From assembly GCA_030446745.1 (NCBI GenBank), contig JAUJMS010000010.1, positions 21,805 through 85,804 on the forward strand: DNA of 64,000 nt, read 5' to 3'. A program made the translations under genes and the position numbers. How positions within the stretch are numbered: position 1 is the first letter of the stretch; each line of letters opens with the position of its first letter. This document shows positions 1-64,000 of this stretch, in pieces. The DNA comes from Egibacteraceae bacterium. GTDB taxonomy: Bacteria; Actinomycetota; Nitriliruptoria; Euzebyales; Egibacteraceae. The notes beneath the pieces are model-generated. The model ran no database searches. It had not been told where the DNA came from and saw only the letters and a list, made by a program, of their open reading frames with translations.

Positions 1-1
1 A

Positions 2-2272
2 GTCACCCAGTTGTTCACCGAGAACTACATGGTGCGCTTCCTGCTCGAAAACTCTCTCGGCGCGTGGTGGGCCGACCGTCATCCTGACAGCCCGCTCATC
101 AAGGACTTCGACTACCTGCGCTTTGACGAAGACGGCCGCCCCGCCGCCGGCTCCTTCGACGGATGGCCCGACCGGGTCGCCCAGGTCACCGTCATGGACC
201 CGTGCTGCGGATCGGGTCACTTCCTCGTGGAAGCGTTCTCGATGCTGTGGCAGATGCGCGCCGAGGAAGAAGGGCTTTCCCCGATTGGCGCGCAGAACGC
301 GGTGCTGCACGACAACCTTTTTGGTCTCGAGCTCGACCCGCGCTGCGTGCAGATCGCCATGTTCGCGGTTGCGCTCCAGGCCTGGAAGGCGGGCGGACGC
401 TGGCGTCAGCTGCCCGTACCGAACATCGCCTGTTCCGGCATCCCGGTAAAGGCGTCGGTGGATGAGTGGAAGGCGCTCGCCGGCGAAGACCCGCGGTTCC
501 AGAACGCGCTGGTCCGCCTGCACGTCCTGTTCCGCGACGCGGACACGCTCGGTTCTCTGATCGACCCAAAGTGCGCCACCGAGATCAGCGATCGCTCCGG
601 CCTCCAAACGTCACTCGAAGACGTCGACTGGGACGAGACGGCACCCGTGGTCGCGGCGGCGACGAGAAGTGAGATCGTCGACCCGGCGTCACTGGCGCTC
701 GGTAACGACGCTGCCAGCATCGCTCGAACGGCCGATCTGCTGTCCCGCTCTTACACGCTTGTCGTGACGAACGTCCCATACCTTGGCCTTGGCAAAATGA
801 CCGATCGCCTCGCGGATCACGTGCGGGCGTACTACGCGGAGGCCAAGCATGACCTGGCATTGGTCTTCATCGACCGTTCGCTCCAGCTCTCTCAGCCTGG
901 CGGGACCGCTGCCGTGGTTGTCCCACAGAGCTGGCTTTACATGCCCCGGTACGAGCGATATCGACGCAGTCGCCTTACGTCGACGAAATTCGACTTGGTT
1001 GGCCGACTGGGCCCGCAGGCATTTGAAGTCGTCACGGGTTGGGTCGTGAACGTCTGCCTCGCCGTGCTGACGGCGACGCAACCTAGACCTGAACATGAGA
1101 TACGGTCGGTCGACGCTTCGGATGGCATCGGCCGTGCAAAGCGCGACGCGCTGGTGTTCGCACCAGTCCTGAGCACGCGGCAGTCCGCTCAACTCTCTAA
1201 TCCGGATTCCCGCATCACATTCGTGAGTACGGGGACCACTTCGCGGCTCGCTGATTACGCAGACAGTCGTTACGGTCTTCGCACCGGCGACTCGCGGCGG
1301 TTCGTCCGTTCATTCTGGGAACTTCCCACTCGGTCTGCCGAGTGGGTTCCCCACCTGACAACAGTCACGACTACCCGACCTTATGGCGGACGCGAGAACT
1401 GGCTTCTTTGGGAGGGCGGCCTCGGCGCCCTCGCGGACTACGCCCGCCTCGGCATCGCCAGCCTTCAAGGAGGCGATGCATGGGGTCGACGTGGAGTAGT
1501 CGTGAGTCTGATGGGAACCCTTCCTAGTTATCTCTACCTGGGTGAGAGATTTGACAATAACTGCGCCGTCGTATGGCCGAAGGACGCGTCGGACCTCCCT
1601 GCACTGTGGGCGTATCTCTCATCGGCTGAGTTTAACGAGGACGTGCGGGAGATTGACCAATCACTGAAGGTCATGAACGCCACCTTGTTAAAGGTGCCAT
1701 ATGACATTGAGCGGTGGCGCAAGGTCGCGGAGGAGGCGGGACCGCTGCCGGAGCCGTGGTCTGGTGATCCGACGCAGTGGTTGTTCGAGGGCCGGCCGGA
1801 GGTGCCGACAGTGCCGCTGCAGGTGGCTGTAGGTCGACTGGTCGGCTACCGATGGCCGGAGCAGGCGGAGTCGGATGATCTTGATAGGTTCGCCGACGTC
1901 GACGGGATTGTCTGCTTGCCGTCGGTTGCCGGCGAGCCGCCGGCGGCGGATCGGGTGCAGCAGGTCCTCGCCGCTGCGTACGGGGAGTCGTGGTCGCCGG
2001 CGCGGGTGAAGGAGCTGCTCGACCAGGCTGGGAGCAAGAAGAAGAACCTCGTCGACTGGTTGCGAGACGAGTTCTTCAAGCAGCACTGCGCACTGTTCGG
2101 CAACCGGCCGTTCGTGTGGCACGTGTGGGACGGGCTCCGTGACGGCTTCGCAGCATTGGTGAACTACCACCGCCTCGACCGCAAGATGCTGGAGAAGCTG
2201 ACCTACACCTACCTCGGCCAGGACTGGGTCGAGCGCCAGCGCGCCGGAGTCGGCGACGGTGGCCGGAGCTGA
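2..2272 (+). CDS. pglX: BREX adenine-specific DNA methyltransferase PglX, 5' partial
   Basis: This is the catalytic part of a large class I N6-adenine methyltransferase of the PglX/Eco57I type, which marks host DNA in BREX phage defence. The frame is open back to base 2 and reads VTQLFTENYMVRFL, an internal PglX segment, so the TTG at 11 is not a true start and the N-terminal part lies outside the window. The SAM-binding motif I appears as DPCCGSGHF and the catalytic motif IV as VVTNVPYLG (NPPY variant). The frame stops at 2272 with QRAGVGDGGRS, just where the next reading frame carries on the family sequence (VAGAEARL), so the stop comes from a frameshift. pglZ and brxL follow, which supports a BREX-1-like identity. 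Confidence 0.85.
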   Translation, partial: VTQLFTENYMVRFLLENSLGAWWADRHPDSPLIKDFDYLRFDEDGRPAAGSFDGWPDRVAQVTVMDPCCGSGHFLVEAFSMLWQMRAEEEGLSPIGAQNAVLHDNLFGLELDPRCVQIAMFAVALQAWKAGGRWRQLPVPNIACSGIPVKASVDEWKALAGEDPRFQNALVRLHVLFRDADTLGSLIDPKCATEISDRSGLQTSLEDVDWDETAPVVAAATRSEIVDPASLALGNDAASIARTADLLSRSYTLVVTNVPYLGLGKMTDRLADHVRAYYAEAKHDLALVFIDRSLQLSQPGGTAAVVVPQSWLYMPRYERYRRSRLTSTKFDLVGRLGPQAFEVVTGWVVNVCLAVLTATQPRPEHEIRSVDASDGIGRAKRDALVFAPVLSTRQSAQLSNPDSRITFVSTGTTSRLADYADSRYGLRTGDSRRFVRSFWELPTRSAEWVPHLTTVTTTRPYGGRENWLLWEGGLGALADYARLGIASLQGGDAWGRRGVVVSLMGTLPSYLYLGERFDNNCAVVWPKDASDLPALWAYLSSAEFNEDVREIDQSLKVMNATLLKVPYDIERWRKVAEEAGPLPEPWSGDPTQWLFEGRPEVPTVPLQVAVGRLVGYRWPEQAESDDLDRFADVDGIVCLPSVAGEPPAADRVQQVLAAAYGESWSPARVKELLDQAGSKKKNLVDWLRDEFFKQHCALFGNRPFVWHVWDGLRDGFAALVNYHRLDRKMLEKLTYTYLGQDWVERQRAGVGDGGRS

Positions 2273-2582
2273 GGCTCGGCTGTCGGCGGCGCTGGAGTTG
2301 CAGCGCAAGCTCGAACTCATCATTGAGGGTGAGAAGCCCTTCGACATCTTCGTGCGCTGGAAGGAACTCCACGAGCAGCCGATGGGCTGGGAGCCAGACG
2401 TCAACGACGGGGTGCGGCTGAACGTTCGCCCCTTCGTCGAGGCGGGTGTGCTGCGAGCGCCGTTCAACATCCATTGGAAGAAGGACCGAGGCAAGAACCC
2501 TGACGGCACCGAGCGTGAGAACGACAAGCATCTCTCGCTCGCCGAGAAGCTCGACGCCAGGAAGCGGACCGGCCGCAAATGA
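2259..2582 (+). pseudogene. pglX: C-terminal segment of PglX split off by a frameshift
   Basis: The ORF track lists this as a separate 107-aa protein from a GTG inside the end of pglX. Its content (FDIFVRWKELHEQPMGWEPD, NDGVRLNVRPF, NDKHLSLAEK) is what normally forms the extreme C-terminus of PglX-type methylases. The last intact residues of the upstream frame (DWVERQRAGV) join naturally to VAGAEARLSAALELQRKLEL here. I read it as the same gene broken by a small indel near 2255-2260. It ends at 2582, overlapping the pglZ start by 4 bases (ATGA), the coupling expected between pglX and pglZ. Confidence 0.75.
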
Positions 2583-4886
2583 GCGAGACCGTCCTCGACC
2601 GGATTGTGGCGGTGCTGTCCGACGCTCTGGCATACAACGCCGGCGCCTACGAGGCGCCCATCGCACTGCTGTGGCCGGACGAGACCAAGCAGTGGCGGTC
2701 GGTCGTCGACCGCCGGGCCGAGCACCTGCCGGTGGTGTCGCTGGGCGACTACGACCCGGTGGCGCGGCGGGGGCCGGGGTACTGGGTCCGCTGTGTCGTG
2801 GCCGGCACCGTTGATGCTGGTCTGCCGGCGGGAACGCCGATCGTGTACCTGCCGGGCGTCGCTCGGCCTTGCGTGCCGTCGACAGCTGTCCGGCGGAGCT
2901 GGCGCCCATCGCCGAGCTCCAATACCGCAGCCAGTGGTTCTCCCATCCGAACAGCCGGGACTGGTCGGTCCGGGCGCTCCTCTCGCACACCGTCCGTGGC
3001 CTTGGCCTGCACGTCGTCGATGACGCAGAGACCGCCGCCGCCCTGCTGCTGGCGCTTGACCGGCTGCTCGACGAGCGCATCGACCGCCTGGCCAAGCAGG
3101 TGCTCGATGCCGACTACTTCCGTGATCTCGTCAATCCCGATCCTGTCCGCAGCCTGCTCGGGTGGCTCGATGATCCACACGGGTACCGACGCCGGTTCGA
3201 CGACGCCCAGTGGTCGGCGTTCGTCCAGCAATGCAAGGCGGACTACGGCTTCGACCCGAGGCGACGGCGAGGTGTCCGCCGCCCGCAAGCTCGGCGACCG
3301 CAAGGGGGCGTGGGCGCACGTTTGGAAGCGGTTCGCCGAGACGCCCGGAGCGCTACCCAGGCATCCTCAACCAGCTTCGCAAGGCACGCCCCGAGGAGCT
3401 CATCGTCGACAACCTCGACGTCTGGCCGCAGGACAACGAGATGGCCGAGGACCAGCTACGTAGCCGCCTGCGCGACTTCGAGGGGCTGACCGTCGAGGGT
3501 GCACGCAAGGAAGCGGCCCGCCTCGACAGCGAGCACGCCTGGCGCCGGCGCACGGTGTGGGCCGACCTCGACATGGCACCGCTCGCCTTCGCGCTCGAAC
3601 AGCTTGTGGCGCTCGCCGAGCTGACGGCCCGCCCGCTCGCGGGTGGCGATTTCGACACTCTGACGGCCGACTACGCCGATCGCGGATGGCGGACCGACGA
3701 CGCCGTGCTGCGTGCCCTCGCCGCCGCCAGGAGGACGGCGCCGACCGAGCAGCGGTGTCCGTAGCCGCTGCGGTGATGTACCGGCACTGGCTCGACACCG
3801 GCGCCAAGGCCCTCCAGCCGCCATTGGCCCCATAGCCAATGCCCACACCTACCAGCCCGGTTCGCCGGCGTCGGTAGCGCCCGGCACGGCCACGCTGTTC
3901 GTCGACGGCCTGCGTCTCGACATCGCTCACCGTATGCAGGAACGTCTGGCCGGAGTCGGCCTGGAGGTGGATGCCGCCACCAGCTTGGCGGCGCTGCCGA
4001 CCGTCACCCAGACCGCCAAGTCCGCCCTGGTCCCCACGGCCAAGGGCACGCTCGTCGCCGGCCCCGACCTTCACCCAAAGAACGTTGTGACCGGCACCAA
4101 GGCGTCGATCCAGGTGCTGCGGAGCCTGATGTCCGACATCGGCGTGCAGGTCCTCGGGCCGACCGAGACTGGGGATCCTTCGGGGGCGGCGTGGGCCGAG
4201 GCCGGTGAGATTGACCACCGGGGTCACGACGTTGGTGTCCGGCTCGTGGACTACCTCGACGAGGAGGTCGGCCGCATCGTCGGGCGCATCCGCGAGCTGC
4301 TGGACGCCGGCTGGCGACGGGTCGACGTCGTAACAGACCACGGGTGGGTGCTCTTGCCGGGCGGGATGGAGAAGGTCGAGCTTCCACCGGCGACGGCCGA
4401 GGTGAAGAAGGGTCGCTGTGCCCGCCTCAAGGATGGTGCCGTGGTGGAGACACCGACCGTCCCGTGGTTCTGGGACCGGACGTGCGCATCGCTGGCTCCG
4501 GGTGCCACCTGCTTCGAGGCGAACAAGGAGTACGAGCACGGGGGCGTGAGCCCCCAGGAGTGCATCGTTCCCCGCCTCACGGTGACCGCCGGCGTGGCCG
4601 CAGCGACGACGGGCGGACCGCAGATCACCAAGATGAAGTGGCTCGGACTCCAGTGCCGCATCGAGCTGGCCGGCGCACCGACAAGGTGCTCGCCGACATC
4701 CGTGGCCTTCCCGCCGAGCCGAAGTCGAGCATTGCCGACCAGGCGAAGGAGACATCGGGGTCGGGCAGGGTGTCGCTCCTGGTACCCGACGAGGATCACG
4801 AGGGCGAGCGCGCCCATCTGGTTCTCGTCGCAGACAACGGCCGCATCCTCGCCCAGCGCGAGGTTGTCGTCGGGAGGAACCGATGA
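2579..4886 (+). pseudogene. pglZ: BREX alkaline-phosphatase-superfamily protein PglZ, multiply frameshifted
   Basis: Joined across frames, about 769 codons give one PglZ-like protein, close to the usual size of PglZ (about 770-850 aa). The order is: MSETVLDRIVAVLSDAL from 2579; QYRSQWFSHPNSRDWSVRAL from about 2869; SAARKLGDRKGAWAHVWKRF near 3270; ERYPGILNQLRKARPEELIV from about 3345; AAAVMYRHWLDTGAKALQ near 3775; the phosphatase core with TLFVDGLRLDI and VVTDHGWVLLPGG from about 3840; and KVLADIRGLPAEPKSSI near 4690 to the stop at 4886. Each junction changes frame, at least six in all, so no full-length product is made. PglZ is an essential BREX component. Resemblance to the PglZ type B group is inferred from length and context. 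Confidence 0.8.
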
Positions 4887-6248
4887 CCGACCTCGACGAG
4901 CTCGACCAGCTCGCCGCCGAAGTGTTCGAGGGCTACCTGGTCCTGCAAGGACCTGGCCCAGCAGTTCCGGGGCCAATATCCGGTGCCCACCTACGTCGGG
5001 GAGTTCCTGCTCGGTCGGTACTGCGCCACCACCGACCCCGACGAGATCGCCGAGGGCCTCGCCGTCGTCGAGCGGTCGATGAAGGAGCGCACGGTGCGCG
5101 CCGGCGACGAGGAGCTGTTCAAGTCGCGAGCCAGGGAGAAGGGCAAGGTCAAAATCATCGACCTGCTGCGGGCCCGGCTCGACGCCAAGGCGGATGCCTA
5201 CAAGGCCGAGCTCCCCAGCCTGCAGCTCAACGACATCCACATCTCCGACCAGCTGGTCAACGAGCACGACCGGATGCTCACCGGAGGCTTCTACGCCGAA
5301 GTCACCCTCGAGTACATCGCCGCCCTCGCCCGGGAGTCGGGCGGGCAGCCGTTCCGGGTCGAGTCGGTGCGGCCCATTCAGATGTCGACCCGCGATGCGC
5401 TCGACACCTTCGTCCACGGGCGGAGGCGGTTCACGCTCGACCAGTGGCGCGACCTCCTGCTGCGCAGCGTGGGCTTCGAGCCGGCGCGGTTCAGCCGTCG
5501 AGAACAGGACGTGCTCATCGCTCGGATGGTCCCCTTCGTGGTCACCAACTACAACGCTGTCGAACTCGGCCCACGGGGCACCGGCAAGTCGCACCTGTTC
5601 CAGCAGGTGTCGCCCTACGCCCATCTGGTGTCGGGCGGCAAGGCGACGATCGCCAACATGTTCGTGAACAACCGGACGGGTCGGCGCGGCCTGGTCGCCC
5701 AGTACGACGTCATCTGCTTCGACGAGGTCTCGGGCGTCTCGTTCGACACCAAGGAAGGCGTCAACATCCTCAAGGGCTATATGGAGTCCGGCGAGTTCAG
5801 CCGGGGCAAGGAGAGCATCCGAGCCGACGGCGGCATCGTGATGGTCGGCAACTTCGACGTCGACGTCGTCGAGGAGCTACGTCGAGGCCATCTCTTCGGG
5901 CCGATGCCCAAGGAGATGCGAGACGACACGGCGTTCCACGACCGCATCCACGCCTACCTCCCGGGCTGGGACGTCCCGAAGCTCGACCCTTCGTACTTCA
6001 CCGCCCACTTCGGCCTTGTCAGCGACTTCCTGGCTGAGTGTTGGAGCCAGCTTCGTCGCAGCTCACGGCTCGACGTCATGCAGGGCCGGTTGGTCTGGGG
6101 CAGCCAGTTCAGCGGCCGTGACCGCAAGGCGGTGAACAACACGGTCAACGGCCTGCTGAAGCTGCTGTGGCCAGAGCCGGAGATGGACGTGCCCGACGAG
6201 GCGCTCGCCTGGGCGGCGGAGCTGGCCCCGAGCCCGCCGGCGGCGTAA
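4883..6248 (+). pseudogene. brxL: BREX Lon-like AAA+ protein BrxL, frameshifted near the N-terminus
   Basis: BrxL of the shorter (~450 aa) BREX family. The ATG at 4883 overlaps the pglZ stop (ATGA) and encodes MTDLDELDQLAAEVFEGYLV. Near 4945 the frame must change to give KDLAQQFRGQYPVPTYVGEF, after which one long frame runs to 6248 (the track gives 4983-6248). Seen in it are a P-loop GPRGTGKSH, a Walker-B-like VICFDEVSGV and the FHDRIHAYLPGWD region. Only one indel separates this from an intact gene, so a product from an internal start is possible. The combination with pglX and pglZ is the BREX-1 order (brxA-brxB-brxC-pglX-pglZ-brxL); brxA, B and C would lie upstream of the window. Confidence 0.8.
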
Positions 6249-6271
6249 AGGAACAGCAGGCGGCCATCGGT

Positions 6272-7350
6272 GTGGCGGAGTTCGGCGAAGTGGACCTCAG
6301 CTACCGAGTCGGGGACGGCCCCGAGAAGGTCATGTTCTGCCAGGAGTCACTCCAACACCGGTTGGGCGAGGATCGCGAGGCAGACGAGCGTCGCCGTAGG
6401 CGACCCGGCGACAGCGATGTCCTTCTCGAACCGGATCCGGCGGAGGTCCGGTCGTCGGTCGGCGCCAAGGCAGCCGAGTACGCCGTGGGCGACGTCGTCG
6501 ACGGCCGCTTCGAGATTCTCGACATTCTCGGGCGAGGCGGCTTCTCGAAGGTCTACCGTGTGCGGGATGAGGTCGAGGACGAAGAACGAGCCTTCAAGCT
6601 CTTGAGAACGCCGCCGGCTACGACGCCGTCCGCCGTGAGATCGGTGCCCTACGCAAGGTCCATCATCCCAACGTGGTCGAGGTCTTTGGGCCGGGAAGAC
6701 GAACGCCGGCGACTGGTACCTCATCACCGAGTACATCGAGGGCGAGACCCTCGATGAGTACGCCACCGGCAAACGCCGTCTGCGTGACCGGGAGGCGGTC
6801 GATGTCGCCCTCGACATCCTCGATGCCCTCGTGGCCATCCACCCCGACTCTGCTCGGATCGAGGAACTCGAGAGAAAGAAGCACGAGGGCGAGCTCTCCG
6901 AGGCCGAGTACGACGAATGGATGGCGCTCCAGGAGAAGGGCCTGGTGCACCGGGACATCAAGCCGCTCAACGTCATGCTCACCCGCACCGGGGCCAAGTT
7001 GCTCGACTTCAACATCGCCTCGCGGGTCGGAGATCCCGTCTACACCCAATCAGGAACCCCGCCCTACCAGGCCCCCGACGTCAACCTGACCCGCTGGGAC
7101 GTCTCCACCGATCTCTTCGCCGTGGGCGTGGTGCTCTACCAGCTCCTCTGCGACGGTCGGCATCCGTACCCGGGTTCGAAGCCCATGGTTGGAGAGCAGG
7201 TGATCGATCCGAGAACGATCCGCCCCGACCTCAACCCCGAGTTGGCGGACTTCTTGGATGCAGGCTTGTGCTCCGACTCGTGACGAACGCTTTGCCACGG
7301 CCAGAGACATGCAGCTCTCGCTGCAGGCGGCCCGAAGTACGGGCCGGTAG
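6272..7350 (+). pseudogene. BREX-associated Ser/Thr protein kinase (PglW-like), frameshifted
   Basis: Eukaryotic-type kinase directly behind brxL. The start is a guess (GTG at 6272). After about 75 residues comes the kinase: ILGRGGFSKVYRV glycine loop, FKLL lysine, EYIEGETLDEYATG hinge, LVHRDIKPLNVML catalytic loop, LLDFNIASR (DFN in place of DFG) and GTPPYQAPDV activation segment. A roughly 20-residue charged insert with ELSEAEYDEW precedes the HRD motif. Frames change near 6605 and near 6690 (gtctttggg probably lacks one t), and near 7280 the stop in SDS* gives way to DERFATARDMQLSLQAA in the next frame, ending at 7350. PglW is the kinase of BREX type 2; a kinase beside brxL in a BREX-1-like set is less usual. 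Confidence 0.65.
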
Positions 7351-7405
7351 TCGTGGCCGACCTGACCGAAGAGTTCTGCCAGACAAGTCCAACTGAGGAG
7401 TAGCC

Positions 7406-8231
7406 ATGAAGGTGTCGAACATCCTGGACCTCATCGACTCAGGGGACATGGCGCTCCCAGAATTCCAGCGAGGCTACGTGTGGAATAGGGAGCAGGTCCG
7501 TGGCCTGATGCACTCGCTCTATCGAGGGTACCGGTTGGAAGCCTGCTGACATGGGTGACCAAGACCGACGTTGCGGCCACGCGAGGCGACAGTCCTACCT
7601 CGGATGGATCAGTGAAGCTACTCCTCGACGGTCAGCAGCGGATGACGACACTGTACGGCATTGTCGAGGTCGGCCGCCCCGCTTCTTTGATGGCAGGCCC
7701 GAGGTGCTAAAGGGTCTGTTCTCTTCAATAGAAGAGGCTGTGTTCGAGTTCTATGCCCCCGCAAAGATGGCAGATAATCCACTCTGGGTCGATGTGACAG
7801 AGCTCATACAGAAATGGAATCGGTGCTTTTCTAACACGGATTACCGCCCTGCCAGCCATGACTGTTGATCGTCAGCGTGAGTATATCAACCGCTTGAACG
7901 CCGTCACTCAGGTGCTCAATGTCGACCTTCACGTTGAAGAGGTGACCGGGGAGGATAAGACTGTTGACGTGGTGGTAGAAATCTTCAACCGGGTCAATTC
8001 TGGAGGCACGAAACTTTTCGAAGGGGGACCTTGCCCTGGCCAAGGTATGCGCTGGTTGGCCCGAAGCGCGGGATACGATGAAGGGTCACCTCAGCCGGTG
8101 GCGTGCCGGTTTCGAGTTTCGCCTCGACTGGCTACTGCGAAACACAAATGCGCTCTTGACCGGAGAGGCAATGTTTTCGGCCCTCAAGGATATAAGTACA
8201 TCGCAGTTCAAGACCGGGCTGGAGCGATCCA
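7406..8231 (+). pseudogene. DUF262 (GmrSD/ParB-like) protein, frameshifted and 3'-truncated
   Basis: DUF262 proteins are ParB-fold nucleases or NTPases common in defence islands. ATG 7406 begins MKVSNILDLIDSGDMALPEF and continues QRGYVWNREQV, the classic DUF262 start. The second signature LLLDGQQRMTTLYGI is in another frame after a base is lost near 7532. Later pieces follow in further frames: RFFDGRPEVLKGLF, TVDRQREYINRLNAV with EIFNRVNSGGTKL, and HLSRWRAGFEFRLDWLLRN. At least four frame changes are needed. Family-like sequence ends near LERS at about 8230, where an oppositely oriented aldehyde dehydrogenase fragment begins. GC content is visibly lower here (for example 7700-8200) than in the rest of the window, which supports foreign origin. 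Confidence 0.75.
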
Positions 8232-8332
8232 GCACCGTGGGCGGCGGCGACCGCCGCCTCGACCTCGGCGGCGCCGCCGACGGGGATCTCGCCGATGCGC
8301 TCACCGGTCGCGGGGTTGACGACCGGGATCAT
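8230..8332 (-). pseudogene. N-terminal fragment of an aldehyde dehydrogenase
   Basis: On the minus strand an ATG at 8332 opens MIPVVNPATGERIGEIPVGG followed by AAEVEAAVAAAH, the typical first 30-35 residues of NAD(P)-dependent aldehyde dehydrogenases. The match stops at about 8230 where the DUF262 remnant starts. Nothing else of an aldehyde dehydrogenase (no NAD loop or catalytic Cys) is present in the window. It is best read as a host gene cut by insertion of the defence island or by a deletion; the rest may lie elsewhere. Confidence 0.55.
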
Positions 8333-8422
8333 TTCCCAAGCGGTGGACGTCGCGTTGGCGTCGGTCACGGACGCGGCTCCTGTCAAGGGTCTGGCAGCTG
8401 GGGCGCCCGGTAGGCTGCCACA

Positions 8423-8977
8423 GTGACCCCGACGCTCCGCCGCTGGGACCCGGCCGACACCGAGGCGATGGCGCGGTTCCTCGCCTCGGACACCTGGCCG
8501 ATGCACGTTAACCAGTACTGGACGATCGAGGCGGCGCGGGAACGGGTCGCCGCCGCCGAGTACGGCACCGACGACGCCGCCTGGTGGGTCGAGGTCGACG
8601 GGCAGGTGGTGGGCGCCGTGCGCGTCGAGCTGCACCGCGACACCGACCCGACCATCGACATCCGGCTGCGCTCCACCCACCGTGGCCGCGGCCTGGGCGA
8701 GCCGGTGATCCGCGAGACCTGCCGGCAGGTGTTCGCCCTCGGCGACCACCGGCGCATCGAGGGCCAGACCCGCTCGGACAACGTCGCCATGCGCCGCGTG
8801 TTCCGTCGCTGCGGGTTCGCGCTGGAGGGGGTGTACCGCCAGGCGTGGCCGCTGTCCGACGGCGGCTTCGTCGACTCGGTCGACTACGCGTTGCTGCGCT
8901 CGGACTGGGAGACGGGCACCGTGACGCCGGTGCGATGGGCCGAGGAGAACGACATCTCCCGGCCGGCGCCAGCCTGA
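8423..8977 (+). CDS. GNAT-family N-acetyltransferase (RimJ/RimL-like)
   Basis: A 184-aa protein from a GTG start. It shows the GNAT pattern: a strand pair WWVEVDGQVVGAVRVELH, the acetyl-CoA pyrophosphate loop RSTHRGRGLG, and near the end NVAMRRVFRRCGFALEGVYR, typical of RimJ/RimL-type enzymes that acetylate protein N-termini or small molecules. The C-terminus (DYALLRSDW) fits this family. The substrate cannot be told. It stands alone, beginning about 90 bp after the aldehyde dehydrogenase fragment. Confidence 0.85.
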   Translation: MTPTLRRWDPADTEAMARFLASDTWPMHVNQYWTIEAARERVAAAEYGTDDAAWWVEVDGQVVGAVRVELHRDTDPTIDIRLRSTHRGRGLGEPVIRETCRQVFALGDHRRIEGQTRSDNVAMRRVFRRCGFALEGVYRQAWPLSDGGFVDSVDYALLRSDWETGTVTPVRWAEENDISRPAPA

Positions 8978-9414
8978 CCCAGCCGCGCGATCGACGAAGC
9001 GTCATCACGTCTTCGGTCCGTCGTAGCCCTGCGCGCTCGCCCTACGGGACAGCCACGCTGACGGTCACGACGCTCTGCGTTCCCAGCGGTGTGACCCCGA
9101 GGTCGGCCGGTTCGATCAGCACCGTCTCGGATCGTTCTTGCGGAGAGCCGCCCGCACCACCGCGTCGCCACGACGCCCCGCCGACAGCCCCCCGCCATTA
9201 CGGAGCGGTGCGGGCAGCGGCATCAGCGCGCTGGCTGACGCGGCCAAGAGAACCATGGCCCCCGTCGGGCCGGCGCGATCGTCCGCTCACTGGGTTGACG
9301 GCGGCCGGATAGTGCGCCGTCGGGTCAGCCGCTTTGCCGCCCACCGAGGTCTGAGCCGGGCTGCGACCCGATCCGGGGCAACGGCGTCTCCGGCGAACGT
9401 AGGGCGGAGGGACG
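8978..9414. other. Intergenic stretch without a convincing gene
   Basis: About 435 bp between the convergent acetyltransferase and the secreted-protein gene. No ORF here has family-like sequence. On the minus strand around 9131-9048 a short frame, ETVLIEPADLGVTPLGTQSV, ends in a hydrophobic strand and a stop. It reads like the tail of a lost secreted (possibly SIMPL/DUF541-like) protein, but it is too short to call. Confidence 0.4.
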
Positions 9415-10353
9415 TCAGTCGTCGCGCGCCCCGCTCCGGTCGCCGTCGACGCCGGCGACGAGCAGGATCGAGTTCGCGACGCGCGAGACCAGCGCGTACT
9501 GCGCCGGTCCGTCGCCCTCCACGCTGACGCCGTAGACGACGCCGTCGCGGGCCCAGCGCACAAGCGTGTTGCCCTCGTGGGGATAGCCGCCGTTCCCGGG
9601 GATCCAAGGCGGACCGGTGGGGCACGACTCGAACCGCCGGCCGGGACGCGACGGCAGGCGCGCCGGTAGGTCCTCGCCGGCGCAGGTCGCGAACGCGGCG
9701 TGGGGGACGTCGCGGCGGACGGCGGTGATCGTGACCCGCGCGTCGCAGTCGTCGCACCAGCCGACCGGCACGGGGAAGTCGCGCAGCTCGATGACGAAAC
9801 CGTTGGCCCACACACAGCTCCCGTCGCTGCCTGCGCACGACGCGCCCTCGGCCGGATGCGGCAGCTGGCCGGGGCACGGCACCGCAAACCCCAGCGTCCG
9901 CGCCGCTTGCGCGCAGTCGCGCAGCGTCGACTCCGGTGGCTCCTGCAGGTACAGCCCGTACACGACGGCGGTGTCCGGCGGCGGCGGCGCGAGCGCGTAG
10001 CCGCCGGCCTCGGCGGCGTCGATGTCGCGGTAGCACGTCGCCGGCTCGACGGTCGACGCCGGGCGCTGCGGGTGCTGGCCGGGATACGCGAGGCCGTCGC
10101 CGTAGGCGCGGACCGGCAGGTCCTGCGGGCACAGCCAGCGCCCACCCGCGTCGGTCGGCTCCCCACCGACGACATCCAACGCCGGCGGCTCGGCGGCGAG
10201 CACCTGCTCGCCGGTGGTCACGGTCATGCCGCCGCGGGCGCGCGCGGCGCCGGGGGCGGCGGGGGGGCCGGCCACGGCGAGCGCGACCAGCACTAGCAGG
10301 GGCACCCGCCACGCCGGCGGGCGTCGCTGCCCGGTCTCCCAGTCCGACGCCAC
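9415..10353 (-). CDS. Secreted or membrane-anchored protein of unknown function
   Basis: A 312-aa protein with an N-terminal basic patch and a hydrophobic segment (VPLLVLVALAVAGPPAAPG) that looks like an uncleaved signal anchor or signal peptide. The exported part has several cysteines (PATCYRD, GWCDDCDARV, CAGSDGSCVWANGF, FESCPTG), so disulfide bonds are likely. No catalytic motif is recognised. The first residues MASDWETGQ resemble the end of the upstream acetyltransferase (RSDWETG), but this is probably chance. It ends 60 bp before the convergent intergenic stretch, and its start lies 27 bp below the stop of the acyl-CoA dehydrogenase, so the two may be co-transcribed. Confidence 0.6.
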   Translation of the reverse strand: MASDWETGQRRPPAWRVPLLVLVALAVAGPPAAPGAARARGGMTVTTGEQVLAAEPPALDVVGGEPTDAGGRWLCPQDLPVRAYGDGLAYPGQHPQRPASTVEPATCYRDIDAAEAGGYALAPPPPDTAVVYGLYLQEPPESTLRDCAQAARTLGFAVPCPGQLPHPAEGASCAGSDGSCVWANGFVIELRDFPVPVGWCDDCDARVTITAVRRDVPHAAFATCAGEDLPARLPSRPGRRFESCPTGPPWIPGNGGYPHEGNTLVRWARDGVVYGVSVEGDGPAQYALVSRVANSILLVAGVDGDRSGARDD

Positions 10354-10380
10354 GCCGCCATTGTGCGGCGCGGCCGGCGC

Positions 10381-12021
10381 TCAGGCCGCGACGAGCGCGT
10401 CCTCGAGCAGGCGGCGCACGATGACGCGCAGGGCAAGGGTCTCGTCGGCGCCCTCGAAGATCGACAGGACCCGCGCGTCGACGAAGTAGCGGCTGACCGC
10501 GAACTCCTCGGCGTAGCCCATGCCGCCGTGGATCTGCTGCGCCTCACGCGTGAGCTGCTCGGCGGCCAGGCACGACAGCGACTTGACCATCGACGCCTCC
10601 AGCTGGCCCTCGCCGGCGCCGAGCTGCTGCGCGGCCCGGTACGCGAAGCGCCGGCACGCCGCGATGAGCACCGCCATCCGGGCGAGCTTCGCCTTGGTCA
10701 GCTGGTAGTCGGCCAGCGCGACGCCGAACACCTGCCGCTCGCGGGCGTAGGCGATCGCCGCCTCGAACGCCGCCTGCATGACGCCGAGCGCCCTGGCGGC
10801 CGTCTGCAGCCGGCCGTTGGCGAACGCGTCGAGCTGCAGGTAGAAGCCACGCCCGAGCTGCGCCTCGCCGCCGACGAGGTTCGCCGCCGGCACGCGGTAG
10901 TCGTCGAAGCCGATCTCGAAGCTGTGCATCCCGCGGTAGCCGATCGTGCCGATCGCCCGCGCGGTCATCGTCCCGCCCCGCTCGCCGTCGTGGGTGAAGG
11001 CGTGGCCGGGGTAGGACGGCTTCTCGACGACGAACAGCGACAGGCCGCGGTGCGCGTCCTGCGGCGTCCCGGTGCGCGCGAGCAGCATCAGCAGGTTCGC
11101 GCGCCCGGCGAAGGTGCACCAGGTCTTCACGCCGTTGACGACGTAGTCGTCGCCGTCGCGCACCGCGGTCACCTTCAGCGACGCGACGTCCGAGCCGTAG
11201 TCGGGCTCGGTGACCGCGACCGCGCACATCAGCTCGCCGGCGGCGATGGCCGGCAGCCAGCGCTGCTTCTGCTCGTCGGTGCCGCCCTTGACCAGAGCCT
11301 TGGACAGGATCTCCGGGCGGGTGATCAGGCTGCCGGCGACGCCGAGCGAGCCCCGTGACAGCTCCTCGGTCACCACGACCATCGACAGCAGGTCGTTCTC
11401 GGACTGCGCGCCGTCGCCGCCAGCGAAACCGCCGTAGGTCTCGGGAATCGACAGCCCGAAACAGCCCATCGCCGCGAGCTCGCGGATGATCTCGTCGGGG
11501 ATGTCGGCGTCCTCGCGGTGGATCCGCTCGGCGACCGGGGCGACCCGCGCCTCGGCGAAGTCGCGGAACGTCGCGCGGACCATCGAGAGTTCCTCAGACA
11601 GCTCGCGCGGCAGGTCGGCGTCGCGCACCACCCGGTCGGCGATCTCTTCGAGCAGCGCCGGGTCGCGCGCCGTGCGCAGCGCCGCCGCGACGTCGTCACC
11701 GGCCAGCGTTGCCGCGGCGTCCCAGGCCGCCTCGCGCCCGGCGATGCGCCCCGCGAGGTCGGCGGCGACCATGCCGGCGAACGCGACGGTCAGCAGCCGC
11801 TCCAGCCCGCCGCGCTCGCCGTAGGCGAGCATCTCCTGCGCGGCGGTGACCTGGCCTGCGACCGACGCCAGGTCGTAGGCGAGGACCTGCCCGCGGTCGA
11901 GCAGCTCCACGTCGATGCGGCCGTCCTTCGCGCTGTCGCGCGCGAGCCGCGCGGCGGCCGCGTCGACGGCGCGGCGGCAGGCCGTCACGAGGGTGGCCGC
12001 GGTCTCGAGCGCAACGTCCAT
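10381..12021 (-). CDS. Acyl-CoA dehydrogenase, (2S)-methylsuccinyl-CoA dehydrogenase-like
   Basis: A 546-aa FAD-dependent acyl-CoA dehydrogenase. It carries a ~130-residue helical N-terminal extension (ELLDRGQVLAYDLASVAGQV) before the usual domains (MVRATFRDFAEARVAPVAE, AVTEPDYGSDVASLKV, IGYRGMHSFEIGFDDYRVP, QIHGGMGYAEEF, SIFEGADET). Length, extension and motifs resemble the (2S)-methylsuccinyl-CoA dehydrogenase of the ethylmalonyl-CoA pathway. No other gene of that pathway is visible in the window, so the substrate remains open. The ORF track extends it to 12450, but that would run over the divergent cyclase gene; ATG 12021 leaves a 130-bp shared promoter region. Confidence 0.75.
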   Translation of the reverse strand: MDVALETAATLVTACRRAVDAAAARLARDSAKDGRIDVELLDRGQVLAYDLASVAGQVTAAQEMLAYGERGGLERLLTVAFAGMVAADLAGRIAGREAAWDAAATLAGDDVAAALRTARDPALLEEIADRVVRDADLPRELSEELSMVRATFRDFAEARVAPVAERIHREDADIPDEIIRELAAMGCFGLSIPETYGGFAGGDGAQSENDLLSMVVVTEELSRGSLGVAGSLITRPEILSKALVKGGTDEQKQRWLPAIAAGELMCAVAVTEPDYGSDVASLKVTAVRDGDDYVVNGVKTWCTFAGRANLLMLLARTGTPQDAHRGLSLFVVEKPSYPGHAFTHDGERGGTMTARAIGTIGYRGMHSFEIGFDDYRVPAANLVGGEAQLGRGFYLQLDAFANGRLQTAARALGVMQAAFEAAIAYARERQVFGVALADYQLTKAKLARMAVLIAACRRFAYRAAQQLGAGEGQLEASMVKSLSCLAAEQLTREAQQIHGGMGYAEEFAVSRYFVDARVLSIFEGADETLALRVIVRRLLEDALVAA

Positions 12022-12151
12022 GAGCGCATTCAACGCCGCGGCGGCGGCGCCACCAAAACGGCCGTCGCTCGCGGGCACGCGCTTGCGGCGGCGCCCACGC
12101 CCGCGTCCAATACGACCGACAGCGGGCCGGCAACCGAGGCGGAGCAGCGAC

Positions 12152-13339
12152 ATGGATCGCAGCGGCGGTGGCGCCCCGGGATGCCCCGACTGCCCCGGGC
12201 ACCTCCAGGCGCTGGTCGACGCGGGCATCCTCGACGCCGGCACGCGCGACGCCGACCCCGGCGGTCGCGTGGCGGCGGTCCACCTGCTGCTCGACCTCGG
12301 CGTGCCGGTCGAGCAGATCGCCGCGACGGCCAGCGACGCCGAGCGCCGCCGGCTCGCGCGGACCGCCGTGCGCCACCGCGGCGCGCGGACCCTGACGACC
12401 GACGCGGTGGCGGCGCGCGCCGGCAGCGGCCCGCAACTGGTGCGGCGCATCTGGCGCAGCGCCGGCTTCGTCGACCCGCCGGCGAACCACGCGGTGTTCT
12501 ACGACGACGACGTCGCCGCGATCGCCGCATTCGAGGCGGCCCGCGCCGCCTTCGGAGAGGACGCGCTGCTGCAGTTCACCCGCGTCATCGGCTCGGCGCT
12601 GCGCCGCGTCGCCGACGCCGCGGCGTCGATGTTCCTCGTCGAGGTCGAGGACCGCCTCGAGGCCGCCGGCGTCGACCAGCTGGAGCTCATGCGCGCCGGC
12701 ATCGACGTCAACCGGATGCTGCTCGCCGTGCCGGCCGCCATGGCGCGGCTGTTCTGGCACCACCTCGACGCCGTCGACCCGCGCACCAGCGGGACGCGGG
12801 GCGCCGCCGGTACCGACACCGCCGAGCTGGCCGTCGGCTTCGTCGACCTCGTCGACTACACCGGGCTTTCCAACCGGCTGGAACCGGCCGGGCTCGCCGC
12901 GGTGGTCCGCACGTTCGAGGCGGCTGCCGCCGAGGCGGTGGTCCAGCACGGCGGGCAGGTCGTGAAGTTCATCGGCGACGAGGTCATGTTCGTGTGCGCC
13001 GACCCGCGGCGCGGCTACGACAGCATCGTCGCGCTGGCCGGCGCGCTCGGCGCCGACGAACTGCCGGTCCGCGCGGCGCTCGCGTACGGCCCGGTGCTGC
13101 GTCAGGAGGGCGACTACTACGGGCGGCCGGTCAACCTGGCGTCACGCGCGCTCGCGCTCGCCGCGCCGGGCGAGGTCGTGCTCGACGCAGGCGTCGCGGG
13201 GCTGCTGCCGGGCGTGCCGGCCGGCGACCTGGGCTTCGTCGACCTCAAGGGCTTCCCGGAGCCGGTCACGCTCCACACCGCGCCGCTGCTCGCGGACGCA
13301 CCCGCCCCGCCGCAGCGCGGCCGGGGCGAGGACGGCTAG
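12152..13339 (+). CDS. Class III adenylate/guanylate cyclase
   Basis: A 395-aa protein starting at ATG 12152 behind GGAG. The first 220 residues are helical and include a short CPDCPGH motif and a region resembling the N-terminal regulatory part of mycobacterial-type adenylate cyclases. The catalytic class III domain follows, with the metal-binding aspartates in VGFVDLVDYTGLS and KFIGDEVMFV, then DYYGRPVNLASR and LKGFPEPVTLH. It makes a cyclic nucleotide, most likely cAMP. It appears cytosolic because no membrane span is seen. It is divergently transcribed from the acyl-CoA dehydrogenase, and its 3' end overlaps the convergent DUF3072 gene by 4 bases. Confidence 0.85.
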   Translation: MDRSGGGAPGCPDCPGHLQALVDAGILDAGTRDADPGGRVAAVHLLLDLGVPVEQIAATASDAERRRLARTAVRHRGARTLTTDAVAARAGSGPQLVRRIWRSAGFVDPPANHAVFYDDDVAAIAAFEAARAAFGEDALLQFTRVIGSALRRVADAAASMFLVEVEDRLEAAGVDQLELMRAGIDVNRMLLAVPAAMARLFWHHLDAVDPRTSGTRGAAGTDTAELAVGFVDLVDYTGLSNRLEPAGLAAVVRTFEAAAAEAVVQHGGQVVKFIGDEVMFVCADPRRGYDSIVALAGALGADELPVRAALAYGPVLRQEGDYYGRPVNLASRALALAAPGEVVLDAGVAGLLPGVPAGDLGFVDLKGFPEPVTLHTAPLLADAPAPPQRGRGEDG

Positions 13340-13563
13340 GAGCCTTGCCCTCGGCCGGTCTTGGCCTGCAGCTCGTCGATGCGCTTGGAGGCGTCGGCCT
13401 TGCTCAGGCTGCCGTCGAACGCCTCGCCGGCCTCCTCGGACAGGGTCTGCAGGTACGACGCCTGCGCTCCGGTCATCGGCTCCTCGCCGGTCACCCAGTC
13501 GTCGGGGTCCTTCGCGGTGTTGCCGGGCGGGTCGGCCTGCTGCTTCACGCTGTCTTCGCTCAT
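13336..13563 (-). CDS. DUF3072 small protein
   Basis: A 75-aa acidic protein. It has the DUF3072 hallmark DDWVTGEEPMTGAQASYLQT followed by LSEEAGEAFDGSLSKADASK. The family is widespread in actinobacteria and its function is unknown. The ORF track starts it at 13668, but the ATG at 13563 (MSEDSVKQQADP) gives the usual length and avoids running into the transporter gene. Its last bases overlap the convergent cyclase stop. Confidence 0.85.
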   Translation of the reverse strand: MSEDSVKQQADPPGNTAKDPDDWVTGEEPMTGAQASYLQTLSEEAGEAFDGSLSKADASKRIDELQAKTGRGQGS

Positions 13564-13591
13564 GGCCCCGGTGTACCCGAACTCGCGTTCG

Positions 13592-14218
13592 TTATGCGCA
13601 GCAGTCGTCGACGTGATCGGCGGACAGCAGCTCGACGCCCTCGCGGCCAGCGAACCACACGATGCCAAGGCCAGCCACGGGGTCGGCCCACCACCAGCCG
13701 AGCGTCGCGTTGAGCACCAGGCCAGCCAGCAGGATCGCCGACAGGTACGCGCACAGGTCGGTCTCGGTGGCGTCGGCGGCCAGCGCTCGGCTGTCCAACC
13801 CGGCGGCGACGCGGCGCTTCGCCCGTGCGAGCAGCGGCATGACGACCAGCGAGACGGCCGCCAACACGATGCCGAGCACGCTCTCGGAGGGGCGCTCGCC
13901 GAGCAGCAGGCGGCGCAGCGACTCCACGCCGACGCCGGCGGCGAGCAGCAGGAACGTCGCGGCGATGATGCGCACCGCCCGCCGCTCGGCGGCGGCGGAG
14001 ACCGCCGCGCCGTGACGTTCGCGGCTCAGCCGCCACACGACGACGCCGCCGGCGAGGACCTCGACGTAGGAGTCGACGCCGAACCCGACCAGCGCCACCG
14101 AGGCCGCCGCGACGCCGGCGGCGATCCCGACGACGCCCTCGACGGCGTTCCAACCGATCGTGGCCCACGCCAGCGCGCGACCACGGCCGACGAGGACGGG
14201 GCGCTCGACGGTGGTCAC
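13592..14218 (-). CDS. Cation diffusion facilitator-like transporter
   Basis: A 208-aa integral membrane protein with about five or six hydrophobic helices. Helix 2 carries VGFGVDSYVEV and a later helix ADATETDLCAYL, the paired acidic metal sites of cation diffusion facilitator proteins (CzcD/TMEM163-like). It lacks the long cytosolic C-terminal domain of classic CDF exporters, matching the short 'cation transporter' group. Zn, Co or Mn efflux is plausible but not shown. It starts at GTG 14218 and ends in CC, a possible metal ligand (DDCCA). Confidence 0.7.
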   Translation of the reverse strand: MTTVERPVLVGRGRALAWATIGWNAVEGVVGIAAGVAAASVALVGFGVDSYVEVLAGGVVVWRLSRERHGAAVSAAAERRAVRIIAATFLLLAAGVGVESLRRLLLGERPSESVLGIVLAAVSLVVMPLLARAKRRVAAGLDSRALAADATETDLCAYLSAILLAGLVLNATLGWWWADPVAGLGIVWFAGREGVELLSADHVDDCCA

Positions 14219-14417
14219 GCCCCCAATGTAGGAGCGCGGTCGAGCGGGTGGCGTCCGTGGTTCACCCGGGCGCGGCGGCGAGGCCGCCGCAGGAACCGAC
14301 TGGATTCGTTCGTCGCGCGACGTCGACGCATAGGCGTGGGATCAACCATCGCTCGACGAGGCGGGTTTCCGCTCGGTACGCCGCGGGCAAGGTGGGCCCG
14401 GACGACAAGGAGATCGT

Positions 14418-15095
14418 ATGGTTTCGCAAGGGCTTCGTTACGCGGTCGACATCGCCTTCTGCATCGACGTGACCGGCAGCATGAGCCCGATCCTCGACAA
14501 GGTGAAGGAGAACGCGCTCCGCTTCTATGACGATGTTCAGCGCAACCTCACCGAGAAGTCAAAGAACGTGGACGAACTGCGGGTACGGGTCATCGGCTTC
14601 CGCGATTTCAAGCACGACGGGGCAGCGGCGATCGAAGAATCGTCCTTTTTCTCTCTTCCCGACGAGCAGGCGGCGTTTTCTGACTTCGTCGGCGGGCTGA
14701 CGCCGCAGGGCGGCGGCGACGCGCCCGAGTCGGGCCTGGAGGCGCTGGCGCTCGCCATCGCGTCCGACTGGACCACCGGCGGTGACCGCCGCCGCCAGGT
14801 GATCGTCGTGTGGACCGATCAGCCCGCGCAGCCGCTGGACGCCGCCGGTGCGCCCGCCCCGTACAGTGATCGCGTCCCGAAGGACTTCAGCGCGCTGACG
14901 GACCTGTGGGAGAACGAGCAAGGCGCGATGGGATCGAGTTCAAAGCGTCTGATCCTGTTCGCGCCGGACGGCCCGGGTTGGAGTGACATCTCCGGGGTCT
15001 GGGAGAACGTCGTCCACCACCCCTCGCAGGCGGGGCAGGGTCTGTCCGACGTCGACTACGGCACGATCATCGACTCGATCGCCAACTCGGTGTGA
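14418..15095 (+). CDS. TerY-like von Willebrand factor A domain protein
   Basis: First gene of a four-gene cassette. A 225-aa VWA domain begins almost at the N-terminus: IAFCIDVTGSMSPILDKV holds the MIDAS metal site (DxTxS form), followed by RVIGFRDFKHDG and VIVVWTDQPAQPL. Such stand-alone VWA proteins of the TerY type pair with a PP2C phosphatase and a kinase in the TerY-P triad, where the VWA protein is thought to act as a phosphorylated adaptor. A strong RBS (AAGGAG) precedes ATG 14418. The TGA overlaps the GTG of the phosphatase, so translation is coupled. Confidence 0.85.
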   Translation: MVSQGLRYAVDIAFCIDVTGSMSPILDKVKENALRFYDDVQRNLTEKSKNVDELRVRVIGFRDFKHDGAAAIEESSFFSLPDEQAAFSDFVGGLTPQGGGDAPESGLEALALAIASDWTTGGDRRRQVIVVWTDQPAQPLDAAGAPAPYSDRVPKDFSALTDLWENEQGAMGSSSKRLILFAPDGPGWSDISGVWENVVHHPSQAGQGLSDVDYGTIIDSIANSV

Positions 15096-16150
15096 CGGCT
15101 GGCGCCGGCACGCCTGACGCGTGCGCCGTGCCCACGGTCTCGTTCCGCTTCAACCTGGCCCAGATCGAGGGTCAGGGCGAGGACGCGGACCCGATTCTGC
15201 GCTTCGGTCCCAACCTGGGACTCGTTGGCGCGCTGGACGGGATGGGCGGTGCCGGCGGCACGGTCTACGAGACCCCCGACGGGCCCCGCACCGGCGCGTA
15301 CATCGCGTCGCGCGTCGCCCGCGACGTCGTCGAGCAGCGCATGATCGAGTTGTTCGAGCCGGAGTGGCAGCTTGACGGTCCAGCCACGGCCGTCGAGTTG
15401 CACCGCGCGCTCGTGGACGGGCTCACGGCCCGACTCGCGGACTTGAAAGCTCCGCCCACCGCCTTGCGCTCGAAGCTCGTTCGAGCGCTGCCGACCACCT
15501 TGGCCCTGGTCGCCCTCCAGCGCGCCGAACCTGCGGCCGCCGCGTGGTTGGCGCACGTCTTCTGGGCGGGCGATTCCCGTGCCTTCGTCGTGGAGCCACG
15601 AGATGGCGTGCGCCAGCTCACGACCGACGACATCCGCTCAGGCGGCGACGCGCTGCACAACCTCAGAGACGACTCGCCCATGGACAACACCATCTCGGCG
15701 GACACCGAGTTCCGCCTGAACTACCGACAAGTCGACCTGTCGGCGCCGTATCTCATGGTCGCCGCAACCGATGGGTGCTTCCACTACGTGCGCTCGCCTA
15801 TGCACTTCGAGCATCTGCTCTTGTCGACCTTGCAAGACGCCCGCGACACGGAGTCCTGGCGCATCGGCGTGCAGAGGGAGGTGGGCGTGGTCACCGGCGA
15901 CGACGCGGCGCTGGCACTGCTGGGTGTCGGAGCCGATTTCGGCGGCTTCAAGGAGATGTTCGCCGACCGCGCCGACCAGGTGCGCCGCCGCTTCATCCAG
16001 CCGCTGGACGAGCTCGACGGAGAGGTCGCGCACGCAGAACAACGGCTCGAGCAGCTCCGCGAGCGACGCGACGCGCTGTTACACGAGCTATGGGGCGCCT
16101 ACAAGCCCGAGTACGAGCGCTACCAGACCGTGAAGGAGAGCCAATCATGA
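15092..16150 (+). CDS. PP2C-type protein phosphatase of the TerY-P-like cassette
   Basis: A 352-aa metal-dependent Ser/Thr phosphatase. PP2C metal motifs are visible: VGALDGMGGAGG near residue 50, HVFWAGDSRAFVV near 155, VAATDGCFHY near 235, and the last aspartates in VTGDDAALALLG near 275. The final ~70 residues (ELDGEVAHAEQRLEQLRERR) are a predicted coiled coil that could bind the kinase or VWA partner. It likely removes phosphates placed by the next gene's kinase. GTG start at 15092 overlaps the previous stop (GTGA), and its stop overlaps the kinase start (ATGA). Confidence 0.85.
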   Translation: MTAGAGTPDACAVPTVSFRFNLAQIEGQGEDADPILRFGPNLGLVGALDGMGGAGGTVYETPDGPRTGAYIASRVARDVVEQRMIELFEPEWQLDGPATAVELHRALVDGLTARLADLKAPPTALRSKLVRALPTTLALVALQRAEPAAAAWLAHVFWAGDSRAFVVEPRDGVRQLTTDDIRSGGDALHNLRDDSPMDNTISADTEFRLNYRQVDLSAPYLMVAATDGCFHYVRSPMHFEHLLLSTLQDARDTESWRIGVQREVGVVTGDDAALALLGVGADFGGFKEMFADRADQVRRRFIQPLDELDGEVAHAEQRLEQLRERRDALLHELWGAYKPEYERYQTVKESQS

Positions 16151-17217
16151 GGGCCGGTGACGTCGTCGGCGGCTACACCATCCTCGAGGACTTCAAGGTC
16201 GTGGGCGCAGGTCTGTCCAAGTGGACCTTCGCCGAGCGCGACGGGCGTGAGTACTTCATCAAGGAGTTCCTCAGCCCGACCTACCCCGACGACGACGCGC
16301 CCGGTAGCGCCAAGACCAAGGCCCGCAAGCGAGCGCGTTGCGCCGCGTTCGAGGCGCACCACCGCGGGATCCAAGAGGCGCTGGCTCCGGTGTCGGGCTT
16401 CGGTGGAAACCTCATCGTCACCCTCGACTTCTTCCGCTGCGGAGCCAAGTACTACAAGGTCACCGAGAAGGTCGATGTCGCCAGTCTGGAGCCCTCCGGA
16501 GATCGCCGAACTCGAATTCTCGAGCCAACTGGTTCTGCTCAAGACGGTGGCGCACACAGCCTCAAGATTCTCCACGACCTTTCGATCGTGCACAGCGACC
16601 TCAAGCCGTCCAATGTGCTGATCAAGCGCACCGAGTTCGGTCACACGACCAAGCTCATCGACTTCGACAGCGCATATCGAGTCGGATCGCCGCCACCGCC
16701 CGACGAGATCGTCGGAACCATGAACTACTACTCGCCGGAGCTCGTGGCGTACATTCAGGAGACTGGGCCACCCGACCGCCTCACGCAGAAGTCCGACATC
16801 TTCGCGCTGGGCCTTATCTATGTCGAGCTGTTGACCGGTTCGCTGCCGCCCTTTGACTACGAGCGCTACCGCTATCCGAGCGTCGCCGTGACGGCGGGTG
16901 AAACGCTGCGTCTACCGACCGGCACGCTGCCGGCGGACGTCAGCGAGCACGTCGATCGGATGATGCTCGTCGACCCGGTCGCCCGCCCCTCGGTCGGCGA
17001 CGTCCACGCGACCTTGATGCGGGTGCGACCGCCTCTTCCCGCCCCTCCCCGCGCGGGCCGCCGCGAGCGAGCGGCGGCGGCGTCAACCACGCTCAAGGGC
17101 AAGGGGCTGCGGGCCGTCGGTCGAGTCGCGGAAGCGGTGCCGCCGCCTCCGGACACCCCGTCGGGCCGCTTGATCGGCAAGCTGCTGACGCGACTGAAAG
17201 ACACCGAGACGCGATGA
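16147..17217 (+). CDS. Atypical Ser/Thr protein kinase of the TerY-P-like cassette
   Basis: A 356-aa kinase with changed catalytic motifs: YFIKEFLSP lysine, LSIVHSDLKPSNVLIKR (HSD instead of HRD), KLIDFDSAYRVG (DFD instead of DFG), and GTMNYYSPELVAY as activation segment. After the kinase domain is a basic linker (GRRERAAAASTTLKGKG) and a helical tail. Between about 16490 and 16560 the main frame reads poorly, whereas a neighbouring frame gives SPPEIAELEFSSQLVLLKTV, the expected helix before SLKILHDL. One extra base near 16490 and two near 16557 would explain this, so roughly 25 residues may be scrambled. Kinase function may still hold, since key motifs lie outside. Confidence 0.8.
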   Translation: MRAGDVVGGYTILEDFKVVGAGLSKWTFAERDGREYFIKEFLSPTYPDDDAPGSAKTKARKRARCAAFEAHHRGIQEALAPVSGFGGNLIVTLDFFRCGAKYYKVTEKVDVASLEPSGDRRTRILEPTGSAQDGGAHSLKILHDLSIVHSDLKPSNVLIKRTEFGHTTKLIDFDSAYRVGSPPPPDEIVGTMNYYSPELVAYIQETGPPDRLTQKSDIFALGLIYVELLTGSLPPFDYERYRYPSVAVTAGETLRLPTGTLPADVSEHVDRMMLVDPVARPSVGDVHATLMRVRPPLPAPPRAGRRERAAAASTTLKGKGLRAVGRVAEAVPPPPDTPSGRLIGKLLTRLKDTETR

Positions 17218-17516
17218 GCGCCCACTGGCGGTGTGCCGTCTGCGAGGGCGTCAACGACGGAGGCCGTACCTGCACCACGTGCGGCGCCGCCCGCACGCGC
17301 AGGGAGTGGGCGGAAACTGCTGTCCTCGAGCGTATCGACCGGCGTCGACCACTTCCCCCGCCACCGGCGCCGCCGCCGCTCCCGTTCGAAGATCCCGACC
17401 GTGCACCGCTCGAGGATGGACCCTTCGTCAACCCACGGGACTTCGGCCCGCGCTTCCTCGTCATCCCGACGCCGGTGGGTTGCATCTACATCGGACGCGG
17501 CCCGCGCGTGCGTTGA
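17214..17516 (+). CDS. RanBP2-type zinc-finger protein, fourth gene of the cassette
   Basis: A 100-aa protein whose ATG overlaps the kinase stop (ATGA). Residues 5-23 form a RanBP2-like zinc finger (WRCAVCEGVN, then CTTCG), matching W-x-C-x2-C-x3-N-xn-C-x2-C. A proline-rich linker (PLPPPPAPPPLP) follows, then a short C-terminal part DFGPRFLVIPTPVGCIYIG. I do not recognise the full protein. Tight coupling makes it a likely functional partner of the VWA-phosphatase-kinase set, perhaps a substrate or nucleic-acid/protein adaptor; that is inference. Confidence 0.7.
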   Translation: MSAHWRCAVCEGVNDGGRTCTTCGAARTRREWAETAVLERIDRRRPLPPPPAPPPLPFEDPDRAPLEDGPFVNPRDFGPRFLVIPTPVGCIYIGRGPRVR

Positions 17517-17582
17517 CGCGGTCGCGGCGGCTGCGCCTCGGCTGGCTACCGCTGCACGGCCTGACCCACGGAGGGTTCGCCG

Positions 17583-18152
17583 ATGCGTGACGACGAGCCG
17601 GCAGGCGACCCGCGCGACGCGGCGCTGCGCACACTGCTCGACGACGCCCGCGCGGCGCAGGCCGCGCGCGAACGCAGCCGCGAGCGCGAGCTGCGCCGCC
17701 AGGCCGGCGAGGAGGCCCGGCTGTCGGCCGTGCTGCGCGACGCCGCCGAGCGGGGGCTGGCCGTGTCGCTGCGCACCACCGCCGGGCGCACCCACCGCGG
17801 GACCATCGTCGCCGTCGGGCGCGACTTCTGCGGCATCGCCGCCGCGGGAGGCCTTCTGACCTACGTCGCGACGAGCGCGATCGCGGTCGTCGTGCCCGAC
17901 CGCGGGGTGCGGGCGGGGCTACCGGGCGACGACCGCGGTGCGGCGCTTGACCTGACGCTCGCCGAGCTGCTCGCCGACGAGGCGCCGGAGCAACCGGCGG
18001 TGGCGGTCGTGGCCGCCGGCGGCGAGGCGCTCGCGGGGCGGCTGCTCGCCGTCGGCGCGGACGTGGTGACCGTCGCGCTCGACGACGGCCCGCGCGTGGC
18101 TTACGTGGCGCTCGCCTCGCTGACCGAGGCGTCCTTCTTGCCGTCGGGGTAG
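17583..18152 (+). CDS. Conserved protein of unknown function next to the Tad pilus locus
   Basis: A 189-aa protein preceded by GGAGGG. A charged helical N-terminus (ARERSRERELRRQAGEEARL) is followed by two similar small beta-rich units: VSLRTTAGRTHRGTIVAVGR with TYVATSAIAVV, and VAVVAAGGEALAGRLLAVGA with AYVALASLTEA. This looks like a duplicated beta-barrel domain. No function is recognised. Its 3' end overlaps the convergent excisionase-like gene by 52 bp, an unusually long overlap for two conserved genes. Confidence 0.6.
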   Translation: MRDDEPAGDPRDAALRTLLDDARAAQAARERSRERELRRQAGEEARLSAVLRDAAERGLAVSLRTTAGRTHRGTIVAVGRDFCGIAAAGGLLTYVATSAIAVVVPDRGVRAGLPGDDRGAALDLTLAELLADEAPEQPAVAVVAAGGEALAGRLLAVGADVVTVALDDGPRVAYVALASLTEASFLPSG

Positions 18153-18352
18153 AGGTGCTCGAGCGTCCCCGGCGCGATCCGCGCCCCCTCGACGAACGCG
18201 TCGACGTCGCTGCGCTTCAGGCGGATGACCCGGCCGAACTTGTAGGCCGGCAGCTGCCCTTCGTCGATGAGCCGGTACAGCGTGCGGGGCGTGAGCCCCA
18301 GGTGGCGGGCCGCCTCAGCGGTCCCCAGCCACTGCATCTCCTGCGCTTCCAT
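18101..18352 (-). CDS. Excisionase/AlpA-family helix-turn-helix DNA-binding protein
   Basis: An 83-aa protein with a MerR-like winged helix: LGTAEAARHLGLTPRTLYRL then IDEGQLPAYKFGRVIRLKRS and DVDAFVEGARI, the excisionase-family fold also used by BldC-like regulators. ATG 18352 is chosen because the longer ORF crosses an intergenic repeat. It faces the Tad pilus operon and likely controls it, but this is context only. Its first codons and upstream region are duplicated 1.4 kb away, in front of cpaB (see repeats). Confidence 0.8.
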   Translation of the reverse strand: MEAQEMQWLGTAEAARHLGLTPRTLYRLIDEGQLPAYKFGRVIRLKRSDVDAFVEGARIAPGTLEHLYPDGKKDASVSEASAT

Positions 18353-18445
18353 GGTTCTCCAGTGTAGCGCATGATGGTCTGGCACGGTCGAACTTGCGCG
18401 CGGGCAGACTACGCCCGCCGGCGGCCAAGACCGCGGAGGCGGCGA
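18314..18445. repeat. Left copy of a ~120-bp direct repeat flanking the RES toxin-antitoxin pair
   Basis: The stretch runs gcggtccccagccac ... ctcctgcgcttccatggtt ... gtgtagcgcatgatgg ... tacgcccgccggcgg ... gaccgcggaggc. It contains the first ~13 codons of the excisionase-like gene and its upstream region. The same string recurs at 19711-19835 in the same orientation, with roughly 85% identity by eye. Confidence 0.85.
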
Positions 18446-18529
18446 CGGGCAGACCGACGCCGGCGACGGCGGTGTCCTGTCGGTCCGGCTACAGTGGTAG
18501 CAAGACACATCGGACGCTTGGAGTCCTCT

Positions 18530-18985
18530 ATGGCGGCGCTCGAGACGATTCAGGCGCGGGTCGTCGAGCCGGTACTCGACCACGCCGCTTTGGAAAACGC
18601 GCGTCTGGTCAACCACGCCAGGGCCCAGCTGCTCACGTCGGGCACCGCCGTCACGGTTGAGGCGATCGCTGCCGCGCGCGGCAAGAACGCGGACACGGTG
18701 CGTCGGTGGGCGGCCCGCCAACGACGTCTCGGCAGGCTCGTGACGGTCACCCATGACGGGCAGGCCCTCATCCCGAGCGTGCAGCTGGATGAGGCGCTCG
18801 ACGTTGATGAGGCAGTGGCGACCCTGGTGCGGCGTTGCGTCGCACACGGTATGGACGGATGGGCGGTATGGCACTGGTTCGAGGCGCCCAATACCTGGCT
18901 CGACGGCGACGTGCCGGCGCGGCGCCTTCGCGCCGGTGATATCGATGCGGTGCGCCATGCGCTGAGCGGCATGTTCCAGGAGTGA
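18530..18985 (+). CDS. MbcA/ParS/Xre-type antitoxin (DUF2384)
   Basis: A 151-aa protein starting at ATG 18530 behind GGAG. The N-terminal half has a DNA-binding-like helix pair (VEAIAAARGKNADTVRRWAA). The C-terminal part GWAVWHWFEAPNTWLDGDVP with ARRLRAGDIDAVRHAL is the MbcA/ParS toxin-binding motif, which normally blocks the active site of RES toxins. The stop overlaps the toxin GTG (GTGA). A TACAGT hexamer about 40 bp upstream could be a -10 box. Confidence 0.75.
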   Translation: MAALETIQARVVEPVLDHAALENARLVNHARAQLLTSGTAVTVEAIAAARGKNADTVRRWAARQRRLGRLVTVTHDGQALIPSVQLDEALDVDEAVATLVRRCVAHGMDGWAVWHWFEAPNTWLDGDVPARRLRAGDIDAVRHALSGMFQE

Positions 18986-19692
18986 CCGCTGCTGCGCCAT
19001 GCGGCAGCGCCGTCTGCCCCGTACCGCGCGCGCCGCCCCATGCCGGTCTGCGCACGGTCGTCTGGCACGCCGGCACCACGCTGCACCGCGGGTACAAACG
19101 CGCACACCCGGATGCGACAGAACTGGCGCCCGGTCTCGGCGACACCCGGTTCGCGCCTCAGGGAGGATGCAGCCACGTCTACGTGGCGACCACCAGCTTC
19201 GCGGCGCTGCTCGAGTCGGCGCTGCACGACGCAGCGCCACCCGCACCCCAGATCCCGCGGGCGCTGCTTTCCCTATGGTCTGAAGCCCACGTGGCGCTCC
19301 GCGAATCGGTGCGCCTCATTGACCTGCGTGACGCCGAGCTCGAGCGGCTAGGCCTCACGAGGTCCGCTCTGGTGTCGACGACGGCCGCGCACTATCCATG
19401 CACACGCGCCTGGGCCGCGCAGCTGGTGGGCCGCGCGATCGGAGGCCAGCGGACGCACGGATTGGTGTGGCACTCGCGTCAGGCGGAGCTGCACGCCCAG
19501 GCGATGACTCACCGACCGGCAGTGGCGGACCTGTTGGATCATCACCCGGCGGAGGTCGCGATCCTGTGGTCACCGCCAGCTGCGCCGGACCTTCTCGCCG
19601 CCGCCGCCGGAGGGTTGGGGGCGCTCGACGCCGGTCCCGGTCGGGACTATGTCGCTGACCTCACTGCCCTCCTCGGCATCATCACGATGTGA
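18982..19692 (+). CDS. RES-domain toxin (NAD+-degrading ADP-ribosyl-transferase fold)
   Basis: A 236-aa protein with RES signatures in order: TTLHRGYKRAHPDATELAP, GDTRFAPQGG, HVYVATTSFAALLESALHD (conserved Glu) and HGLVWHSRQAELHA (conserved Ser). RES toxins deplete NAD+ by phosphorolysis or hydrolysis and are kept in check by the antitoxin encoded just upstream. The frame is intact, so the pair may be active. It is larger than minimal RES toxins (about 150-180 aa). It is flanked by a direct repeat, which suggests it was inserted into the promoter region of the pilus locus. Confidence 0.8.
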   Translation: MTAAAPCGSAVCPVPRAPPHAGLRTVVWHAGTTLHRGYKRAHPDATELAPGLGDTRFAPQGGCSHVYVATTSFAALLESALHDAAPPAPQIPRALLSLWSEAHVALRESVRLIDLRDAELERLGLTRSALVSTTAAHYPCTRAWAAQLVGRAIGGQRTHGLVWHSRQAELHAQAMTHRPAVADLLDHHPAEVAILWSPPAAPDLLAAAAGGLGALDAGPGRDYVADLTALLGIITM

Positions 19693-19710
19693 TGGCGAGG
19701 AGTCTCCGTC

Positions 19711-19835
19711 AGGCGGTCCCCAGCCACGGATCTCCTGCGCTTCCATGGTTTCCCGGTGTAGCGCATGATGGCCTGGCACGGCCGAAGTCGGGCGGGCTAG
19801 AGTACGCCCGCCGGCGGCGACGACCGCGGAGGCAC
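19711..19835. repeat. Right copy of the ~120-bp direct repeat, upstream of cpaB
   Basis: It matches 18314-18445 in the same orientation, including ctcctgcgcttccatggtt, gtgtagcgcatgatgg and tacgcccgccggcgg. On the minus strand it still spells the start of the excisionase-like protein (MEAQEI), after which the similarity is lost. It ends just before the cpaB ribosome binding site, so it probably carries the native pilus-operon promoter. Confidence 0.85.
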
Positions 19836-19854
19836 GGCACATGAGGGTTCGGCG

Positions 19855-20586
19855 ATGACCGACCTGAGCACCGCTCCGGCCGACACGGGAGGCTCCGCGG
19901 CGCCGCGCCCGCGGCCGCTGCGGCGTCGTCGCTCGCTGCCCAACGGCCGCGCCGTGGTCGGCGGCTTCCTCGTCGCCGTCGCCGCCGTCGGGGTGTTCGC
20001 GGCCTACGTCAGCGCGACGGCCCCGCCGGTCACGGGCTACGCCGTCGCGGCCCGGGACCTCGCGCCGGGCGACCGCATCGACGCGACGGCGTTCATGCTC
20101 GTACCCATCGATTTGCCTGACGCGCAGCGCGCTCGCGCCTACGACGAGGTCGTCCCTTTGCTGGACACGACGGTGGTCGAGCCGCTGGTGGCCGGTGAGC
20201 TGGTCCAAGAGGGTGCGGTGGTGCCAACGCGCGCAGATGCCGGTGTGCGCACGGTGTCGTTCGCCGTCGAGGCGTCGCGCGCCGTCGCCGGCAGGCTGCA
20301 GGCCGGCGAGCGTGTCGACGTGCTCGCGACGTTCGGCAGCGGGAGCGACGCCTGCACCTACGTCGTCGCGGCCGACGTCGCGCTCGTCAGCGTCGGGCAG
20401 GCGAGCGACTCGCTGGTCGCCGAGGGTGCGATCACCGTGAGCGTCGCGCTGTCCAGCGCCGACGACGAGCTCGCGGTGGCGCACGCCGCTGGGGCCGGGA
20501 CGGTGACGCTGGCGCGCACCACCGGGGCGTCGACCGGTGCGCCGCCCGAGCGCTTCTGCACCCCGACGGCCGCCGCCGACCGCTGA
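19855..20586 (+). CDS. cpaB: Flp pilus assembly protein CpaB/RcpC (SAF domain)
   Basis: A 243-aa protein with a basic N-terminus and one transmembrane helix (VVGGFLVAVAAVGVFAAYV). A SAF domain follows (YAVAARDLAPGDRIDATAF) and then a C-terminal beta domain with VRTVSFAVEASRAVAGRL and QAGERVDVLATF. CpaB acts in the periplasmic part of Tad pilus machines. It is the first gene of a tightly packed operon: its TGA shares bases with the next ATG (TGATG). RBS gaggg precedes ATG 19855. Confidence 0.85.
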   Translation: MTDLSTAPADTGGSAAPRPRPLRRRRSLPNGRAVVGGFLVAVAAVGVFAAYVSATAPPVTGYAVAARDLAPGDRIDATAFMLVPIDLPDAQRARAYDEVVPLLDTTVVEPLVAGELVQEGAVVPTRADAGVRTVSFAVEASRAVAGRLQAGERVDVLATFGSGSDACTYVVAADVALVSVGQASDSLVAEGAITVSVALSSADDELAVAHAAGAGTVTLARTTGASTGAPPERFCTPTAAADR

Positions 20587-21890
20587 TGGGCGCCGACCGG
20601 TTCGTCGTCCTCGGCGTCGCCCGCGCGCGGTCGGCATGGTTCCGCGACGTCGCCCAGTGGGCGACCTCGGCGGCGATCCCGGCCGAGTTCGTCAAGTGCG
20701 TGTCGGCGGAGGAGGTGCGCGCGCACCTCACCGGCGGGCGCGTGTTCTCGGCGGCGCTGCTCGACGCCGGGCTGCCGTCGGTCGACCGCGACCTCATCGC
20801 CGCTGCGCGCGACGCCGGCTGTGTCGCCCTGGTCGTCGACGACGGGCGCGCGAGCCGCGACTGGCACGCACTCGGGGCTGCGGCGGTCCTGCCGCCTGAC
20901 CTTGACCGCGAGCACCTCGTCGACGTGCTCGCCGCGACCGCGACGATGGTCGACGGCGGCGACGCCGCGCCCGGCCGCCGCCAGCGCCCGCGCGCGCTGC
21001 CGACCGCACGGGGACGCGTCGCCGTGGTGTGCGGTCCCGGCGGCAGCGGCGCCTCCACGGCCGCGATCGCGCTCGCCCAGCAGCTGGCCGCCGATGCCGA
21101 CGCCGGTCCGGTGCTGCTCGCCGACCTCGCGCTGCGCGCGGAGCAGGCGATGCTGCACGACGCGCGCGACGTCGTGCCCGGTGTGCAGGAGCTCGTCGAG
21201 GCGCACCGCGGTCGCGAACCGTCCGCCGCGGAGGTCACGGCCCTGACCTACGACGTCACGGCACGGGGCTACGCCTTGCTGCTGGGTCTGCGGCGCGCGC
21301 GGTACTGGGCGACCATCCGGCCACGGTCGTTCGAGGCGGCCTTCGACTCGTTGCGGCGGACCTTCGGCACCGTCGTGTGCGACGTGACCGCCGACTTCGA
21401 GGGCGAGGACCAAGGCGGGTCGCTCGACGTCGAGGAGCGCAACCTCATGGCGCGCACCGCGGTCCTGGCCGCCGATGCCGTCCTGGTCGTCGGCATGGCC
21501 GGCGTGAAAGGACTCCACGCGCTGGTGCACGTGCTCGTCGACCTGCTCGACGCCGGCGTTCCCGCGGGCCGCATCGTGCCGGTCGTCAACTGCGCCCCGC
21601 GCGGCCTGCGCGCCCGGGCCGAGGTCGCGGCGGCGGTCGCCGCGCTCACAACGTTGCCGGGACGGGGACCGGCCGCGCTGCCGACACCCGTGTTCCTGCC
21701 GCGCCGCCGGGTCGAGGAGGCGCTGCGCGACGGGGTGGCGCTGCCGGCACCGCTCGGCCAGCTGCTCGCCGGGGCCTTTCGCGCCACGTTGACGCGCAGC
21801 CCGCGGCTGGTCGCGGCGGCGGCGACGCCGGTCCCGGTGACGCCCGGCACGCTGGGCAGCTGGCACGGCCAGGAGGCGAGCGGGGCGTGA
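20586..21890 (+). CDS. CpaE/TadZ-like pilus localisation ATPase
   Basis: A 434-aa protein. The N-terminal ~130 residues resemble a receiver-like domain without a clear phosphorylation site. The C-terminal MinD/ParA-type domain has the P-loop VVCGPGGSGASTAAIALAQQ and a Walker-B-like FGTVVCDVTADFEG. TadZ/CpaE proteins place the Tad secretion machine in the cell. The gene overlaps cpaB by one base and tadA by four (GTGA). Confidence 0.8.
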   Translation: MGADRFVVLGVARARSAWFRDVAQWATSAAIPAEFVKCVSAEEVRAHLTGGRVFSAALLDAGLPSVDRDLIAAARDAGCVALVVDDGRASRDWHALGAAAVLPPDLDREHLVDVLAATATMVDGGDAAPGRRQRPRALPTARGRVAVVCGPGGSGASTAAIALAQQLAADADAGPVLLADLALRAEQAMLHDARDVVPGVQELVEAHRGREPSAAEVTALTYDVTARGYALLLGLRRARYWATIRPRSFEAAFDSLRRTFGTVVCDVTADFEGEDQGGSLDVEERNLMARTAVLAADAVLVVGMAGVKGLHALVHVLVDLLDAGVPAGRIVPVVNCAPRGLRARAEVAAAVAALTTLPGRGPAALPTPVFLPRRRVEEALRDGVALPAPLGQLLAGAFRATLTRSPRLVAAAATPVPVTPGTLGSWHGQEASGA

Positions 21891-23221
21891 GCGCCGGACC
21901 GGCCGTGTCGCCGCTGGCCGAGATCGAGCGCAGCGTTCAGCGCCGCGCGAAGGAGATCGCGCTGGACGTCGCGGCAGGTGACGGCCGCGCGAAGCTGCGT
22001 GCGCTGGTCGACGACGAGGTCGACCGCTGGAGCGACGACTACAAGCGCGGGCTGCGCGCGTTCGACCTCAACGACCGCCGCCTCGTGGCGGAGCGCGCGT
22101 ACCGCAACCTCGCCGGCTACGGCCCGCTGGAGCCGCTCCTGGCCGACGACGACGTGTGGGAGATCATGATCAACAGTCCTGATCAGATCTTCGTCAAGCG
22201 CCACGTCGGCGCGTCGGGCTACCACGACGAGGTCTTCCACGACGACGAGCACGTCGTGCGCATCCTCACCAAGATCCTCGGCGACGCCGAGGGCGCGCAC
22301 CGCAAGCTCGACCCCGCCGAGGGGCTGCAGGACGCGCAGCTCGACACCGGCGCACGACTGCACATCGTCCACCGCGACGTCGGGCGCGACGGCCACATGG
22401 TGGTCAACATCCGCAAGTTCACCGGTGTCGCGTACCGGTCGCTGGGAGAGCTCGTCGCTCGCGACATGCTGTCGGTGCCGGTCGCCGATTTTCTGCGGGC
22501 GTGCGTGCGGGCCCGGCTGTCCGCGGTGTTCGCCGGGGCGCCGGGCTCGGGCAAGACGACGCTGCTGTCGTGCTGCGCCGCCGAGCTCGACCCGGCGCTG
22601 CGCGTGGTCGTCGCCGAGGAGGTGTTCGAGGCCGACGTGCCGTTGCCCAACGTCGCGTCGATGCAGACGCGCGCGGCCCGCAGCGACCGCCCCGCGGTCG
22701 ACCTGCGCCGGCTCGTCGCCGGCTTTCTGCGCATGGCCCCCGACATCGCGATCGTCGGCGAGGTTCGCGACCGCGAGGCGCTGCCGCTGTTGCTGACGCT
22801 GTCGTCGGGCGTAAAGGGCTACACCACCATCCACGCCGGCTCGGCGCGCCAGGCACTCACCCGCCTCCGCTTCGTCTGCCAGCTCGCCGACACCGCCAGC
22901 GAGCTGCCGCTGTCGGCGCTGAACCAGCTCGTCAGCGAGTCCGTCGACGTCGTCGTGCACTGCGCCCGCCGGCGCGGCGAGGTCAAGGTCACCGAGGTCG
23001 TGGCCGTCGAGGATCTGCAAGCCGGGGTCGACGGCACCAACTTCACCGTCACCGAGGTCTTCACGCGCGCGCGCTGGGACGATCCGCTGCGCTGGACCGG
23101 CAACGTGCCGGTGCGGGCGGCGCGTGCCTTCGACGACGCCGGCTACGACCTTCGGGCCTTGCTCGACGCGGCCGGTCGCGCGCCGCGAGAGATCGCGCCG
23201 CGAGAAGGCGCGCCCCGATGA
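21887..23221 (+). CDS. tadA: Tad pilus secretion ATPase TadA/CpaF
   Basis: A 444-aa type II/IV secretion ATPase. The true start is GTG 21887 (VSAGPAVSPLAEIER), not the much longer track ORF from 21029, which runs through cpaE. Motifs: YGPLEPLLADDDVWEIMINS, FAGAPGSGKTTLLSC (Walker A), RVVVAEEVFEADV (Asp box region), RMAPDIAIVGEVRDREALPL (Walker B) and GYTTIHAGSARQALTRL (His box). It powers assembly of the Flp pilus from the cytoplasmic side. It shares ATGA with tadB. Confidence 0.9.
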   Translation: MSAGPAVSPLAEIERSVQRRAKEIALDVAAGDGRAKLRALVDDEVDRWSDDYKRGLRAFDLNDRRLVAERAYRNLAGYGPLEPLLADDDVWEIMINSPDQIFVKRHVGASGYHDEVFHDDEHVVRILTKILGDAEGAHRKLDPAEGLQDAQLDTGARLHIVHRDVGRDGHMVVNIRKFTGVAYRSLGELVARDMLSVPVADFLRACVRARLSAVFAGAPGSGKTTLLSCCAAELDPALRVVVAEEVFEADVPLPNVASMQTRAARSDRPAVDLRRLVAGFLRMAPDIAIVGEVRDREALPLLLTLSSGVKGYTTIHAGSARQALTRLRFVCQLADTASELPLSALNQLVSESVDVVVHCARRRGEVKVTEVVAVEDLQAGVDGTNFTVTEVFTRARWDDPLRWTGNVPVRAARAFDDAGYDLRALLDAAGRAPREIAPREGAPR

Positions 23222-24111
23222 GCCGCGCAACGGGCGTGGCGCTGGCGCTGCTCGCCGGCTACGGCGCGTTCCTGGCATACACCGCCGTGGCCTTCGGGTG
23301 GCGCGGCATCGGGCTGGGGCCGTCGCCGACCCGTTCGACGGTGCGCCGCGACCGGCTGCGCGACTGGCTGGTGCAGGCCGGTCTGGGTGACGTGCGCGTG
23401 AGCGAGCTCGTCGCGGTGTCCAGCGTGCTGTTCGTCGTCGGTGCCGGCCTGGCCTACGGCGTGTTCGGCGGCGCCGCCCCACCGCTGGTCGCCGGGGTGT
23501 TCGCCGCGTCGTTTCCCTTCGCTGCCGCGCGCCGGCGTCGCGCACAGCGCCGCATGCGCGCCCGCGACGCCTGGCCGCGGATGATCGAGGAGCTGCGGCT
23601 GCAGGCGACGTCGGTGGGGCGGTCGATCCCGCAGGCGCTGCTCGACGTCGGGCGGCGCGGGCCGGCGGAGCTGCGTCCCGCATTCGCGGCGGCGCACCGC
23701 GAGTGGCTGCTGTCGACCGACTTCGAGCGGACCCTCGCGGTCCTCAAGGGTGAGCTCGCCGACCCGACCGCCGACGCGGTCTGCGAGACGCTGCTCGTCG
23801 CGCACGAGATGGGCGGCAGCGATGTCGACCGCCGGCTGGCCGCCCTCGTCGAGGACCGCGTCGCGGACCTGGCCGGGCGCAAGGACGCCGCTGCGAAGCA
23901 GGCCGGTGCGCGGTTCGCGCGCGCCTTCGTGCTCGTCGTGCCGCTGGGCATGGCGCTGGTCGGCGTGTCGATCGGCAACGGCCGCGCGGCGTACGCGGAC
24001 GACCTCGGCCAGGCGGCTGTCGTCGTCGGCCTGCTGCTGGTCGCCGGCTGCTGGGCGTGGGCCGCGCGATTTCTGCGGCTGCCGGAGGAGGAGCGGGTGT
24101 TCTACGAATGA
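23218..24111 (+). CDS. tadB: Tad pilus inner-membrane platform protein TadB
   Basis: A 297-aa membrane protein. It has an N-terminal helix, a second pair of helices around VSSVLFVVGAGLAYGVFGG, and two C-terminal helices (FVLVVPLGMALVGVSIGN and AAVVVGLLLVAGCWAWAA). Between them is the cytosolic GspF-like helical bundle with EELRLQATSVGRSIPQALLD and DVDRRLAALVEDRVADLAGR. Pairs with TadC as the platform on TadA. Overlaps both neighbours by four bases. Confidence 0.85.
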   Translation: MSRATGVALALLAGYGAFLAYTAVAFGWRGIGLGPSPTRSTVRRDRLRDWLVQAGLGDVRVSELVAVSSVLFVVGAGLAYGVFGGAAPPLVAGVFAASFPFAAARRRRAQRRMRARDAWPRMIEELRLQATSVGRSIPQALLDVGRRGPAELRPAFAAAHREWLLSTDFERTLAVLKGELADPTADAVCETLLVAHEMGGSDVDRRLAALVEDRVADLAGRKDAAAKQAGARFARAFVLVVPLGMALVGVSIGNGRAAYADDLGQAAVVVGLLLVAGCWAWAARFLRLPEEERVFYE

Positions 24112-25010
24112 GCCGGCTGCTGGTGGTGTCGGCGCTCGTCGGCTGGGCCGGCGCGACGCTGCTGCTGTCCGAGCTGCGCTGGTTCTCGCGGGCACCGCTG
24201 AGTGAGCGGCTGCGCCCCTATGCCGTCGGAGCGCCGCGCCAAGGGCGCCCCGGGGTGCTGTCCGCGGCGTCGTTCCGCGACGCGGTCGGGCCGCTGTCGC
24301 GGGTCGTCGGCGGGCGCCTCGCACGCCTGCTCGGCGTCGGCGAGGACCTCGAACTGCGGCTCACGCGGATCCACGCGCCGCTTGACGCCACCGGCTTTCG
24401 CACCCGCCAGGTGGGGATCGCGTTCGCGGCCTTCGGGCTCGGTGCGCTGACGGTGCTGGCGGCCCGCCCGCCGGTGCTCCTCGCGCTGCTGTTCCTGCTC
24501 GGGGGGCCACTGCTCGCGTTCCTGCTCGTCGAGCAGCGGCTCGCCGCCGCCTCGCAGGCGTGGCAGCGCCGGGTCTTCCTCGAGCTGCCGGTCGTCGCGG
24601 AGCAGCTCGCGATGCTGCTCGCCGCCGGCTACTCGTTGACCGCGGCGCTCAACCGGCTCGCCGTGCGCGGACGCGGGGCCTGCGCGCGCGACCTGGCCCG
24701 CGTCGTGCGGCGCGTGCGCCAGGGGTTGTCGGACACCGACGCGCTGCGCGAGTGGAGCGCCGTCGCGCACGTCGACGCGCTCGACCGGCTCGTGGCGGTG
24801 CTCGCGCTGCACCGCGAAGCTGCCGACCTCGGCCGGCTGCTGTCGCAGGAGGCGCGGGCCGTGCGCTCCGACGTGCAACGGCAGCTGACCGAGTTGGCCG
24901 AGCGGCGTGCCCAGCAGGTGTGGATCCCGGTCACCGTCGCGACGCTCGTGCCCGGTGTCGTCTTCCTCGCCGTGCCGTTCATCACCGCGCTGCGGCTGTT
25001 CGCGACGTGA
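24108..25010 (+). CDS. tadC: Tad pilus inner-membrane platform protein TadC
   Basis: A 300-aa homologue of TadB with an N-terminal helix, a central helix pair (GIAFAAFGLGALTVLAA and LLALLFLLGGPLLAFLLVEQ), a GspF-like cytosolic bundle (ELPVVAEQLAMLLAAGYSLT), and a C-terminal helix VATLVPGVVFLAVPFITALR. It is the last of five overlapping genes. A 66-bp gap then precedes the pilin, so the pilin may have its own start of transcription. Confidence 0.85.
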   Translation: MSRLLVVSALVGWAGATLLLSELRWFSRAPLSERLRPYAVGAPRQGRPGVLSAASFRDAVGPLSRVVGGRLARLLGVGEDLELRLTRIHAPLDATGFRTRQVGIAFAAFGLGALTVLAARPPVLLALLFLLGGPLLAFLLVEQRLAAASQAWQRRVFLELPVVAEQLAMLLAAGYSLTAALNRLAVRGRGACARDLARVVRRVRQGLSDTDALREWSAVAHVDALDRLVAVLALHREAADLGRLLSQEARAVRSDVQRQLTELAERRAQQVWIPVTVATLVPGVVFLAVPFITALRLFAT

Positions 25011-25076
25011 CGGCCATCGGAATGGGGTACCGTCATTGACAACGACAGTGCACCGCCTGGATCGAAAGGAGACACC

Positions 25077-25295
25077 ATGACGCTTCGCTTGCTCCAGCTG
25101 TACGTCGCCGCACGGATGACCGCGGCCGAGCTGCGTGCCCGCGCCGCGGATCAGGACGGGGAGGGTGTGATTTCCACGGCGATCGCCGTCTTGGTCATGG
25201 CCCTTCTCGGCGCAGCGATGTGGCTCGCGTTCAAGGGCATCTTCGACGGCGCGGCGCAGAAGGCCGGCAGCGCCGTCGACCGCATCGGCGGCTAA
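25077..25295 (+). CDS. Small Flp-pilin-like protein
   Basis: A 72-aa protein behind a strong RBS (aaaggag, 6 bp). Layout: helical polar N-terminus (ARMTAAELRARAADQDGEGV), one hydrophobic helix ISTAIAVLVMALLGAAMWLAF, and a short polar tail. Size, position after tadC and the single hydrophobic helix preceded by a charged stretch with Glu (DGEGV) fit an actinobacterial Flp-type pilin processed before the helix. A ttgaca string lies 40 bp upstream but lacks a clear -10 partner. Confidence 0.65.
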   Translation: MTLRLLQLYVAARMTAAELRARAADQDGEGVISTAIAVLVMALLGAAMWLAFKGIFDGAAQKAGSAVDRIGG

Positions 25296-25302
25296 GCGAG
25301 CC

Positions 25303-25806
25303 GTGACCGGCAGCGTCGCCGCCGCAGGCGACGGGGCGGTATGCAGCCGCGCCGTTGTGGCCGAGCACGGCGAGCGCGGCGCCGGGGCGGTGCGTCGGCT
25401 TGCCGTCGTCGGGGGACGCGGCGAGCGCGGCGCCGGGGCGATATCGGCCGTCGCCGGCGTCGCCGTGTTCCTCGTGTTCCTGCTGCTCGCGGTGCAGGTG
25501 CTCGTCCACCTGTTCGCGACCTCTGCGGTCTCCGCGGCGGCCTTCGACGCGGCGCGGTTGGCCTCGGGCGCCGACGGCGGGGGCGCCGCCGCCGCGCGGG
25601 GGCACGGGTTGACGGTGCTCGGCGGCTTCGCCGGCGACGTGCGCGCCTTCGACGTGGCGGTCGGGGCGGACTCGGTCACCGTCCACGTCGTGGCGGACAG
25701 CCCCGCACTGCTGCCCGAGGCGCTCGCGCGCGTGCTCGGGGCGGCGGGGATCGACCGGACGGTCACGGTGCGCCGCGAGGGTCCGGTCTGCACGGGCGCG
25801 TGTTGA
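25303..25806 (+). CDS. TadE-like pseudopilin 1
   Basis: A 167-aa protein with the TadE signature ERGAGAISAVAGVAVFLVFL, one transmembrane helix, then AAFDAARLASGADGGGAAAA and an exported beta-rich tail. GTG 25303 is the ORF start, but the N-terminus is odd: a 22-bp direct repeat (25368-25389 and 25419-25440) duplicates GERGAGA, so the usual TadE start comes twice. A later start is possible. TadE-like proteins are minor pilins. It overlaps the next gene by four bases (TTGA). Confidence 0.7.
   Translation: MTGSVAAAGDGAVCSRAVVAEHGERGAGAVRRLAVVGGRGERGAGAISAVAGVAVFLVFLLLAVQVLVHLFATSAVSAAAFDAARLASGADGGGAAAARGHGLTVLGGFAGDVRAFDVAVGADSVTVHVVADSPALLPEALARVLGAAGIDRTVTVRREGPVCTGAC
25368..25440 (+). repeat. 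Direct repeat (2 x 22 bp) in the TadE-like gene
   Basis: cggcgagcgcggcgccgggg followed by cg occurs at 25368-25389 and again, identically, at 25419-25440, 51 bp apart. Both copies are in frame and encode GERGAGA, the segment just before the TadE transmembrane helix. This looks like a short in-frame duplication. Confidence 0.75.
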
Positions 25807-26267
25807 GGCCGCGACGTGGCCGGGTTCGGCTCTCCGACGAGTCTGGCGCCGTCGGCGGCCTGGAGGCGCTGCCGTTCGGGGTGCTGGTCTTCGTCGTCGG
25901 CACCCTGCTGGTCGCCAACGTCTGGGCCGTCATCGACGCGAAGATGGCCGTGACGACGGCCGCACGCGAGGCCGTGCGGGCGTTCGTCGAAGCACCGGCG
26001 GGCGCGGACGCCGCCGCCCTCGGGCACGGGGCGGCGCAGTCGACGATGGCGGCGCTCGGCCGCGGCGACCACCCCGCCGCGGTGACCGTGCGGGGCGCGC
26101 TGACCCGCTGCGCCCGCGTGACCGCCACCGTGCGCTACCCCGTCCCGGCGGTGACGCTGCCGTGGATCGGCAGCATGGGGTCGTTCACCGCCGCCGCGAC
26201 CGCCAGCGAGATCGTCGACCCGTTGCGCAGCGGCGTTCCGGGGGAGGCCGACTGTGTCGCGGCGTGA
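25803..26267 (+). CDS. TadE-like pseudopilin 2
   Basis: A 154-aa protein. The track ORF from 25341 is too long; TTG 25803, overlapping the previous stop, gives a normal TadE layout: basic start LRPRRGRVRLSDESGAVGGL, helix FGVLVFVVGTLLVANVWAVI, then DAKMAVTTAAREAVRAFVEA and a beta-rich exported part ending TASEIVDPLRSG. It is likely a minor pilin or pilus accessory protein. It overlaps the following gene by 14 bases. Confidence 0.65.
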   Translation: MRPRRGRVRLSDESGAVGGLEALPFGVLVFVVGTLLVANVWAVIDAKMAVTTAAREAVRAFVEAPAGADAAALGHGAAQSTMAALGRGDHPAAVTVRGALTRCARVTATVRYPVPAVTLPWIGSMGSFTAAATASEIVDPLRSGVPGEADCVAA

Positions 26268-26745
26268 CGTCGCGCGCGTCGCCCGAACCGCCACGAACGA
26301 GCGCGGCAGCGTGCTGATGCTCATGCCAGCCGCGGTGCTCGTCGTCGTGGTGCTGGCCGCGATGGCGGTCGACTTCGCCATCCTGTTTCTCGGCGAACGC
26401 GAGCTCGCCGACGTCGCCGCCGCCGCCGCGAACGACGCGTCGACGGCAGGCCTGGAGCGCGACGCGTTCTACGACTGCCGCGGGCTGATACTCGACCCAG
26501 GCAGGGCGCGCGCCGCCGCCGGTGCTGTCGTGGCCGCGCGGGCCTCGGACGCCGTGCGGATCACCGCCGTTGACGTCAGCATTGCCAACGACGCGGCTCG
26601 CCCACAGGTCACCGTCGACGCGCGAGGAACCGTCGGCTTGCTGTTCTCGACCGCGCTGCCGGGCGCGGCGACGACCGGCACGGTGCAGGCGCGCGCCGTG
26701 GCGGTCGCCGAGCCGCTCGGTCCGGGTGCGGGGCCGGGATGGTGA
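26254..26745 (+). CDS. TadG/Rv3660-cluster-type membrane-exported protein
   Basis: A 163-aa protein from GTG 26254. It shows TNERGSVLMLMPAAVLVVVV with a single transmembrane helix, then DFAILFLGERELADVAAAAA NDAS-type sequence typical of TadG-like 'putative Flp pilus-assembly' proteins. Two cysteine-containing loops are absent except one Cys (FYDCRG). It overlaps the LysM gene by 7 bases (ATGGTGA), so the four-gene group after the pilin is translationally coupled. Confidence 0.65.
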   Translation: MSRRDVARVARTATNERGSVLMLMPAAVLVVVVLAAMAVDFAILFLGERELADVAAAAANDASTAGLERDAFYDCRGLILDPGRARAAAGAVVAARASDAVRITAVDVSIANDAARPQVTVDARGTVGLLFSTALPGAATTGTVQARAVAVAEPLGPGAGPGW

Positions 26746-27581
26746 CCGCCGCGGGGGGCGCCGGCCCGGCCACCGCGCGAGGGCGGCTGCTCGCGTGGCG
26801 GGCGGCGCTCGTCGCGGTCGTGTTGGGTGCCGACGCCGCCGGTGCCGTGCTGCCGGCGCCGCCGCTGACCGACGTCGGGGCGTGGGGACAATGGCTCGCT
26901 GGCCGTGATCCGGTGCTCGTCGCGTTCGGCGTGCTGCGGCTGGCGGTCCTCGTCGCGGCGTACTACCTGCTCGCGGTGACCGTCGTCGGCGCCCTGGCGC
27001 GGGCGGCACGCTGGCGTCGGGCCGTCGCCGTGGCGGACGTCGTGACACTGCCGGCGGTGCGCCGGCTGCTGTCCACGGCGGTGCACGTCAGCGTCGCCAC
27101 GGCGACGCTCGTGCCGTCACCCGCGTTCGCGGCGCCGCCGCCGGGCCCACCCCCGCCCCGCCCGGCGGCCACCGCCACCGCCGACCCGGCCGCAGACACC
27201 GCCGGCGAGGACCGGCGCAGCCTGCGGCCGTCGCACCACGACGGGCCGCTGACCGCGGCGGTCGACGCGGCGGTCGACGCGGCGCGGCGCGGCGCCGCCC
27301 AGCGTGACGCGGCGGGGCGCGGCGCGACCGCGCCTGAGCCCGCGCCCCGGTCACACCCGGCGCCGCCGGTCGAGCCGACTTGGCGGGTACGCCCCGGCGA
27401 GTCGTTCTGGACGATCGCCGAGCGGACGGTGCGCCGCGCCGCGGGCGCGGCCGCCACCGACGAGCAGGTCACCGCCTACTGGCACCAGCTGGTGGAACGC
27501 AACCACGCGGCGCTTGCCGACCGCGACAACCCCGACCTCATCTACCCCGGCCAGGTCTTCAACCTGCCGCCGCCGAGGTAG
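26739..27581 (+). CDS. LysM-domain membrane protein closing the Tad operon
   Basis: A 280-aa protein with two or three N-terminal hydrophobic helices (LVAFGVLRLAVLVAAYYLLA), a proline/alanine-rich linker (AAPPPGPPPPRPAATATA) and a C-terminal LysM domain: WRVRPGESFWTIAERTVRRA, then QLVERNHAALADRDNPDLIY and PGQVFNLP. LysM binds peptidoglycan, so the protein may anchor or guide the pilus through the wall. It is the last gene of the run. Confidence 0.8.
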   Translation: MVTAAGGAGPATARGRLLAWRAALVAVVLGADAAGAVLPAPPLTDVGAWGQWLAGRDPVLVAFGVLRLAVLVAAYYLLAVTVVGALARAARWRRAVAVADVVTLPAVRRLLSTAVHVSVATATLVPSPAFAAPPPGPPPPRPAATATADPAADTAGEDRRSLRPSHHDGPLTAAVDAAVDAARRGAAQRDAAGRGATAPEPAPRSHPAPPVEPTWRVRPGESFWTIAERTVRRAAGAAATDEQVTAYWHQLVERNHAALADRDNPDLIYPGQVFNLPPPR

Positions 27582-27585
27582 CCCA

Positions 27586-28213
27586 GTGGTCATGCCGGAG
27601 CTCGCCGCGTTCGCCGAGGAGGCGCAGGCGGTCGACGCCACGCTCGCGACCGTGCCGACCGTGGCGTGGACGCGACCGGCCCTGGGGTCGTGGGACGTCG
27701 CGCAGCTCGTCGCCCACCTGGTGCGAGGCGCCGGGCGCGTCGCCGCCTACCTCGACGAGCCGGTCGACGGGCCGGCGGTCCACGATCGGGTCAGCTACTG
27801 GCGCTACGACCCGGACGCCGTCGCGGCGGACGTCGCGCGTCGTGCGGTGGACGCGGCGGACGGCCGTCGACGCCGAGACGCTGCCTGCCCTGTTCACCGA
27901 GCAGTGGCGCACCTCCGCGGAGCGTGCCGCCGAGCGCGACCCGGCGACGGTCATGACGTCGATATGGGGCCCGATACGCCTGGACGACTACCTGTCCACC
28001 CGGGTGGTCGAGCTCGTCGTGCACCACCTCGATCTGCGCGCGGCGCTCGACCTGCCGCCGGCGGCGACGCCGGCCGCCGCCCGGATGACGATGGCGACCC
28101 TCGAGGCGCTGCTCGGCGGCCCCCGCCCGCGCAACCTCGGGCGCACGCGGTTCATCCTCGCGGCCACCGGCCGGATCGACAGCGACGATCCCCGCCTGCC
28201 GGTGCTGCGCTGA
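27586..28213 (+). pseudogene. DinB-like maleylpyruvate isomerase/TIGR03083-family protein, frameshifted
   Basis: Two frames together give a ~208-aa actinobacterial DinB-fold protein: VPTVAWTRPALGSWDVAQLV and AHLVRGAGRVAAYLDEPVDG in frame with 27586/27592, then from about 27862 a shift to AETLPALFTEQWRTSAERAA, TRVVELVVHHLDLRAALDLP and LGRTRFILAATGRIDSDD up to the stop. One indel near 27860 (gcggcggacggccgtc) explains it. Members are thought to be mycothiol- or metal-dependent enzymes. The break is near the middle, so no full protein results unless the indel is an error. Confidence 0.7.
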
Positions 28214-28294
28214 GTCGCCCCGCGTTGTCCGCGCGCAACGACCACCGATAGCCTCCGGCGCGTCGGATCCACGTAAAGAGCAGCGGAGGCGCGA

Positions 28295-28795
28295 ATGCAG
28301 TTCGGGCGGTACTTCGAGGACTTCGAGGTCGGCGACGTCTACAAGCACTGGCCCGGCAAGACGATCACGCAGGCCGAGGACATCCTGTTCTGCGCCATCA
28401 CGATGAACCAGCACCCACTGCACTCCGACGACAACTACGCCGCCGCGGCGACACCCCACGGCAAGGCGATGGTCGTCGGCAACCTCGTCTACTCGGTGGT
28501 GCTCGGCCAGAGCGTGCCCGACGTGTCGGGGCGTGCGATCGCGAACCTCGAGGTCGAGTCGCTCAAGCACGCGAACCCGACCTTCCACGGCGACACGATC
28601 TACTCGGAGACGACCGTCGTCGACAAGCGGGCGTCGCGGTCCAAGCCCGACCGCGGCGTCGTCACGGTCGAGACGATCGGTTACAAGCAGGACGGCACCG
28701 TCGTGTGCGAGTTCCGCCGCAAGGTGTTGGTGCCGACCCGCGCCGGCGCCGGCGACGAGCACCCCGGCCGACCCCAGCCCCGCCGCGACGCGTAG
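28295..28795 (+). CDS. MaoC-family (R)-specific enoyl-CoA hydratase-like protein
   Basis: A 166-aa hot-dog-fold protein with GGAGG before ATG 28295. It begins FGRYFEDFEVGDVYKHWPGK and has the hydratase motif MNQHPLHSDDNYAAAATPHG (Asp/His pair), then NLVYSVVLGQSVPDVSG and FHGDTIYSETTVVDKRASRS, close to the stand-alone MaoC dehydratases of actinobacteria. These hydrate branched or short acyl-CoAs. A link to the methylsuccinyl-CoA-dehydrogenase-like enzyme at 10.4 kb is only a thought. Confidence 0.85.
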   Translation: MQFGRYFEDFEVGDVYKHWPGKTITQAEDILFCAITMNQHPLHSDDNYAAAATPHGKAMVVGNLVYSVVLGQSVPDVSGRAIANLEVESLKHANPTFHGDTIYSETTVVDKRASRSKPDRGVVTVETIGYKQDGTVVCEFRRKVLVPTRAGAGDEHPGRPQPRRDA

Positions 28796-28912
28796 CTCCT
28801 GCTCGCCGGCGTCGAGGCGGCGAGAAGATCCTCGTCGCGCGTCGCGGGAGGTGGTGGCTCGGTTGGTGCGGGCGGTCACGGCGGCGCGCCTCGGTGCGCG
28901 GCGCCAGTCGGT

Positions 28913-29722
28913 TCAGCCCGTCGGCGGCGGGTCGACGCGCCCGTTGACGACGCGCCAGACGCCGAGGTCGCGGATCGCCGCGTCAGCATCGACGTGCGTG
29001 CGCGTGCCCGCGACGATCGCGAGCGCCGCACGACCCGTCGAACGGACGACCGTTGCCCTGCGCGCGGCGCGCTCCACGTCATGCGCGTCGATGGTGTGGG
29101 ACACCTCGGCGACGAGCCACACCTCCTCGCCGTCACGGCGTCCGCGCGCGACGACGTCGGCCAAGCGAACCTCGTCGGCGTCGTCCTCGGTGATCTGGCC
29201 AGCCTTCACCGCGGCGCCCACGAAATCCTGGATCTCGTCCGGACTCAGCGCGTGGATGCTCTTGGCGATGCGCTGGAAGTAGGCGTAGGCGCGGTTGCGA
29301 TAGCGCTCCTCGAGCACCCATCCCTCGAGCCAGCCCACACGGTCCGACAGGTGTCCGACCGCCTTGACGAGGGCCGCGATGTCCTTCGTGTTCTGCTCCT
29401 GGAGCCTGAGGATCCCCACCATGGTGTCCTGCAGCTGCGCGAGTGTGGCCTGCTGCTGCGCGAGTGTGGCCTGCTGCTGCTCGAGTGTGGCCTGCTGCTG
29501 CTCGAGCATCGCTTGCTGCCCCGCCATGGTGGCCTGGTGCTGCGCGAGCGTTCCTGCCATCTCTCGCAGCGTGGCGCGCACGTCGTCGAGACCGCGCTCG
29601 AGGTGCTGGACGACCGGTGGCAGCGTCAGCAGGTCGTCGGTGAGCACCGCTCGCCGAAGCTCGTCCCGGACCTTCGGGTCGTGCCGGACAGCGGCGAGGA
29701 GCGCATCGATGTCGTACGCCAT
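28913..29722 (-). CDS. Coiled-coil protein with PD-(D/E)XK-like C-terminal domain
   Basis: A 269-aa protein from ATG 29722 (MAYDIDALLAAVRHDPKVRD). Residues ~55-100 are an unusual near-perfect 7-residue series (QQQATLEQQQATLAQQQATL), encoded by a 21-bp tandem repeat; it should form a long coiled coil. The C-terminal ~130 residues contain EERYRNRAYAYFQRI and EEVWLVAEVSHTIDAHDVER, the pattern of the restriction-endonuclease-like (PD-(D/E)XK) fold seen in many coiled-coil proteins of unknown role (DUF3782-like). Function is unknown. It is flanked by degraded genes. Confidence 0.65.
   Translation of the reverse strand: MAYDIDALLAAVRHDPKVRDELRRAVLTDDLLTLPPVVQHLERGLDDVRATLREMAGTLAQHQATMAGQQAMLEQQQATLEQQQATLAQQQATLAQLQDTMVGILRLQEQNTKDIAALVKAVGHLSDRVGWLEGWVLEERYRNRAYAYFQRIAKSIHALSPDEIQDFVGAAVKAGQITEDDADEVRLADVVARGRRDGEEVWLVAEVSHTIDAHDVERAARRATVVRSTGRAALAIVAGTRTHVDADAAIRDLGVWRVVNGRVDPPPTG
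29438..29521 (+). repeat. 21-bp tandem repeat (4 units)
   Basis: Unit (cg/ct)cgagtgtggcctgctgctg, about four copies; the first three are nearly identical and the last has diverged. Inside the coiled-coil gene on the minus strand it encodes a seven-residue unit QQQATLA, so copy-number change would add whole heptads. Confidence 0.8.
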
Positions 29723-29790
29723 GGGATCCCTCCCGCGGCCAGCGTAACGCGGTGGACGAAGGCTTCGCCGTCCGGGATGCGGCGGGTTCG

Positions 29791-30043
29791 CTAGCGGCGG
29801 CGGGCGCGGTCGAGGAACGCCGTCATCTGCCCGCGGGTCACCTCGGCCTTCGGGCAGAACCGGTCGTCGGCCCAACCCGATGTGATGCCGGTCGCGGCGA
29901 CCGCAGCGATGGCGCGGCTGGGCGGGTCGTCACGGTCGACGTCGCGAAAGCCCGCCGGTGTGGCCGGCGCTGCCGGCGCGGGCAATGCGGTTGATTGCGG
30001 CGCGGTGCGGCGATCGGGCGATGTCGCGGAACTCGTCGGTCAC
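29791..30043 (-). pseudogene. S-layer homology (SLH) repeat remnant behind an M23 peptidase
   Basis: Two SLH-type units are readable in different frames. From a GTG that overlaps the peptidase stop (GTGA) comes VTDEFRDIARSPHRAAINRI with ARAG. After a frame change near 29990 comes GFRDVDRDDPPSRAIAAVAA, TGITSGWADDRFCPKAEVTR and GQMTAFLDRARRR. The second unit is complete; the first lacks its second half. SLH domains bind secondary cell-wall polymers. It could be a broken wall-anchoring tail once joined to the peptidase or a separate short gene. Confidence 0.65.
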
Positions 30044-30699
30044 CGCGGGAAGAGCTGTCCCGGGTAGTCGCCGCGCCGTTCTGCGGCCCGCAGCGAGTAA
30101 TAGGGGTTGATCCGCTCGGGGTCATAGCCGTCGAGTTGGATTCGTGGGTCGTCGAGTTCGGGATCCTCAATCTCGAAGTGCAGGTGCGGCGCGGTCGCCT
30201 CCGCGTTGCCGGAGTCGCCGACCCAGCCGAGTAGCTGGCCGCGCACCACCTCAGAGCCTTGCTCCAGACCCTTGGCGTAGGCGTGCTCCGGTCCGCCCTT
30301 GCCGTCGTCGGTGCCCGGCGTGTCGTTGTTGAGGTGGACGTAGCTGTAGCGCCGGCCGTTCTTGGCGCACACCGTGATCATGTAGCCGTACGACGGCATC
30401 GGCCCGTCGATGCCGGGGATCCAGCAGATCGTGCCGCGCTTCGCGGCGTGGACCTTCTGGCCCTTCTTCGCCATCACGTCGGTAGCCTGGTGCACCCGCC
30501 CGCCGCCGCGCGGCGCGTGGTACGTGTCGATGTAATCCGTCGGCCCCGCGACGGGGAAGGTGAGGCGGATGACCTGCTCGTAGCCAACGCGGTGCGCGGC
30601 GCCGGCGGGCCCGGCGACCGCGGTCAACAGCGCGACGGAGACGGCGGCGGCGAACAGTGCGCGCCCGCGGGCGCGCCAGCGCGAAAAGACGACAGGCAT
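30040..30699 (-). CDS. Secreted M23-family (LytM-type) metallopeptidase
   Basis: A 219-aa exported protein. ATG 30699 gives a basic start and signal peptide (FAAAVSVALLTAVAGPAGAA). The M23 fold follows: FPVAGPTDYIDTYHAPRGGG, RVHQATDVMAKKGQKVHAAK (H-x3-D zinc ligands) and TAPHLHFEIEDPELDD (HxH). Such enzymes cut peptidoglycan cross-links. Tyr/His replacement is not seen, so it is probably active. The ORF track begins at 30771, but the signal peptide supports the later start. Confidence 0.85.
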   Translation of the reverse strand: MPVVFSRWRARGRALFAAAVSVALLTAVAGPAGAAHRVGYEQVIRLTFPVAGPTDYIDTYHAPRGGGRVHQATDVMAKKGQKVHAAKRGTICWIPGIDGPMPSYGYMITVCAKNGRRYSYVHLNNDTPGTDDGKGGPEHAYAKGLEQGSEVVRGQLLGWVGDSGNAEATAPHLHFEIEDPELDDPRIQLDGYDPERINPYYSLRAAERRGDYPGQLFPR

Positions 30700-30767
30700 A
30701 GCGCCAGTGTCGACCCTCGCGGCCAGCGCCCTTAGTGGCCGCCCGGACACCCCCGGGCGCCTGGGGT

Positions 30768-30977
30768 TCAAGCGGCCTGGACCGACAACTTCTCCGCAAT
30801 CGTGTGGAACCAGGCGCCGTACTCCCGCGCGATGGTGATCTCGTCGTCGGACAGCCCCGGTTTGTCGCCGCCGCTGGACGTGAGGTGTCCTGGCCCGTAC
30901 GGGTTGCCACCGGTCCGGCTCGAGCCGATCGCCTGGATGCCGTGGCCCGCCGGCACGATGGCCTCCCTTGGTGGCAC
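30768..30977 (-). pseudogene. C-terminal fragment of a WrbA/flavodoxin-like NAD(P)H oxidoreductase
   Basis: A ~60-residue frame ends TGGNPYGPGHLTSSGGDKPG, LSDDEITIAREYGAWFHTIA, EKL, the usual tail of WrbA-type flavoproteins (GNPYG loop plus final helix). There is no N-terminal flavodoxin half upstream. Likely the remains of a deleted gene. Confidence 0.5.
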
Positions 30978-31038
30978 GCGAAGATGGACATCGTCAAAAT
31001 CGTGGACTCGCGACCGCCGTGGATCGTCGACGCCCCGG

Positions 31039-31863
31039 TCATTCCGAACCGCGCCCCGCCGTCGCCGCGTTGAGGCTTCCCGACCGGAAACCGTGGAGGT
31101 CCAGCGTCACGTAGGTCCAACCGAGCGCGACCAGCTCGTCGCACAGCTCCGTCGCGGCAGCGAGCACCGCCGGCATCGCGGCAGGCGACACCTCGACGCG
31201 CGCCAGCTCGCCGTGGTCACGTACCCGCAGGTCCACGCGCGGGCCGAGCCGTTCGCGCAGCCGGCGCTCGGCCATCTCGATGCGGCCCAGCCGCCGCGGG
31301 GTGACCTCCAGCCCGTACACCACGCGGCTCGCGAGACACGCCGCCGCCGGCTTGTCCCAGGTCGGCAGCCCGCGCGCACGCGCCAGCGCGCGCACGTCGG
31401 TCTTGGTCAGGGCGGCGTCGGCCAACGGCGTGACGACGCCACGCAGCGCGGCGGCGCGCTGGCCGGGGCGGTGGTCGCCGAGGTCGTCGACGATCGTGCC
31501 GACCGCGACCGTCGCGCCGCCCAGCCGGGCGCGCAGCGGCTCGAGCGCGTCGAACAATGCCGTCTTGCAGTGAAAGCAGCGGTCGCGGTCGTTGCGCCGG
31601 TACGCCGCGCGCTGCGCCTCGTCGGTCGCGACCTCGACGTGACGCACCCCCAGCGAGGCGGCGAGGTCGCGCGCCGCCGAGAGCTCCTCGGCCGGCAGCG
31701 ACGGACTGACGGCCGTCGCGGCGGTGACGCGCGGGCCCAGGACGTCGACCGCGACGGCGAGCAGGAACGACGAGTCCACGCCGCCCGAGTAGGCGACCAC
31801 GAGGTCGTCGTAACTGGCGAGCAGCGCGGTCAGACGCCGCTGCTTCGCGTTGGCGGTCAGCAT
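31039..31863 (-). CDS. larE: ATP-dependent sacrificial sulfur transferase LarE-like
   Basis: A 274-aa PP-loop ATPase. Motifs: LVVAYSGGVDSSFLLAVAVD (PP-loop), RRNDRDRCFHCKTALFDALE (Cys pair region of LarE) and KPAAACLASRVVYGLEVTPR. LarE adenylates and then thiolates the nickel-pincer nucleotide precursor for lactate racemase. No larB or larC is nearby, so it may serve another sulfur insertion. ATG 31863 (MLTANAKQRR) replaces the track's over-long start. Confidence 0.85.
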   Translation of the reverse strand: MLTANAKQRRLTALLASYDDLVVAYSGGVDSSFLLAVAVDVLGPRVTAATAVSPSLPAEELSAARDLAASLGVRHVEVATDEAQRAAYRRNDRDRCFHCKTALFDALEPLRARLGGATVAVGTIVDDLGDHRPGQRAAALRGVVTPLADAALTKTDVRALARARGLPTWDKPAAACLASRVVYGLEVTPRRLGRIEMAERRLRERLGPRVDLRVRDHGELARVEVSPAAMPAVLAAATELCDELVALGWTYVTLDLHGFRSGSLNAATAGRGSE

Positions 31864-32030
31864 GGCGGCAGTGTGCCACCACACGCTGAGACGTCGGCCG
31901 GGCGTCAGTCGTCTCGCACGGCGACCCGCACGCCGCGCCTTGTCACCGACGGCACCGTTTCCGCAACGCCCGTGACAAGGCCCGGCGGGGCGCAGCAGTC
32001 GCGGGGGCTGCCCCGCGTCAGCCGCCCGCC

Positions 32031-33590
32031 TCAGCCGCCGGCGTCGGCCAGCGCCGGGGCGAGCCGGTCGTGGGCGGCGAGTTCGCGGCGCTGCGGGGCG
32101 AGAGCCCGTTCCTCGGCGGCGGTCGCGACCGCGGCGCGCAACCGGCGCAGCACCCGGGCGCGGTGGCGCCGCGCCCCGACGGCCGCCAGCCGCCGGCGCA
32201 GCGCCGCGGTGACGAGCAGCGCGAGCGCCCCGCCGAGCGCGAGCAGCGTCGGCCACGGCACCTGCCCGACCCTCGGGGTCGGCGGCGCCGGGAGCTGCAG
32301 CCACGCGACGGCACCCAGCGCGCACAACCACACGACGCCGACCAGGGTCGCGGCCTCGAACGCCGTGCCGACGACGGCGAACACCCGCCACCACAGCCGC
32401 GGCCGGACGTCGTGGACGGCGACGCGGTCCAGCGCCTTCGCGACGGCGAGCGGGAGCTCGTCGGCGAGCCCGCGCCCCGCCGCGGCCAGCCGCGCCGGCC
32501 ACGGGTGCGGCAGCCGCCGCGCCACCGTGTCGACCAGCTCGAGCACCGCGTGTCGCACGGCGACGGGCGACACTTCGACGCCGGTCGGCAGCGGGGTACG
32601 CAGGCGCCGCAGTGGGGCGCGCAGCTGCCGAAAGCGTCGCAGCACCCGCGCGGTGAGCAGGGGGCGCCCCGTGTCGTTGGCGTCGTCGCGGTAGCTGCGC
32701 GCCCCGGCGTCGGCGAGCGCCTCGACGCCGGCGGCGGTGGCCAGCGCCGCGGCGAGGCGGTCGGCGTCGAGCGACACGCGGCGGTCGTCACCGACCTGTT
32801 CGCGCAGCGCCGCGGCGACGCGGCATACGTCGGCGGTGATGCGCTCGGCGACCGCGCGCCGTTCGCGCACGAATCGGGCGATCAGCGCCCGCAGCTCGGC
32901 GATCCCCTCGCCGGTGCGCGCGGACGTCGCGAGCAGCGTCGCCTTGCGCAGTCCCGCGCCGGCGAGCAGCCGCGCGAGGTCGTCGCGGACCGCGCGCCGC
33001 GCGCCCGCGTCGAGCTCGTCGGTGCGGTTGAGCACCACGACGACGACGCGCGCGTGCTGTGCCAGCTGGCGCAGGTAGCCGTCGTGCAGCGCCCGCTGCG
33101 CGTACTTCAGCGGGTCGACGACCCACACGAGCACGTCGACGCGCGCGACGAAGCGGTCGACGGTGATCCGGTGGTCCGGCGCGACGGAGTCGTGGTCGGG
33201 GAGGTCGAGCAGCACCAGACCCTCGGGCGCGTCGGGCCCTGCCGCGGCGACGTGGCGGCGGCGCACGCCGAGCCAGTCGAGCACCGCGGTGGTCGCGGCC
33301 GGGTCGCCGACCGCCCAACTGGTGACCTCGGCCGTCACGGGGCGGACCGCGCCGACGCGCGACAGCGGCGCCCCGGCGAGCGTGTTGAACAGCGACGACT
33401 TGCCGCTGCCGGTGCCGCCGGCGAGCGCGACGACGACCGCCTGGGCGCCGCGCGCGAGGCGTTCGCGCGCCGTGTCGGTGACGGCGCGCGCCTCGGCGAC
33501 CAGCGCGTCGTCGAGCCGGTCCTGCGCGAGGGCGACGACCTCGTCGAGTGCGGTCAGCCGCCCGGCGAGGTCGAGCCGGCCGTCAGCCAC
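32031..33590 (-). CDS. Dynamin-like/YfjP-type GTPase with membrane helices
   Basis: A 519-aa GTPase: G1 ALAGGTGSGKSSLFNTLAGA, G3 VLLDLPDHDSVA, G4 VLNRTDELDAG, then a long helical middle region and two C-terminal transmembrane helices (FEAATLVGVVWLCALGAVAW and PTLLALGGALALLVTAALRR). It follows a second GTPase gene with an 8-bp overlap; such pairs of actinobacterial GTPases (DynA/B- or IniA/C-like) act together at the membrane. The exact role is unknown. Confidence 0.8.
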   Translation of the reverse strand: MADGRLDLAGRLTALDEVVALAQDRLDDALVAEARAVTDTARERLARGAQAVVVALAGGTGSGKSSLFNTLAGAPLSRVGAVRPVTAEVTSWAVGDPAATTAVLDWLGVRRRHVAAAGPDAPEGLVLLDLPDHDSVAPDHRITVDRFVARVDVLVWVVDPLKYAQRALHDGYLRQLAQHARVVVVVLNRTDELDAGARRAVRDDLARLLAGAGLRKATLLATSARTGEGIAELRALIARFVRERRAVAERITADVCRVAAALREQVGDDRRVSLDADRLAAALATAAGVEALADAGARSYRDDANDTGRPLLTARVLRRFRQLRAPLRRLRTPLPTGVEVSPVAVRHAVLELVDTVARRLPHPWPARLAAAGRGLADELPLAVAKALDRVAVHDVRPRLWWRVFAVVGTAFEAATLVGVVWLCALGAVAWLQLPAPPTPRVGQVPWPTLLALGGALALLVTAALRRRLAAVGARRHRARVLRRLRAAVATAAEERALAPQRRELAAHDRLAPALADAGG

Positions 33591-35319
33591 CGGCGCTGCG
33601 GGCGGCGACGAGCCGGTCGCAGGCGGCCTCGAGCGCCGCCGCCTCGTCCGGGTCGGGCGTCACATCGGCCAGCGCCGCGGTGAACCGCGCTCGCTCCTCG
33701 GTGGCGAGATCGGCGAACCGTGCGAGCAGATCCTGGCGCGCCTCGGCGACCAGGGCGCGAAGGTTGGCCTCGCCGAGCAGCTTCACGAGCAGGCCCTGGT
33801 TCGCGGCACCGGCCGCCGCGGCGATGCCGACCTCCGCGCCGGTGATCCCGGCCGACGCCATCGCGAGCAGGATCGCCGAGGTCGCCGCGACGCTGACGAC
33901 CGACGAGACGACCCGCGCCTGCAGGCGTCGAGACGCTCCCGCCGACGCGACGAGGTCGGCGACGTGGCGCTGCCAGTCGCGCACGGCCGTCTCGGCGCGG
34001 TCATCCAGCCCGTCGCTGCGCCGCGGCGCGACGCCGGCGTCGGCGACCAGCCGCCGCCCAGCGGGCGTGGCTGCCCAGCGGGCGACGACCTCGGCGGCGG
34101 CGAGGTCGGCGAGCTGCCCGATGAGCCCCGCGACGGTGTCGGCGACCTCGACGCGGACCTGACGCTCCAGGCGCTGTTCCTCGCCGACGCCGACGTTGGC
34201 GAGCAGCGACTTCACCCACGCGCGCGCCTGGCCGGTCGCGGCCTCGGTCAGCTTCAGCGCACGACCGGCGCCGACGAAGCGGTCCCAGCGGGCGACGACC
34301 TCCTGGCGCAGCGGCAGCCCCTCGTCGAGCGCGGCGGCGAACTGTCGGCGGGCGTCGTCGTACGCGGCGTCGACGTCGCCGGCCAGGGCCGCGGTCAGCC
34401 GCGCCTCGTCGTCGAGCGCCTCGATGAGCGTGCCGACCTCACCGGGCACCGCGTCGAGCGCCCCGCGCAGCGTCTGCAGGCGGTGCGCGCGGCGCGCCGC
34501 GGCATCGCCGAGCGACGCGAGCCAGCCGCGCAGCTCCGTCGCGACGGTGCCCGGCAGCCGCCCGTGGCTGATGGTGGTCACCGGCACGGTGAACAGGCGG
34601 ACCGCGTCGAGGCCCTCGGCGGCGAGCTTGCCGCGGAAGTCCGCTGTCACCTCGGCGACGTCGGCGTCGTGGACCTGCGTCAGCACAACCGCCAGCGCGG
34701 TGCGCCGGGCCCGCGCGCGGCGCAGGTAACGCATCGACTCCTCGTCGGCGTACTTGCCGGCGGTGGTGAACCACAGCCACAGGTCCGCGGCGTCGAGCAG
34801 CTGGTCGGCCAGGGCGCGGTTGGCGCTGCTGACCGAGTCGACGTCGGGCGCGTCGACGACGGCCAGGCCCGGGGGGATGGCGGCGCTGCGCACGAGCCGC
34901 AGCTCGTCGCTGCTGTCCCCGCCGGCGGCCGGGGCGTCGCCCTCGACGCGCGGCAGCGCCGGCAGGACCCGGTCGCCGGCAAACCACTCGACGTCGCCGG
35001 GATGGCACACCAGCGCCGGCGCGAACGTCGTCGGCCGCAGCGGTCCGGTGGCGAGCAGCTCCTTGCCGACCAGCGTGTTGACGAACGTCGACTTGCCGGC
35101 GCCGGTGACGCCGCCGGCGACGACGAGCAGCGGTGCGTCCAGGTCGCGCAGCCGCGCGGCGTGGCCGTCGAGGTCGCGCGCGAGCCGGTCGCGCGCGGCG
35201 ACGCGCTCGGCCCGCGCGGGGTGGTCCAAGGCGAAGGTGGTTCGCGCGACGGCGGCGCGCAGCTCTTCCAACGCCTGGGGCAGTCCGGCGGTGGCCACGC
35301 TCGCGTCGGTCGATGTCAC
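33583..35319 (-). CDS. Dynamin-family GTPase, partner of the next gene
   Basis: A 578-aa protein: G1 VVAGGVTGAGKSTFVNTLVG, G2 RPTTFAPALVCHPG, G3 VVDAPDVDSVSS, G4 VLTQVHDADVAE, then a long alpha-helical stalk and one short hydrophobic stretch (SVVSVAATSAILLAMASAGI). The layout fits bacterial dynamin-like proteins involved in membrane stability. First gene of a two-gene operon with 32031-33590. Confidence 0.8.
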   Translation of the reverse strand: MTSTDASVATAGLPQALEELRAAVARTTFALDHPARAERVAARDRLARDLDGHAARLRDLDAPLLVVAGGVTGAGKSTFVNTLVGKELLATGPLRPTTFAPALVCHPGDVEWFAGDRVLPALPRVEGDAPAAGGDSSDELRLVRSAAIPPGLAVVDAPDVDSVSSANRALADQLLDAADLWLWFTTAGKYADEESMRYLRRARARRTALAVVLTQVHDADVAEVTADFRGKLAAEGLDAVRLFTVPVTTISHGRLPGTVATELRGWLASLGDAAARRAHRLQTLRGALDAVPGEVGTLIEALDDEARLTAALAGDVDAAYDDARRQFAAALDEGLPLRQEVVARWDRFVGAGRALKLTEAATGQARAWVKSLLANVGVGEEQRLERQVRVEVADTVAGLIGQLADLAAAEVVARWAATPAGRRLVADAGVAPRRSDGLDDRAETAVRDWQRHVADLVASAGASRRLQARVVSSVVSVAATSAILLAMASAGITGAEVGIAAAAGAANQGLLVKLLGEANLRALVAEARQDLLARFADLATEERARFTAALADVTPDPDEAAALEAACDRLVAARSAGG

Positions 35320-35361
35320 GGGCTGGATGTACCCACCCGGCGCCCCGTCGCCGCGCGCGCG

Positions 35362-35640
35362 TCAGCCCCCGGCCACGGCGGGGATGATCGACACCGTCGC
35401 ACCGTCACGCACGGGGGTAGCAAGCCCTTGACCGAAGCGGATGTCCTCGTCGTCGACGAAGATGTTGACGAACCGCCGGACGGCGCCACGGTGGTCGAGC
35501 AACCGCTCGGCGACGCCGGGATGAGCGGCGTCGAGCGCCGCGACGACGCCGGCGACGTCGTCGCCCGCCACCTCGACGGTGGCCTGTCCGCCGGTGACGG
35601 TGCGCAGCGGGGTGGGGATGCGGACGGTCGCGGTCATCAT
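35362..35640 (-). CDS. ThiS/MoaD-family sulfur carrier-like protein
   Basis: A 92-aa ubiquitin-fold protein ending in Gly-Gly (VSIIPAVAGG), the tail that is adenylated and turned into a thiocarboxylate in ThiS, MoaD and CysO. It also shows VRIPTPLRTVTGGQATVEVA and FVNIFVDDEDIRFGQGLATP. ATG 35640 overlaps the threonine synthase stop (ATGA), so the two are made together. In mycobacteria a similar carrier (CysO) works with a PLP fold-type II enzyme (CysM), which makes this pairing suggestive. Confidence 0.85.
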   Translation of the reverse strand: MMTATVRIPTPLRTVTGGQATVEVAGDDVAGVVAALDAAHPGVAERLLDHRGAVRRFVNIFVDDEDIRFGQGLATPVRDGATVSIIPAVAGG

Positions 35641-36881
35641 CGCTCCTGGAGCCGCACGGCGGCGGCGAACTCGTCGAGGGTCGGCGTGATCGTCGTCGTG
35701 GGGCCATACGCGTTGCCCAGCGCGTCGAGGGTTTTCAGCCCATGGCCCGAGATCACCGCGACGGTGCGCTCGTCGGGTTCGATGCGCCCCTGGGCGACGA
35801 GCTTGCGCAACACCCCGACGGTCACCCCGCCCGCCGTCTCGGTGAAGATGCCCTCCGTGCGGGCGAGCAGCGCGATGGCGTCGACGATCTCGGCGTCGGA
35901 CACGTCGTCCATCGCGCCACCGGTCCGCCGCACGGCGTCGAGGGCGTAGTAGCCGTCGGCAGGGTCGCCGATCGCCAGGGACTTGGCAATCGTGTCGGGG
36001 ACGACCGGTCGGATCGTGTCGGCGCCGCCGCGGTGGGCGGTCGCGATCGGCGCGCAGCCGCTGGCCTGCGCACCGGAGATCCGCCACGGCGTGTCCGCGA
36101 CGAGCTCGAGGTCGACCAGCTCGCCGAACGCCTTGTCGATCTTGACGAGCATGGCCCCCGACGCCATCGGCGCGACGACGTGGTCGGGCAGGCGCCAGCC
36201 GAGCTGCTCGGCGATCTCGTAGCCGATGGTCTTCGAGCCCTCGGCGTAGTAGGGCCGGACGTTGACGTTGACGAAGGCCCAGCCGTACTCGCCGGCCGCT
36301 TCGCCGCACAGGCGGTTCACCTCGTCGTAGGTGCCCTTCACCGCGACGAGGGTCGGTCCGTACACGGCGGTCGCGACGACTTTCGCCCGTTCGAGGTCGG
36401 CGGGGACCACGACGACGGCGCGCATCCCGGCCGCGGCGGCGTGCGCGGCGACGGACTGGGCGAGATTGCCCGTTGACGCGCACGCGGCGGTGTCGAAGCC
36501 GAGGCGCCGGGCGGCGGTCAGAGCCACCGACACGACCCGGTCCTTGAACGAGTGCGTCGGGTTGGCGCTGTCGTTTTTCAGCCACAGGTCCGACAGCCCG
36601 AGCGCCGCGCCGAGCCGCGGCGCCGCGACGAGCGGCGTGACGCCGGCACCCAGGTCGACGCGGTCGTCGGCGGTCGTGCCCGGCAGCTGTGGCAGCAGGT
36701 CGGCGTAGCGCCACAACGTCGGCGGGCCCTCGGCGATGCCTTCCCGCGTGACGGCGCCGCGCATCGCGTCGTAGTCGTACGCGACCTCCAGCGGCCCGAA
36801 GCAGAACTCGCACGCATGGACCGCGGCGACCTCCACGGCGTGGCCGCACTCACGGCATCGCAACCCGGTGACGTAGCTCAT
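35637..36881 (-). CDS. thrC: Threonine synthase (PLP-dependent)
   Basis: A 414-aa fold-type II PLP enzyme. An N-terminal zinc-ribbon-like part (LRCRECGHAVEVAAVHACEF CFG) precedes the catalytic domain: LWLKNDSANPTHSFKDRVVS (PLP lysine), ACASTGNLAQSVAAHAAAAG, VNVNVRPYYAEGSKTIGYEI, and a C-terminal VISGHGLKTLDALG. This matches threonine synthase, which converts O-phosphohomoserine to threonine. ATG 36881 (MSYVTGL) is preferred over the ATG-less upstream extension. A ThiS-like gene is coupled behind it, leaving open a sulfur-transfer variant activity. Confidence 0.85.
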   Translation of the reverse strand: MSYVTGLRCRECGHAVEVAAVHACEFCFGPLEVAYDYDAMRGAVTREGIAEGPPTLWRYADLLPQLPGTTADDRVDLGAGVTPLVAAPRLGAALGLSDLWLKNDSANPTHSFKDRVVSVALTAARRLGFDTAACASTGNLAQSVAAHAAAAGMRAVVVVPADLERAKVVATAVYGPTLVAVKGTYDEVNRLCGEAAGEYGWAFVNVNVRPYYAEGSKTIGYEIAEQLGWRLPDHVVAPMASGAMLVKIDKAFGELVDLELVADTPWRISGAQASGCAPIATAHRGGADTIRPVVPDTIAKSLAIGDPADGYYALDAVRRTGGAMDDVSDAEIVDAIALLARTEGIFTETAGGVTVGVLRKLVAQGRIEPDERTVAVISGHGLKTLDALGNAYGPTTTITPTLDEFAAAVRLQER

Positions 36882-36909
36882 CGCAGTCCTCGCCTCGGAA
36901 CGTAACAAC

Positions 36910-36930
36910 GCCTCCCGACGAGCGGGAGGC
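36910..36930 (-). promoter_or_regulatory. Hairpin in the thrC leader
   Basis: gcctcccgacgagcgggaggc folds as an 8-bp perfect stem with a 5-base loop, 29 bp upstream of the thrC ATG on the minus strand. There is no T-run, so it is not a standard terminator. It may affect translation or transcript stability. I see no known riboswitch core. Confidence 0.35.
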
Positions 36931-37130
36931 GGCGGCGAGCGATCGCGACCATCTTCCCCCGTGCGGGGCCGGATGTCGCACCGTCCCGACCGCGCGGGCG
37001 CGCGAGCGGGGGGTTGCGGAGGCGTCAGCGGGCCGGGTCCCTCAGCCTCTCGTGATGGCGTGCGTATGCGGTTGTGTGCCCAACCTTGACACTGCCGGGG
37101 GGCTGCCGCAACCCGACGGTCGGCCGCGTC

Positions 37131-37784
37131 TTACCCCGGCCAGTCGGCGCCGACGAGGACGTGCAGGTCGACGCTGTCGCTGAACGCCGTGTTCGGCGCC
37201 ACCTCGCCGAAGCGCTCGTCGCGGTCGCGCAGCGCCTCGGCCTCCGCCTCGTGGCCGTCTGTGGCGAGCACCGTCGTGGCCGCAACATCGGTTCCGGCCG
37301 GGTTCACGACGACGACGTCGTAGCCGAGGTCACGCAGCGTCTCGGCGGCGTCGGCCGCCTGCTCGCCGGTGCCCACACCGTCGAGCACCTGGACGCTGGT
37401 CTGCGCCGGCGGCGGAACGTCGTCGTCCCGCCGCGCGACGTCGTCGCCCCGCTTCTTGTCGTCTTCACCGTCCTCCAGCTCGGGGATGGTCAGCTTCTCC
37501 TCCGGCTCTGGGCGGCGCGCCGGCCGCGGACGCTTCGACGGCGCCGCACGCGGGCGCGGGCGGGCGCTGCGCTCGGGCGTCGGCGCGGCGCTCGCCGTGG
37601 GCGCCTCACCGCTGACTCCCGGTTCGAGTACCACCGCGGGACCGCCGCTGCCGTCGTCGCGGCCGAGTTGCGTCAACACGCCGGTGACCAGCGCCGTGAC
37701 GGCCATGGCCACCAGCCCACCCGCGACCGCCCGCCCGAGCGAGCGGCGGAACGAGTCGTCCCCTGGCGACGTGTGACGGGCCAT
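37131..37784 (-). CDS. Membrane-anchored LytR C-terminal domain protein
   Basis: A 217-aa protein: basic start, one transmembrane helix (AVAGGLVAMAVTALVTGVLT), a ~90-residue Pro/Arg/Asp-rich linker and a C-terminal LytR_C domain (TSVQVLDGVGTGEQAADAAE, TLRDLGYDVVVVNPAGTDVA). It follows a DUF3263 gene with one base between. The same two-gene order is known in mycobacteria (Rv0430-Rv0431), which supports the assignment. It likely acts at the cell wall. Confidence 0.8.
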   Translation of the reverse strand: MARHTSPGDDSFRRSLGRAVAGGLVAMAVTALVTGVLTQLGRDDGSGGPAVVLEPGVSGEAPTASAAPTPERSARPRPRAAPSKRPRPARRPEPEEKLTIPELEDGEDDKKRGDDVARRDDDVPPPAQTSVQVLDGVGTGEQAADAAETLRDLGYDVVVVNPAGTDVAATTVLATDGHEAEAEALRDRDERFGEVAPNTAFSDSVDLHVLVGADWPG

Positions 37785-37785
37785 C

Positions 37786-38052
37786 TCAGCGCCCGGTGCG
37801 CTCCCCGAGCGCTCGCGCCGTGCGCTTGCTGCGGCGCTCGTCGCGGCGCCGGCGCAGCCGCTTGACGGTCAGCGGGTCGTACGCGGCGGCGGCCGGCAGC
37901 TCCACGATCCGCGCGACGAGCTGGTAGTAGCGCGCCGGCGTGACGCCGAACACCCGGCGGATCGCCACGTCCTTTGCCCCACGGTGCACCGGCCAGTCAC
38001 GCTCGAAGTCCAGCACCGCACGCGCGCGCTCATCCAGGCCCGGAGTCGTCAT
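37786..38052 (-). CDS. DUF3263 protein
   Basis: An 88-aa basic helical protein: LDERARAVLDFERDWPVHRG, AKDVAIRRVFGVTPARYYQL, RRRRDERRSKRTARALGERT. This is DUF3263, a putative DNA-binding protein family of actinobacteria, encoded directly before the LytR_C protein. ATG 38052 is used; the tRNA-Thr gene is divergent. Confidence 0.85.
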   Translation of the reverse strand: MTTPGLDERARAVLDFERDWPVHRGAKDVAIRRVFGVTPARYYQLVARIVELPAAAAYDPLTVKRLRRRRDERRSKRTARALGERTGR

Positions 38053-38117
38053 GGTGCAAGTCTAGGAAGGCGACCCGCGCCAGGTGTGCAAGCGCCGCCG
38101 TTACGCTGTCGCGGAAC

Positions 38118-38191
38118 GCCGGGGTAGCTCAGTTCGGCAGAGCAGCGCTCTTGTAAAGCGAAGGTCGTGGGTTCGACTCCCATCCCCGGCT
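38118..38191 (+). tRNA. tRNA-Thr (anticodon TGT)
   Basis: A complete cloverleaf of 74 bases: acceptor gccgggg/ccccggc, D-arm gctc...gagc, anticodon loop cttgtaa with TGT, T-arm gtggg-ttcgact-cccat, discriminator t. The top pair of the anticodon stem is a G-A mismatch. CCA is not encoded. Confidence 0.93.
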
Positions 38192-38315
38192 CAGCGTCTT
38201 CCCTGTGCGGCCGACTAGCCGTCAAGGCTCCACAAGGAGCCACGAGCGTTCGAGTACGACGTGGTCGTGATCGGTGCCACCGGACGGTGGGTCACCGGAT
38301 GGATTGGAGGCTCTC

Positions 38316-38987
38316 GTGACCGAGGTCGAGGCCGTGCCCCTGCGTGCGGTGCTGCTCAACTGCACCTTGAAGCGCTCCGCAGAGACGTCGAACACCGAGG
38401 CGCTGATGCGCCAGGTGACGGCCTGGTTCGACACCATGAACGTGACCAGCGAGATCGTTCGCGTCGTCGACTACGACGTGCGGTTCGGCGTGACCTCCGA
38501 CGAGGGCGACGGCGACGAGTGGCCGCTGCTGCTCGCCAAGATCAAAGCGGCCGACATCGTGGTCATCGGCACGCCGATCTGGTTCGGCGTACGCAGCAGC
38601 GTCGCGCAGATGGTCATCGAGCGACTCGACGGCACCTACGCCGAGCACAACGAGGTGGGGCAGTATCCGCTGTACAACAAGGTCGGCGGTGTGGTCGTGA
38701 CCGGCAACGAGGACGGTGCCCACGCCGCGGCCGAGACGACGCTGTTCAACCTCACACACCTGGGTCTGACGATCCCGCCCAACGCCGACACCTACTGGGT
38801 GGGTGACGCCGGTCCTGGCCCGTCCTACATCGAGGCCGGCGGCGCCGACCACGACTACACGAAGCGCACCACGCGGTGGATGGCGCACAACCTCGTGCAC
38901 GTGGCGCGCATCCTGCGGGCCCATCCCATCCCGCCCGAGGGCAACACCCGCGAGCAGGAACATGAACACAAGCCCCACATCGGATGA
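38316..38987 (+). CDS. NAD(P)H-dependent flavin (FMN) reductase, flavodoxin fold
   Basis: A 223-aa flavodoxin-like protein from GTG 38316 behind GGAGG. Motifs: RAVLLNCTLKRSAETSNTEA (phosphate-binding loop), ADIVVIGTPIWFGVRSSVAQ (FMN loop), KVGGVVVTGNEDGAHAAAET. It probably reduces quinones or FMN with NAD(P)H. A degraded flavodoxin-type gene lies at 30.8 kb, but it is not obviously a copy. Confidence 0.8.
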   Translation: MTEVEAVPLRAVLLNCTLKRSAETSNTEALMRQVTAWFDTMNVTSEIVRVVDYDVRFGVTSDEGDGDEWPLLLAKIKAADIVVIGTPIWFGVRSSVAQMVIERLDGTYAEHNEVGQYPLYNKVGGVVVTGNEDGAHAAAETTLFNLTHLGLTIPPNADTYWVGDAGPGPSYIEAGGADHDYTKRTTRWMAHNLVHVARILRAHPIPPEGNTREQEHEHKPHIG

Positions 38988-39039
38988 CAGACGACCGTCA
39001 CACGGTGAGTTCAAAGCCACGACCGTGTCCCACAACCGT

Positions 39040-39189
39040 CGAGGTGTCCGGAGGCGAGCGCATCTTCACGGCGGCGGCCGAGCCGAAGGGCGTTCATGCC
39101 CTTGCTCGACGGACCATCTCCTGACCTCGCGGCACGCCGCCTATCGTGCGCTGCGCGCGCTGGTCGACTGGTTCGACGCGACGCTGTGA
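39040..39189 (+). pseudogene. C-terminal remnant of an alpha/beta hydrolase
   Basis: Two frames give the typical end of an (OsmC-linked) alpha/beta hydrolase: GGERIFTAAAEPKGVHALA, then after one frame change DHLLTSRHAAYRALRALVDW FDATL and the stop at 39189. DHLL would hold the catalytic His. No N-terminal part is found upstream. It lies in the 265-bp gap between two oxidoreductase genes. Confidence 0.4.
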
Positions 39190-39252
39190 TCGATCCGGCA
39201 GGCGCGACCGTACGCCTTCTGCGCCAGGATCGCGGTGTCGGTCGGACTGGCG

Positions 39253-40656
39253 TCAAGCGATGCCCCGGTCCTGTTCGAGCAGACGAAGCCAGACCTCGCT
39301 GACGGTGGGGAAAGCGGGCACCGCGTGCCACAGCCGGTCGAGTGAGATCTCGGCGACGATCGCGATGGTCGCCGCGTGCAGCATCTCGCCAACGCCCGGA
39401 CCGGTGAACGTGGCGCCGACGACCACGCGGCGCGCCTCGTCGACCACGAGCTGGGCGACCCCCTCGACGTCCTTGCCCCGCAGCGCACCTCCGGCTGCGC
39501 TGGTCAGCGCGACCTGTAGCACCTTCACCCCGAGGCCGCGTTCCTCGGCCTGGGCCTGCGTGAGCCCGACCGCCGCGATCTGGGGGTCGGTGAAGACCAC
39601 GCGCGGGACGGCGATGTCGTCGGCGATGTCGTGGCGGTCTTTGCCCGCGATGACGTCGCCCACGAGCCGAGCCTGGTACTTGCCCTGGTGGGTCAGCAGC
39701 GCCCGACCGTTGACATCACCGACGGCGTAAAGCCAGTCGCCGTCGACGCCCTGCACCCGTAGCCGGTCATCGGTCTCCAGGTAGCCGCCGGCTTCGAGGC
39801 CGACGGTCTCGAGGCCGATGTGGCGGGTGTTCGGGGTCCGGCCGACCGCGACCAGCAGCTCGTCCCCCGTCAGCTCCCGGCCGTCCTCGAGCGAGATCGT
39901 GACCGGACCGTCGACGCCCTCGCGTGCCGCCTTGACCATCGTCGCGCCGGTCAGCACCTCGATCCCCAGTCTTTCCAACGACGCGCGCAGCAGGTCGGAC
40001 GCGAACGGCTCTTCGGCGGGGACCAGCCGGTCCTGCATCTCGACGATCGTCACCTGCTCAGCGCCGAGCCAACGCCAGGCCTGGGCCATTTCGACCCCGA
40101 CCACACCGCCGCCCAGGATCAGCAGCCGGCCGGGGACCTCCTTCGCGCTGGTGATCTCGCGGTTGTCCCACACCCGGATGTCACGCAGCCCCTCGACCGG
40201 CGGGATCGCCGCACCGGAGCCGGTGGCCACCACGACCGCCTTGTGCGCGCGCAGCACGAGGGTGGCGTCCTCGGTGTCGACCTCGACGATGCGCTCACCC
40301 GCCAGACGCGCCACGCCGCGCACGAGGTCGCAACCGATGCTCTCGACCCACTGCGCCTGGTACTTGTCGTCCCAGTGAGCCGCGAACTCGTCGCGACTGT
40401 GCAGCGTCCGCTCGACGTCGACGTCGCCGGTCACGGCTGCGGCCGCGCCCGGCACCCGCCGGGCCTCCGCCAGCACCTCGCCTGGGCGCAGCAGCGCCTT
40501 GCTCGGCATGCACGCCCAGTAGCTGCACTCCCCGCCGACGAGGGCCGACTCGACGAGGGCCGCCGACAAGCCGTTGTCGATCGCGTACCAGGCGGCGTTC
40601 TCGCCGGCAGAACCGCCGCCGATCACGACGACGTCGTACTCACGGTCCGTGGCCAC
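39253..40656 (-). CDS. FAD/NAD(P)-dependent disulfide oxidoreductase
   Basis: A 467-aa class I pyridine nucleotide-disulfide oxidoreductase. FAD site [20 protein letters not shown], redox pair [16 protein letters not shown] (C-x4-C), NAD(P) site [20 protein letters not shown], second FAD motif [20 protein letters not shown] and a C-terminal [14 protein letters not shown] with the dimer-interface His/Glu region. It resembles mercuric reductase/lipoamide dehydrogenase relatives of unknown substrate. Confidence 0.85.
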
Positions 40657-41134
40657 AGTGGTTCCTCTCTTTTTGGGTCGCCATCACAGGGAAACACGCC
40701 AGCAGCGACAACTCAGCGTGCCGGTGGCGAGTTCCCGAGCCCGGACGGGGCGTCGACACGACGACCGGCAAGTCCGCGGTCCGTTCGATGGAGCTCGGCG
40801 ACGGGGCCCGCGGGTGCGCCGCGCTGCCCGTAGCCGAGCAGGCCGTCAATGACGACGTCCGCGGCGAACTCGTCGTCGGCGACGGCGAGGGGAACGGCAG
40901 GCGTTCTCGCCTATCGGACTCGTCAGCGCCGCCTGGGCGATCACAAAAGGCCGAAGGGCGCGCGAGCGCCGAAGGCGGGGCGTAGACGACGAACTGCCGA
41001 ACGCACCACGGTCAGAGGCGACGAGCCGTCAACATACGCCGTCGTGATAGGACTACCGGCAAAGCCGGGCCGCCGCTTCCCACCCGTTCACGCGGGTGGG
41101 GAAGCGGCGGGCCTCCTCTCCAAAGAACAGCCCG
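40657..41134. other. Intergenic stretch, only a hairpin recognised
   Basis: About 480 bp between the oxidoreductase start and the end of a broken secreted-protein gene. No ORF shows family-like sequence. A short imperfect hairpin accggcaaagccgg lies at about 41055-41068, followed by the strong hairpin listed separately. Confidence 0.4.
41070..41111 (-). terminator. Strong hairpin downstream of the broken secreted-protein gene
   Basis: ccgccgcttcccacccg ... cgggtggggaagcggcgg forms a ~17-bp GC-rich stem with a small loop and one bulge, 24 bp beyond the minus-strand stop at 41135. There is no T-run, but position and strength fit a transcription end point. Confidence 0.5.
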
Positions 41135-41734
41135 TCAGCGCGTGCTGTGGCTGTAAGCTCCCCGATTCGGAGCCCGATCCGCGCACAGGACCGACACGCC
41201 CCCCTGCGTACCGCACGCGGGGTCCTTGTCGCCCCGGTACGTGCTTTCAACGTAGTAGCGGTATGCAGTCACGCCATCCCCCAACAACTGTCTGGGGAAC
41301 TGTACTTTTAGAAGCTGCGCGGTCCAGGCCGCCACACCTTTGCATAGCCGGTCACACGCTCGGTTCGAGTATTCTTCATCTCTGCGAAGAGGCTGCCGTC
41401 ACTCGCCTCCGCAACGGTTAGCACACGGTCGGGTCTCCGGTCCCCGCGTGTGTCAAACAAGATATCGAAGTTTCCAAGATCGTCGTTGCCACGGCTCGTG
41501 AGTGACGCCACGATGTGTCAGCAAGCGCTGCGGCGAGTCACCGAGCACGGCATGACCATGCTCGACGCGTCTGATGTCCAACAGGCCGTCGGCGTCCCGC
41601 GGATCGCTGAAGCCGGCGCGGTCGGCGTAGGCCGCCGGCGGCGTCGCGAACAGCGTCAAGGCGGTCGTCGACATGATCAAGAAGACGACCAGCAGCAGAG
41701 GACCTCGAGTGGAGTGTCCCTGGTGTGCGTACAT
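41135..41734 (-). pseudogene. Secreted protein of unknown function, frameshifted twice
   Basis: Three minus-strand frames join to a ~198-aa exported protein. ATG 41734 gives a signal peptide (LLLVVFLIMSTTALTLFATP PAAYA) and DRAGFSDPRDADGLLDIRRV. After a shift near 41520 follows SRGNDDLGNFDILFDTRGDR RPDRVLTVAEAS. After a second shift near 41330 follows VQFPRQLLGDGVTAYRYYVE with two cysteines and a stop at 41135. This matches a group of actinobacterial secreted proteins that I recognise only by pattern; function unknown. Confidence 0.6.
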
Positions 41735-42197
41735 ATTGTGCCCAGCGTTGGAAGGGCGGCGCGCCGAAAAGCACAGCCGCATCGCAGCGCCGCCCACCAT
41801 GCCGCCCGTTGCATGCGCTTGGAGTGGAGGTCGGCCACGACCGGGGGTCTGCCCTCAACCGCTCGATCGGCCTACGACCGCCAGTCTTGCGAGGAACGGC
41901 GGTTCTGTGAAAGGTACGCAGCGCTGGGCGCTTTGTCGACAGTCGGGTAATTTCTCGGTTGGCCCCACTCGCGGCGTTGCGCGCACACGGACGCGATGGA
42001 GGCGCGAAGTGGACGCGGCGGGCTGAGGACCCTTCATCGCCGCAACGCCCGCGCCGGGCAGCTCGTCAAGGGTGGCGGCCGCAGCCCACGTCAACGTCGA
42101 AGACCGCACCGACCAAATGCGCCGAAGACGCGTCCACTGGCACGGCTTGTAGCATCATGAGACGCTGCTCTGGATGCCGTTGATCGGGGACGTGACG
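41735..42197. other. Intergenic stretch before vapB
   Basis: About 460 bp with no supported gene. Near the right end, ttgtagcatcatgag (42148-42162) holds a TAGCAT hexamer that could be the -10 box for vapBC. No clear -35 box is seen. Confidence 0.35.
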
Positions 42198-42392
42198 ATG
42201 CGAACGACGCTCGCCCTCGATGACGAGTTGCTTGCGGAGGCGCAGAGGCTCACGGGCACGAGTGAGAACAGCGCGCTCGTGCGTGAGGCGTTGCGGGCTT
42301 TGATCCAGCGGGAGAGCGCCCGACGTCTGGCCAGGCTCGGCGGTAGCGAGGCCGCGCTCCAGGCCCCGAGACACCGTACCGAACCCTCGTGA
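42198..42392 (+). CDS. VapB-type antitoxin (ribbon-helix-helix)
   Basis: A 64-aa protein, MRTTLALDDELLAEAQRLTG followed by TSENSALVREALRALIQRES, the DUF2191/VapB ribbon-helix-helix DNA-binding pattern. ATG 42198 is the standard start. It overlaps the toxin GTG by four bases (GTGA). The antitoxin is intact while its toxin is broken. Confidence 0.85.
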   Translation: MRTTLALDDELLAEAQRLTGTSENSALVREALRALIQRESARRLARLGGSEAALQAPRHRTEPS

Positions 42393-42786
42393 GCCCGGCG
42401 GACACCTCGGTCTGGATCGATCATCTGAGAGCCGGGACGGCCACGCTGACACAGCTGCTCGAGCGAAGCCTCGTCCTGGGGCATCAGTGGGTGATCGGCG
42501 AACTCGCGCTCGGCCATCTCCCCCGACGCGCGAAATCCTTGGACTGTTGACGAGCATCCCTCAGGAGACGGTCGCGACGACAGACGAAGTGCTGACGCTC
42601 GTCGAGCGTCACGGCCTGTACGGCCATGGCATCGGCTACGTCGACGCGCACCTTCTTGCGGCGACACAACTGACGCCTGACGAACAGCTTTGGACCACCG
42701 ACCGACGCCTTGGCGCTGCCGCGTCACGTATCGGTTGCGCCGTCGACCCCGCTGTGGTTGCCGCGAGGGAAGGTGAGGCGCGCTGA
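42389..42786 (+). pseudogene. VapC PIN-domain toxin, frameshifted
   Basis: GTG 42389 gives SPADTSVWIDHLRAGTATLT and VIGELALGHLPRRAKSLDC* (stop near 42549). From the c-run near 42521 another frame continues the family: EILGLLTSIPQETVATTDEV, GLYGHGIGYVDAHLLAATQL, LWTTDRRLGAAA up to 42786. The PIN acidic residues (DTS, GE, YVDAH, TTD) are all there across the two frames, so only one indel has disabled the RNase toxin. Confidence 0.8.
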
Positions 42787-42815
42787 CCGCCGCCGCCGGG
42801 GCTGATCGGCAGGCA

Positions 42816-44687
42816 GTGCGCCGCCCCGCCGTGACCGTCGAGCGCGACGTCATGGTCGCGATGCGCGATGGCGTGCAGCTCGCCGCCGATGTCTACCGCC
42901 TCGACTACGCTGGCCCACTGCCGGCGCTGCTGCTGCGCACGCCGTACAACAAGACCGACTACGAGGCGATGTGCGGCTGGCCGAGTCGCTTCGCGCGCCG
43001 CGAGTACGCGGTCGTCGTCCAGGACTGTCGCGGCTGCCACGCGTCGCAGGGCGATGTCGACTTTCTGTGGCCGGAGGCCGAGGACTCCTACGACACCGTC
43101 GCGTGGGTCGCCGCGCAGCCGTGGTGCGACGGCCGGGTCGCCACCTTCGGCACGTCGTGGGGTGGCTGGACCCAGACCGCCGGCGCCGCCCTTGGGGCGC
43201 CCGCGTTGGCCGCGATGGTGCCCAATATGAGCGGCGCGTGCGCCTGGGCCCACACGGTGCGCCACGCCGGCGCGTTGGAGCTGCGGTTTCTCGCATGGGC
43301 GTTCTGGCACTCGGCGATGAACACCCAGCGCGAGCTCAAGCCCGAGCCGTGGATCGACCAGGCGCTGAACCTCGGCGCCCCGTCGTTTCGCCAGTGGCTG
43401 TCCGCCATGCCGCTGCGGCGCGGTCACACCCAGCTCGCGCTGGTCCCGAGCTACGAGCGGTGGGCGCTCGAACTGCTGACGAGCAGCGACTGGAACGACC
43501 GCTGGGCGCATCCCAGCGTCAACCCGATCGGCTACGTCGACGACTGGCCCGACGTGCCGATCCTGCTGGTGGGCGGCTGGTACGACTCGTACACGCGCTC
43601 TACGTTCGAGCTGTTCACCGCGCTGACCGCCACAGGCCGCACGGGTCCGGTCAGGGCGCTCGTGGGACCGTGGGTCCACGGCCAGGCCACCGTCGAGCAG
43701 CCGTGGGCCGGCGATGTCGACTTCGGTCCCGAGGCCGCGCTGGACGACTTCGCGAAGCTGCACCTGGAGTTCTACGACGAGCATCTACGCGGCATCGACC
43801 GGGGTGACGGTCCGCCCGCGCCGCTGCGGATTTTCGTGATGGGCGGCGGGCCGGGAGACCGCTCGTCGGCCGGGCGGCTGCGCCACGGGGGGCAGTGGCG
43901 CGACGAGTACGAGTGGCCGCTCGCCCGCACCATCTACACCCCCTACCACCTGCATCCCGACGGCGGCCTGCGACCGGAGCCGCCGGCGGTCGCTGCGGCG
44001 GCGACCAGCTACCTGTTCAACCCCAACGATCCCGTCCCGTCCGTCGGCGGCAACGTGTCGTCGTTGACCGAGCTGGTGGCCCTTCCCGCCGGCATCGGCG
44101 ACTCGGCCTACGCCGGCCTCGCCGAGCGCCTCGGCGACGTCCTGACGGCCGGGCCGTTCGACCAACGGACGCATCCCGGGCTGTTCGGATGCACGCCGCC
44201 CTACCTGCCGCTCGCGGCGCGGGCGGACGTCGTGGTGTTCCAGACCGAGCCGCTGGCCGACGCGGTGGAGGTCACCGGTCCCGTGACGGTCCGGCTGTGG
44301 GTGGCCACGACGGCGCGCGACACCGACGTCACGGCGAAGCTGCTCGACGTCTATCCGCCGTCACCGTGGCATCCGTACGGCTACGCGATGAACCTCACCG
44401 ACTCCATCGTGCGGCTGCGCTACCGGTCGGGGCGCCACGCCGCCGCCTACGAACCCGGCGCGGTGGTCGAGGTCGAGATCGTGCTGTACCCGACGAGCAA
44501 CCTGTTCGCCGCCGGCCACCGGATCCGGCTCGACATCTCGTCGAGCAACTTCCCGCGCTTCGACGTCAACCCCGGCACGGGTGAGCCGCTCGGGACCGAG
44601 CGCGCCCGCGTGACGGCCGAGAACACGATCTACCACGACGCGGCGCATCCCTCCCACGTCGTGCTCCCCGTCGTTCCGCCGACCTGA
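42816..44687 (+). CDS. CocE/NonD-family (X-Pro dipeptidyl-peptidase S15-like) hydrolase
   Basis: A 623-aa serine hydrolase. N-terminal alpha/beta-hydrolase: MVAMRDGVQLAADVYRLDY, RTPYNKTDYEAM, VVVQDCRGCHASQG, catalytic Ser in ATFGTSWGGWTQT, Asp in LVGGWYDSYTRS and His in LVGPWVHGQ. A C-terminal jelly-roll domain follows (VTGPVTVRLWVATTARDTDV, RLDISSSNFPRFDVNPG). Such enzymes cut esters or acyl peptides. GTG 42816 follows the vapC remnant by 29 bp. Confidence 0.85.
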   Translation: MRRPAVTVERDVMVAMRDGVQLAADVYRLDYAGPLPALLLRTPYNKTDYEAMCGWPSRFARREYAVVVQDCRGCHASQGDVDFLWPEAEDSYDTVAWVAAQPWCDGRVATFGTSWGGWTQTAGAALGAPALAAMVPNMSGACAWAHTVRHAGALELRFLAWAFWHSAMNTQRELKPEPWIDQALNLGAPSFRQWLSAMPLRRGHTQLALVPSYERWALELLTSSDWNDRWAHPSVNPIGYVDDWPDVPILLVGGWYDSYTRSTFELFTALTATGRTGPVRALVGPWVHGQATVEQPWAGDVDFGPEAALDDFAKLHLEFYDEHLRGIDRGDGPPAPLRIFVMGGGPGDRSSAGRLRHGGQWRDEYEWPLARTIYTPYHLHPDGGLRPEPPAVAAAATSYLFNPNDPVPSVGGNVSSLTELVALPAGIGDSAYAGLAERLGDVLTAGPFDQRTHPGLFGCTPPYLPLAARADVVVFQTEPLADAVEVTGPVTVRLWVATTARDTDVTAKLLDVYPPSPWHPYGYAMNLTDSIVRLRYRSGRHAAAYEPGAVVEVEIVLYPTSNLFAAGHRIRLDISSSNFPRFDVNPGTGEPLGTERARVTAENTIYHDAAHPSHVVLPVVPPT

Positions 44688-44693
44688 CGACGG

Positions 44694-45116
44694 CTACGGC
44701 AGGGACACCCGACCGTCGGGGTCGAGCGGGAAGAACGGGTTGTGGGCGACCTCCCACAGGTGACCGTCGGGATCCGCGAAGTAGCCGGCGTAGCCGCCCC
44801 ACGGCGTCTGCTGTCCCGGCTTGACGATCCGCCCCCCGGCCTGCTGCGCGCCGGCGAGCATCTCGTCCACCGCCGCCGTCGTCGGCAAGTTCATCGCGAG
44901 CGCGACGCCCGCGAACCCGCGAGGCGCCGGACCGGGCAGACCGACGTCGGCGGCGAGCGCGTCGCGGCCGAACAGCGCGAGCGCGGCCGTGGAGCCGTGG
45001 AAGAACGTCACCGACGGCTCCGACGCGGACGACCGTGTCCAGCCGAGCGCGGCGTAGAACTGCGACGCGCGCTCGACGTCGTCGACCCCCAAGGTGACCA
45101 GGCTGATGTGCGGCAT
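44694..45116 (-). CDS. VOC-family (glyoxalase/bleomycin-resistance-like) protein
   Basis: A 140-aa protein: MPHISLVTLGVDDVERASQF YAALGW starts the first beta-alpha-beta unit; GGYAGYFADPDGHLWEVAHN closes the second, with the usual Glu metal ligand. ATG 45116 is preferred; the longer ORF has a low-complexity Arg/Pro lead. Substrate unknown. It is convergent with the CocE gene, 7 bp apart. Confidence 0.85.
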   Translation of the reverse strand: MPHISLVTLGVDDVERASQFYAALGWTRSSASEPSVTFFHGSTAALALFGRDALAADVGLPGPAPRGFAGVALAMNLPTTAAVDEMLAGAQQAGGRIVKPGQQTPWGGYAGYFADPDGHLWEVAHNPFFPLDPDGRVSLP

Positions 45117-45136
45117 GCCGGGGACCCCTTCGAGCA

Positions 45137-46260
45137 CTAAGGCCTTGGTCCCGACCCAACGTCGCCGTCGGCGGGCGGCGGTGCCAGGTCGCCGAGCGGC
45201 ACGACGGCGGGACGGTCGCACAGCGCCGTGGACAGGCGGGCGTCGAGGCCGAGCACCCCCCACGCCGCCAACCGGTCGCGCACCACTCCCGGGGCGACGC
45301 GCAGCCGCGTGGCCGGCAGCTCGACCGGCAGGTCGCGGCGGATGCGCATCAGCGCGACGTTGCGCAGGAACACCGACGAGGCCGCGTCGGACAGGTCGTC
45401 GATCAGCGCTTGGCCCAGCGGGCGGCCGAGGACGCTGCGGCAGCCGAGCGGGTCGGCGACCGCGTCGGCGACGGTCGGATACGCGCGCAGCAGGGCTGCC
45501 GCCCGCGACGGTCCGATGCCCGGGATGCCGGGAAGGTTGTCCGACGTGTCGCCGCGCAGTGCCGCGAACTCGAGGTAACGCGCTCCGTCGATGCCGAACT
45601 CGCTGCGCAGCCGCTGCGGAGTCACCTCGACGGCGTTGTCCATGCCCGAGCGCAGCCGCAGGACGGTCGTGGCATCGCTGACCAGCGCGTAGGCATCACG
45701 GTCCGACGTCGCGACGACACAGTGCCAGCCGTTGGCCTCGGCGGTCGCGGCGGCCGAGCCGCAGACGTCGTCGGCCTCCCAGCCGCGCGCGACGACGACG
45801 GCGACGCCGAGCTCGAGCAGGATCGTCGGCGCCTCGTCGAGCAGCTCGTCGAGGTCGGCGTGCTTGTCGCCGCGCCCCGCCTTGTAGGCGGGGTAGCGCG
45901 CCTTGCGCGCCGACGCGACGCGGCAGTCGAAGCCGACGATCAGGCCGGCGGGTCCCACGCGGTCGCAAATGGCGGCGAGCAGCGCGAGGAAGCCGTAGAG
46001 CCCGCCGCGCGCGCCGAGAGCAGAGTCACGGTCGGGCGCCCCGTAGGCGTGGAACGCCCGGTGGACCAGCGAGTTGCCGTCGACGGCGAGCAGCGTGGGA
46101 CGGCGTCGGCCCGCCGCGGCACGGCGCGCGACGGGGGCGGCGATCGCCTGCCGCGCCGGCGCCCCTCCGTGCGCCATGTCCGGCGCCTCGGCGACGTCGA
46201 ACAGCGACAGCGCCGGCGCCGCGACGGAGGCCCCGGCGTCCGCCGACGCCCCGCCGTCGC

Positions 46261-46264
<4 letters not shown>
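45137..46264 (-). CDS. 5'-3' exonuclease (PolA N-terminal-like FEN domain)
   Basis: A 375-aa protein with a ~55-residue Ala-rich lead, then the FEN/5'-3' exonuclease: TLLAVDGNSLVHRAFHAYGA, VGFDCRVASARKARYPAYKA GR, VARGWEADDVCGSAAATA, VATSDRDAYALVS, the helix-hairpin-helix LRGDTSDNLPGIPGIGPSRA. It lacks the polymerase domain. GTG 46264 overlaps the pepN stop (GTGA). It removes 5' flaps or RNA primers. Confidence 0.85.
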
Positions 46265-48804
<2,540 letters not shown>

Positions 48805-48875
48805 GACGGCCCTTCGGACGCATCAGGACGGCGACGCGCCCATCGTGGCGGGCGCCGGGCCGCGACGCCAGCCGG

Positions 48876-49706
48876 TCAGGCGTCCCAGTCCGGCGCGAAC
48901 GGCGGGTCGATGAGCCGTTCGCCACGGGCGAGGCCGGCAATGCGTTCGTGCTGCGCCCCGGTGAGCACAAAGTCGAAGATCGCGAGGTTGGCTTCGAGGT
49001 GCCCGCGGCTGGACGCCTTGGGGACCGCCGAGACGCCGTCCTGCTCGACCAGCCAGCGCAGGGCGACCTGCACCGCGCTCTTGCCGTGCGCCTGGCCGAC
49101 CTCGGCCAGGACCGGGTCGGCGGTGACCTTGCCGCGCGCGAGCGGCGAGTAGGCGGTCACCATCGCGTCGTGCTTGCGCGCGGCGGCGATGACCTCGCGC
49201 TGGTCGAGGAACGGGTGGTACTCGACCTGGTTGCAGACGACGGGCGCGAGGCCGACCGCACGCTCGAACTGGCTCGGCGTGAAGTTGCTCACGCCGAGAT
49301 GGCGCACCTTGCCCTCGTCGCGCAGCGCCGTCATCGCGGCCAGCGTCGCGTCGAGGATGTCCATCGCAACGGGCCAGTGGATGAGCAGGAGGTCGACGTA
49401 GTCGCTGCCGAGCCGGCGCAGGCTCTCCTCGGTCGTGCGGCGAACGTCGTCGGGGGCGAGGCTGCGGATCCACACCTTCGTCGTGACCCACAGCTCGCCG
49501 CGGTCGACCGCGGCAGCACGGATCCCGGCGCCGACCTGCTCCTCGTTGCCGTACGCCTGGGCGGTGTCGAGGTGGCGGTAGCCCAGCTCGATCGCGTCGG
49601 CGACGACGCGGCGGCACTGCTCGCCCTCGAGCTCCCACGTCCCGAGGCCGAGTGACGGGACACGGGCACCGTGCACGGACACGTACTCCACGGGTACTCC
49701 TGACAT
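48876..49706 (-). CDS. Aldo/keto reductase
   Basis: A 276-aa TIM-barrel oxidoreductase: VPSLGLGTWELEGEQCRRVV, GYRHLDTAQAYGNEEQVGAG (catalytic Asp/Tyr), VTTKVWIRSL (Lys), DLLLIHWP (His), LGVSNFTPSQFERAV, NQVEYHPFLDQREVI, and SAVPKASSRGHLEANLA for the NADPH site. It reduces aldehydes or ketones; substrate not evident. ATG 49706 replaces the track's long extension. Confidence 0.9.
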   Translation of the reverse strand: MSGVPVEYVSVHGARVPSLGLGTWELEGEQCRRVVADAIELGYRHLDTAQAYGNEEQVGAGIRAAAVDRGELWVTTKVWIRSLAPDDVRRTTEESLRRLGSDYVDLLLIHWPVAMDILDATLAAMTALRDEGKVRHLGVSNFTPSQFERAVGLAPVVCNQVEYHPFLDQREVIAAARKHDAMVTAYSPLARGKVTADPVLAEVGQAHGKSAVQVALRWLVEQDGVSAVPKASSRGHLEANLAIFDFVLTGAQHERIAGLARGERLIDPPFAPDWDA

Positions 49707-49755
49707 CGGCGGCTGGACCGCCAGGCGTACCCACCACGACGAGGAGCTCCACCTC

Positions 49756-50559
49756 ATGTCCGCTTCCTGGCCCGTCGCGCTGGTCACCGGCGCCTCCAGC
49801 GGCATCGGCGAGACCTTCGCCCGCCACCTCGCGCGCGAGGGTTCGCAGCTCGTGCTCGTCGCGCGCCGCCGTTCCCGGCTCGAGGCGATCGCCGCCGAGC
49901 TGCGCGACGAACACGGCACCAGCGTCGAGGTGCTCGACGCCGACCTGACCGAACCCGACGCCGTCGACCGGGTGGCACGGCGCCTGCGCGACGCCGACCG
50001 GCCGGTCGACCTGCTCGTGAACAACGCCGGGTTCGGGTCGCACGGAGCGTTCGCCGACACCGACCCCGTTCGCGAAGCCGACGAGGTCCGGCTCAACGTC
50101 ATCGCCGTCCAGCAGCTGGCCCATGCAGCGCTGGTCGCGATGCGCCCCCGTCGACGCGGCGCGATTCTCAACGTCTCGTCGATGGCGGGGTTCCAGCCGC
50201 AGCCGTACGCGGCGACCTACGGGGCGACGAAGGCGTTCGTGACGAGCTTCAGCGAGGCCCTGCACGCCGAGCTGGCCGGCAGCGGCGTCACGGTCACGGC
50301 GCTGTGTCCTGGCTTCACGCGCACCGAGTTCGCCGACAGCGCCGGCGTCTCGGAGTCGGTGGTGCCCGCGCTGTTGTGGATGAGCGCCGACACCGTCGTC
50401 GACGCCGGGTTGCGCGGGTTGCGCCGCGGCCGAGCGGTCGTCGTCCCGGGCGTCGGCTATCAGCTGACGGCGGCCGTGTCGCGCGTCACGCCGCACGCCG
50501 TCACGTTGCCCGTCGTCGCGACGGCGTTCCGCCGCCGGTTGTCGCGCGACGCGGGCTGA
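49756..50559 (+). CDS. Short-chain dehydrogenase/reductase
   Basis: A 267-aa classical SDR: VALVTGASSGIGETFARHLA (NAD(P) loop), DLLVNNAGFGSHGAFADTDP, ILNVSSMAGFQPQPYAATYG ATKAF with the Ser-Tyr-Lys triad, and ALCPGFTRTEFAD. It is divergent from the aldo/keto reductase with 49 bp between, so they share a promoter region. The C-terminus (VTPHAVTLPVVATAFRRRLS) suggests weak membrane association. Confidence 0.88.
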   Translation: MSASWPVALVTGASSGIGETFARHLAREGSQLVLVARRRSRLEAIAAELRDEHGTSVEVLDADLTEPDAVDRVARRLRDADRPVDLLVNNAGFGSHGAFADTDPVREADEVRLNVIAVQQLAHAALVAMRPRRRGAILNVSSMAGFQPQPYAATYGATKAFVTSFSEALHAELAGSGVTVTALCPGFTRTEFADSAGVSESVVPALLWMSADTVVDAGLRGLRRGRAVVVPGVGYQLTAAVSRVTPHAVTLPVVATAFRRRLSRDAG

Positions 50560-50639
50560 CGTCGCGGGGAGGAATCTCGGCGGGGGCGGCGAAGGAAGGG
50601 GGAAGCACACCGCCGTGCCCCGCCGACCGTGGAGACAAC

Positions 50640-52181
50640 ATGCCGCTGCTCGCCTCCCGCATCGTGCGCACCCTGGTGCTCGCCGCACTGGTGCTCGCCG
50701 CGCTCCCCGCCCTCCCGGCGGCTTCGGCGCCGGCTCGCAGCGCCGCCGTTCCCGCGCACCATCCGGACCTCGTCCTCGTCGGCTTCGCCGACGGTGTTGC
50801 CGCCGACGTGCGCGCCGTCGTCCACGCGCGGATGGGCGGGCGCGTCGAGAACCGCTTCGACCACCTCAACCTCGACGTCGTGCGCATCCCCGCGGGGCTC
50901 GCGCCGGTGACCGTCTCGGCGGCGTACGCCGCGCTGGCACCGGTGGCCTACGCGCAGCCGAACTGGCAGATGCGGATCGCCAGCGCGCCCAACGACGTGC
51001 TGTTCGAGGACGAGTGGGGCCTGCACAACACCGGCCAGCCGGTGACGGGAAGCTTCGTGCGCGGTGTCGCCGACGCCGACGTCGATGCGCCCGAGGGTTG
51101 GGACGCGGCCTTCGGAGCCGGCAACTTCCCGAGCAGCGGCGGCGCCCGCGTCGGAATCCTCGACACCGGCATCGACCTGAGCCACGTCGACCTGCTCGGC
51201 AAGACCAAGGCGTGCGCCAACGCGCTGACCGGCACCGGCATCGTCGTCAACGGAAGCTGCTCGGACGACAACCTGCACGGCACCCACGTCGCGGGAACAG
51301 TCGGCGCGATCGCCAACAACAGCGTCGGAGTGGCCGGCGTGGCTCCCAACGCCGAGTTTGCGATCTTCAAGGGTCTTGACGCCGCGGGGGTCGGGTTCTA
51401 CGCCGACATCGTCGCGGGCGTCCACTGGCTGCACACGACCGGTGGGGCGCGGATCATCAGCATGAGCATCGGCGGGCCGCAGGACAACGCGCTTGACAAG
51501 GAGCTGTCCGAGGCCGCCGCCGCGGGCACGCTGCTTATCGCCGCCGCCGGCAACGACGGCGACGACACGCCGAACTACCCCGCCTTTCACCGCGACGTGA
51601 TGTCGGTGGCGGCGGTCGACGCCGCGGGCAAGCGCGCGAGCTTCAGCAACTGCAACAGCGATGTCGAGATCGGCGCTCCGGGTGTGGACGTGTGGTCCAC
51701 CGCGCCGGGCAACACCTACGTCTCCATCAGCGGGACGTCCATGGCGACGCCCCACGTGTCCGGTGTCGCCGCGATGATCATGTGGCGCAATGGACTCGAC
51801 GCCGCCCAGACGCGCAGCGCGCTGCGCAACAACACCGAGGGCGACGGCGGCTGCGGCGGCGTCGGGCGTGTCAACCTCGCCAAGGCGCTGGGCGGCACGA
51901 CGACGACCGAGCCGCCGCCGCCGACCGAGCCCGGCGCCATTGCCGGCAAGGTCACCGACGCGTCGACCAAGTCGGGTGGCGCGATCGCCGGCGCCACCGT
52001 CGACTGCGGCACGGCCGGCAGCGCGAAGACCGCCACGGACGGGAGCTACACGATCACGGACGTGACCCCCGGCAGCTACAGCTGCACGGCGAGCGCGACC
52101 GGCTACCGCTCGAAGCGCCAGAGCGTCACGGTGTCGTCGGGTGCGACGACGACCGCGAACTTCGCGCTGCGCAAGGCCTGA
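50640..52181 (+). CDS. Secreted subtilisin-like (S8) serine protease
   Basis: A 513-aa exported protease. Signal peptide TLVLAALVLAALPALPAASA, a ~90-residue inhibitor-like propeptide (VLVGFADGVAADVRAVVHAR), then the S8 domain: GARVGILDTGIDLSHVDLLG (Asp), DDNLHGTHVAGTVGAIAN (His), SISGTSMATPHVSGVAAMIM (Ser). A Thr/Pro linker leads to a C-terminal carboxypeptidase-regulatory-like domain (GAIAGKVTDASTKSGGAIAG, DGSYTITDVTPGSYSCTASA). Track start 50304 is inside the SDR; ATG 50640 fits the signal peptide. Confidence 0.92.
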   Translation: MPLLASRIVRTLVLAALVLAALPALPAASAPARSAAVPAHHPDLVLVGFADGVAADVRAVVHARMGGRVENRFDHLNLDVVRIPAGLAPVTVSAAYAALAPVAYAQPNWQMRIASAPNDVLFEDEWGLHNTGQPVTGSFVRGVADADVDAPEGWDAAFGAGNFPSSGGARVGILDTGIDLSHVDLLGKTKACANALTGTGIVVNGSCSDDNLHGTHVAGTVGAIANNSVGVAGVAPNAEFAIFKGLDAAGVGFYADIVAGVHWLHTTGGARIISMSIGGPQDNALDKELSEAAAAGTLLIAAAGNDGDDTPNYPAFHRDVMSVAAVDAAGKRASFSNCNSDVEIGAPGVDVWSTAPGNTYVSISGTSMATPHVSGVAAMIMWRNGLDAAQTRSALRNNTEGDGGCGGVGRVNLAKALGGTTTTEPPPPTEPGAIAGKVTDASTKSGGAIAGATVDCGTAGSAKTATDGSYTITDVTPGSYSCTASATGYRSKRQSVTVSSGATTTANFALRKA

Positions 52182-52192
52182 GGCACCCGTCG

Positions 52193-52951
52193 TCAGCCCG
52201 CCGCGCGGCCGTCGCGGCGGGCTCGCAGGCTCTTGCGGATCAACAGCGGGTAGCCGAGCACGCCGATGGCGGCGAACGAGAACCACTGGATGGCGTACGA
52301 CAGGTGTGACCCTTCGCTGGGCTGCGGCAGCGCCGGCGGGCGGGGCAGCTCCCCGGGCGCGACCGGCTGCTGGGACTCCAGCAGCAACGAGAACGGGTAC
52401 AGCGGCGCGGCGACCTGCGGCTGCAGGCGCTCCGCGTCGACCGCCGAGACGAACGTCAGGCGCTGAGGGTCTCCTCGGCTCGAGCCGGCGCGTGCCGCCG
52501 TGGCGGGGGGTAGGACGATGCCCTCGACACGAACCTCGCCGTCGGGCGGCGCCGCCTGCGCGACCGGTGGCTCGTCGAGGGCGAACGGCACCCAACCACG
52601 GTCGACCAGCACCGCGCGGCCGGCTGCCGTGCGCAGCGGCGTCACGACGTGGTGGCCCGGGGCGTCGCGGTCGGCGCGCGGCGTGAGCAGCACCTCGTCA
52701 CCGACGTCGTAGCGCCCGGTGACCCACACCCGCCGGTAGGCGAGCGCCTTTGCGTCGCCGCCGGCGCCGGCGACGGCGGTCGCGAGGGCTTGGGGCGGCT
52801 GCGACAGGCGTTGTGAGATCAGGGCGTTGTCGGCGCGGCGCTCGTCGAGGCGGCGCAGCTGCCACAAGCCGAGGCTGACGAACAGCACCGCGATCGCCAG
52901 GACCGCCGTGTGCGCCACCAGCCAGCGCGGCCTCAGCAGGAAGCGGTACAC
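52193..52951 (-). CDS. SURF1-family cytochrome oxidase biogenesis protein
   Basis: A 252-aa membrane protein with helices at both ends (LVAHTAVLAIAVLFVSLGLW near the N-terminus, FAAIGVLGYPLLI near the C-terminus), and the SURF1 pattern SLGLWQLRRLDERRADNALI, YRRVWVTGRYDVGDEVLLTP, RAVLVDRGWVP, HLSYAIQWFSFAAIG. SURF1 helps insert heme a into cytochrome c oxidase. No oxidase gene is in the window. Confidence 0.9.
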   Translation of the reverse strand: MYRFLLRPRWLVAHTAVLAIAVLFVSLGLWQLRRLDERRADNALISQRLSQPPQALATAVAGAGGDAKALAYRRVWVTGRYDVGDEVLLTPRADRDAPGHHVVTPLRTAAGRAVLVDRGWVPFALDEPPVAQAAPPDGEVRVEGIVLPPATAARAGSSRGDPQRLTFVSAVDAERLQPQVAAPLYPFSLLLESQQPVAPGELPRPPALPQPSEGSHLSYAIQWFSFAAIGVLGYPLLIRKSLRARRDGRAAG

Positions 52952-52997
52952 GTCGCCAGTCTGCCGTGACCGCGGCAGCGACGTGCCACAAGACGAC

Positions 52998-53023
52998 AGG
53001 GCCCCCGCCGAAGCGGGGGCCCG
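52998..53023 (-). terminator. Terminator-like hairpin below the LAxTG protein gene
   Basis: gggcccccgc-cgaa-gcgggggccc is a 10-bp perfect stem with a tetraloop, about 20 bp past the stop at 53044 on the minus strand. The following minus-strand bases (tgtcgtcttgtgg) are partly T-rich. Confidence 0.7.
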
Positions 53024-53401
53024 TTGTCATGCTTCGCGGCTTGCTACGGCAGCGTGGCGCCGGTCTCACGCGTCCGCAGGAGGCCGACGCCCACCGCCAG
53101 GCTCGTCAGACCCAGCAGGACCAGTGCGACGATGCCCAGGCCGGTGGAGGCGAGGGCGTCGACGACGCCGACCGCCCCCAGCGTGCGCGCGGCGCGCGAT
53201 GCGTTGCCGGCTGCCCCGACGAGCGCGGTCGGCGTCATCCCGGCGATGCCGAGTACGCCCTCGGCCGGCGGCTGGCCGACCGTGGTCTGCGCGTCCGGCG
53301 TCCCGCCGGAACGAGTGATGACGACGTCGGCGACCTCGGTGTCGCCCTCGCGTTCGATGACGACACCGAGCACGCCCTCGTCGATCGGCGGCGTCACCTG
53401 G

Positions 53402-53480
53402 GTGCCGTCAGTGCCGTCAGTGCCGTCAGTGCCGTCAGTGCCGTCGGTGCCGTCAGTGCCGTCGTCAGTGCCGTCAGTGC
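53402..53480 (-). repeat. 9-bp tandem repeat (gtgccgtca)n
   Basis: About eight or nine copies of gtgccgtca with one variant (gtgccgtcg). On the minus strand it encodes GTD/TDG units (DGTDGTDGT) in the linker before the sorting-signal domain. Copy-number slippage keeps frame because the unit is a multiple of three. Confidence 0.85.
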
Positions 53481-53924
53481 CCGGAGGCACACTGCACCCA
53501 GAAGACCTTGCTTGACGTTGTTGCCGCGCTCGTTGTTGCTCTCGACGGTGACCTTGATGTGGAAGCCCTGCTTGGACTGCTCGAAGGCGGCGAGCGCGTC
53601 GCTCAGGTCGTAGAACGCCGACCCGACCAGGGTGTTGCCGCGAACCTTGCCGTCCTTGGTGAAGGTGACACGGTCGTGGCCAGAACGTCCCCGCGACCGG
53701 TCGGCGGCTGGGTGGTGAAGGTCACGTCCGCGAAGTCGTCGTCGAAGCCGAAGAAGTCAACCTCGAAGTCGCAGCCGGGGTGGGGCTCGTTGTCCGGGTG
53801 GTCGTCGAACGGGCGGCCGTCGATCTTGATGGTCCCGGTGTTGCCACCGCGGCCGCGCTCCTTGTCGGTGCCGCCGCCCTTGCCCCTGTCGGGGCGGTCG
53901 CCGTTGCCGGGACCGTTGCCTTCG

Positions 53925-54150
53925 CCCGGACCGTTGACCTCACCGGGACCGTTGCCCTGACCCGGACCGTTGCCCTCGCCCGGACCGTTGCCCTGCCCGG
54001 ACCGTTGCCCTCGCCCGGGACCACGTTGCCCTCGCCGGGACCGTTGCCCTCGCCGGGACCGTTGCCCTCGCCCGGACCGTTGCCCTGGCCGTTGTCGCCG
54101 ACCGGGACGCCGGGACCGTTGCCCTCGCCCGGACCGTTGCCCGCCGTTGT
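53925..54150 (-). repeat. 18-bp tandem repeat encoding NGPGEG
   Basis: A unit of about ccgggaccgttgccctcg is repeated imperfectly some ten times. On the minus strand it encodes GEGNGP. Missing or extra single bases between units (for example near 54000) shift the frame, giving the RATVRARATV readings in the ORF track. Confidence 0.75.
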
Positions 54151-54311
54151 CGCCGCCCGGGTTCGGGTCGCCAGGCGCGCCGGCCGACTTGCCGCGTTCG
54201 CCGCGTGGCGCCTGTCCCGGGGCGCCGGCGGACTTGCCTCGCTCCCCCCGTGGCCCGTGCCCCGGCGCGCTGGCTGACGCCCCGTTGTTGCGCGGTCCCC
54301 GCGACGGCTTG

Positions 54312-54470
54312 GCGGCCGGCTGCGGCTTCGGCTTGGCGGCCGGCTGCGGCTTCGGCTTCGCGGCCGGCTGCGGCTTCGGCTTCGCGGCCGGCCGCGGCGC
54401 TTCGGCTTCGGCTTCGCCGCGGGTTGCGGCTCGGGCTGCGGCTTCGGCTTGGCCTTCGCGGCCGGCTGCG
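54312..54470 (-). repeat. 24-30-bp repeat encoding AKPKPQPAA
   Basis: ggccggctgcggcttcggct recurs about four to five times, encoding lysine/proline/alanine/glutamine-rich units on the minus strand, a wall-spanning type of linker. At least one indel (near 54395) changes the frame. Confidence 0.75.
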
Positions 54471-54769
54471 CCTTTGGTTCGGCCTCGCGCTGGGACTGCG
54501 CCGCGGCAGGCTTGTCCGCCGGGCGCTGCTGGTCGGTCTCGCCGCCCTGACCGCCGCGGCCCTCCGCGGGCGTGTCGGTCTGGCCGGCATCGTCGGGGCG
54601 CCCGCCGTCAGGGGCGGCGGCCGCGAGGCCGGACAGGGCAAGCGTCAATGACGCCGCTACGCAAGTAGCAGCGTGGCGAGGCGTCGAGCAGGCAGTGCGT
54701 GCATCGTGGCGATCTCCCGTCGGAAACGACGTGACTGTCGGCTTCCGGGGCGGTCTCGCCACTTGCTCC

Positions 54770-54819
54770 CTCCGAGGCCTGGCGGCTGTGCGTCAGGGCG
54801 ACCGTGATCGCCTCGGAGA
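54770..54819 (-). promoter_or_regulatory. Inverted repeat in the leader of the surface-protein gene
   Basis: On the minus strand ctccgagg (54819-54812) pairs with cctcggag (54777-54770), enclosing 34 bases that include ctgacgcacagccgcc. It lies ~65 bp upstream of the ATG, in a ~180-bp leader rich in further complementary stretches. A structured leader RNA is possible; it does not match a riboswitch consensus that I can recall with confidence. Confidence 0.35.
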
Positions 54820-54888
54820 TCGTTGCTCCCGGTACTGCAGCGGACTACGCGGAGTCACTCTACCCGAGAGTAATGCCCCGAAACAAGA

Positions 54889-54916
54889 AAGCACTCCGTG
54901 TCTCCACGGAGTGCTT
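54889..54916 (-). terminator. Rho-independent terminator of the sigma-factor gene
   Basis: aagcactccgtg-tctc-cacggagtgctt is a 12-bp perfect stem with a four-base loop, 20 bp past the stop at 54937. In the minus direction it is followed by tcttgttt, a T-rich run. This is the best-formed terminator in the window and ends the long radA-to-sigH block. Confidence 0.85.
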
Positions 54917-54936
54917 GTAAGTCGTGCGGCTGGAAA

Positions 54937-55590
54937 CTAGACGGCCTCGGTGAGGCGGCGGCTCTGCAGGTGGCAGTCGAGCTTGCGCTTGATCCGCTTC
55001 AGGGCGTTGTCGATGGACTTGACGTGGCGGTCCAGCTCCAGGGCGATCTCCTGGTAGTTCTGGCCCTCGATGTAACGCTGGAGCACCTCGGCCTCGAGGT
55101 CAGACAGGATCTCGCCGAAGTACGCCTCGAGAACGGCGAGCTCCTGGCTGGACACCACGCTGTCGGCGGGGTCGGCGCTGTTCGACACGAACGAGTCGAC
55201 GATCTCGTGGTCGCTCTCGTCGTCGTGGTAGGCCGGCAGGTACAGCGACACGTAGGAGTTCAGCGGCGCGTGCTTCTGGCGGGTGGCCGACTTGATGGCG
55301 GTGATGATCTGGCGCCTGACGCACAGCTCGGCGAAGCCACGGAAGCTGGCCCGGCGCGTGGCGTCGTAGTCGCGGATGGCCTTGTACAGGCCGATCATGC
55401 CTTCCTGCACCACATCCTCGCGGTCGGCGCCAACGAGAAAGTAGGACCGCGCCTTGGCCCGGACGAAGGGGCGATAGCGCTCGAGTACGGTTTCCAGTGC
55501 CTGCGCGTCCCCCCACGCGCGAGCGACGAGGTCCTCGTCGGACTCGGCGGCGGGCGGGGCCGACCAGAGGGGAATGGCTTCCGGCGTCAA
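54937..55590 (-). CDS. RNA polymerase sigma factor of the SigH (sporulation sigma-H) family
   Basis: A 217-aa sigma-70-family protein. TTG 55590 follows GGAGGG by a few bases, which decides the start over the longer ORF. Region 2: YRPFVRAKARSYFLVGADRE, DVVQEGMIGLYKAIRDYDAT, FRGFAELCVRRQIITAIKSA TRQKHAPLNS; region 4: LSDLEAEVLQRYIEGQNYQE IALELDRHVKSIDNALKRIK. This closely matches Bacillus-type SigH. Presence in an actinobacterium without other sporulation genes here suggests a general transition-phase role. It ends in a strong terminator. Confidence 0.85.
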   Translation of the reverse strand: MTPEAIPLWSAPPAAESDEDLVARAWGDAQALETVLERYRPFVRAKARSYFLVGADREDVVQEGMIGLYKAIRDYDATRRASFRGFAELCVRRQIITAIKSATRQKHAPLNSYVSLYLPAYHDDESDHEIVDSFVSNSADPADSVVSSQELAVLEAYFGEILSDLEAEVLQRYIEGQNYQEIALELDRHVKSIDNALKRIKRKLDCHLQSRRLTEAV

Positions 55591-55820
55591 GCTATCCCTC
55601 CATCGGCTGCGCGGGTGCGGTGCGGGGCTGCGATGTGCTGCCTGAATGTGACAACGAGTGTGCGGCGCGATGGATGCGCGATCACTCGGCCGGACCGAGA
55701 ATTCATCGCTGGGGCCCAACTTCACGATCCGTCACAGCGGCGGCGCTCCTGGTTCGGTGATCGTCACAAGCGAGGCATGCGGCGCCCGCAACACGCACAC
55801 GGCGGTGGGGCGGCGGACGC

Positions 55821-56574
55821 TCAGGAGTTCGCAGCGACGTCCGCCCCGGACTGGCGTCGTCGCAGGATTTCGAACAGCGCCACCGCCGCCGCGGCGCCGG
55901 CGTTGAGCGAGTCGAGGGAACCGCGCAGCGGGATCGCGACGCGGACGTCGACGCGCTCGGCGACCAGCCGCGACAGTCCCGCGCCCTCCGAGCCCACGAC
56001 CAGCGCCACCCTGCCGTCGAGCACGCTGCTGTCCCACACCGACTCCGGACCGTCGGCGCTCAGGCCTGCCGACCAGAACCCCGCGCCGGCGAGATCGGTC
56101 AGCGTGCGCACGATGTTGCCGACCCGCACGACCGGCAGCCACGACAACGCCCCGGCGGCGGCCTTCTCCGCCGCCGGCGTCACCGGAGCGCCGCGCCGCT
56201 CGCGCACGACGAGCGCTCCGGCGCCCGCGGCTTCGGCGCTGCGGGCGATCGCGCCGAGGTTGTGCGGATCGGTCACGCCGTCGAGCACGACGACGAGGTC
56301 GCTGTCCACGACGTCGACCAGGGCGGCGTAAGAGTAGGGCGGCGCGAGCGCGACGACGCCCTGGTGCGCCACCCCGCCGGCGAGCTGGTCCAAGGCGGCT
56401 GCGTCGACCCGGCGCACCGCCACACCGGCCACGGCCGCGGCGTCGGCCAGCGCCGCGAGCACCGTCCCACCCCGGCGGTCGATGACGACCTCGGACAGGG
56501 CCCGACCGGCGCGCAGTGCCTCGCGAACGGGCTGGCGCCCCGGCACGGCGTGGGCCAAGGGCGGGCGGCCGCCG

Positions 56575-56582
<8 letters not shown>
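55821..56582 (-). CDS. rlmB: 23S rRNA (guanosine-2'-O-)methyltransferase RlmB-like (SpoU family)
   Basis: A ~253-aa SPOUT methyltransferase. N-terminal substrate domain from VPGRQPVREALRAGRALSEV; catalytic part with motif 1 DGVTDPHNLGAIARSAEAAG, motif 2 VALVVGSEGAGLSRLVAERV and motif 3 VAIPLRGSLDSLNAGAAAAV ALFE. The start is uncertain: TTG 56582 overlaps the cysS stop by 8 bases; the track's longer ORF would run well into cysS. Confidence 0.88.
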
Positions 56583-57966
<1,384 letters not shown>

Positions 57967-57988
57967 CAACGGGCAGCGTAGAGGCTGC

Positions 57989-58471
57989 TCAGCGCCGTTC
58001 GAGCACCGCGACGGCAAGGCAGGCCATACCTTCGCCGCGCCCGATGGCCCCCAGGGCGTCGGTGCTCGTCGCCTTCACGCTGACCGTGCCGGGGGGCACC
58101 CCGAGCAGCCGTTGCACGGCGTCGGCGATGGCCGTCCGGTACGGCGCCAGGCGCGGACGCTGCGCCACGACCGTGCAGTCCAGGTTGGACAGCGCCCAGC
58201 CGGCGTCGCCCACCCGGCGCAGCGCGTCGGCGACGAACAGCGACGACGGCGCTCCGGCGTAACGGGGGTCGTCACTGCCGAACAGCGTGCCGAGGTCGCC
58301 CAGCGCGGCGGCGCCGAGCACGGCGTCGGTGACCGCATGCAGGACGACGTCGGCGTCGCTGTGGCCGGCCAGGCCGGGACCCTCCGGCACGACGAGCCCG
58401 CCGAGCACCAGCGGCCGGGCCGGGTCGTCGCTGAAGGCGTGCACGTCAAGCCCTTGGCCGACGCGGATCAT
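57989..58471 (-). CDS. ispF: 2-C-methyl-D-erythritol 2,4-cyclodiphosphate synthase
   Basis: A 160-aa MEP-pathway enzyme: IRVGQGLDVHAFSDDPARPL (Asp/His metal site), GLAGHSDADVVLHAVTDAVL GAAALGDLG (second His), and VSVKATSTDALGAIGRGEGM at the C-terminus. ATG 58471 overlaps the ispD stop (ATGA). It converts CDP-ME 2-phosphate to MEcPP for isoprenoid synthesis. Confidence 0.95.
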   Translation of the reverse strand: MIRVGQGLDVHAFSDDPARPLVLGGLVVPEGPGLAGHSDADVVLHAVTDAVLGAAALGDLGTLFGSDDPRYAGAPSSLFVADALRRVGDAGWALSNLDCTVVAQRPRLAPYRTAIADAVQRLLGVPPGTVSVKATSTDALGAIGRGEGMACLAVAVLERR

Positions 58472-59175
58472 CGGGCGTCCCGACCCGCGCCCCCGGCGAG
58501 CAGCGCCGCCGCGTGCGCGAGGTCGTCGGGGTAGGTGACCTTGACGTTGCTGCGCTCCCCCTCGATGAGGCGGACCCGCCCGCCGGCACGCTCGACCAGC
58601 GACAGGTCGTCGGTCGCCGCGTCGGCCGCCGACGCGACGCGGGCGTGCACGCGCGCGAGCGTGACGCGGCTGAACACCTGCGGCGTCTGCACCGTCCACA
58701 CCCCGCGGCGGTCGACCGTTCGCAGGACGCTGTTGCGCGTGGTGTCGACGAGCTTGAGCGTGTCGGTGACCGCGAGCCCCGGCGCGACCGCGTCCCATGG
58801 GGGCATCAACGCCGCGACGGTGCGGTCGATCAGCCGTGGGGTGACCAGCGGGCGGGCGGCGTCGTGCACGGCGACGACGCCGTCGCCGGCGCCGCACGAC
58901 TCCAGGCCACGCGACACCGACTCCTGGCGGGTCTCACCGCCGGGGCACAGCACGGCGTCGGGCAGGCCCGCGTCGCGCAGCCATCCGGCGACGCGGTCGG
59001 CGTCGCAGTGAGCCGGTACGACGACGACGATCTCGGCGATGCTCTGCGCCCGCGCGAACGCCCGGGCGGCGTGCACGACGAGCGGCTCTCCGGCCAGCTC
59101 GACGAACGCCTTGGGCGTGCCCGCCTCGAGCCGTTCGCCGGCGCCGGCGGCGACGATGATCGCCGTGCCGTCCAC
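58468..59175 (-). CDS. ispD: 2-C-methyl-D-erythritol 4-phosphate cytidylyltransferase
   Basis: A 235-aa nucleotidyltransferase: TAIIVAAGAGERLEAGTPKA FVELAGEPL (CTP loop with Lys), VAVHDAARPLVTPRLIDRTV, RGVWTVQTPQVFSRVTLARV, TDDLSLVERAGGRVRLIEGE RSNVKVTYPDDL. GTG 59175 is adjacent to the PIN/TRAM stop. It acts in the same MEP pathway as the coupled ispF. Confidence 0.95.
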   Translation of the reverse strand: MDGTAIIVAAGAGERLEAGTPKAFVELAGEPLVVHAARAFARAQSIAEIVVVVPAHCDADRVAGWLRDAGLPDAVLCPGGETRQESVSRGLESCGAGDGVVAVHDAARPLVTPRLIDRTVAALMPPWDAVAPGLAVTDTLKLVDTTRNSVLRTVDRRGVWTVQTPQVFSRVTLARVHARVASAADAATDDLSLVERAGGRVRLIEGERSNVKVTYPDDLAHAAALLAGGAGRDAR

Positions 59176-60282
59176 TCAGGCGCTGGCTCGCGGGACCAGC
59201 CTCGCGGGCCGGTCGGGCGGCACGGCGGTGGCGAACACCATCCGTCCGTTTGGGTTGCTGAGGATGCTCGTCACTTCGGCGTCGATTGTCGTCCCCTGGC
59301 GACCGCGGCCACCCTCGACGACGACCATCGTGCCGTCGGCGAGGTAGCCGACACCCTGCTCGCGCTCGCGCCCCGGCTTGACGACGCGGACGCTGAGGCG
59401 ATCGCCTGGCAGCACCGGCGGGCGCAGGCGGTCGGCGAGCGCGTGCAGGTTGAGCACCGTCACCCCTTGGACCTCGGCGACGCGCCCCAGGTTGCCGTCC
59501 ACCGTCAGCAGCGCCGCGCCCCGGTTCCGCGCCAGCGCGACGAGCTTCGCGTCGACCGCCTCGATCTCAGGGAAGTCGGTGTCGGTCACCTCGACGGCGA
59601 CCCCTGCGGAGCGCTGCAGCGCCGCCAGGACGTCGAGCCCGCGCCGGCCGCGCGCGCGCCGCTCTTCGTCGCCTGCGTCGGCCAGGCCTTGCAGCTCGTA
59701 GAGCACGACCTGTGGCACGACCAGGGTGCCCTCGAGGAAGCCGCAGCGGCACACGTCGACGAGCCTGCCGTCGATCAGCGCCGAGGTGTCGACGATCTTC
59801 GTCCGGCGTCCGCCGCTGGGTGACGCGACCGACAGTCGCCCCGTCGCGCCGAGCGACCGCAGCAGGTCGCCGCCGCGCGCCACGCCGACGCGTATGCCGG
59901 TGGCGGTCAGCACCACCGCCACGAGCGCGGCGACCGGGACGGTGTAGATCTTCGCGCCGAACAACAGCACCGGCCAGACCAGCGCCGCCGACATCGCCAG
60001 CCCGACGATCCCCCCGATCGCGCCGGCCAGCAGCTCCTGGGACGACACCGCGCGCAGCCGCCGCTCGGCGGCGTCGATGCGCCCGAGCGCGAAGCGCCCG
60101 GTGACGCCGCCCACGACGTAGCCAACGCCGGCACCGAGCAACGTGCCGACCAGCAGCGCGGTGTCACCGCTGCGCAGCGCGGGGGTCAGGCGGAAGGCGA
60201 CCGCGGTGGTCAGCACCACGACGGCCAGGCGCACGAGCTCCACCAGCGTCGAGCCGCTCGTCGCGGTGCTGCGGTGCGTCAT
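59176..60282 (-). CDS. PIN and TRAM domain membrane protein (YacL-like)
   Basis: A 368-aa protein. Four N-terminal hydrophobic helices (LVRLAVVVLTTAVAFRL, LLVGTLLGAGVGYVVGGVTG, IGGIVGLAMSAALVWPVLLF, VPVAALVAVVLTATGIRVGV) are followed by a PIN nuclease domain (RRTKIVDTSALIDGRLVDVC, GRRGLDVLAALQ, LLTVDGNLGRVAEVQGVTVL) and a TRAM domain near the end. ATG 60282 is supported by GGGAG 7 bases upstream; the track start 60324 is less likely. It sits between carD and ispD as in many Gram-positives. Confidence 0.88.
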   Translation of the reverse strand: MTHRSTATSGSTLVELVRLAVVVLTTAVAFRLTPALRSGDTALLVGTLLGAGVGYVVGGVTGRFALGRIDAAERRLRAVSSQELLAGAIGGIVGLAMSAALVWPVLLFGAKIYTVPVAALVAVVLTATGIRVGVARGGDLLRSLGATGRLSVASPSGGRRTKIVDTSALIDGRLVDVCRCGFLEGTLVVPQVVLYELQGLADAGDEERRARGRRGLDVLAALQRSAGVAVEVTDTDFPEIEAVDAKLVALARNRGAALLTVDGNLGRVAEVQGVTVLNLHALADRLRPPVLPGDRLSVRVVKPGREREQGVGYLADGTMVVVEGGRGRQGTTIDAEVTSILSNPNGRMVFATAVPPDRPARLVPRASA

Positions 60283-60334
60283 CGGTCTCCCGGCGGTCCG
60301 GCCGGGCGACCGGTCGGTCGACACCGGGGTGGAG

Positions 60335-60817
60335 CTAGTCGGACAGTTTGTCGTCGATGAGAGCTTCGGTCGACTCGTCGTCCTGCTTGATCGCCGCGGC
60401 GAGCTCGGACACCAGGATCTGCTTGGACTTGGTCAGCATGCGCTTCTCGCCGGCCGACAGGCCCTTCTCGCGCTCGCGCAGCGCGAGGTTTCGCACGACC
60501 TCGGCAACCTGGAAGATGTCGCCGCTCTTGAGCTTCTCGTAGTTGGCCTTGAACCGGCGCGACCAGTTGGTCGGCATCGTGCCGTCGCGTGCCTCGAGCA
60601 GCGCGAACACCTTGTCGACCTGCGGTTTGGAGACGACGTCGCGCAGCCCGACCTCGTCGGTCGCGTCGGCGGGAACCATCAGCGTCAGGTCGCCGTAGGT
60701 CAGCCGGAGCACGAGGTAGTCGCGTTCCTCGCCTTGCAGGTTGCGTCGCTCGCGCTTCTCGATGACCGCCGCACCGTGGTGCGGGTAGACAACGGTGTCC
60801 CCAACCCGATAGCTCAT
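60335..60817 (-). CDS. carD: CarD-family transcription regulator
   Basis: A 160-aa protein: YRVGDTVVYPHHGAAVIEKR starts the RNA-polymerase-binding domain, LVLRLTYGDLTLMVPADATD follows, and the helical C-terminal DNA-binding part has the conserved Trp in TNWSRRFKANYEKLKSGDIF and LSAGEKRMLTKSKQILVSEL. CarD stabilises open promoter complexes, mainly at rRNA genes. ATG 60817 is the conserved start. Confidence 0.95.
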   Translation of the reverse strand: MSYRVGDTVVYPHHGAAVIEKRERRNLQGEERDYLVLRLTYGDLTLMVPADATDEVGLRDVVSKPQVDKVFALLEARDGTMPTNWSRRFKANYEKLKSGDIFQVAEVVRNLALREREKGLSAGEKRMLTKSKQILVSELAAAIKQDDESTEALIDDKLSD

Positions 60818-60935
60818 GCGCGTCGCCCCTTGTGGCGCGCCAGCCGGAAGGGCGGCGCTGTCGATTGGTAGCCACATGGTAGCACAGTCCGCGCGACAGC
60901 GGTAATGAAAGTGCTGGTCAGCGCGCTACGGGGGT

Positions 60936-60954
60936 CCTCCCCGGTTGGGGGAGG
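60936..60954 (-). terminator. Hairpin between disA and carD
   Basis: cctcccc-ggttg-ggggagg is a 7-bp perfect stem 19 bp past the disA stop on the minus strand. There is no T-run; a weak terminator or a 5' element of the carD transcript is possible. Confidence 0.4.
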
Positions 60955-60972
60955 CACCTCGTCCCCCACCTG

Positions 60973-62043
60973 TCAGGTGTAGCGCTCCAGGGTGGCGGTG
61001 TCGGCGAGCCGAACGAGGCCGTCTTTGATCGAGCGGGCGCGCATCTCGCCGATGCCCTCGACCTCGTCGAGGTCGGCAAGGCTGGCGTTCATCAGCCGCT
61101 GCAGGGAGTTGAACCGGGCGACCAGCCGGTCGACGGTGCGCTCCGGCAGCCGCGGGATCCGCGACAGCAGCCGGTACCCGCGCGGGGCGACCGGCTCGTC
61201 GAAGCCGTCGACCGCGTTGCCGTAGCCCAGCGCCGCCGCGAGCATCGACACGTCGAGCAACCGTCCGGCGGGGATGGCGCCGAGGTCGACGAGGATGGTG
61301 TCGAGCCGGCGGCGCCGGTCAGGCTGGTAGTCGCGGACGACCAGCGTGCGCTCGTCCTCCACCGAGTGCATGAGCTCGTCGAGCTGCAGCTGCAGCAGCC
61401 GCCCGTCGGAGCCGAGCTCCGCGACGTACAGCTCGACCTCGTCGGCGATGCGTCGCACCATCTCGGCGCGCTGGACCACCATCAGGACGTCGCGCAAGGT
61501 CACGGCGTTGTGCAGCTCCAGGGCCGACAGCGACGCGGAGACCTCGTCGAGCCGGGTGCGGTAGCGCTCCAGCGTCGACAGCGCCTGGTTGGCGCGGAAC
61601 AGGATCGACGAGATCTCCTCGAGCACGTGCTTGGTGTCGTCGACGTAGAGGCTGACGATGCGCATCGACTCGCTGACGCTGATGACCGGCTTGCCGGTCT
61701 GCCGTGCGACCCGCTCGGCGCTGCGGTGGCGCGTGCCGGTCTCCGCGGTGGGGATCGACGGGTCGGGCATGAGGTGGACGTTGGCGTAGAGGATCTTGTC
61801 GACGTCGTCGTCGACGATGATCGCGCCGTCCATCTTCGCCACCTCGGACAGGCGCTGGGCGGTGAACTTGGTGGCCAGCTTGAACCCGCCCGACACCAGC
61901 GGCTCGACGCCGGAGTCGCCGACCACGATGATCGCGCCCTTGCCGGACTTGATGATGCGGTCGATGCCCTCGCGCAGCGACGTGCCGGGAGCCACCTTCT
62001 GGAGCACCGCCCGAACCCGCTCGTCGCGAGGCGCCACCGGCAT
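60973..62043 (-). CDS. disA: Diadenylate cyclase / DNA integrity scanning protein DisA
   Basis: A 356-aa protein. N-terminal DAC domain: AIIVVGDSGVEPLVSGGFKL, AKMDGAIIVDDDVDKILYAN (catalytic Asp region), AETGTRHRSAERVARQTGKP (RHR motif). A middle helical linker and a C-terminal helix-hairpin-helix DNA-binding domain (SLADLDEVEGIGEMRARSIK) follow. It makes c-di-AMP and senses DNA branches. It lies 9 bp after radA, the usual partner that modulates it. Confidence 0.95.
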   Translation of the reverse strand: MPVAPRDERVRAVLQKVAPGTSLREGIDRIIKSGKGAIIVVGDSGVEPLVSGGFKLATKFTAQRLSEVAKMDGAIIVDDDVDKILYANVHLMPDPSIPTAETGTRHRSAERVARQTGKPVISVSESMRIVSLYVDDTKHVLEEISSILFRANQALSTLERYRTRLDEVSASLSALELHNAVTLRDVLMVVQRAEMVRRIADEVELYVAELGSDGRLLQLQLDELMHSVEDERTLVVRDYQPDRRRRLDTILVDLGAIPAGRLLDVSMLAAALGYGNAVDGFDEPVAPRGYRLLSRIPRLPERTVDRLVARFNSLQRLMNASLADLDEVEGIGEMRARSIKDGLVRLADTATLERYT

Positions 62044-62052
62044 CGGCTCCGA

Positions 62053-63414
62053 TCAGTTCCTAAGGCCCGCTTCCAGCGCCGCCGAAAGGTCGCGCGCCCG
62101 CTGCAGGCGCAGGCCGTGCGCGGGGCCATCATACGCAGCGGGTAACAGCGCACCGCCGAAGCCCAGCCGCGCCGCCTCGGCGAGCCGGCGCTCGGTCTGG
62201 GCGACCAGGCGCAGCTCGCCGGCGAGGCCGACCTCACCGAGCACGACCAGGGTGCGCGGCACCGCCGCGTCGCGGCGGCTCGAGGCGATGGCAAGGCACA
62301 GCGCGAGGTCGACCGCCGGCTCGGCCAGCCGCACGCCGCCGACGCTCGAGGCGAACACGTCGCAGCTGCCTAACGCCAGCGCCGCCCGGCGTTCGAGCAC
62401 CGCCACGAGCACCGCCAGGCGCTGGGCGTCGAGGCCACTGGCGACCCGGCGAGGGTTGGCCAGCGCGGTCGCGGACACCAGCGCCTGCACCTCGCAGGCC
62501 AGCGGTCGGCGACCTTCCAGCGCGAGGGTGACCGCAACGCCGCTGGTGCCGGCCGGCGCCTCGCCGACGAACAGGCGGCCGGCGTCGTCGATCGGCACGA
62601 GCCCCGTGCCGGTCATCTCGAAGCAGCCGACCTCGCCGACGGCGCCGAAGCGGTTCTTCACCGCGCGCACCAGCCGCAGCGCGTGGTGACGGTCGCCCTC
62701 GACCTCGAGCACGGCGTCAACGAGGTGCTCGAGCACCCGCGGCCCGGCCAGTTGCCCGTCCTTGGTGACATGGCCGACCAGCAGCGTGGCCATGTCGCGC
62801 TCCTTGGCCACGCGCACGATCGCGGCGGCGCACTCGCGGACCTGGCTCACGCCGCCGGCGGTCCCGGGCACCTCGGGATCGCGGACGGTCTGGATGGAGT
62901 CGACGACCAGGACGTCAGGGGCGTGCGCCGCGACGAGACCGAGCACGGCGGGGACCTCGGTCTCGCCGGCGAGCAGCAGGCGGTCCGACAGCGCTCCCAA
63001 CCGCTCGGCGCGCAGGCGGACCTGCCCCGGGGACTCCTCGGCCGAGACGTACAGCACGCTGCGACCCGACCGGGCGAGCGCGGCCGCGGCCTGCAGCAGC
63101 AGCGTCGACTTGCCCGCGCCGGGTTCGCCGCCGACCAGCGTGACCGATCCCGGCACGAGCCCGCCGCCGAGCACCCGGTCCAGCTCCGCGACACCGGTCG
63201 CGGCGCGCGCGTTGGTGTCGACCGCGACCGCGGTGATGGGGCGCGCGGGGCGCGCCGGCGGGGCGATGGCGCCGTCCGCCCGCGCGTGGCCCGACGCGGC
63301 GACCGCCTCGACGACCATCGAGCCCCACGCCTCGCACTGCGGGCAGCGTCCTACCCAGCGCGGTTCGCTGTGGGCGCACTCGCGGCAGCGCGCGAGCGTC
63401 CTCGGCTTGGGCAT
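62053..63414 (-). CDS. radA: DNA repair protein RadA
   Basis: A 453-aa RecA-like helicase: zinc finger CRECAHSEPRWVGRCPQCEA, Walker A VGGEPGAGKSTLLLQAAAAL, Walker B region VLVVDSIQTVRDPEVPG, the RadA-specific RAVKNRFGAVGEVGCFEM, and a C-terminal Lon-like domain (SVGGVRLAEPAVDLALCLAI ASS). It promotes branch migration in recombination. Intact and of standard length. Confidence 0.95.
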   Translation of the reverse strand: MPKPRTLARCRECAHSEPRWVGRCPQCEAWGSMVVEAVAASGHARADGAIAPPARPARPITAVAVDTNARAATGVAELDRVLGGGLVPGSVTLVGGEPGAGKSTLLLQAAAALARSGRSVLYVSAEESPGQVRLRAERLGALSDRLLLAGETEVPAVLGLVAAHAPDVLVVDSIQTVRDPEVPGTAGGVSQVRECAAAIVRVAKERDMATLLVGHVTKDGQLAGPRVLEHLVDAVLEVEGDRHHALRLVRAVKNRFGAVGEVGCFEMTGTGLVPIDDAGRLFVGEAPAGTSGVAVTLALEGRRPLACEVQALVSATALANPRRVASGLDAQRLAVLVAVLERRAALALGSCDVFASSVGGVRLAEPAVDLALCLAIASSRRDAAVPRTLVVLGEVGLAGELRLVAQTERRLAEAARLGFGGALLPAAYDGPAHGLRLQRARDLSAALEAGLRN

Positions 63415-63470
63415 CCACCGACCCTACGCGACACCGGCGAGGCACCCGCTCGGCGGCGTCCGCGGCCTGT

Positions 63471-64000
63471 TCAGTCGCCGGCGTAGCCGGGGTTGGCTGG
63501 ATCCTTCGCGGCGTCGCGAGCCGCCAGCGACACCGCACCGATGACGCCGGCGATCAACGACGCACCGAGGATGCCGACCTTCGCGGCGTCGGCGAGGGGG
63601 CCGTCGAACGCCAGGCCGGCGATGAAGATCGACACCGTGAAGCCGATGCCAGCGAGACCCGCGACCCCGAGCATCTCGAGCCACCCCACGCCCGCCGGTA
63701 GCCGCGCGACGCGCAGTTGCACCGAGGCAAGCGCCGCGAGGACGACGCCGAGCGGCTTGCCGAGCACCAGACCGACGACGATGCCGATGGTGACCGGTTC
63801 GCTCACCGCCGCGCGCAGGCCCTCGCCAGACAGCACGACGCCGGCGTTGGCCAGCGCGAACAGCGGCAGGACGAGGTACGAGGTCCAGGGGTGCAGCTGG
63901 GCCTCGAGGCGCGCGAGGGGTGACACCGCCTCGTTGGCCAGCCGCGACACCGTCAGCAGCGACGCCTGCTCGCCCTCGTCTGCGACGCCGTCGGGGCGCA
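63471..64000 (-). CDS. nhaA: Na+/H+ antiporter NhaA, partial (C-terminal part)
   Basis: The 3' ~176 codons of an integral membrane antiporter; the 5' part lies beyond the window. Visible are LARLEAQLHPWTSYLVLPLF ALANAGVVL, VTIGIVVGLVLGKPLGVVLA and GVAGLAGIGFTVSIFIAGLA FDG, the typical last helices of NhaA (including GKPLG and GFTMS-like segments). It exports Na+ in exchange for protons. It ends 56 bp before the radA start. Confidence 0.9.
   Translation of the reverse strand, partial: RPDGVADEGEQASLLTVSRLANEAVSPLARLEAQLHPWTSYLVLPLFALANAGVVLSGEGLRAAVSEPVTIGIVVGLVLGKPLGVVLAALASVQLRVARLPAGVGWLEMLGVAGLAGIGFTVSIFIAGLAFDGPLADAAKVGILGASLIAGVIGAVSLAARDAAKDPANPGYAGD

What the first reader, a model, noticed from the sequence alone, without database searches (positions are those of the whole stretch)
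2..7350. Decaying BREX-1-like island with a kinase next to brxL
pglX, pglZ and brxL occur in BREX-1 order with start-stop overlaps, followed by a Ser/Thr kinase, which is a BREX-2 (PglW) feature. All four genes are broken, so this may be a hybrid system now losing function, or a phase-variable one.
Basis: partly seen in the sequence, partly recalled or inferred. Interest (0 to 1): 0.65.

Follow-up and report, generated by a model that had tools for sequence, protein, structure and literature searches.

The report
Phage-defence protein with built-in kinase
The "kinase next to brxL" is really the tail of BrxL itself: in a small actinobacterial branch of the BREX-1 phage-defence system, the usual Lon-like end of the BrxL motor has been swapped for a protein kinase, and this window holds a frameshift-riddled copy of that fusion.

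Summary
The genes are there, and the BREX-1 label holds: brxA, brxB and brxC lie just upstream of the window. The "hybrid with a BREX-2 kinase beside brxL" reading is wrong. In ten other genomes whose sequence is unbroken here, BrxL N-domain, AAA+ ATPase and Ser/Thr kinase are one uninterrupted frame (816-821 aa; two are cut at the contig's edge), inside brxC-pglX-pglZ-brxL operons where the contig reaches that far. The kinase occupies the place of the Lon-like domain. All 12 kinase-type BrxL cores form one clade (100/100) nested among Lon-type BrxL, so one swap suffices. Catalytic residues are invariant (DFG reads DFN). The kinase is closer to other defence kinases (MAD6, PD-T4-6) than to PglW. 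In the window the fusion is cut by frame changes. About 30 private 1-2-nt indels, no in-frame stops and strongly conserved codon positions 1 and 2 argue for sequence error or very recent damage, not old decay. The upstream intact pglX and the window's pglX look like two alleles meeting at a single N; a tandem is not shown. The 2026 BREX survey's main text names only Lon-like and HKD-nuclease tails; kinase tails appear undescribed in what I could read. New variant of a known system.

The parts
1..2582 (+). pglX (allele 2), from about residue 206 to the end; one frame change near 2257; middle (target-recognition) region differs from the upstream intact pglX allele
   Evidence: PADLOC PglX E=1e-262 (11-2272) and 1e-40 (2259-2582); tblastn frames; identity profile
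2579..4883 (+). pglZ, BREX-1 type B, split over several frame segments
   Evidence: NCBIfam BREX_PglZ_1_B 3e-92 and 2.5e-32 on pieces; tblastn frames
4883..6490 (+). brxL N-domain, AAA+ ATPase and linker (frame changes near 4945 and between 6197 and 6245)
   Evidence: Pfam BrxL_N and BrxL_ATPase; 93% aa identity to Micromonospora BrxL-kinase L020 over 4947-6197
6490..7341 (+). Ser/Thr kinase domain of the same brxL gene (takes the place of the Lon-like domain), in several frame segments
   Evidence: tblastn of intact BrxL-kinase L016/L020 continues through it; Pkinase 2e-15
7400..8098 (+). GmrSD-type (DUF262) restriction gene remnant, N-terminal half, frameshifted
   Evidence: Pfam GmrSD_N 5.6e-9 (7400-7531) and 0.007 (7858-8043); an intact GmrSD gene follows brxL-kinase in L016

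Best explanation
The locus is a BREX type 1 operon (brxA-brxB-brxC-pglX-pglZ type B-brxL, then a GmrSD-type gene) of a variant in which BrxL carries a Hanks-type Ser/Thr kinase at its C-terminus instead of the Lon-like domain. Shown by sequence: one open frame in other genomes, a single clade, loss of the Lon-like domain, invariant kinase catalytic residues. Inferred mechanism: PglX methylates self DNA. On unmodified phage DNA the BREX complex licenses BrxL, whose N-domain and AAA+ ring assemble on the DNA. The kinase tails, up to 12-14 per double ring if the assembly is like canonical BrxL, are brought together, trans-activate and phosphorylate BREX partners or host/phage targets to stop infection. 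The window's copy is a frameshifted version of this gene; the lesions are more likely sequence/assembly error or very recent damage than long decay. My confidence is for the anatomy; the effector mechanism alone I put at about 0.4.
For: Ten uninterrupted BrxL-kinase frames (L015, L016, L019, L020, L022, L024, L026, G040 full length; L023, L025 cut at the contig edge). Pfam: BrxL_N + BrxL_ATPase + Pkinase, no Lon_C. BrxL-core tree: 12 kinase rows one clade 100/100 nested among Lon-type. Invariant P-loop Gly, K572, E586, HRD 690-692, N697, D709. Full-length BrxL model TIGR02653 aligns only to position 470 of 675 and misses its cut-off; TIGR02688 and PglZ type B pass. Only one BrxL found in G000, in G040 and in the Phytoactinopolyspora genome G597. 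brxA/B/C upstream. Indels without in-frame nonsense; codon-position identity 0.94/0.98/0.62 for brxL vs L020.
Against: No experiment exists. DFG is DFN in every member, so activity may be altered or absent. The AlphaFold model was poor (mean pLDDT 48; only the kinase part is fair) and cannot support the assembly picture. In the published BrxL structure the Lon-like domain joins two rings (PMC10164562); without it the double ring may not form. Frame damage in the window itself cannot be separated from assembly error without reads.
Confidence: 0.8

Rival explanations
1. Regulatory kinase: the BrxL-fused kinase phosphorylates PglX, PglZ or BrxL to hold the system off (or permit modification) until phage DNA is met, as proposed for PglW/PglZ in Pgl (BREX-2), rather than acting as the effector.
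For: Pgl pairs a kinase with PglZ; PMC9009780 notes BREX-1 has no kinase, leaving the PglZ phosphatase target obscure; PglZ type B is intact in these operons.
Against: The kinase sits in the slot that in other BrxL holds a PLD-like nuclease or an AlbA_2 domain, which look like effectors; it is nearer MAD6/PD-T4-6 than PglW.
Confidence: 0.3
2. The kinase domain is only a scaffold (pseudokinase-like, DFN), replacing the structural, non-catalytic Lon-like domain.
For: The Lon-like domain of BrxL is itself not a protease (PMC10164562, PMC12839542); DFG is DFN throughout.
Against: Lys, Glu, HRD Asp, Asn and the metal Asp are all invariant over 9 aligned proteins.
Confidence: 0.15
3. True hybrid: a separate BREX-2/PglW-like kinase gene beside brxL, island decaying.
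For: Frames are broken in the window.
Against: Intact relatives show one continuous gene; PglW score 84 vs cut-off 990; no NERD, BrxD or BrxHI gene seen in the stretch examined.
Confidence: 0.03
4. The second pglX reflects a real pglX-pglZ tandem duplication used for specificity switching.
For: Two copies 83-86% identical at the DNA ends with divergent middle regions.
Against: They meet at a single N, the mark of a scaffold join; the rest of pglZ-1 and the start of pglX-2 are missing and found nowhere else in the genome; no examined relative has a tandem.
Confidence: 0.15

Closest known systems
Canonical BREX type 1 with Lon-like BrxL (e.g. Deinococcus sp. NW-56 plasmid, PglZ type B)
   Same: Gene order where compared, PglZ type B, BrxL N-domain and AAA+ about 70% identical
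   Different: C-terminal Lon-like domain replaced by a Ser/Thr kinase
BrxL-HKD (PLD-like/MIT_C) variants of BREX type 1 (PMC12839542)
   Same: Same principle: C-terminal domain of BrxL exchanged
   Different: Nuclease-like tail, not kinase; separate branches in the BrxL-core tree
BREX type 2 / Pgl (PglW kinase)
   Same: A Ser/Thr kinase is part of the defence operon
   Different: PglW is a 1400-1600-aa protein with NERD and pseudokinase domains; no BrxL; kinase only distantly related
MADS kinase MAD6 and PD-T4-6 kinase
   Same: Nearest kinase families in NCBIfam/PADLOC
   Different: MAD6 179 bits vs cut-off 460; to my knowledge not fused to an AAA+ DNA-binding ring protein
Sll1717-type P-loop ATPase-kinase fusions (L017, L018, L021, L027, L028)
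   Same: Same kinase cassette, most with a similar Pro-Glu-Pro-Asp linker
   Different: Different N-terminal ATPase; no BREX gene found in the fetched stretches; FHA gene next to it in L027

Membership tests
BREX type 1 | brxA, brxB, brxC, pglX, pglZ, brxL in this order on one strand | tested here: met
   PADLOC/NCBIfam/tblastn on C19:13446-28049; intact in G040
BREX type 1 | BrxL with N-domain and AAA+ ATPase | tested here: met
   Pfam BrxL_N and BrxL_ATPase; TIGR02688 438 bits vs 329 in L016 and 411 in the window piece
BREX type 1 | BrxL C-terminal Lon-like domain (canonical form) | tested here: not met
   No Lon_C hit; TIGR02653 stops at 470/675 and is below cut-off; Pkinase instead
BREX type 1 | Site-specific N6-adenine methylation of self DNA and phage restriction | not testable with these tools
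   Needs methylome and plaque assays
BREX type 2 (Pgl) | PglW kinase with NERD domain; no BrxL | tested here: not met
   PglW 84 bits vs cut-off 990, kinase region only; BrxL present
BrxL-HKD variant | C-terminal PLD-like (MIT_C) domain | tested here: not met
   No MIT_C in kinase-type BrxL; present in L048, L051
MADS | MAD6 kinase above model cut-off | tested here: not met
   179 vs 460 bits; MAD2 model 23 vs 720 on pglX
Phase-variable BREX | Switching frame or alleles within one population | not tested
   Needs reads; two pglX alleles meet at a scaffold N

The most novel reading that the evidence does not exclude
The C-terminus of BrxL is an exchangeable effector slot (Lon-like, PLD-like, Schlafen AlbA_2, Ser/Thr kinase), and in this clade BREX-1 restricts phage by protein phosphorylation triggered when BrxL rings assemble on non-self DNA.
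Probability: 0.3. Interest if true: 0.75.

Novelty: new variant of a known kind. Interest (0 to 1): 0.5.

Why it matters
How BREX stops phage after recognising unmethylated DNA is still debated, and a published analysis states that no kinase is present in BREX-1, leaving the target of the PglZ phosphatase fold obscure (PMC9009780). A BREX-1 branch with a kinase built into its DNA-loading AAA+ protein makes the role of BrxL's tail, and of phosphorylation in BREX, directly testable with one point mutation.

Tried and rejected
(1) PF08665 search of the own genome gave nothing: pglZ is in pieces and distant from that model; NCBIfam type B found it. (2) Separate PglW-like gene: rejected by intact relatives and scores. 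(3) A natural split of BrxL and kinase in Phytoactinopolyspora (L014 = G597, identical sequence) is a run of N in the linker, not a split. (4) AlphaFold on a 9-row alignment was too weak to use; no fold search made. (5) Literature: Menshen paper PMC12065111, cited for BrxL tails, is not held; survey supplements could not be read; MADS paper not found. (6) First-lobe window kinase row in the kinase tree was taken in a wrong frame, so its place there is not used. (7) Plasmid tblastn: 562 records match BrxL, none covers 80% of BrxL-kinase.

Full report
Setting. The window is G000:C19:21805-85804 of a 2.7-Mb draft genome in 59 contigs. I read the 21.8 kb upstream as well. Below, c19 = window + 21804.

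What is there. Upstream: brxA (PADLOC 2e-78), brxB (7e-65), brxC in many frame pieces, an intact pglX of 1060 aa (c19 18190-21372), and the first ~145 codons of pglZ, then a single N at c19 21804. The window starts in a second pglX at about residue 206; then pglZ, brxL, kinase and a GmrSD_N remnant follow to about 8.1 kb, after which ordinary chromosomal genes begin. NCBIfam names the pglZ type B.

The kinase is part of BrxL. A scan of 85,000 species genomes with the window's kinase piece gave 17 loci. In L015, L016, L019, L020, L022, L024 and L026 the kinase is the C-terminal part of a single 818-821-aa frame whose first 470 residues are BrxL; L023 and L025 show the same but are cut at the contig edge, and G040 of the same class has an 816-aa one. 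Where the contig reaches far enough, brxC-pglX-pglZ precede it with short overlaps. Pfam finds BrxL_N, BrxL_ATPase and Pkinase and no Lon_C, while a nearby Lon-type relative (L035) does give Lon_C. The full-length BrxL model TIGR02653 stops at 470 of 675. tblastn with the intact proteins runs from brxL straight through the window's kinase, changing frame several times.

One origin. In a tree of 34 BrxL cores, the 12 kinase-bearing ones (window, G040, L014-L016, L019, L020, L022-L026) are one clade at 100/100, inside a larger group of Lon-type BrxL and next to one AlbA_2-type. They come from Actinomycetota (Mycobacterium, Micromonospora, Phytoactinopolyspora, Solirubrobacteraceae, Acidimicrobiaceae) and one MAG labelled Dormiibacterota. 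They are rare: 2 of 66 genomes of the own class, 2 of 397 sampled in the phylum, 1 of 395 in another class. The core and kinase trees disagree on partners (G040 with L014 in the core, G040 away from L014 in the kinase), which suggests that tails are still exchanged; this is only suggestive.

The tail is a slot. Of 24 BrxL proteins in the phylum sample I assign by their C-terminal sequence about 10 Lon-like, 6 Schlafen AlbA_2, 5 PLD-like (MIT_C), 2 kinase and 1 cut; Pfam confirmed L035 (Lon_C), L040, L044, L056 (AlbA_2), L048, L051 (MIT_C) and G040 (Pkinase). The 2026 survey of BREX (PMC12839542, section 19) describes Lon-like and HKD-nuclease tails only, and its main text links kinases to PglW and a Schlafen/histidine-kinase gene, not to BrxL. 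I could not read its supplements or the Menshen paper, so prior mention remains possible.

Kinase character. Over the nine aligned proteins the P-loop glycines, K572, E586, HRD 690-692, N697 and D709 are invariant; DFG reads DFN in all. The closest curated families are MAD6 (179 bits, cut-off 460) and PD-T4-6; PglW scores 84 (cut-off 990). Solved relatives are PknB/StkP-type kinases. The same kinase with a similar linker is also fused to an Sll1717-type P-loop ATPase in other actinobacteria.

Is it decaying? Against L020 and L016, about 16 indels private to the window genome lie in 2.5 kb of brxC and about 14 in 4.8 kb of pglZ-brxL, nearly all 1-2 nt and almost none a multiple of three; pglX-1 has one dubious case. 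The aligned in-frame stretches tested hold no stop, and codon-position identities (brxL 0.94/0.98/0.62) show strong constraint. A frame-decoding model puts 17 of its frame changes in about 13-18 kb and 8 in 24-29 kb of c19, against about 15 in the next 57 kb, a rate like its calls on the intact G040 locus (8 in 36 kb). Old neutral decay should have left nonsense codons and relaxed positions (general knowledge). I therefore favour locally poor sequence or very recent damage; reads would decide. Single Ns at c19 12818 and 21804 bracket an 8985-bp piece; from memory, some scaffolders write a single n where neighbouring contigs should overlap but do not align, which fits two alleles of the same region better than a tandem. 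The allele pair differs in the middle third of PglX (20-48% identity in 60-column blocks against 75-93% on either side), the usual variable target-recognition part.

How it may work (inference). Canonical BrxL forms DNA-bound rings joined tail to tail by the Lon-like domain (PMC10164562). With a kinase there, ring assembly on unmodified phage DNA would concentrate many kinase domains, the standard way Hanks kinases are switched on, and phosphorylation of BREX partners or host/phage proteins would stop infection. A regulatory role like that proposed for PglW with PglZ is the main rival; a scaffold role is possible because of DFN. None of these steps is shown.

Noticed in passing
L040, L044, L045, L047, L052, L056: BrxL proteins whose Lon-like tail is replaced by a Schlafen AlbA_2 domain; not mentioned in the BrxL section of the 2026 survey.
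   Followed up: partly
L017:1278-3875, L018:348-2957, L021:4705-7680, L027:7970-10411, L028:7829-10408: Sll1717-type P-loop ATPase fused to the same kinase cassette; an FHA-domain gene lies next to it in L027. Possible separate defence or signalling system.
   Followed up: partly
window 1 (C19:21804) and C19:12818: Single N at each place brackets an 8985-bp piece with brxA-C, intact pglX and the start of pglZ; probable scaffold joins.
   Followed up: partly
window 53044-54645: Another frame on the minus strand with five predicted frame changes, outside the BREX island.
   Followed up: no
C19:6322-7329 and 11108-11869 (L001): IS3-like transposase and a serine recombinase upstream of brxA (named by eye), consistent with a mobile island.
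   Followed up: no
L010: Low-GC IMG/VR contig with a BrxL 65% identical to the window's and a full pglX.
   Followed up: no
L014 (= G597): Phytoactinopolyspora locus has a run of N inside brxL's linker and a broken pglX middle region.
   Followed up: partly

Follow-up and report, generated by a model that had tools for sequence, protein, structure and literature searches.

Triads of VWA, PP2C and kinase genes are known from defence and stress, and how a signal enters them is an open question in the field. In TerY-P, the VWA and PP2C proteins are accompanied by a kinase fused to a zinc ribbon or an OB-fold (PMC11090510). Cloned TerY-P triads confer protection against phage (PMC10889362), for which PMC11090510 cites Gao et al. 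The actinobacterial GAP1-N2 GTPase systems contain a kinase linked to a PP2C and to a stand-alone vWA gene (PMC7159879). RanBP2 is unmentioned in the main text of PMC11090510 and of PMC7159879, the founding 2012 TerY-P paper lying outside this comparison. A RanBP2 finger is found in the Arn system of Sulfolobus, which controls motility by nutrient state (PMC12852372). There, the finger of ArnA is sufficient on its own to bind the vWA partner ArnB, as a cocrystal documents, the binding surface being formed by the beta-sandwich and C-terminal domains of ArnB (PMC12852372), and the complex is tuned both by a kinase, ArnC, and by a phosphatase, PP2A (PMC12852372, PMC6509490).

Organization of the cassette

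The DNA studied here (the window, meaning the whole stretch of 64,000 nucleotides that was analysed) belongs to an Egibacteraceae bacterium. It contains a four-gene cassette encoding a VWA protein, a PP2C phosphatase, a kinase and a small zinc-finger protein, confirmed at the following coordinates:

14219 to 14417, plus strand: upstream intergenic region, between a divergent cation-efflux gene and the VWA gene
14418 to 15095, plus strand: VWA protein of 225 aa with a MIDAS-like DVTGS, start of the cassette (Pfam VWA_4, E 1.2e-8)
15092 to 16150, plus strand: PP2C-family phosphatase of 352 aa, GTG start, charged C-terminal tail (Pfam PP2C_2, E 1.4e-6)
16147 to 17217, plus strand: Ser/Thr protein kinase of 356 aa with a low-complexity tail (Pfam Pkinase, E 3.4e-22)
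16495 to 16560, plus strand: stretch of the kinase in a shifted frame (nucleotide and protein alignment with G016, G091 and L043)
17214 to 17516, plus strand: fourth gene, 100 aa, with an N-terminal RanBP2-type C4 finger, a short helix, a Pro-rich linker and a predicted C-terminal beta-hairpin
17226 to 17285, plus strand: zinc finger, from W-R-C-A-V-C to C-T-T-C-G (residues invariant in 14 homologues)

The reading frames are joined by exact 4-base overlaps, GTGA at 15092-15095, ATGA at 16147-16150 and ATGA at 17214-17217, just as an earlier note on this DNA had it, and the VWA-PP2C-kinase triad recognised in that note is borne out by the Pfam matches. The phosphatase motifs DGMGG, GDSR, TDG and GDDA can be read directly from the sequence. 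The kinase has both of the motifs previously attributed to it, HSD and DFD, and to that description we add about 21 residues scrambled by insertions (see below). Upstream, an AAGGAGA precedes the first ATG within 14219-14417, and this region is likely to form the putative promoter side of the cassette. The description of the fourth protein draws on family alignments, an AlphaFold2 model and a comparison of the family profile with the PDB.

The kinase tail contains LKGKGL and RLIGKLL. In the window's branch and in Chloroflexota, a motif of about [RST]-L-[RK]-G-[KST]-L/G-L is repeated in the kinase tails, where it occurs 20 times versus 0.4 expected from shuffles, an enrichment that is inflated because the pattern was written after seeing the same sequences. 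The motif is also present towards the end of a Band7-like protein that adjoins Streptomyces triads.

The zinc-finger protein and its association with triads

The fourth protein begins with HWRCAVCEGVNDGGRTCTTCG, in which the Trp, the four Cys and the Asn are placed as in RanBP2-type fingers, and its finger, HWRCAVCEGVNDGGRTCTTCGAAR, fits W-x-C-x2-C-x3-N-x5/6-C-x2-C. The general RanBP2-type pattern, W-x-C-x2-4-C-x3-N-x6-C-x2-C, is thus followed with a single difference in spacing: five residues separate the Asn from the third Cys in the window's finger and six in most relatives. W5, C7, C10, N14, C20 and C23 are invariant across the 14 aligned homologues. Taken alone, the fourth protein matches no Pfam family at 0.1, its finger is not matched by PF00641 (a search of the genome included), and Foldseek returned nothing significant for it. 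At the level of the family, PF00641 matches 10 of 15 cassette fingers, and a profile of these 15 compared with the PDB retrieved RanBP2/Nup358 (E 1.4e-13), Nup153 and NPL4, and also the archaeal ArnA (5a8i, E 2.1e-4). The fourth gene was therefore rightly described as encoding a separate, coupled protein with a RanBP2-type finger, on the evidence of both its Cys/Asn pattern and the family profile.

Ubiquitin-type binding was set aside: the Thr-Phe pair of ubiquitin binders is absent from all 73 fingers examined, and at that place, after the second Cys, 62 of the 73 have Asp or Glu. Across the genome and 297 genomes of the phylum, matches to PF00641 are weak throughout. The strict motif recurs in many of the best 30, in most cases as an internal or terminal part of a longer, unrelated ORF, and the short loci of these 30 (about 3 kb) contain no triad gene; the finger domain as such is therefore not specific to triads, only the triad-adjoining gene is. 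Matches to the finger protein in relatives at E 1e-3 to 1e-2 were dropped as chance unless they adjoined a triad.

A separate, coupled finger protein is a near-constant partner of the VWA-PP2C-kinase family in several phyla. A search of 151 genomes, that of the window plus 150 relatives, found close homologues of the VWA protein in only three others (G016, G091 and G015, with 91, 80 and 80% identity), and in each of them a finger gene lies 3' of the kinase gene. On a Herpetosiphon plasmid retrieved by BLAST, nothing is annotated directly behind the annotated VWA-PP2C-kinase set; the DNA at this place contains an unannotated ORF of 78-82 aa that encodes the same finger and a transmembrane helix. 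A scan for the VWA protein in one genome per species gave 80 loci from Actinomycetota, Chloroflexota, Bacteroidota, Bacillota, Pseudomonadota and one Thermoplasmata archaeon. A finger ORF was found at most 1.5 kb from the complete triad in 49 of 66 cases with the strict motif and in 52 of 66 without the aromatic residue, and any C4 ribbon in 57 of 66. The strict motif is present 72 times within 1.5 kb of triads (438 kb) and 0 times in the remaining 468 kb (Fisher p 3e-22, with kilobases as units and relatedness ignored).

The window's clade, which has 100/100 support in the VWA tree, has the finger gene in 13 of its 14 loci, that is in 13 of 13 testable ones, since the fourteenth contig (L046) ends inside the PP2C gene. 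The finger gene is kept in both gene orders, PP2C-kinase-VWA-ZnF (23 loci) and VWA-PP2C-kinase-ZnF (16 loci). It was found in 0 of 10 VWA loci devoid of a complete PP2C-kinase pair, a sample that is not independent, being drawn mostly from Cytophagales; another three incomplete loci (L068, L098 and L101) do carry it. A triad can evidently do without the finger, which is missing from those of Bacteroidota (L051, L052 and L061) and from a few others. The earlier note had thought the finger gene non-standard, which these frequencies contradict. It had also suggested looking beside triads in other genomes, where the gene is indeed found in 52 of 66, and had named its absence from the cassettes of close relatives as one form of counter-evidence; all testable members of the clade have it.

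A strongly hydrophobic segment of 19 residues, typical of a transmembrane helix, is present in 37 of 56 finger proteins. In 30 of these 37 the flank on the finger side is the more positive one, from which the finger is predicted to be cytoplasmic, positive-inside counts being a weak test of topology. In most finger proteins, a proline-rich linker and then a single transmembrane helix follow the finger; the helix is the last element of some, and the proteins of Streptomyces and relatives have about 120 further residues predicted to lie outside the membrane. In the AlphaFold2 model of a Nonomuraea protein (pLDDT above 90 for most residues), the finger is followed by a transmembrane helix at 69-92 and an outer beta-domain at about 117-212, whose nearest PDB folds in Foldseek are the MliC/PliC lysozyme inhibitors (E 0.14 to 0.3, not significant). 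This helix is lacking in the window's finger protein and in most of its closest relatives; these proteins keep the proline-rich linker and a C-terminal segment of PxPxGC type, which AlphaFold2 predicts to form a beta-hairpin. In L040, L041, L044 and G091, a helix occupies the place equivalent to this segment.

A proposed phosphorylation switch and competing readings

We propose that the cassette encodes a reversible phosphorylation switch in which the finger protein is a membrane-tied adaptor or receptor, and we give this full model about an even chance of being correct. The kinase and the PP2C would act oppositely on common targets, the VWA protein would be the scaffold and the zinc-finger protein the adaptor or receptor of the switch. 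The finger would stay in the cytoplasm and dock on the VWA protein or on the kinase, while the other end of the protein would tie the complex to the membrane, via the transmembrane helix in most relatives and presumably via the C-terminal hairpin segment in the window's version. A signal at or outside the membrane would then alter docking and, as a result, phosphorylation. What the sequences themselves show is the gene content, the coupling of the genes, the joint conservation of finger and triad, and the predicted topology. The docking partner, the direction of the signal and the targets are extrapolated, and so is the membrane contact of the window's own version, because its protein and most of the nearest relatives have no transmembrane helix.

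It is tempting to go further and to see in RanBP2-type fingers a common docking tag, by which membrane receptors with differing outer domains would plug into one VWA-PP2C-kinase switch as ArnA does into ArnB; we offer this extension tentatively. Finger proteins are doubled at some loci (L058, L070, L071 and L116), and in Succinivibrionaceae and Lachnospiraceae the finger is at the C-terminus of other proteins, both as expected of a shared docking module; if fingers are such tags, the two-finger and moved-finger loci would be combinatorial variants. Several zinc-ribbon proteins flank Bacillota triads, one of them with an FHA-like start (read by eye).

One alternative, which we consider rather improbable, is that the window's copy is no longer functional and belongs to a decaying island beside a broken BREX. 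Compared with G016, G091 and L043, the kinase gene has insertions of 1 nt and 2 nt about 60 nt apart, and between 'SLEP' and 'AHSLKILHD' about 21 residues are scrambled before the frame is restored. The BREX PglZ is spread over three frames, and frame breaks are thus not confined to the kinase; because both genes carry them, the window's copy may be damaged or mis-assembled. The two frame-shifting indels and the PglZ matches in three frames are what decay would leave, but all four frames of the cassette are open, the catalytic motifs are kept, the two indels of the kinase together add three bases, and uncorrected assembly errors, the genome being a draft, would account equally well for several indels in one contig.

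The cassette may also serve to regulate envelope stress, development or metal stress, with no role in conflict, like the Arn system, a reading to which we attach a low probability. It would agree with the membrane-anchored finger proteins of Streptomyces and their outer domain, with the weak likeness of this domain to the periplasmic MliC/PliC (E-value not significant), and with Arn, which ties motility to nutrient state (PMC12852372). However, the distribution of the cassette is very patchy and the branches of the VWA tree mix phyla, both as one would sooner expect of an accessory system than of a core regulator.

Phage defence, with which the earlier note had linked the cassette, is a possible role because TerY-P modules protect against phage, and the genomic context gives it no support. 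BREX genes (PglX, PglZ and BrxL) do lie upstream, the end of BrxL at 6248 placing them 8.2 kb before the cassette rather than the 6 kb first estimated. The genes in between encode an acyl-CoA dehydrogenase, a cyclase-like protein (both identified by eye), a DUF3072 protein and a cation transporter; the cassette is not part of a BREX operon, these genes being unrelated and some of them on the other strand. BREX was not seen in the scanned flanks of close relatives' cassettes, and ten flank genes of these relatives are ordinary metabolic, repair or unknown genes. The cassette is present in 3 of 397 genomes of the phylum and has a GC content of about 64-69% versus about 75% in its flanks, and this rarity and low GC fit its acquisition.

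It is unlikely, in our opinion, that the cassette is an anti-phage system of TerY-P type that fires on infection, with the zinc-finger protein as effector or infection sensor. The protection conferred by cloned TerY-P triads, the patchiness and low GC expected of an acquired island, the BREX 8 kb upstream, an nSTAND-like neighbour in the Streptomyces versions and a faecal contig with a triad beside an integrase all point in this direction. Against them, (i) none of the VWA, PP2C and finger proteins matches a PADLOC model, (ii) unrelated or housekeeping genes separate BREX from the cassette, (iii) the flanks of close relatives contain genes for a thioesterase, a DEAD helicase, a CDP-alcohol transferase and luciferase-like proteins, (iv) scans of viral contigs with PP2C and VWA found no relatives and (v) neither an enzymatic nor a pore domain is present in the finger protein.

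RNA-binding fingers are known for a basic run of ARR type. That the finger binds nucleic acid and the cassette senses foreign or damaged DNA or RNA, as the CoCoNuT paper argues for the kinase-fused zinc ribbon/OB-fold of TerY-P (PMC11090510), is very improbable: some RanBP2 fingers do bind single-stranded RNA (cited in PMC6509490), but the basic run is not seen in the finger alignments, 62 of 73 fingers have an acidic residue after the second Cys, and attachment to a membrane helix would be unusual for a nucleic-acid sensor.

Comparison with TerY-P, GAP1-N2 and Arn systems

For the phosphorylation switch that we favour, TerY-P is the nearest named kind, a fair analogy drawn from gene types and not a shown membership. 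The window has the adjacent VWA, PP2C and Ser/Thr kinase genes of TerY-P; the two share the three enzyme/scaffold types, adjacent and co-directional, and a zinc-binding module linked to the kinase. They differ in that the zinc module of the window is a separate RanBP2-type protein, usually membrane-anchored in relatives, whereas the C-terminus of the kinase is not fused to a zinc ribbon or OB-fold and ends in a low-complexity tail with LRGKGL-type motifs. The label TerY-P-like given to the cassette earlier is thus apt for the three adjacent gene types and does not extend to the fusion. The cassette VWA has no PADLOC or NCBIfam match, and tblastn on 72,556 plasmids matched VWA genes of Herpetosiphon, Calothrix, Rhizobium and Microvirga and no ter-operon plasmid at E 1e-3. 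GAP1-N2-linked triads have the three core genes in common with the cassette; their zinc module is described as kinase-fused, whereas the finger and transmembrane helix of the cassette family are in a separate gene, and our reading of the loci brought up no GAP1 or DO-GTPase gene.

ArnA-ArnB is the nearest precedent for the docking of a finger on a vWA protein, in a parallel that is incomplete. Both systems bring together a RanBP2-type finger protein, a vWA protein, a Hanks-type kinase and a phosphatase. However, ArnA carries an FHA domain and not a transmembrane helix, the phosphatase is PP2A and not PP2C, and ArnB has extra domains, including the finger-binding ones, that are absent from the 225-aa VWA protein of the cassette. 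The latter has a VWA match only, with no beta-sandwich, its profile found nothing in the PDB, and no FHA domain was found on the finger protein. With the archaeal crystal structure as a guide, the conserved small fourth gene gives the triads of several phyla a definite candidate for the component that takes in the signal or anchors the complex.

Neighbours of the cassette in the window

In the BREX set upstream of the cassette, the profile matches of PglZ (2579-5082) are spread across three different reading frames, and the gene is therefore broken or mis-assembled. Downstream, a likely toxin-antitoxin pair (18371-19692) begins some 0.9 kb past the end of the cassette: the C-terminus of its first gene is of the Xre/MbcA/ParS antitoxin type, and the second is a RES-domain gene.

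Additional genes and a shared motif

In the mycelial actinobacterial versions of the locus, two additional genes lie upstream of PP2C. The first encodes a protein of about 735 aa that matches nSTAND3 weakly (E 0.003 to 0.008) and contains HEAT-like repeats; the second encodes a protein of about 350 aa that looks Band7/SPFH-like by eye.

L081, 846-4005: two-gene upstream addition
L100, 808-4001: two-gene upstream addition
L091, 3-3630: two-gene upstream addition

A short repeated motif, RLRG[KST]LL-like, is present in the kinase tails of homologous loci L038-L058 and L071; a motif search of the kinase domains, VWA and finger proteins found none. It recurs in neighbouring proteins, at the C-termini of 350-500-aa genes in L077-L105, and also here:

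L071, 4650-5978: neighbouring protein carrying the motif

Triads on plasmids and a probable mobile element, and tandem finger genes

Triads also occur on plasmids. On Herpetosiphon aurantiacus pHAU01 (L037), an unannotated ORF (8110-8358) directly 3' of the annotated kinase gene Haur_5140 encodes a finger plus a transmembrane helix. A cyanobacterial version, on a Calothrix plasmid (L148, 7992-13336), comprises VWA, a long-tailed kinase and a 1045-aa protein with PP2C at its start; a separate finger gene is absent. A triad ordered PP2C-kinase-VWA (L149, 1-2780) lies on a 12-kb contig from human faeces, MT836186, labelled 'Bacteriophage sp.', which by eye also carries integrase-like and Xre-type genes; the contig is probably not a phage but a mobile element.

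Three Succinivibrionaceae loci (L068, L074 and L075) carry, in tandem behind the kinase, several small genes with the finger at the end. Because the other members of their branch in the VWA tree are mostly gut Bacillota, their position suggests transfer.
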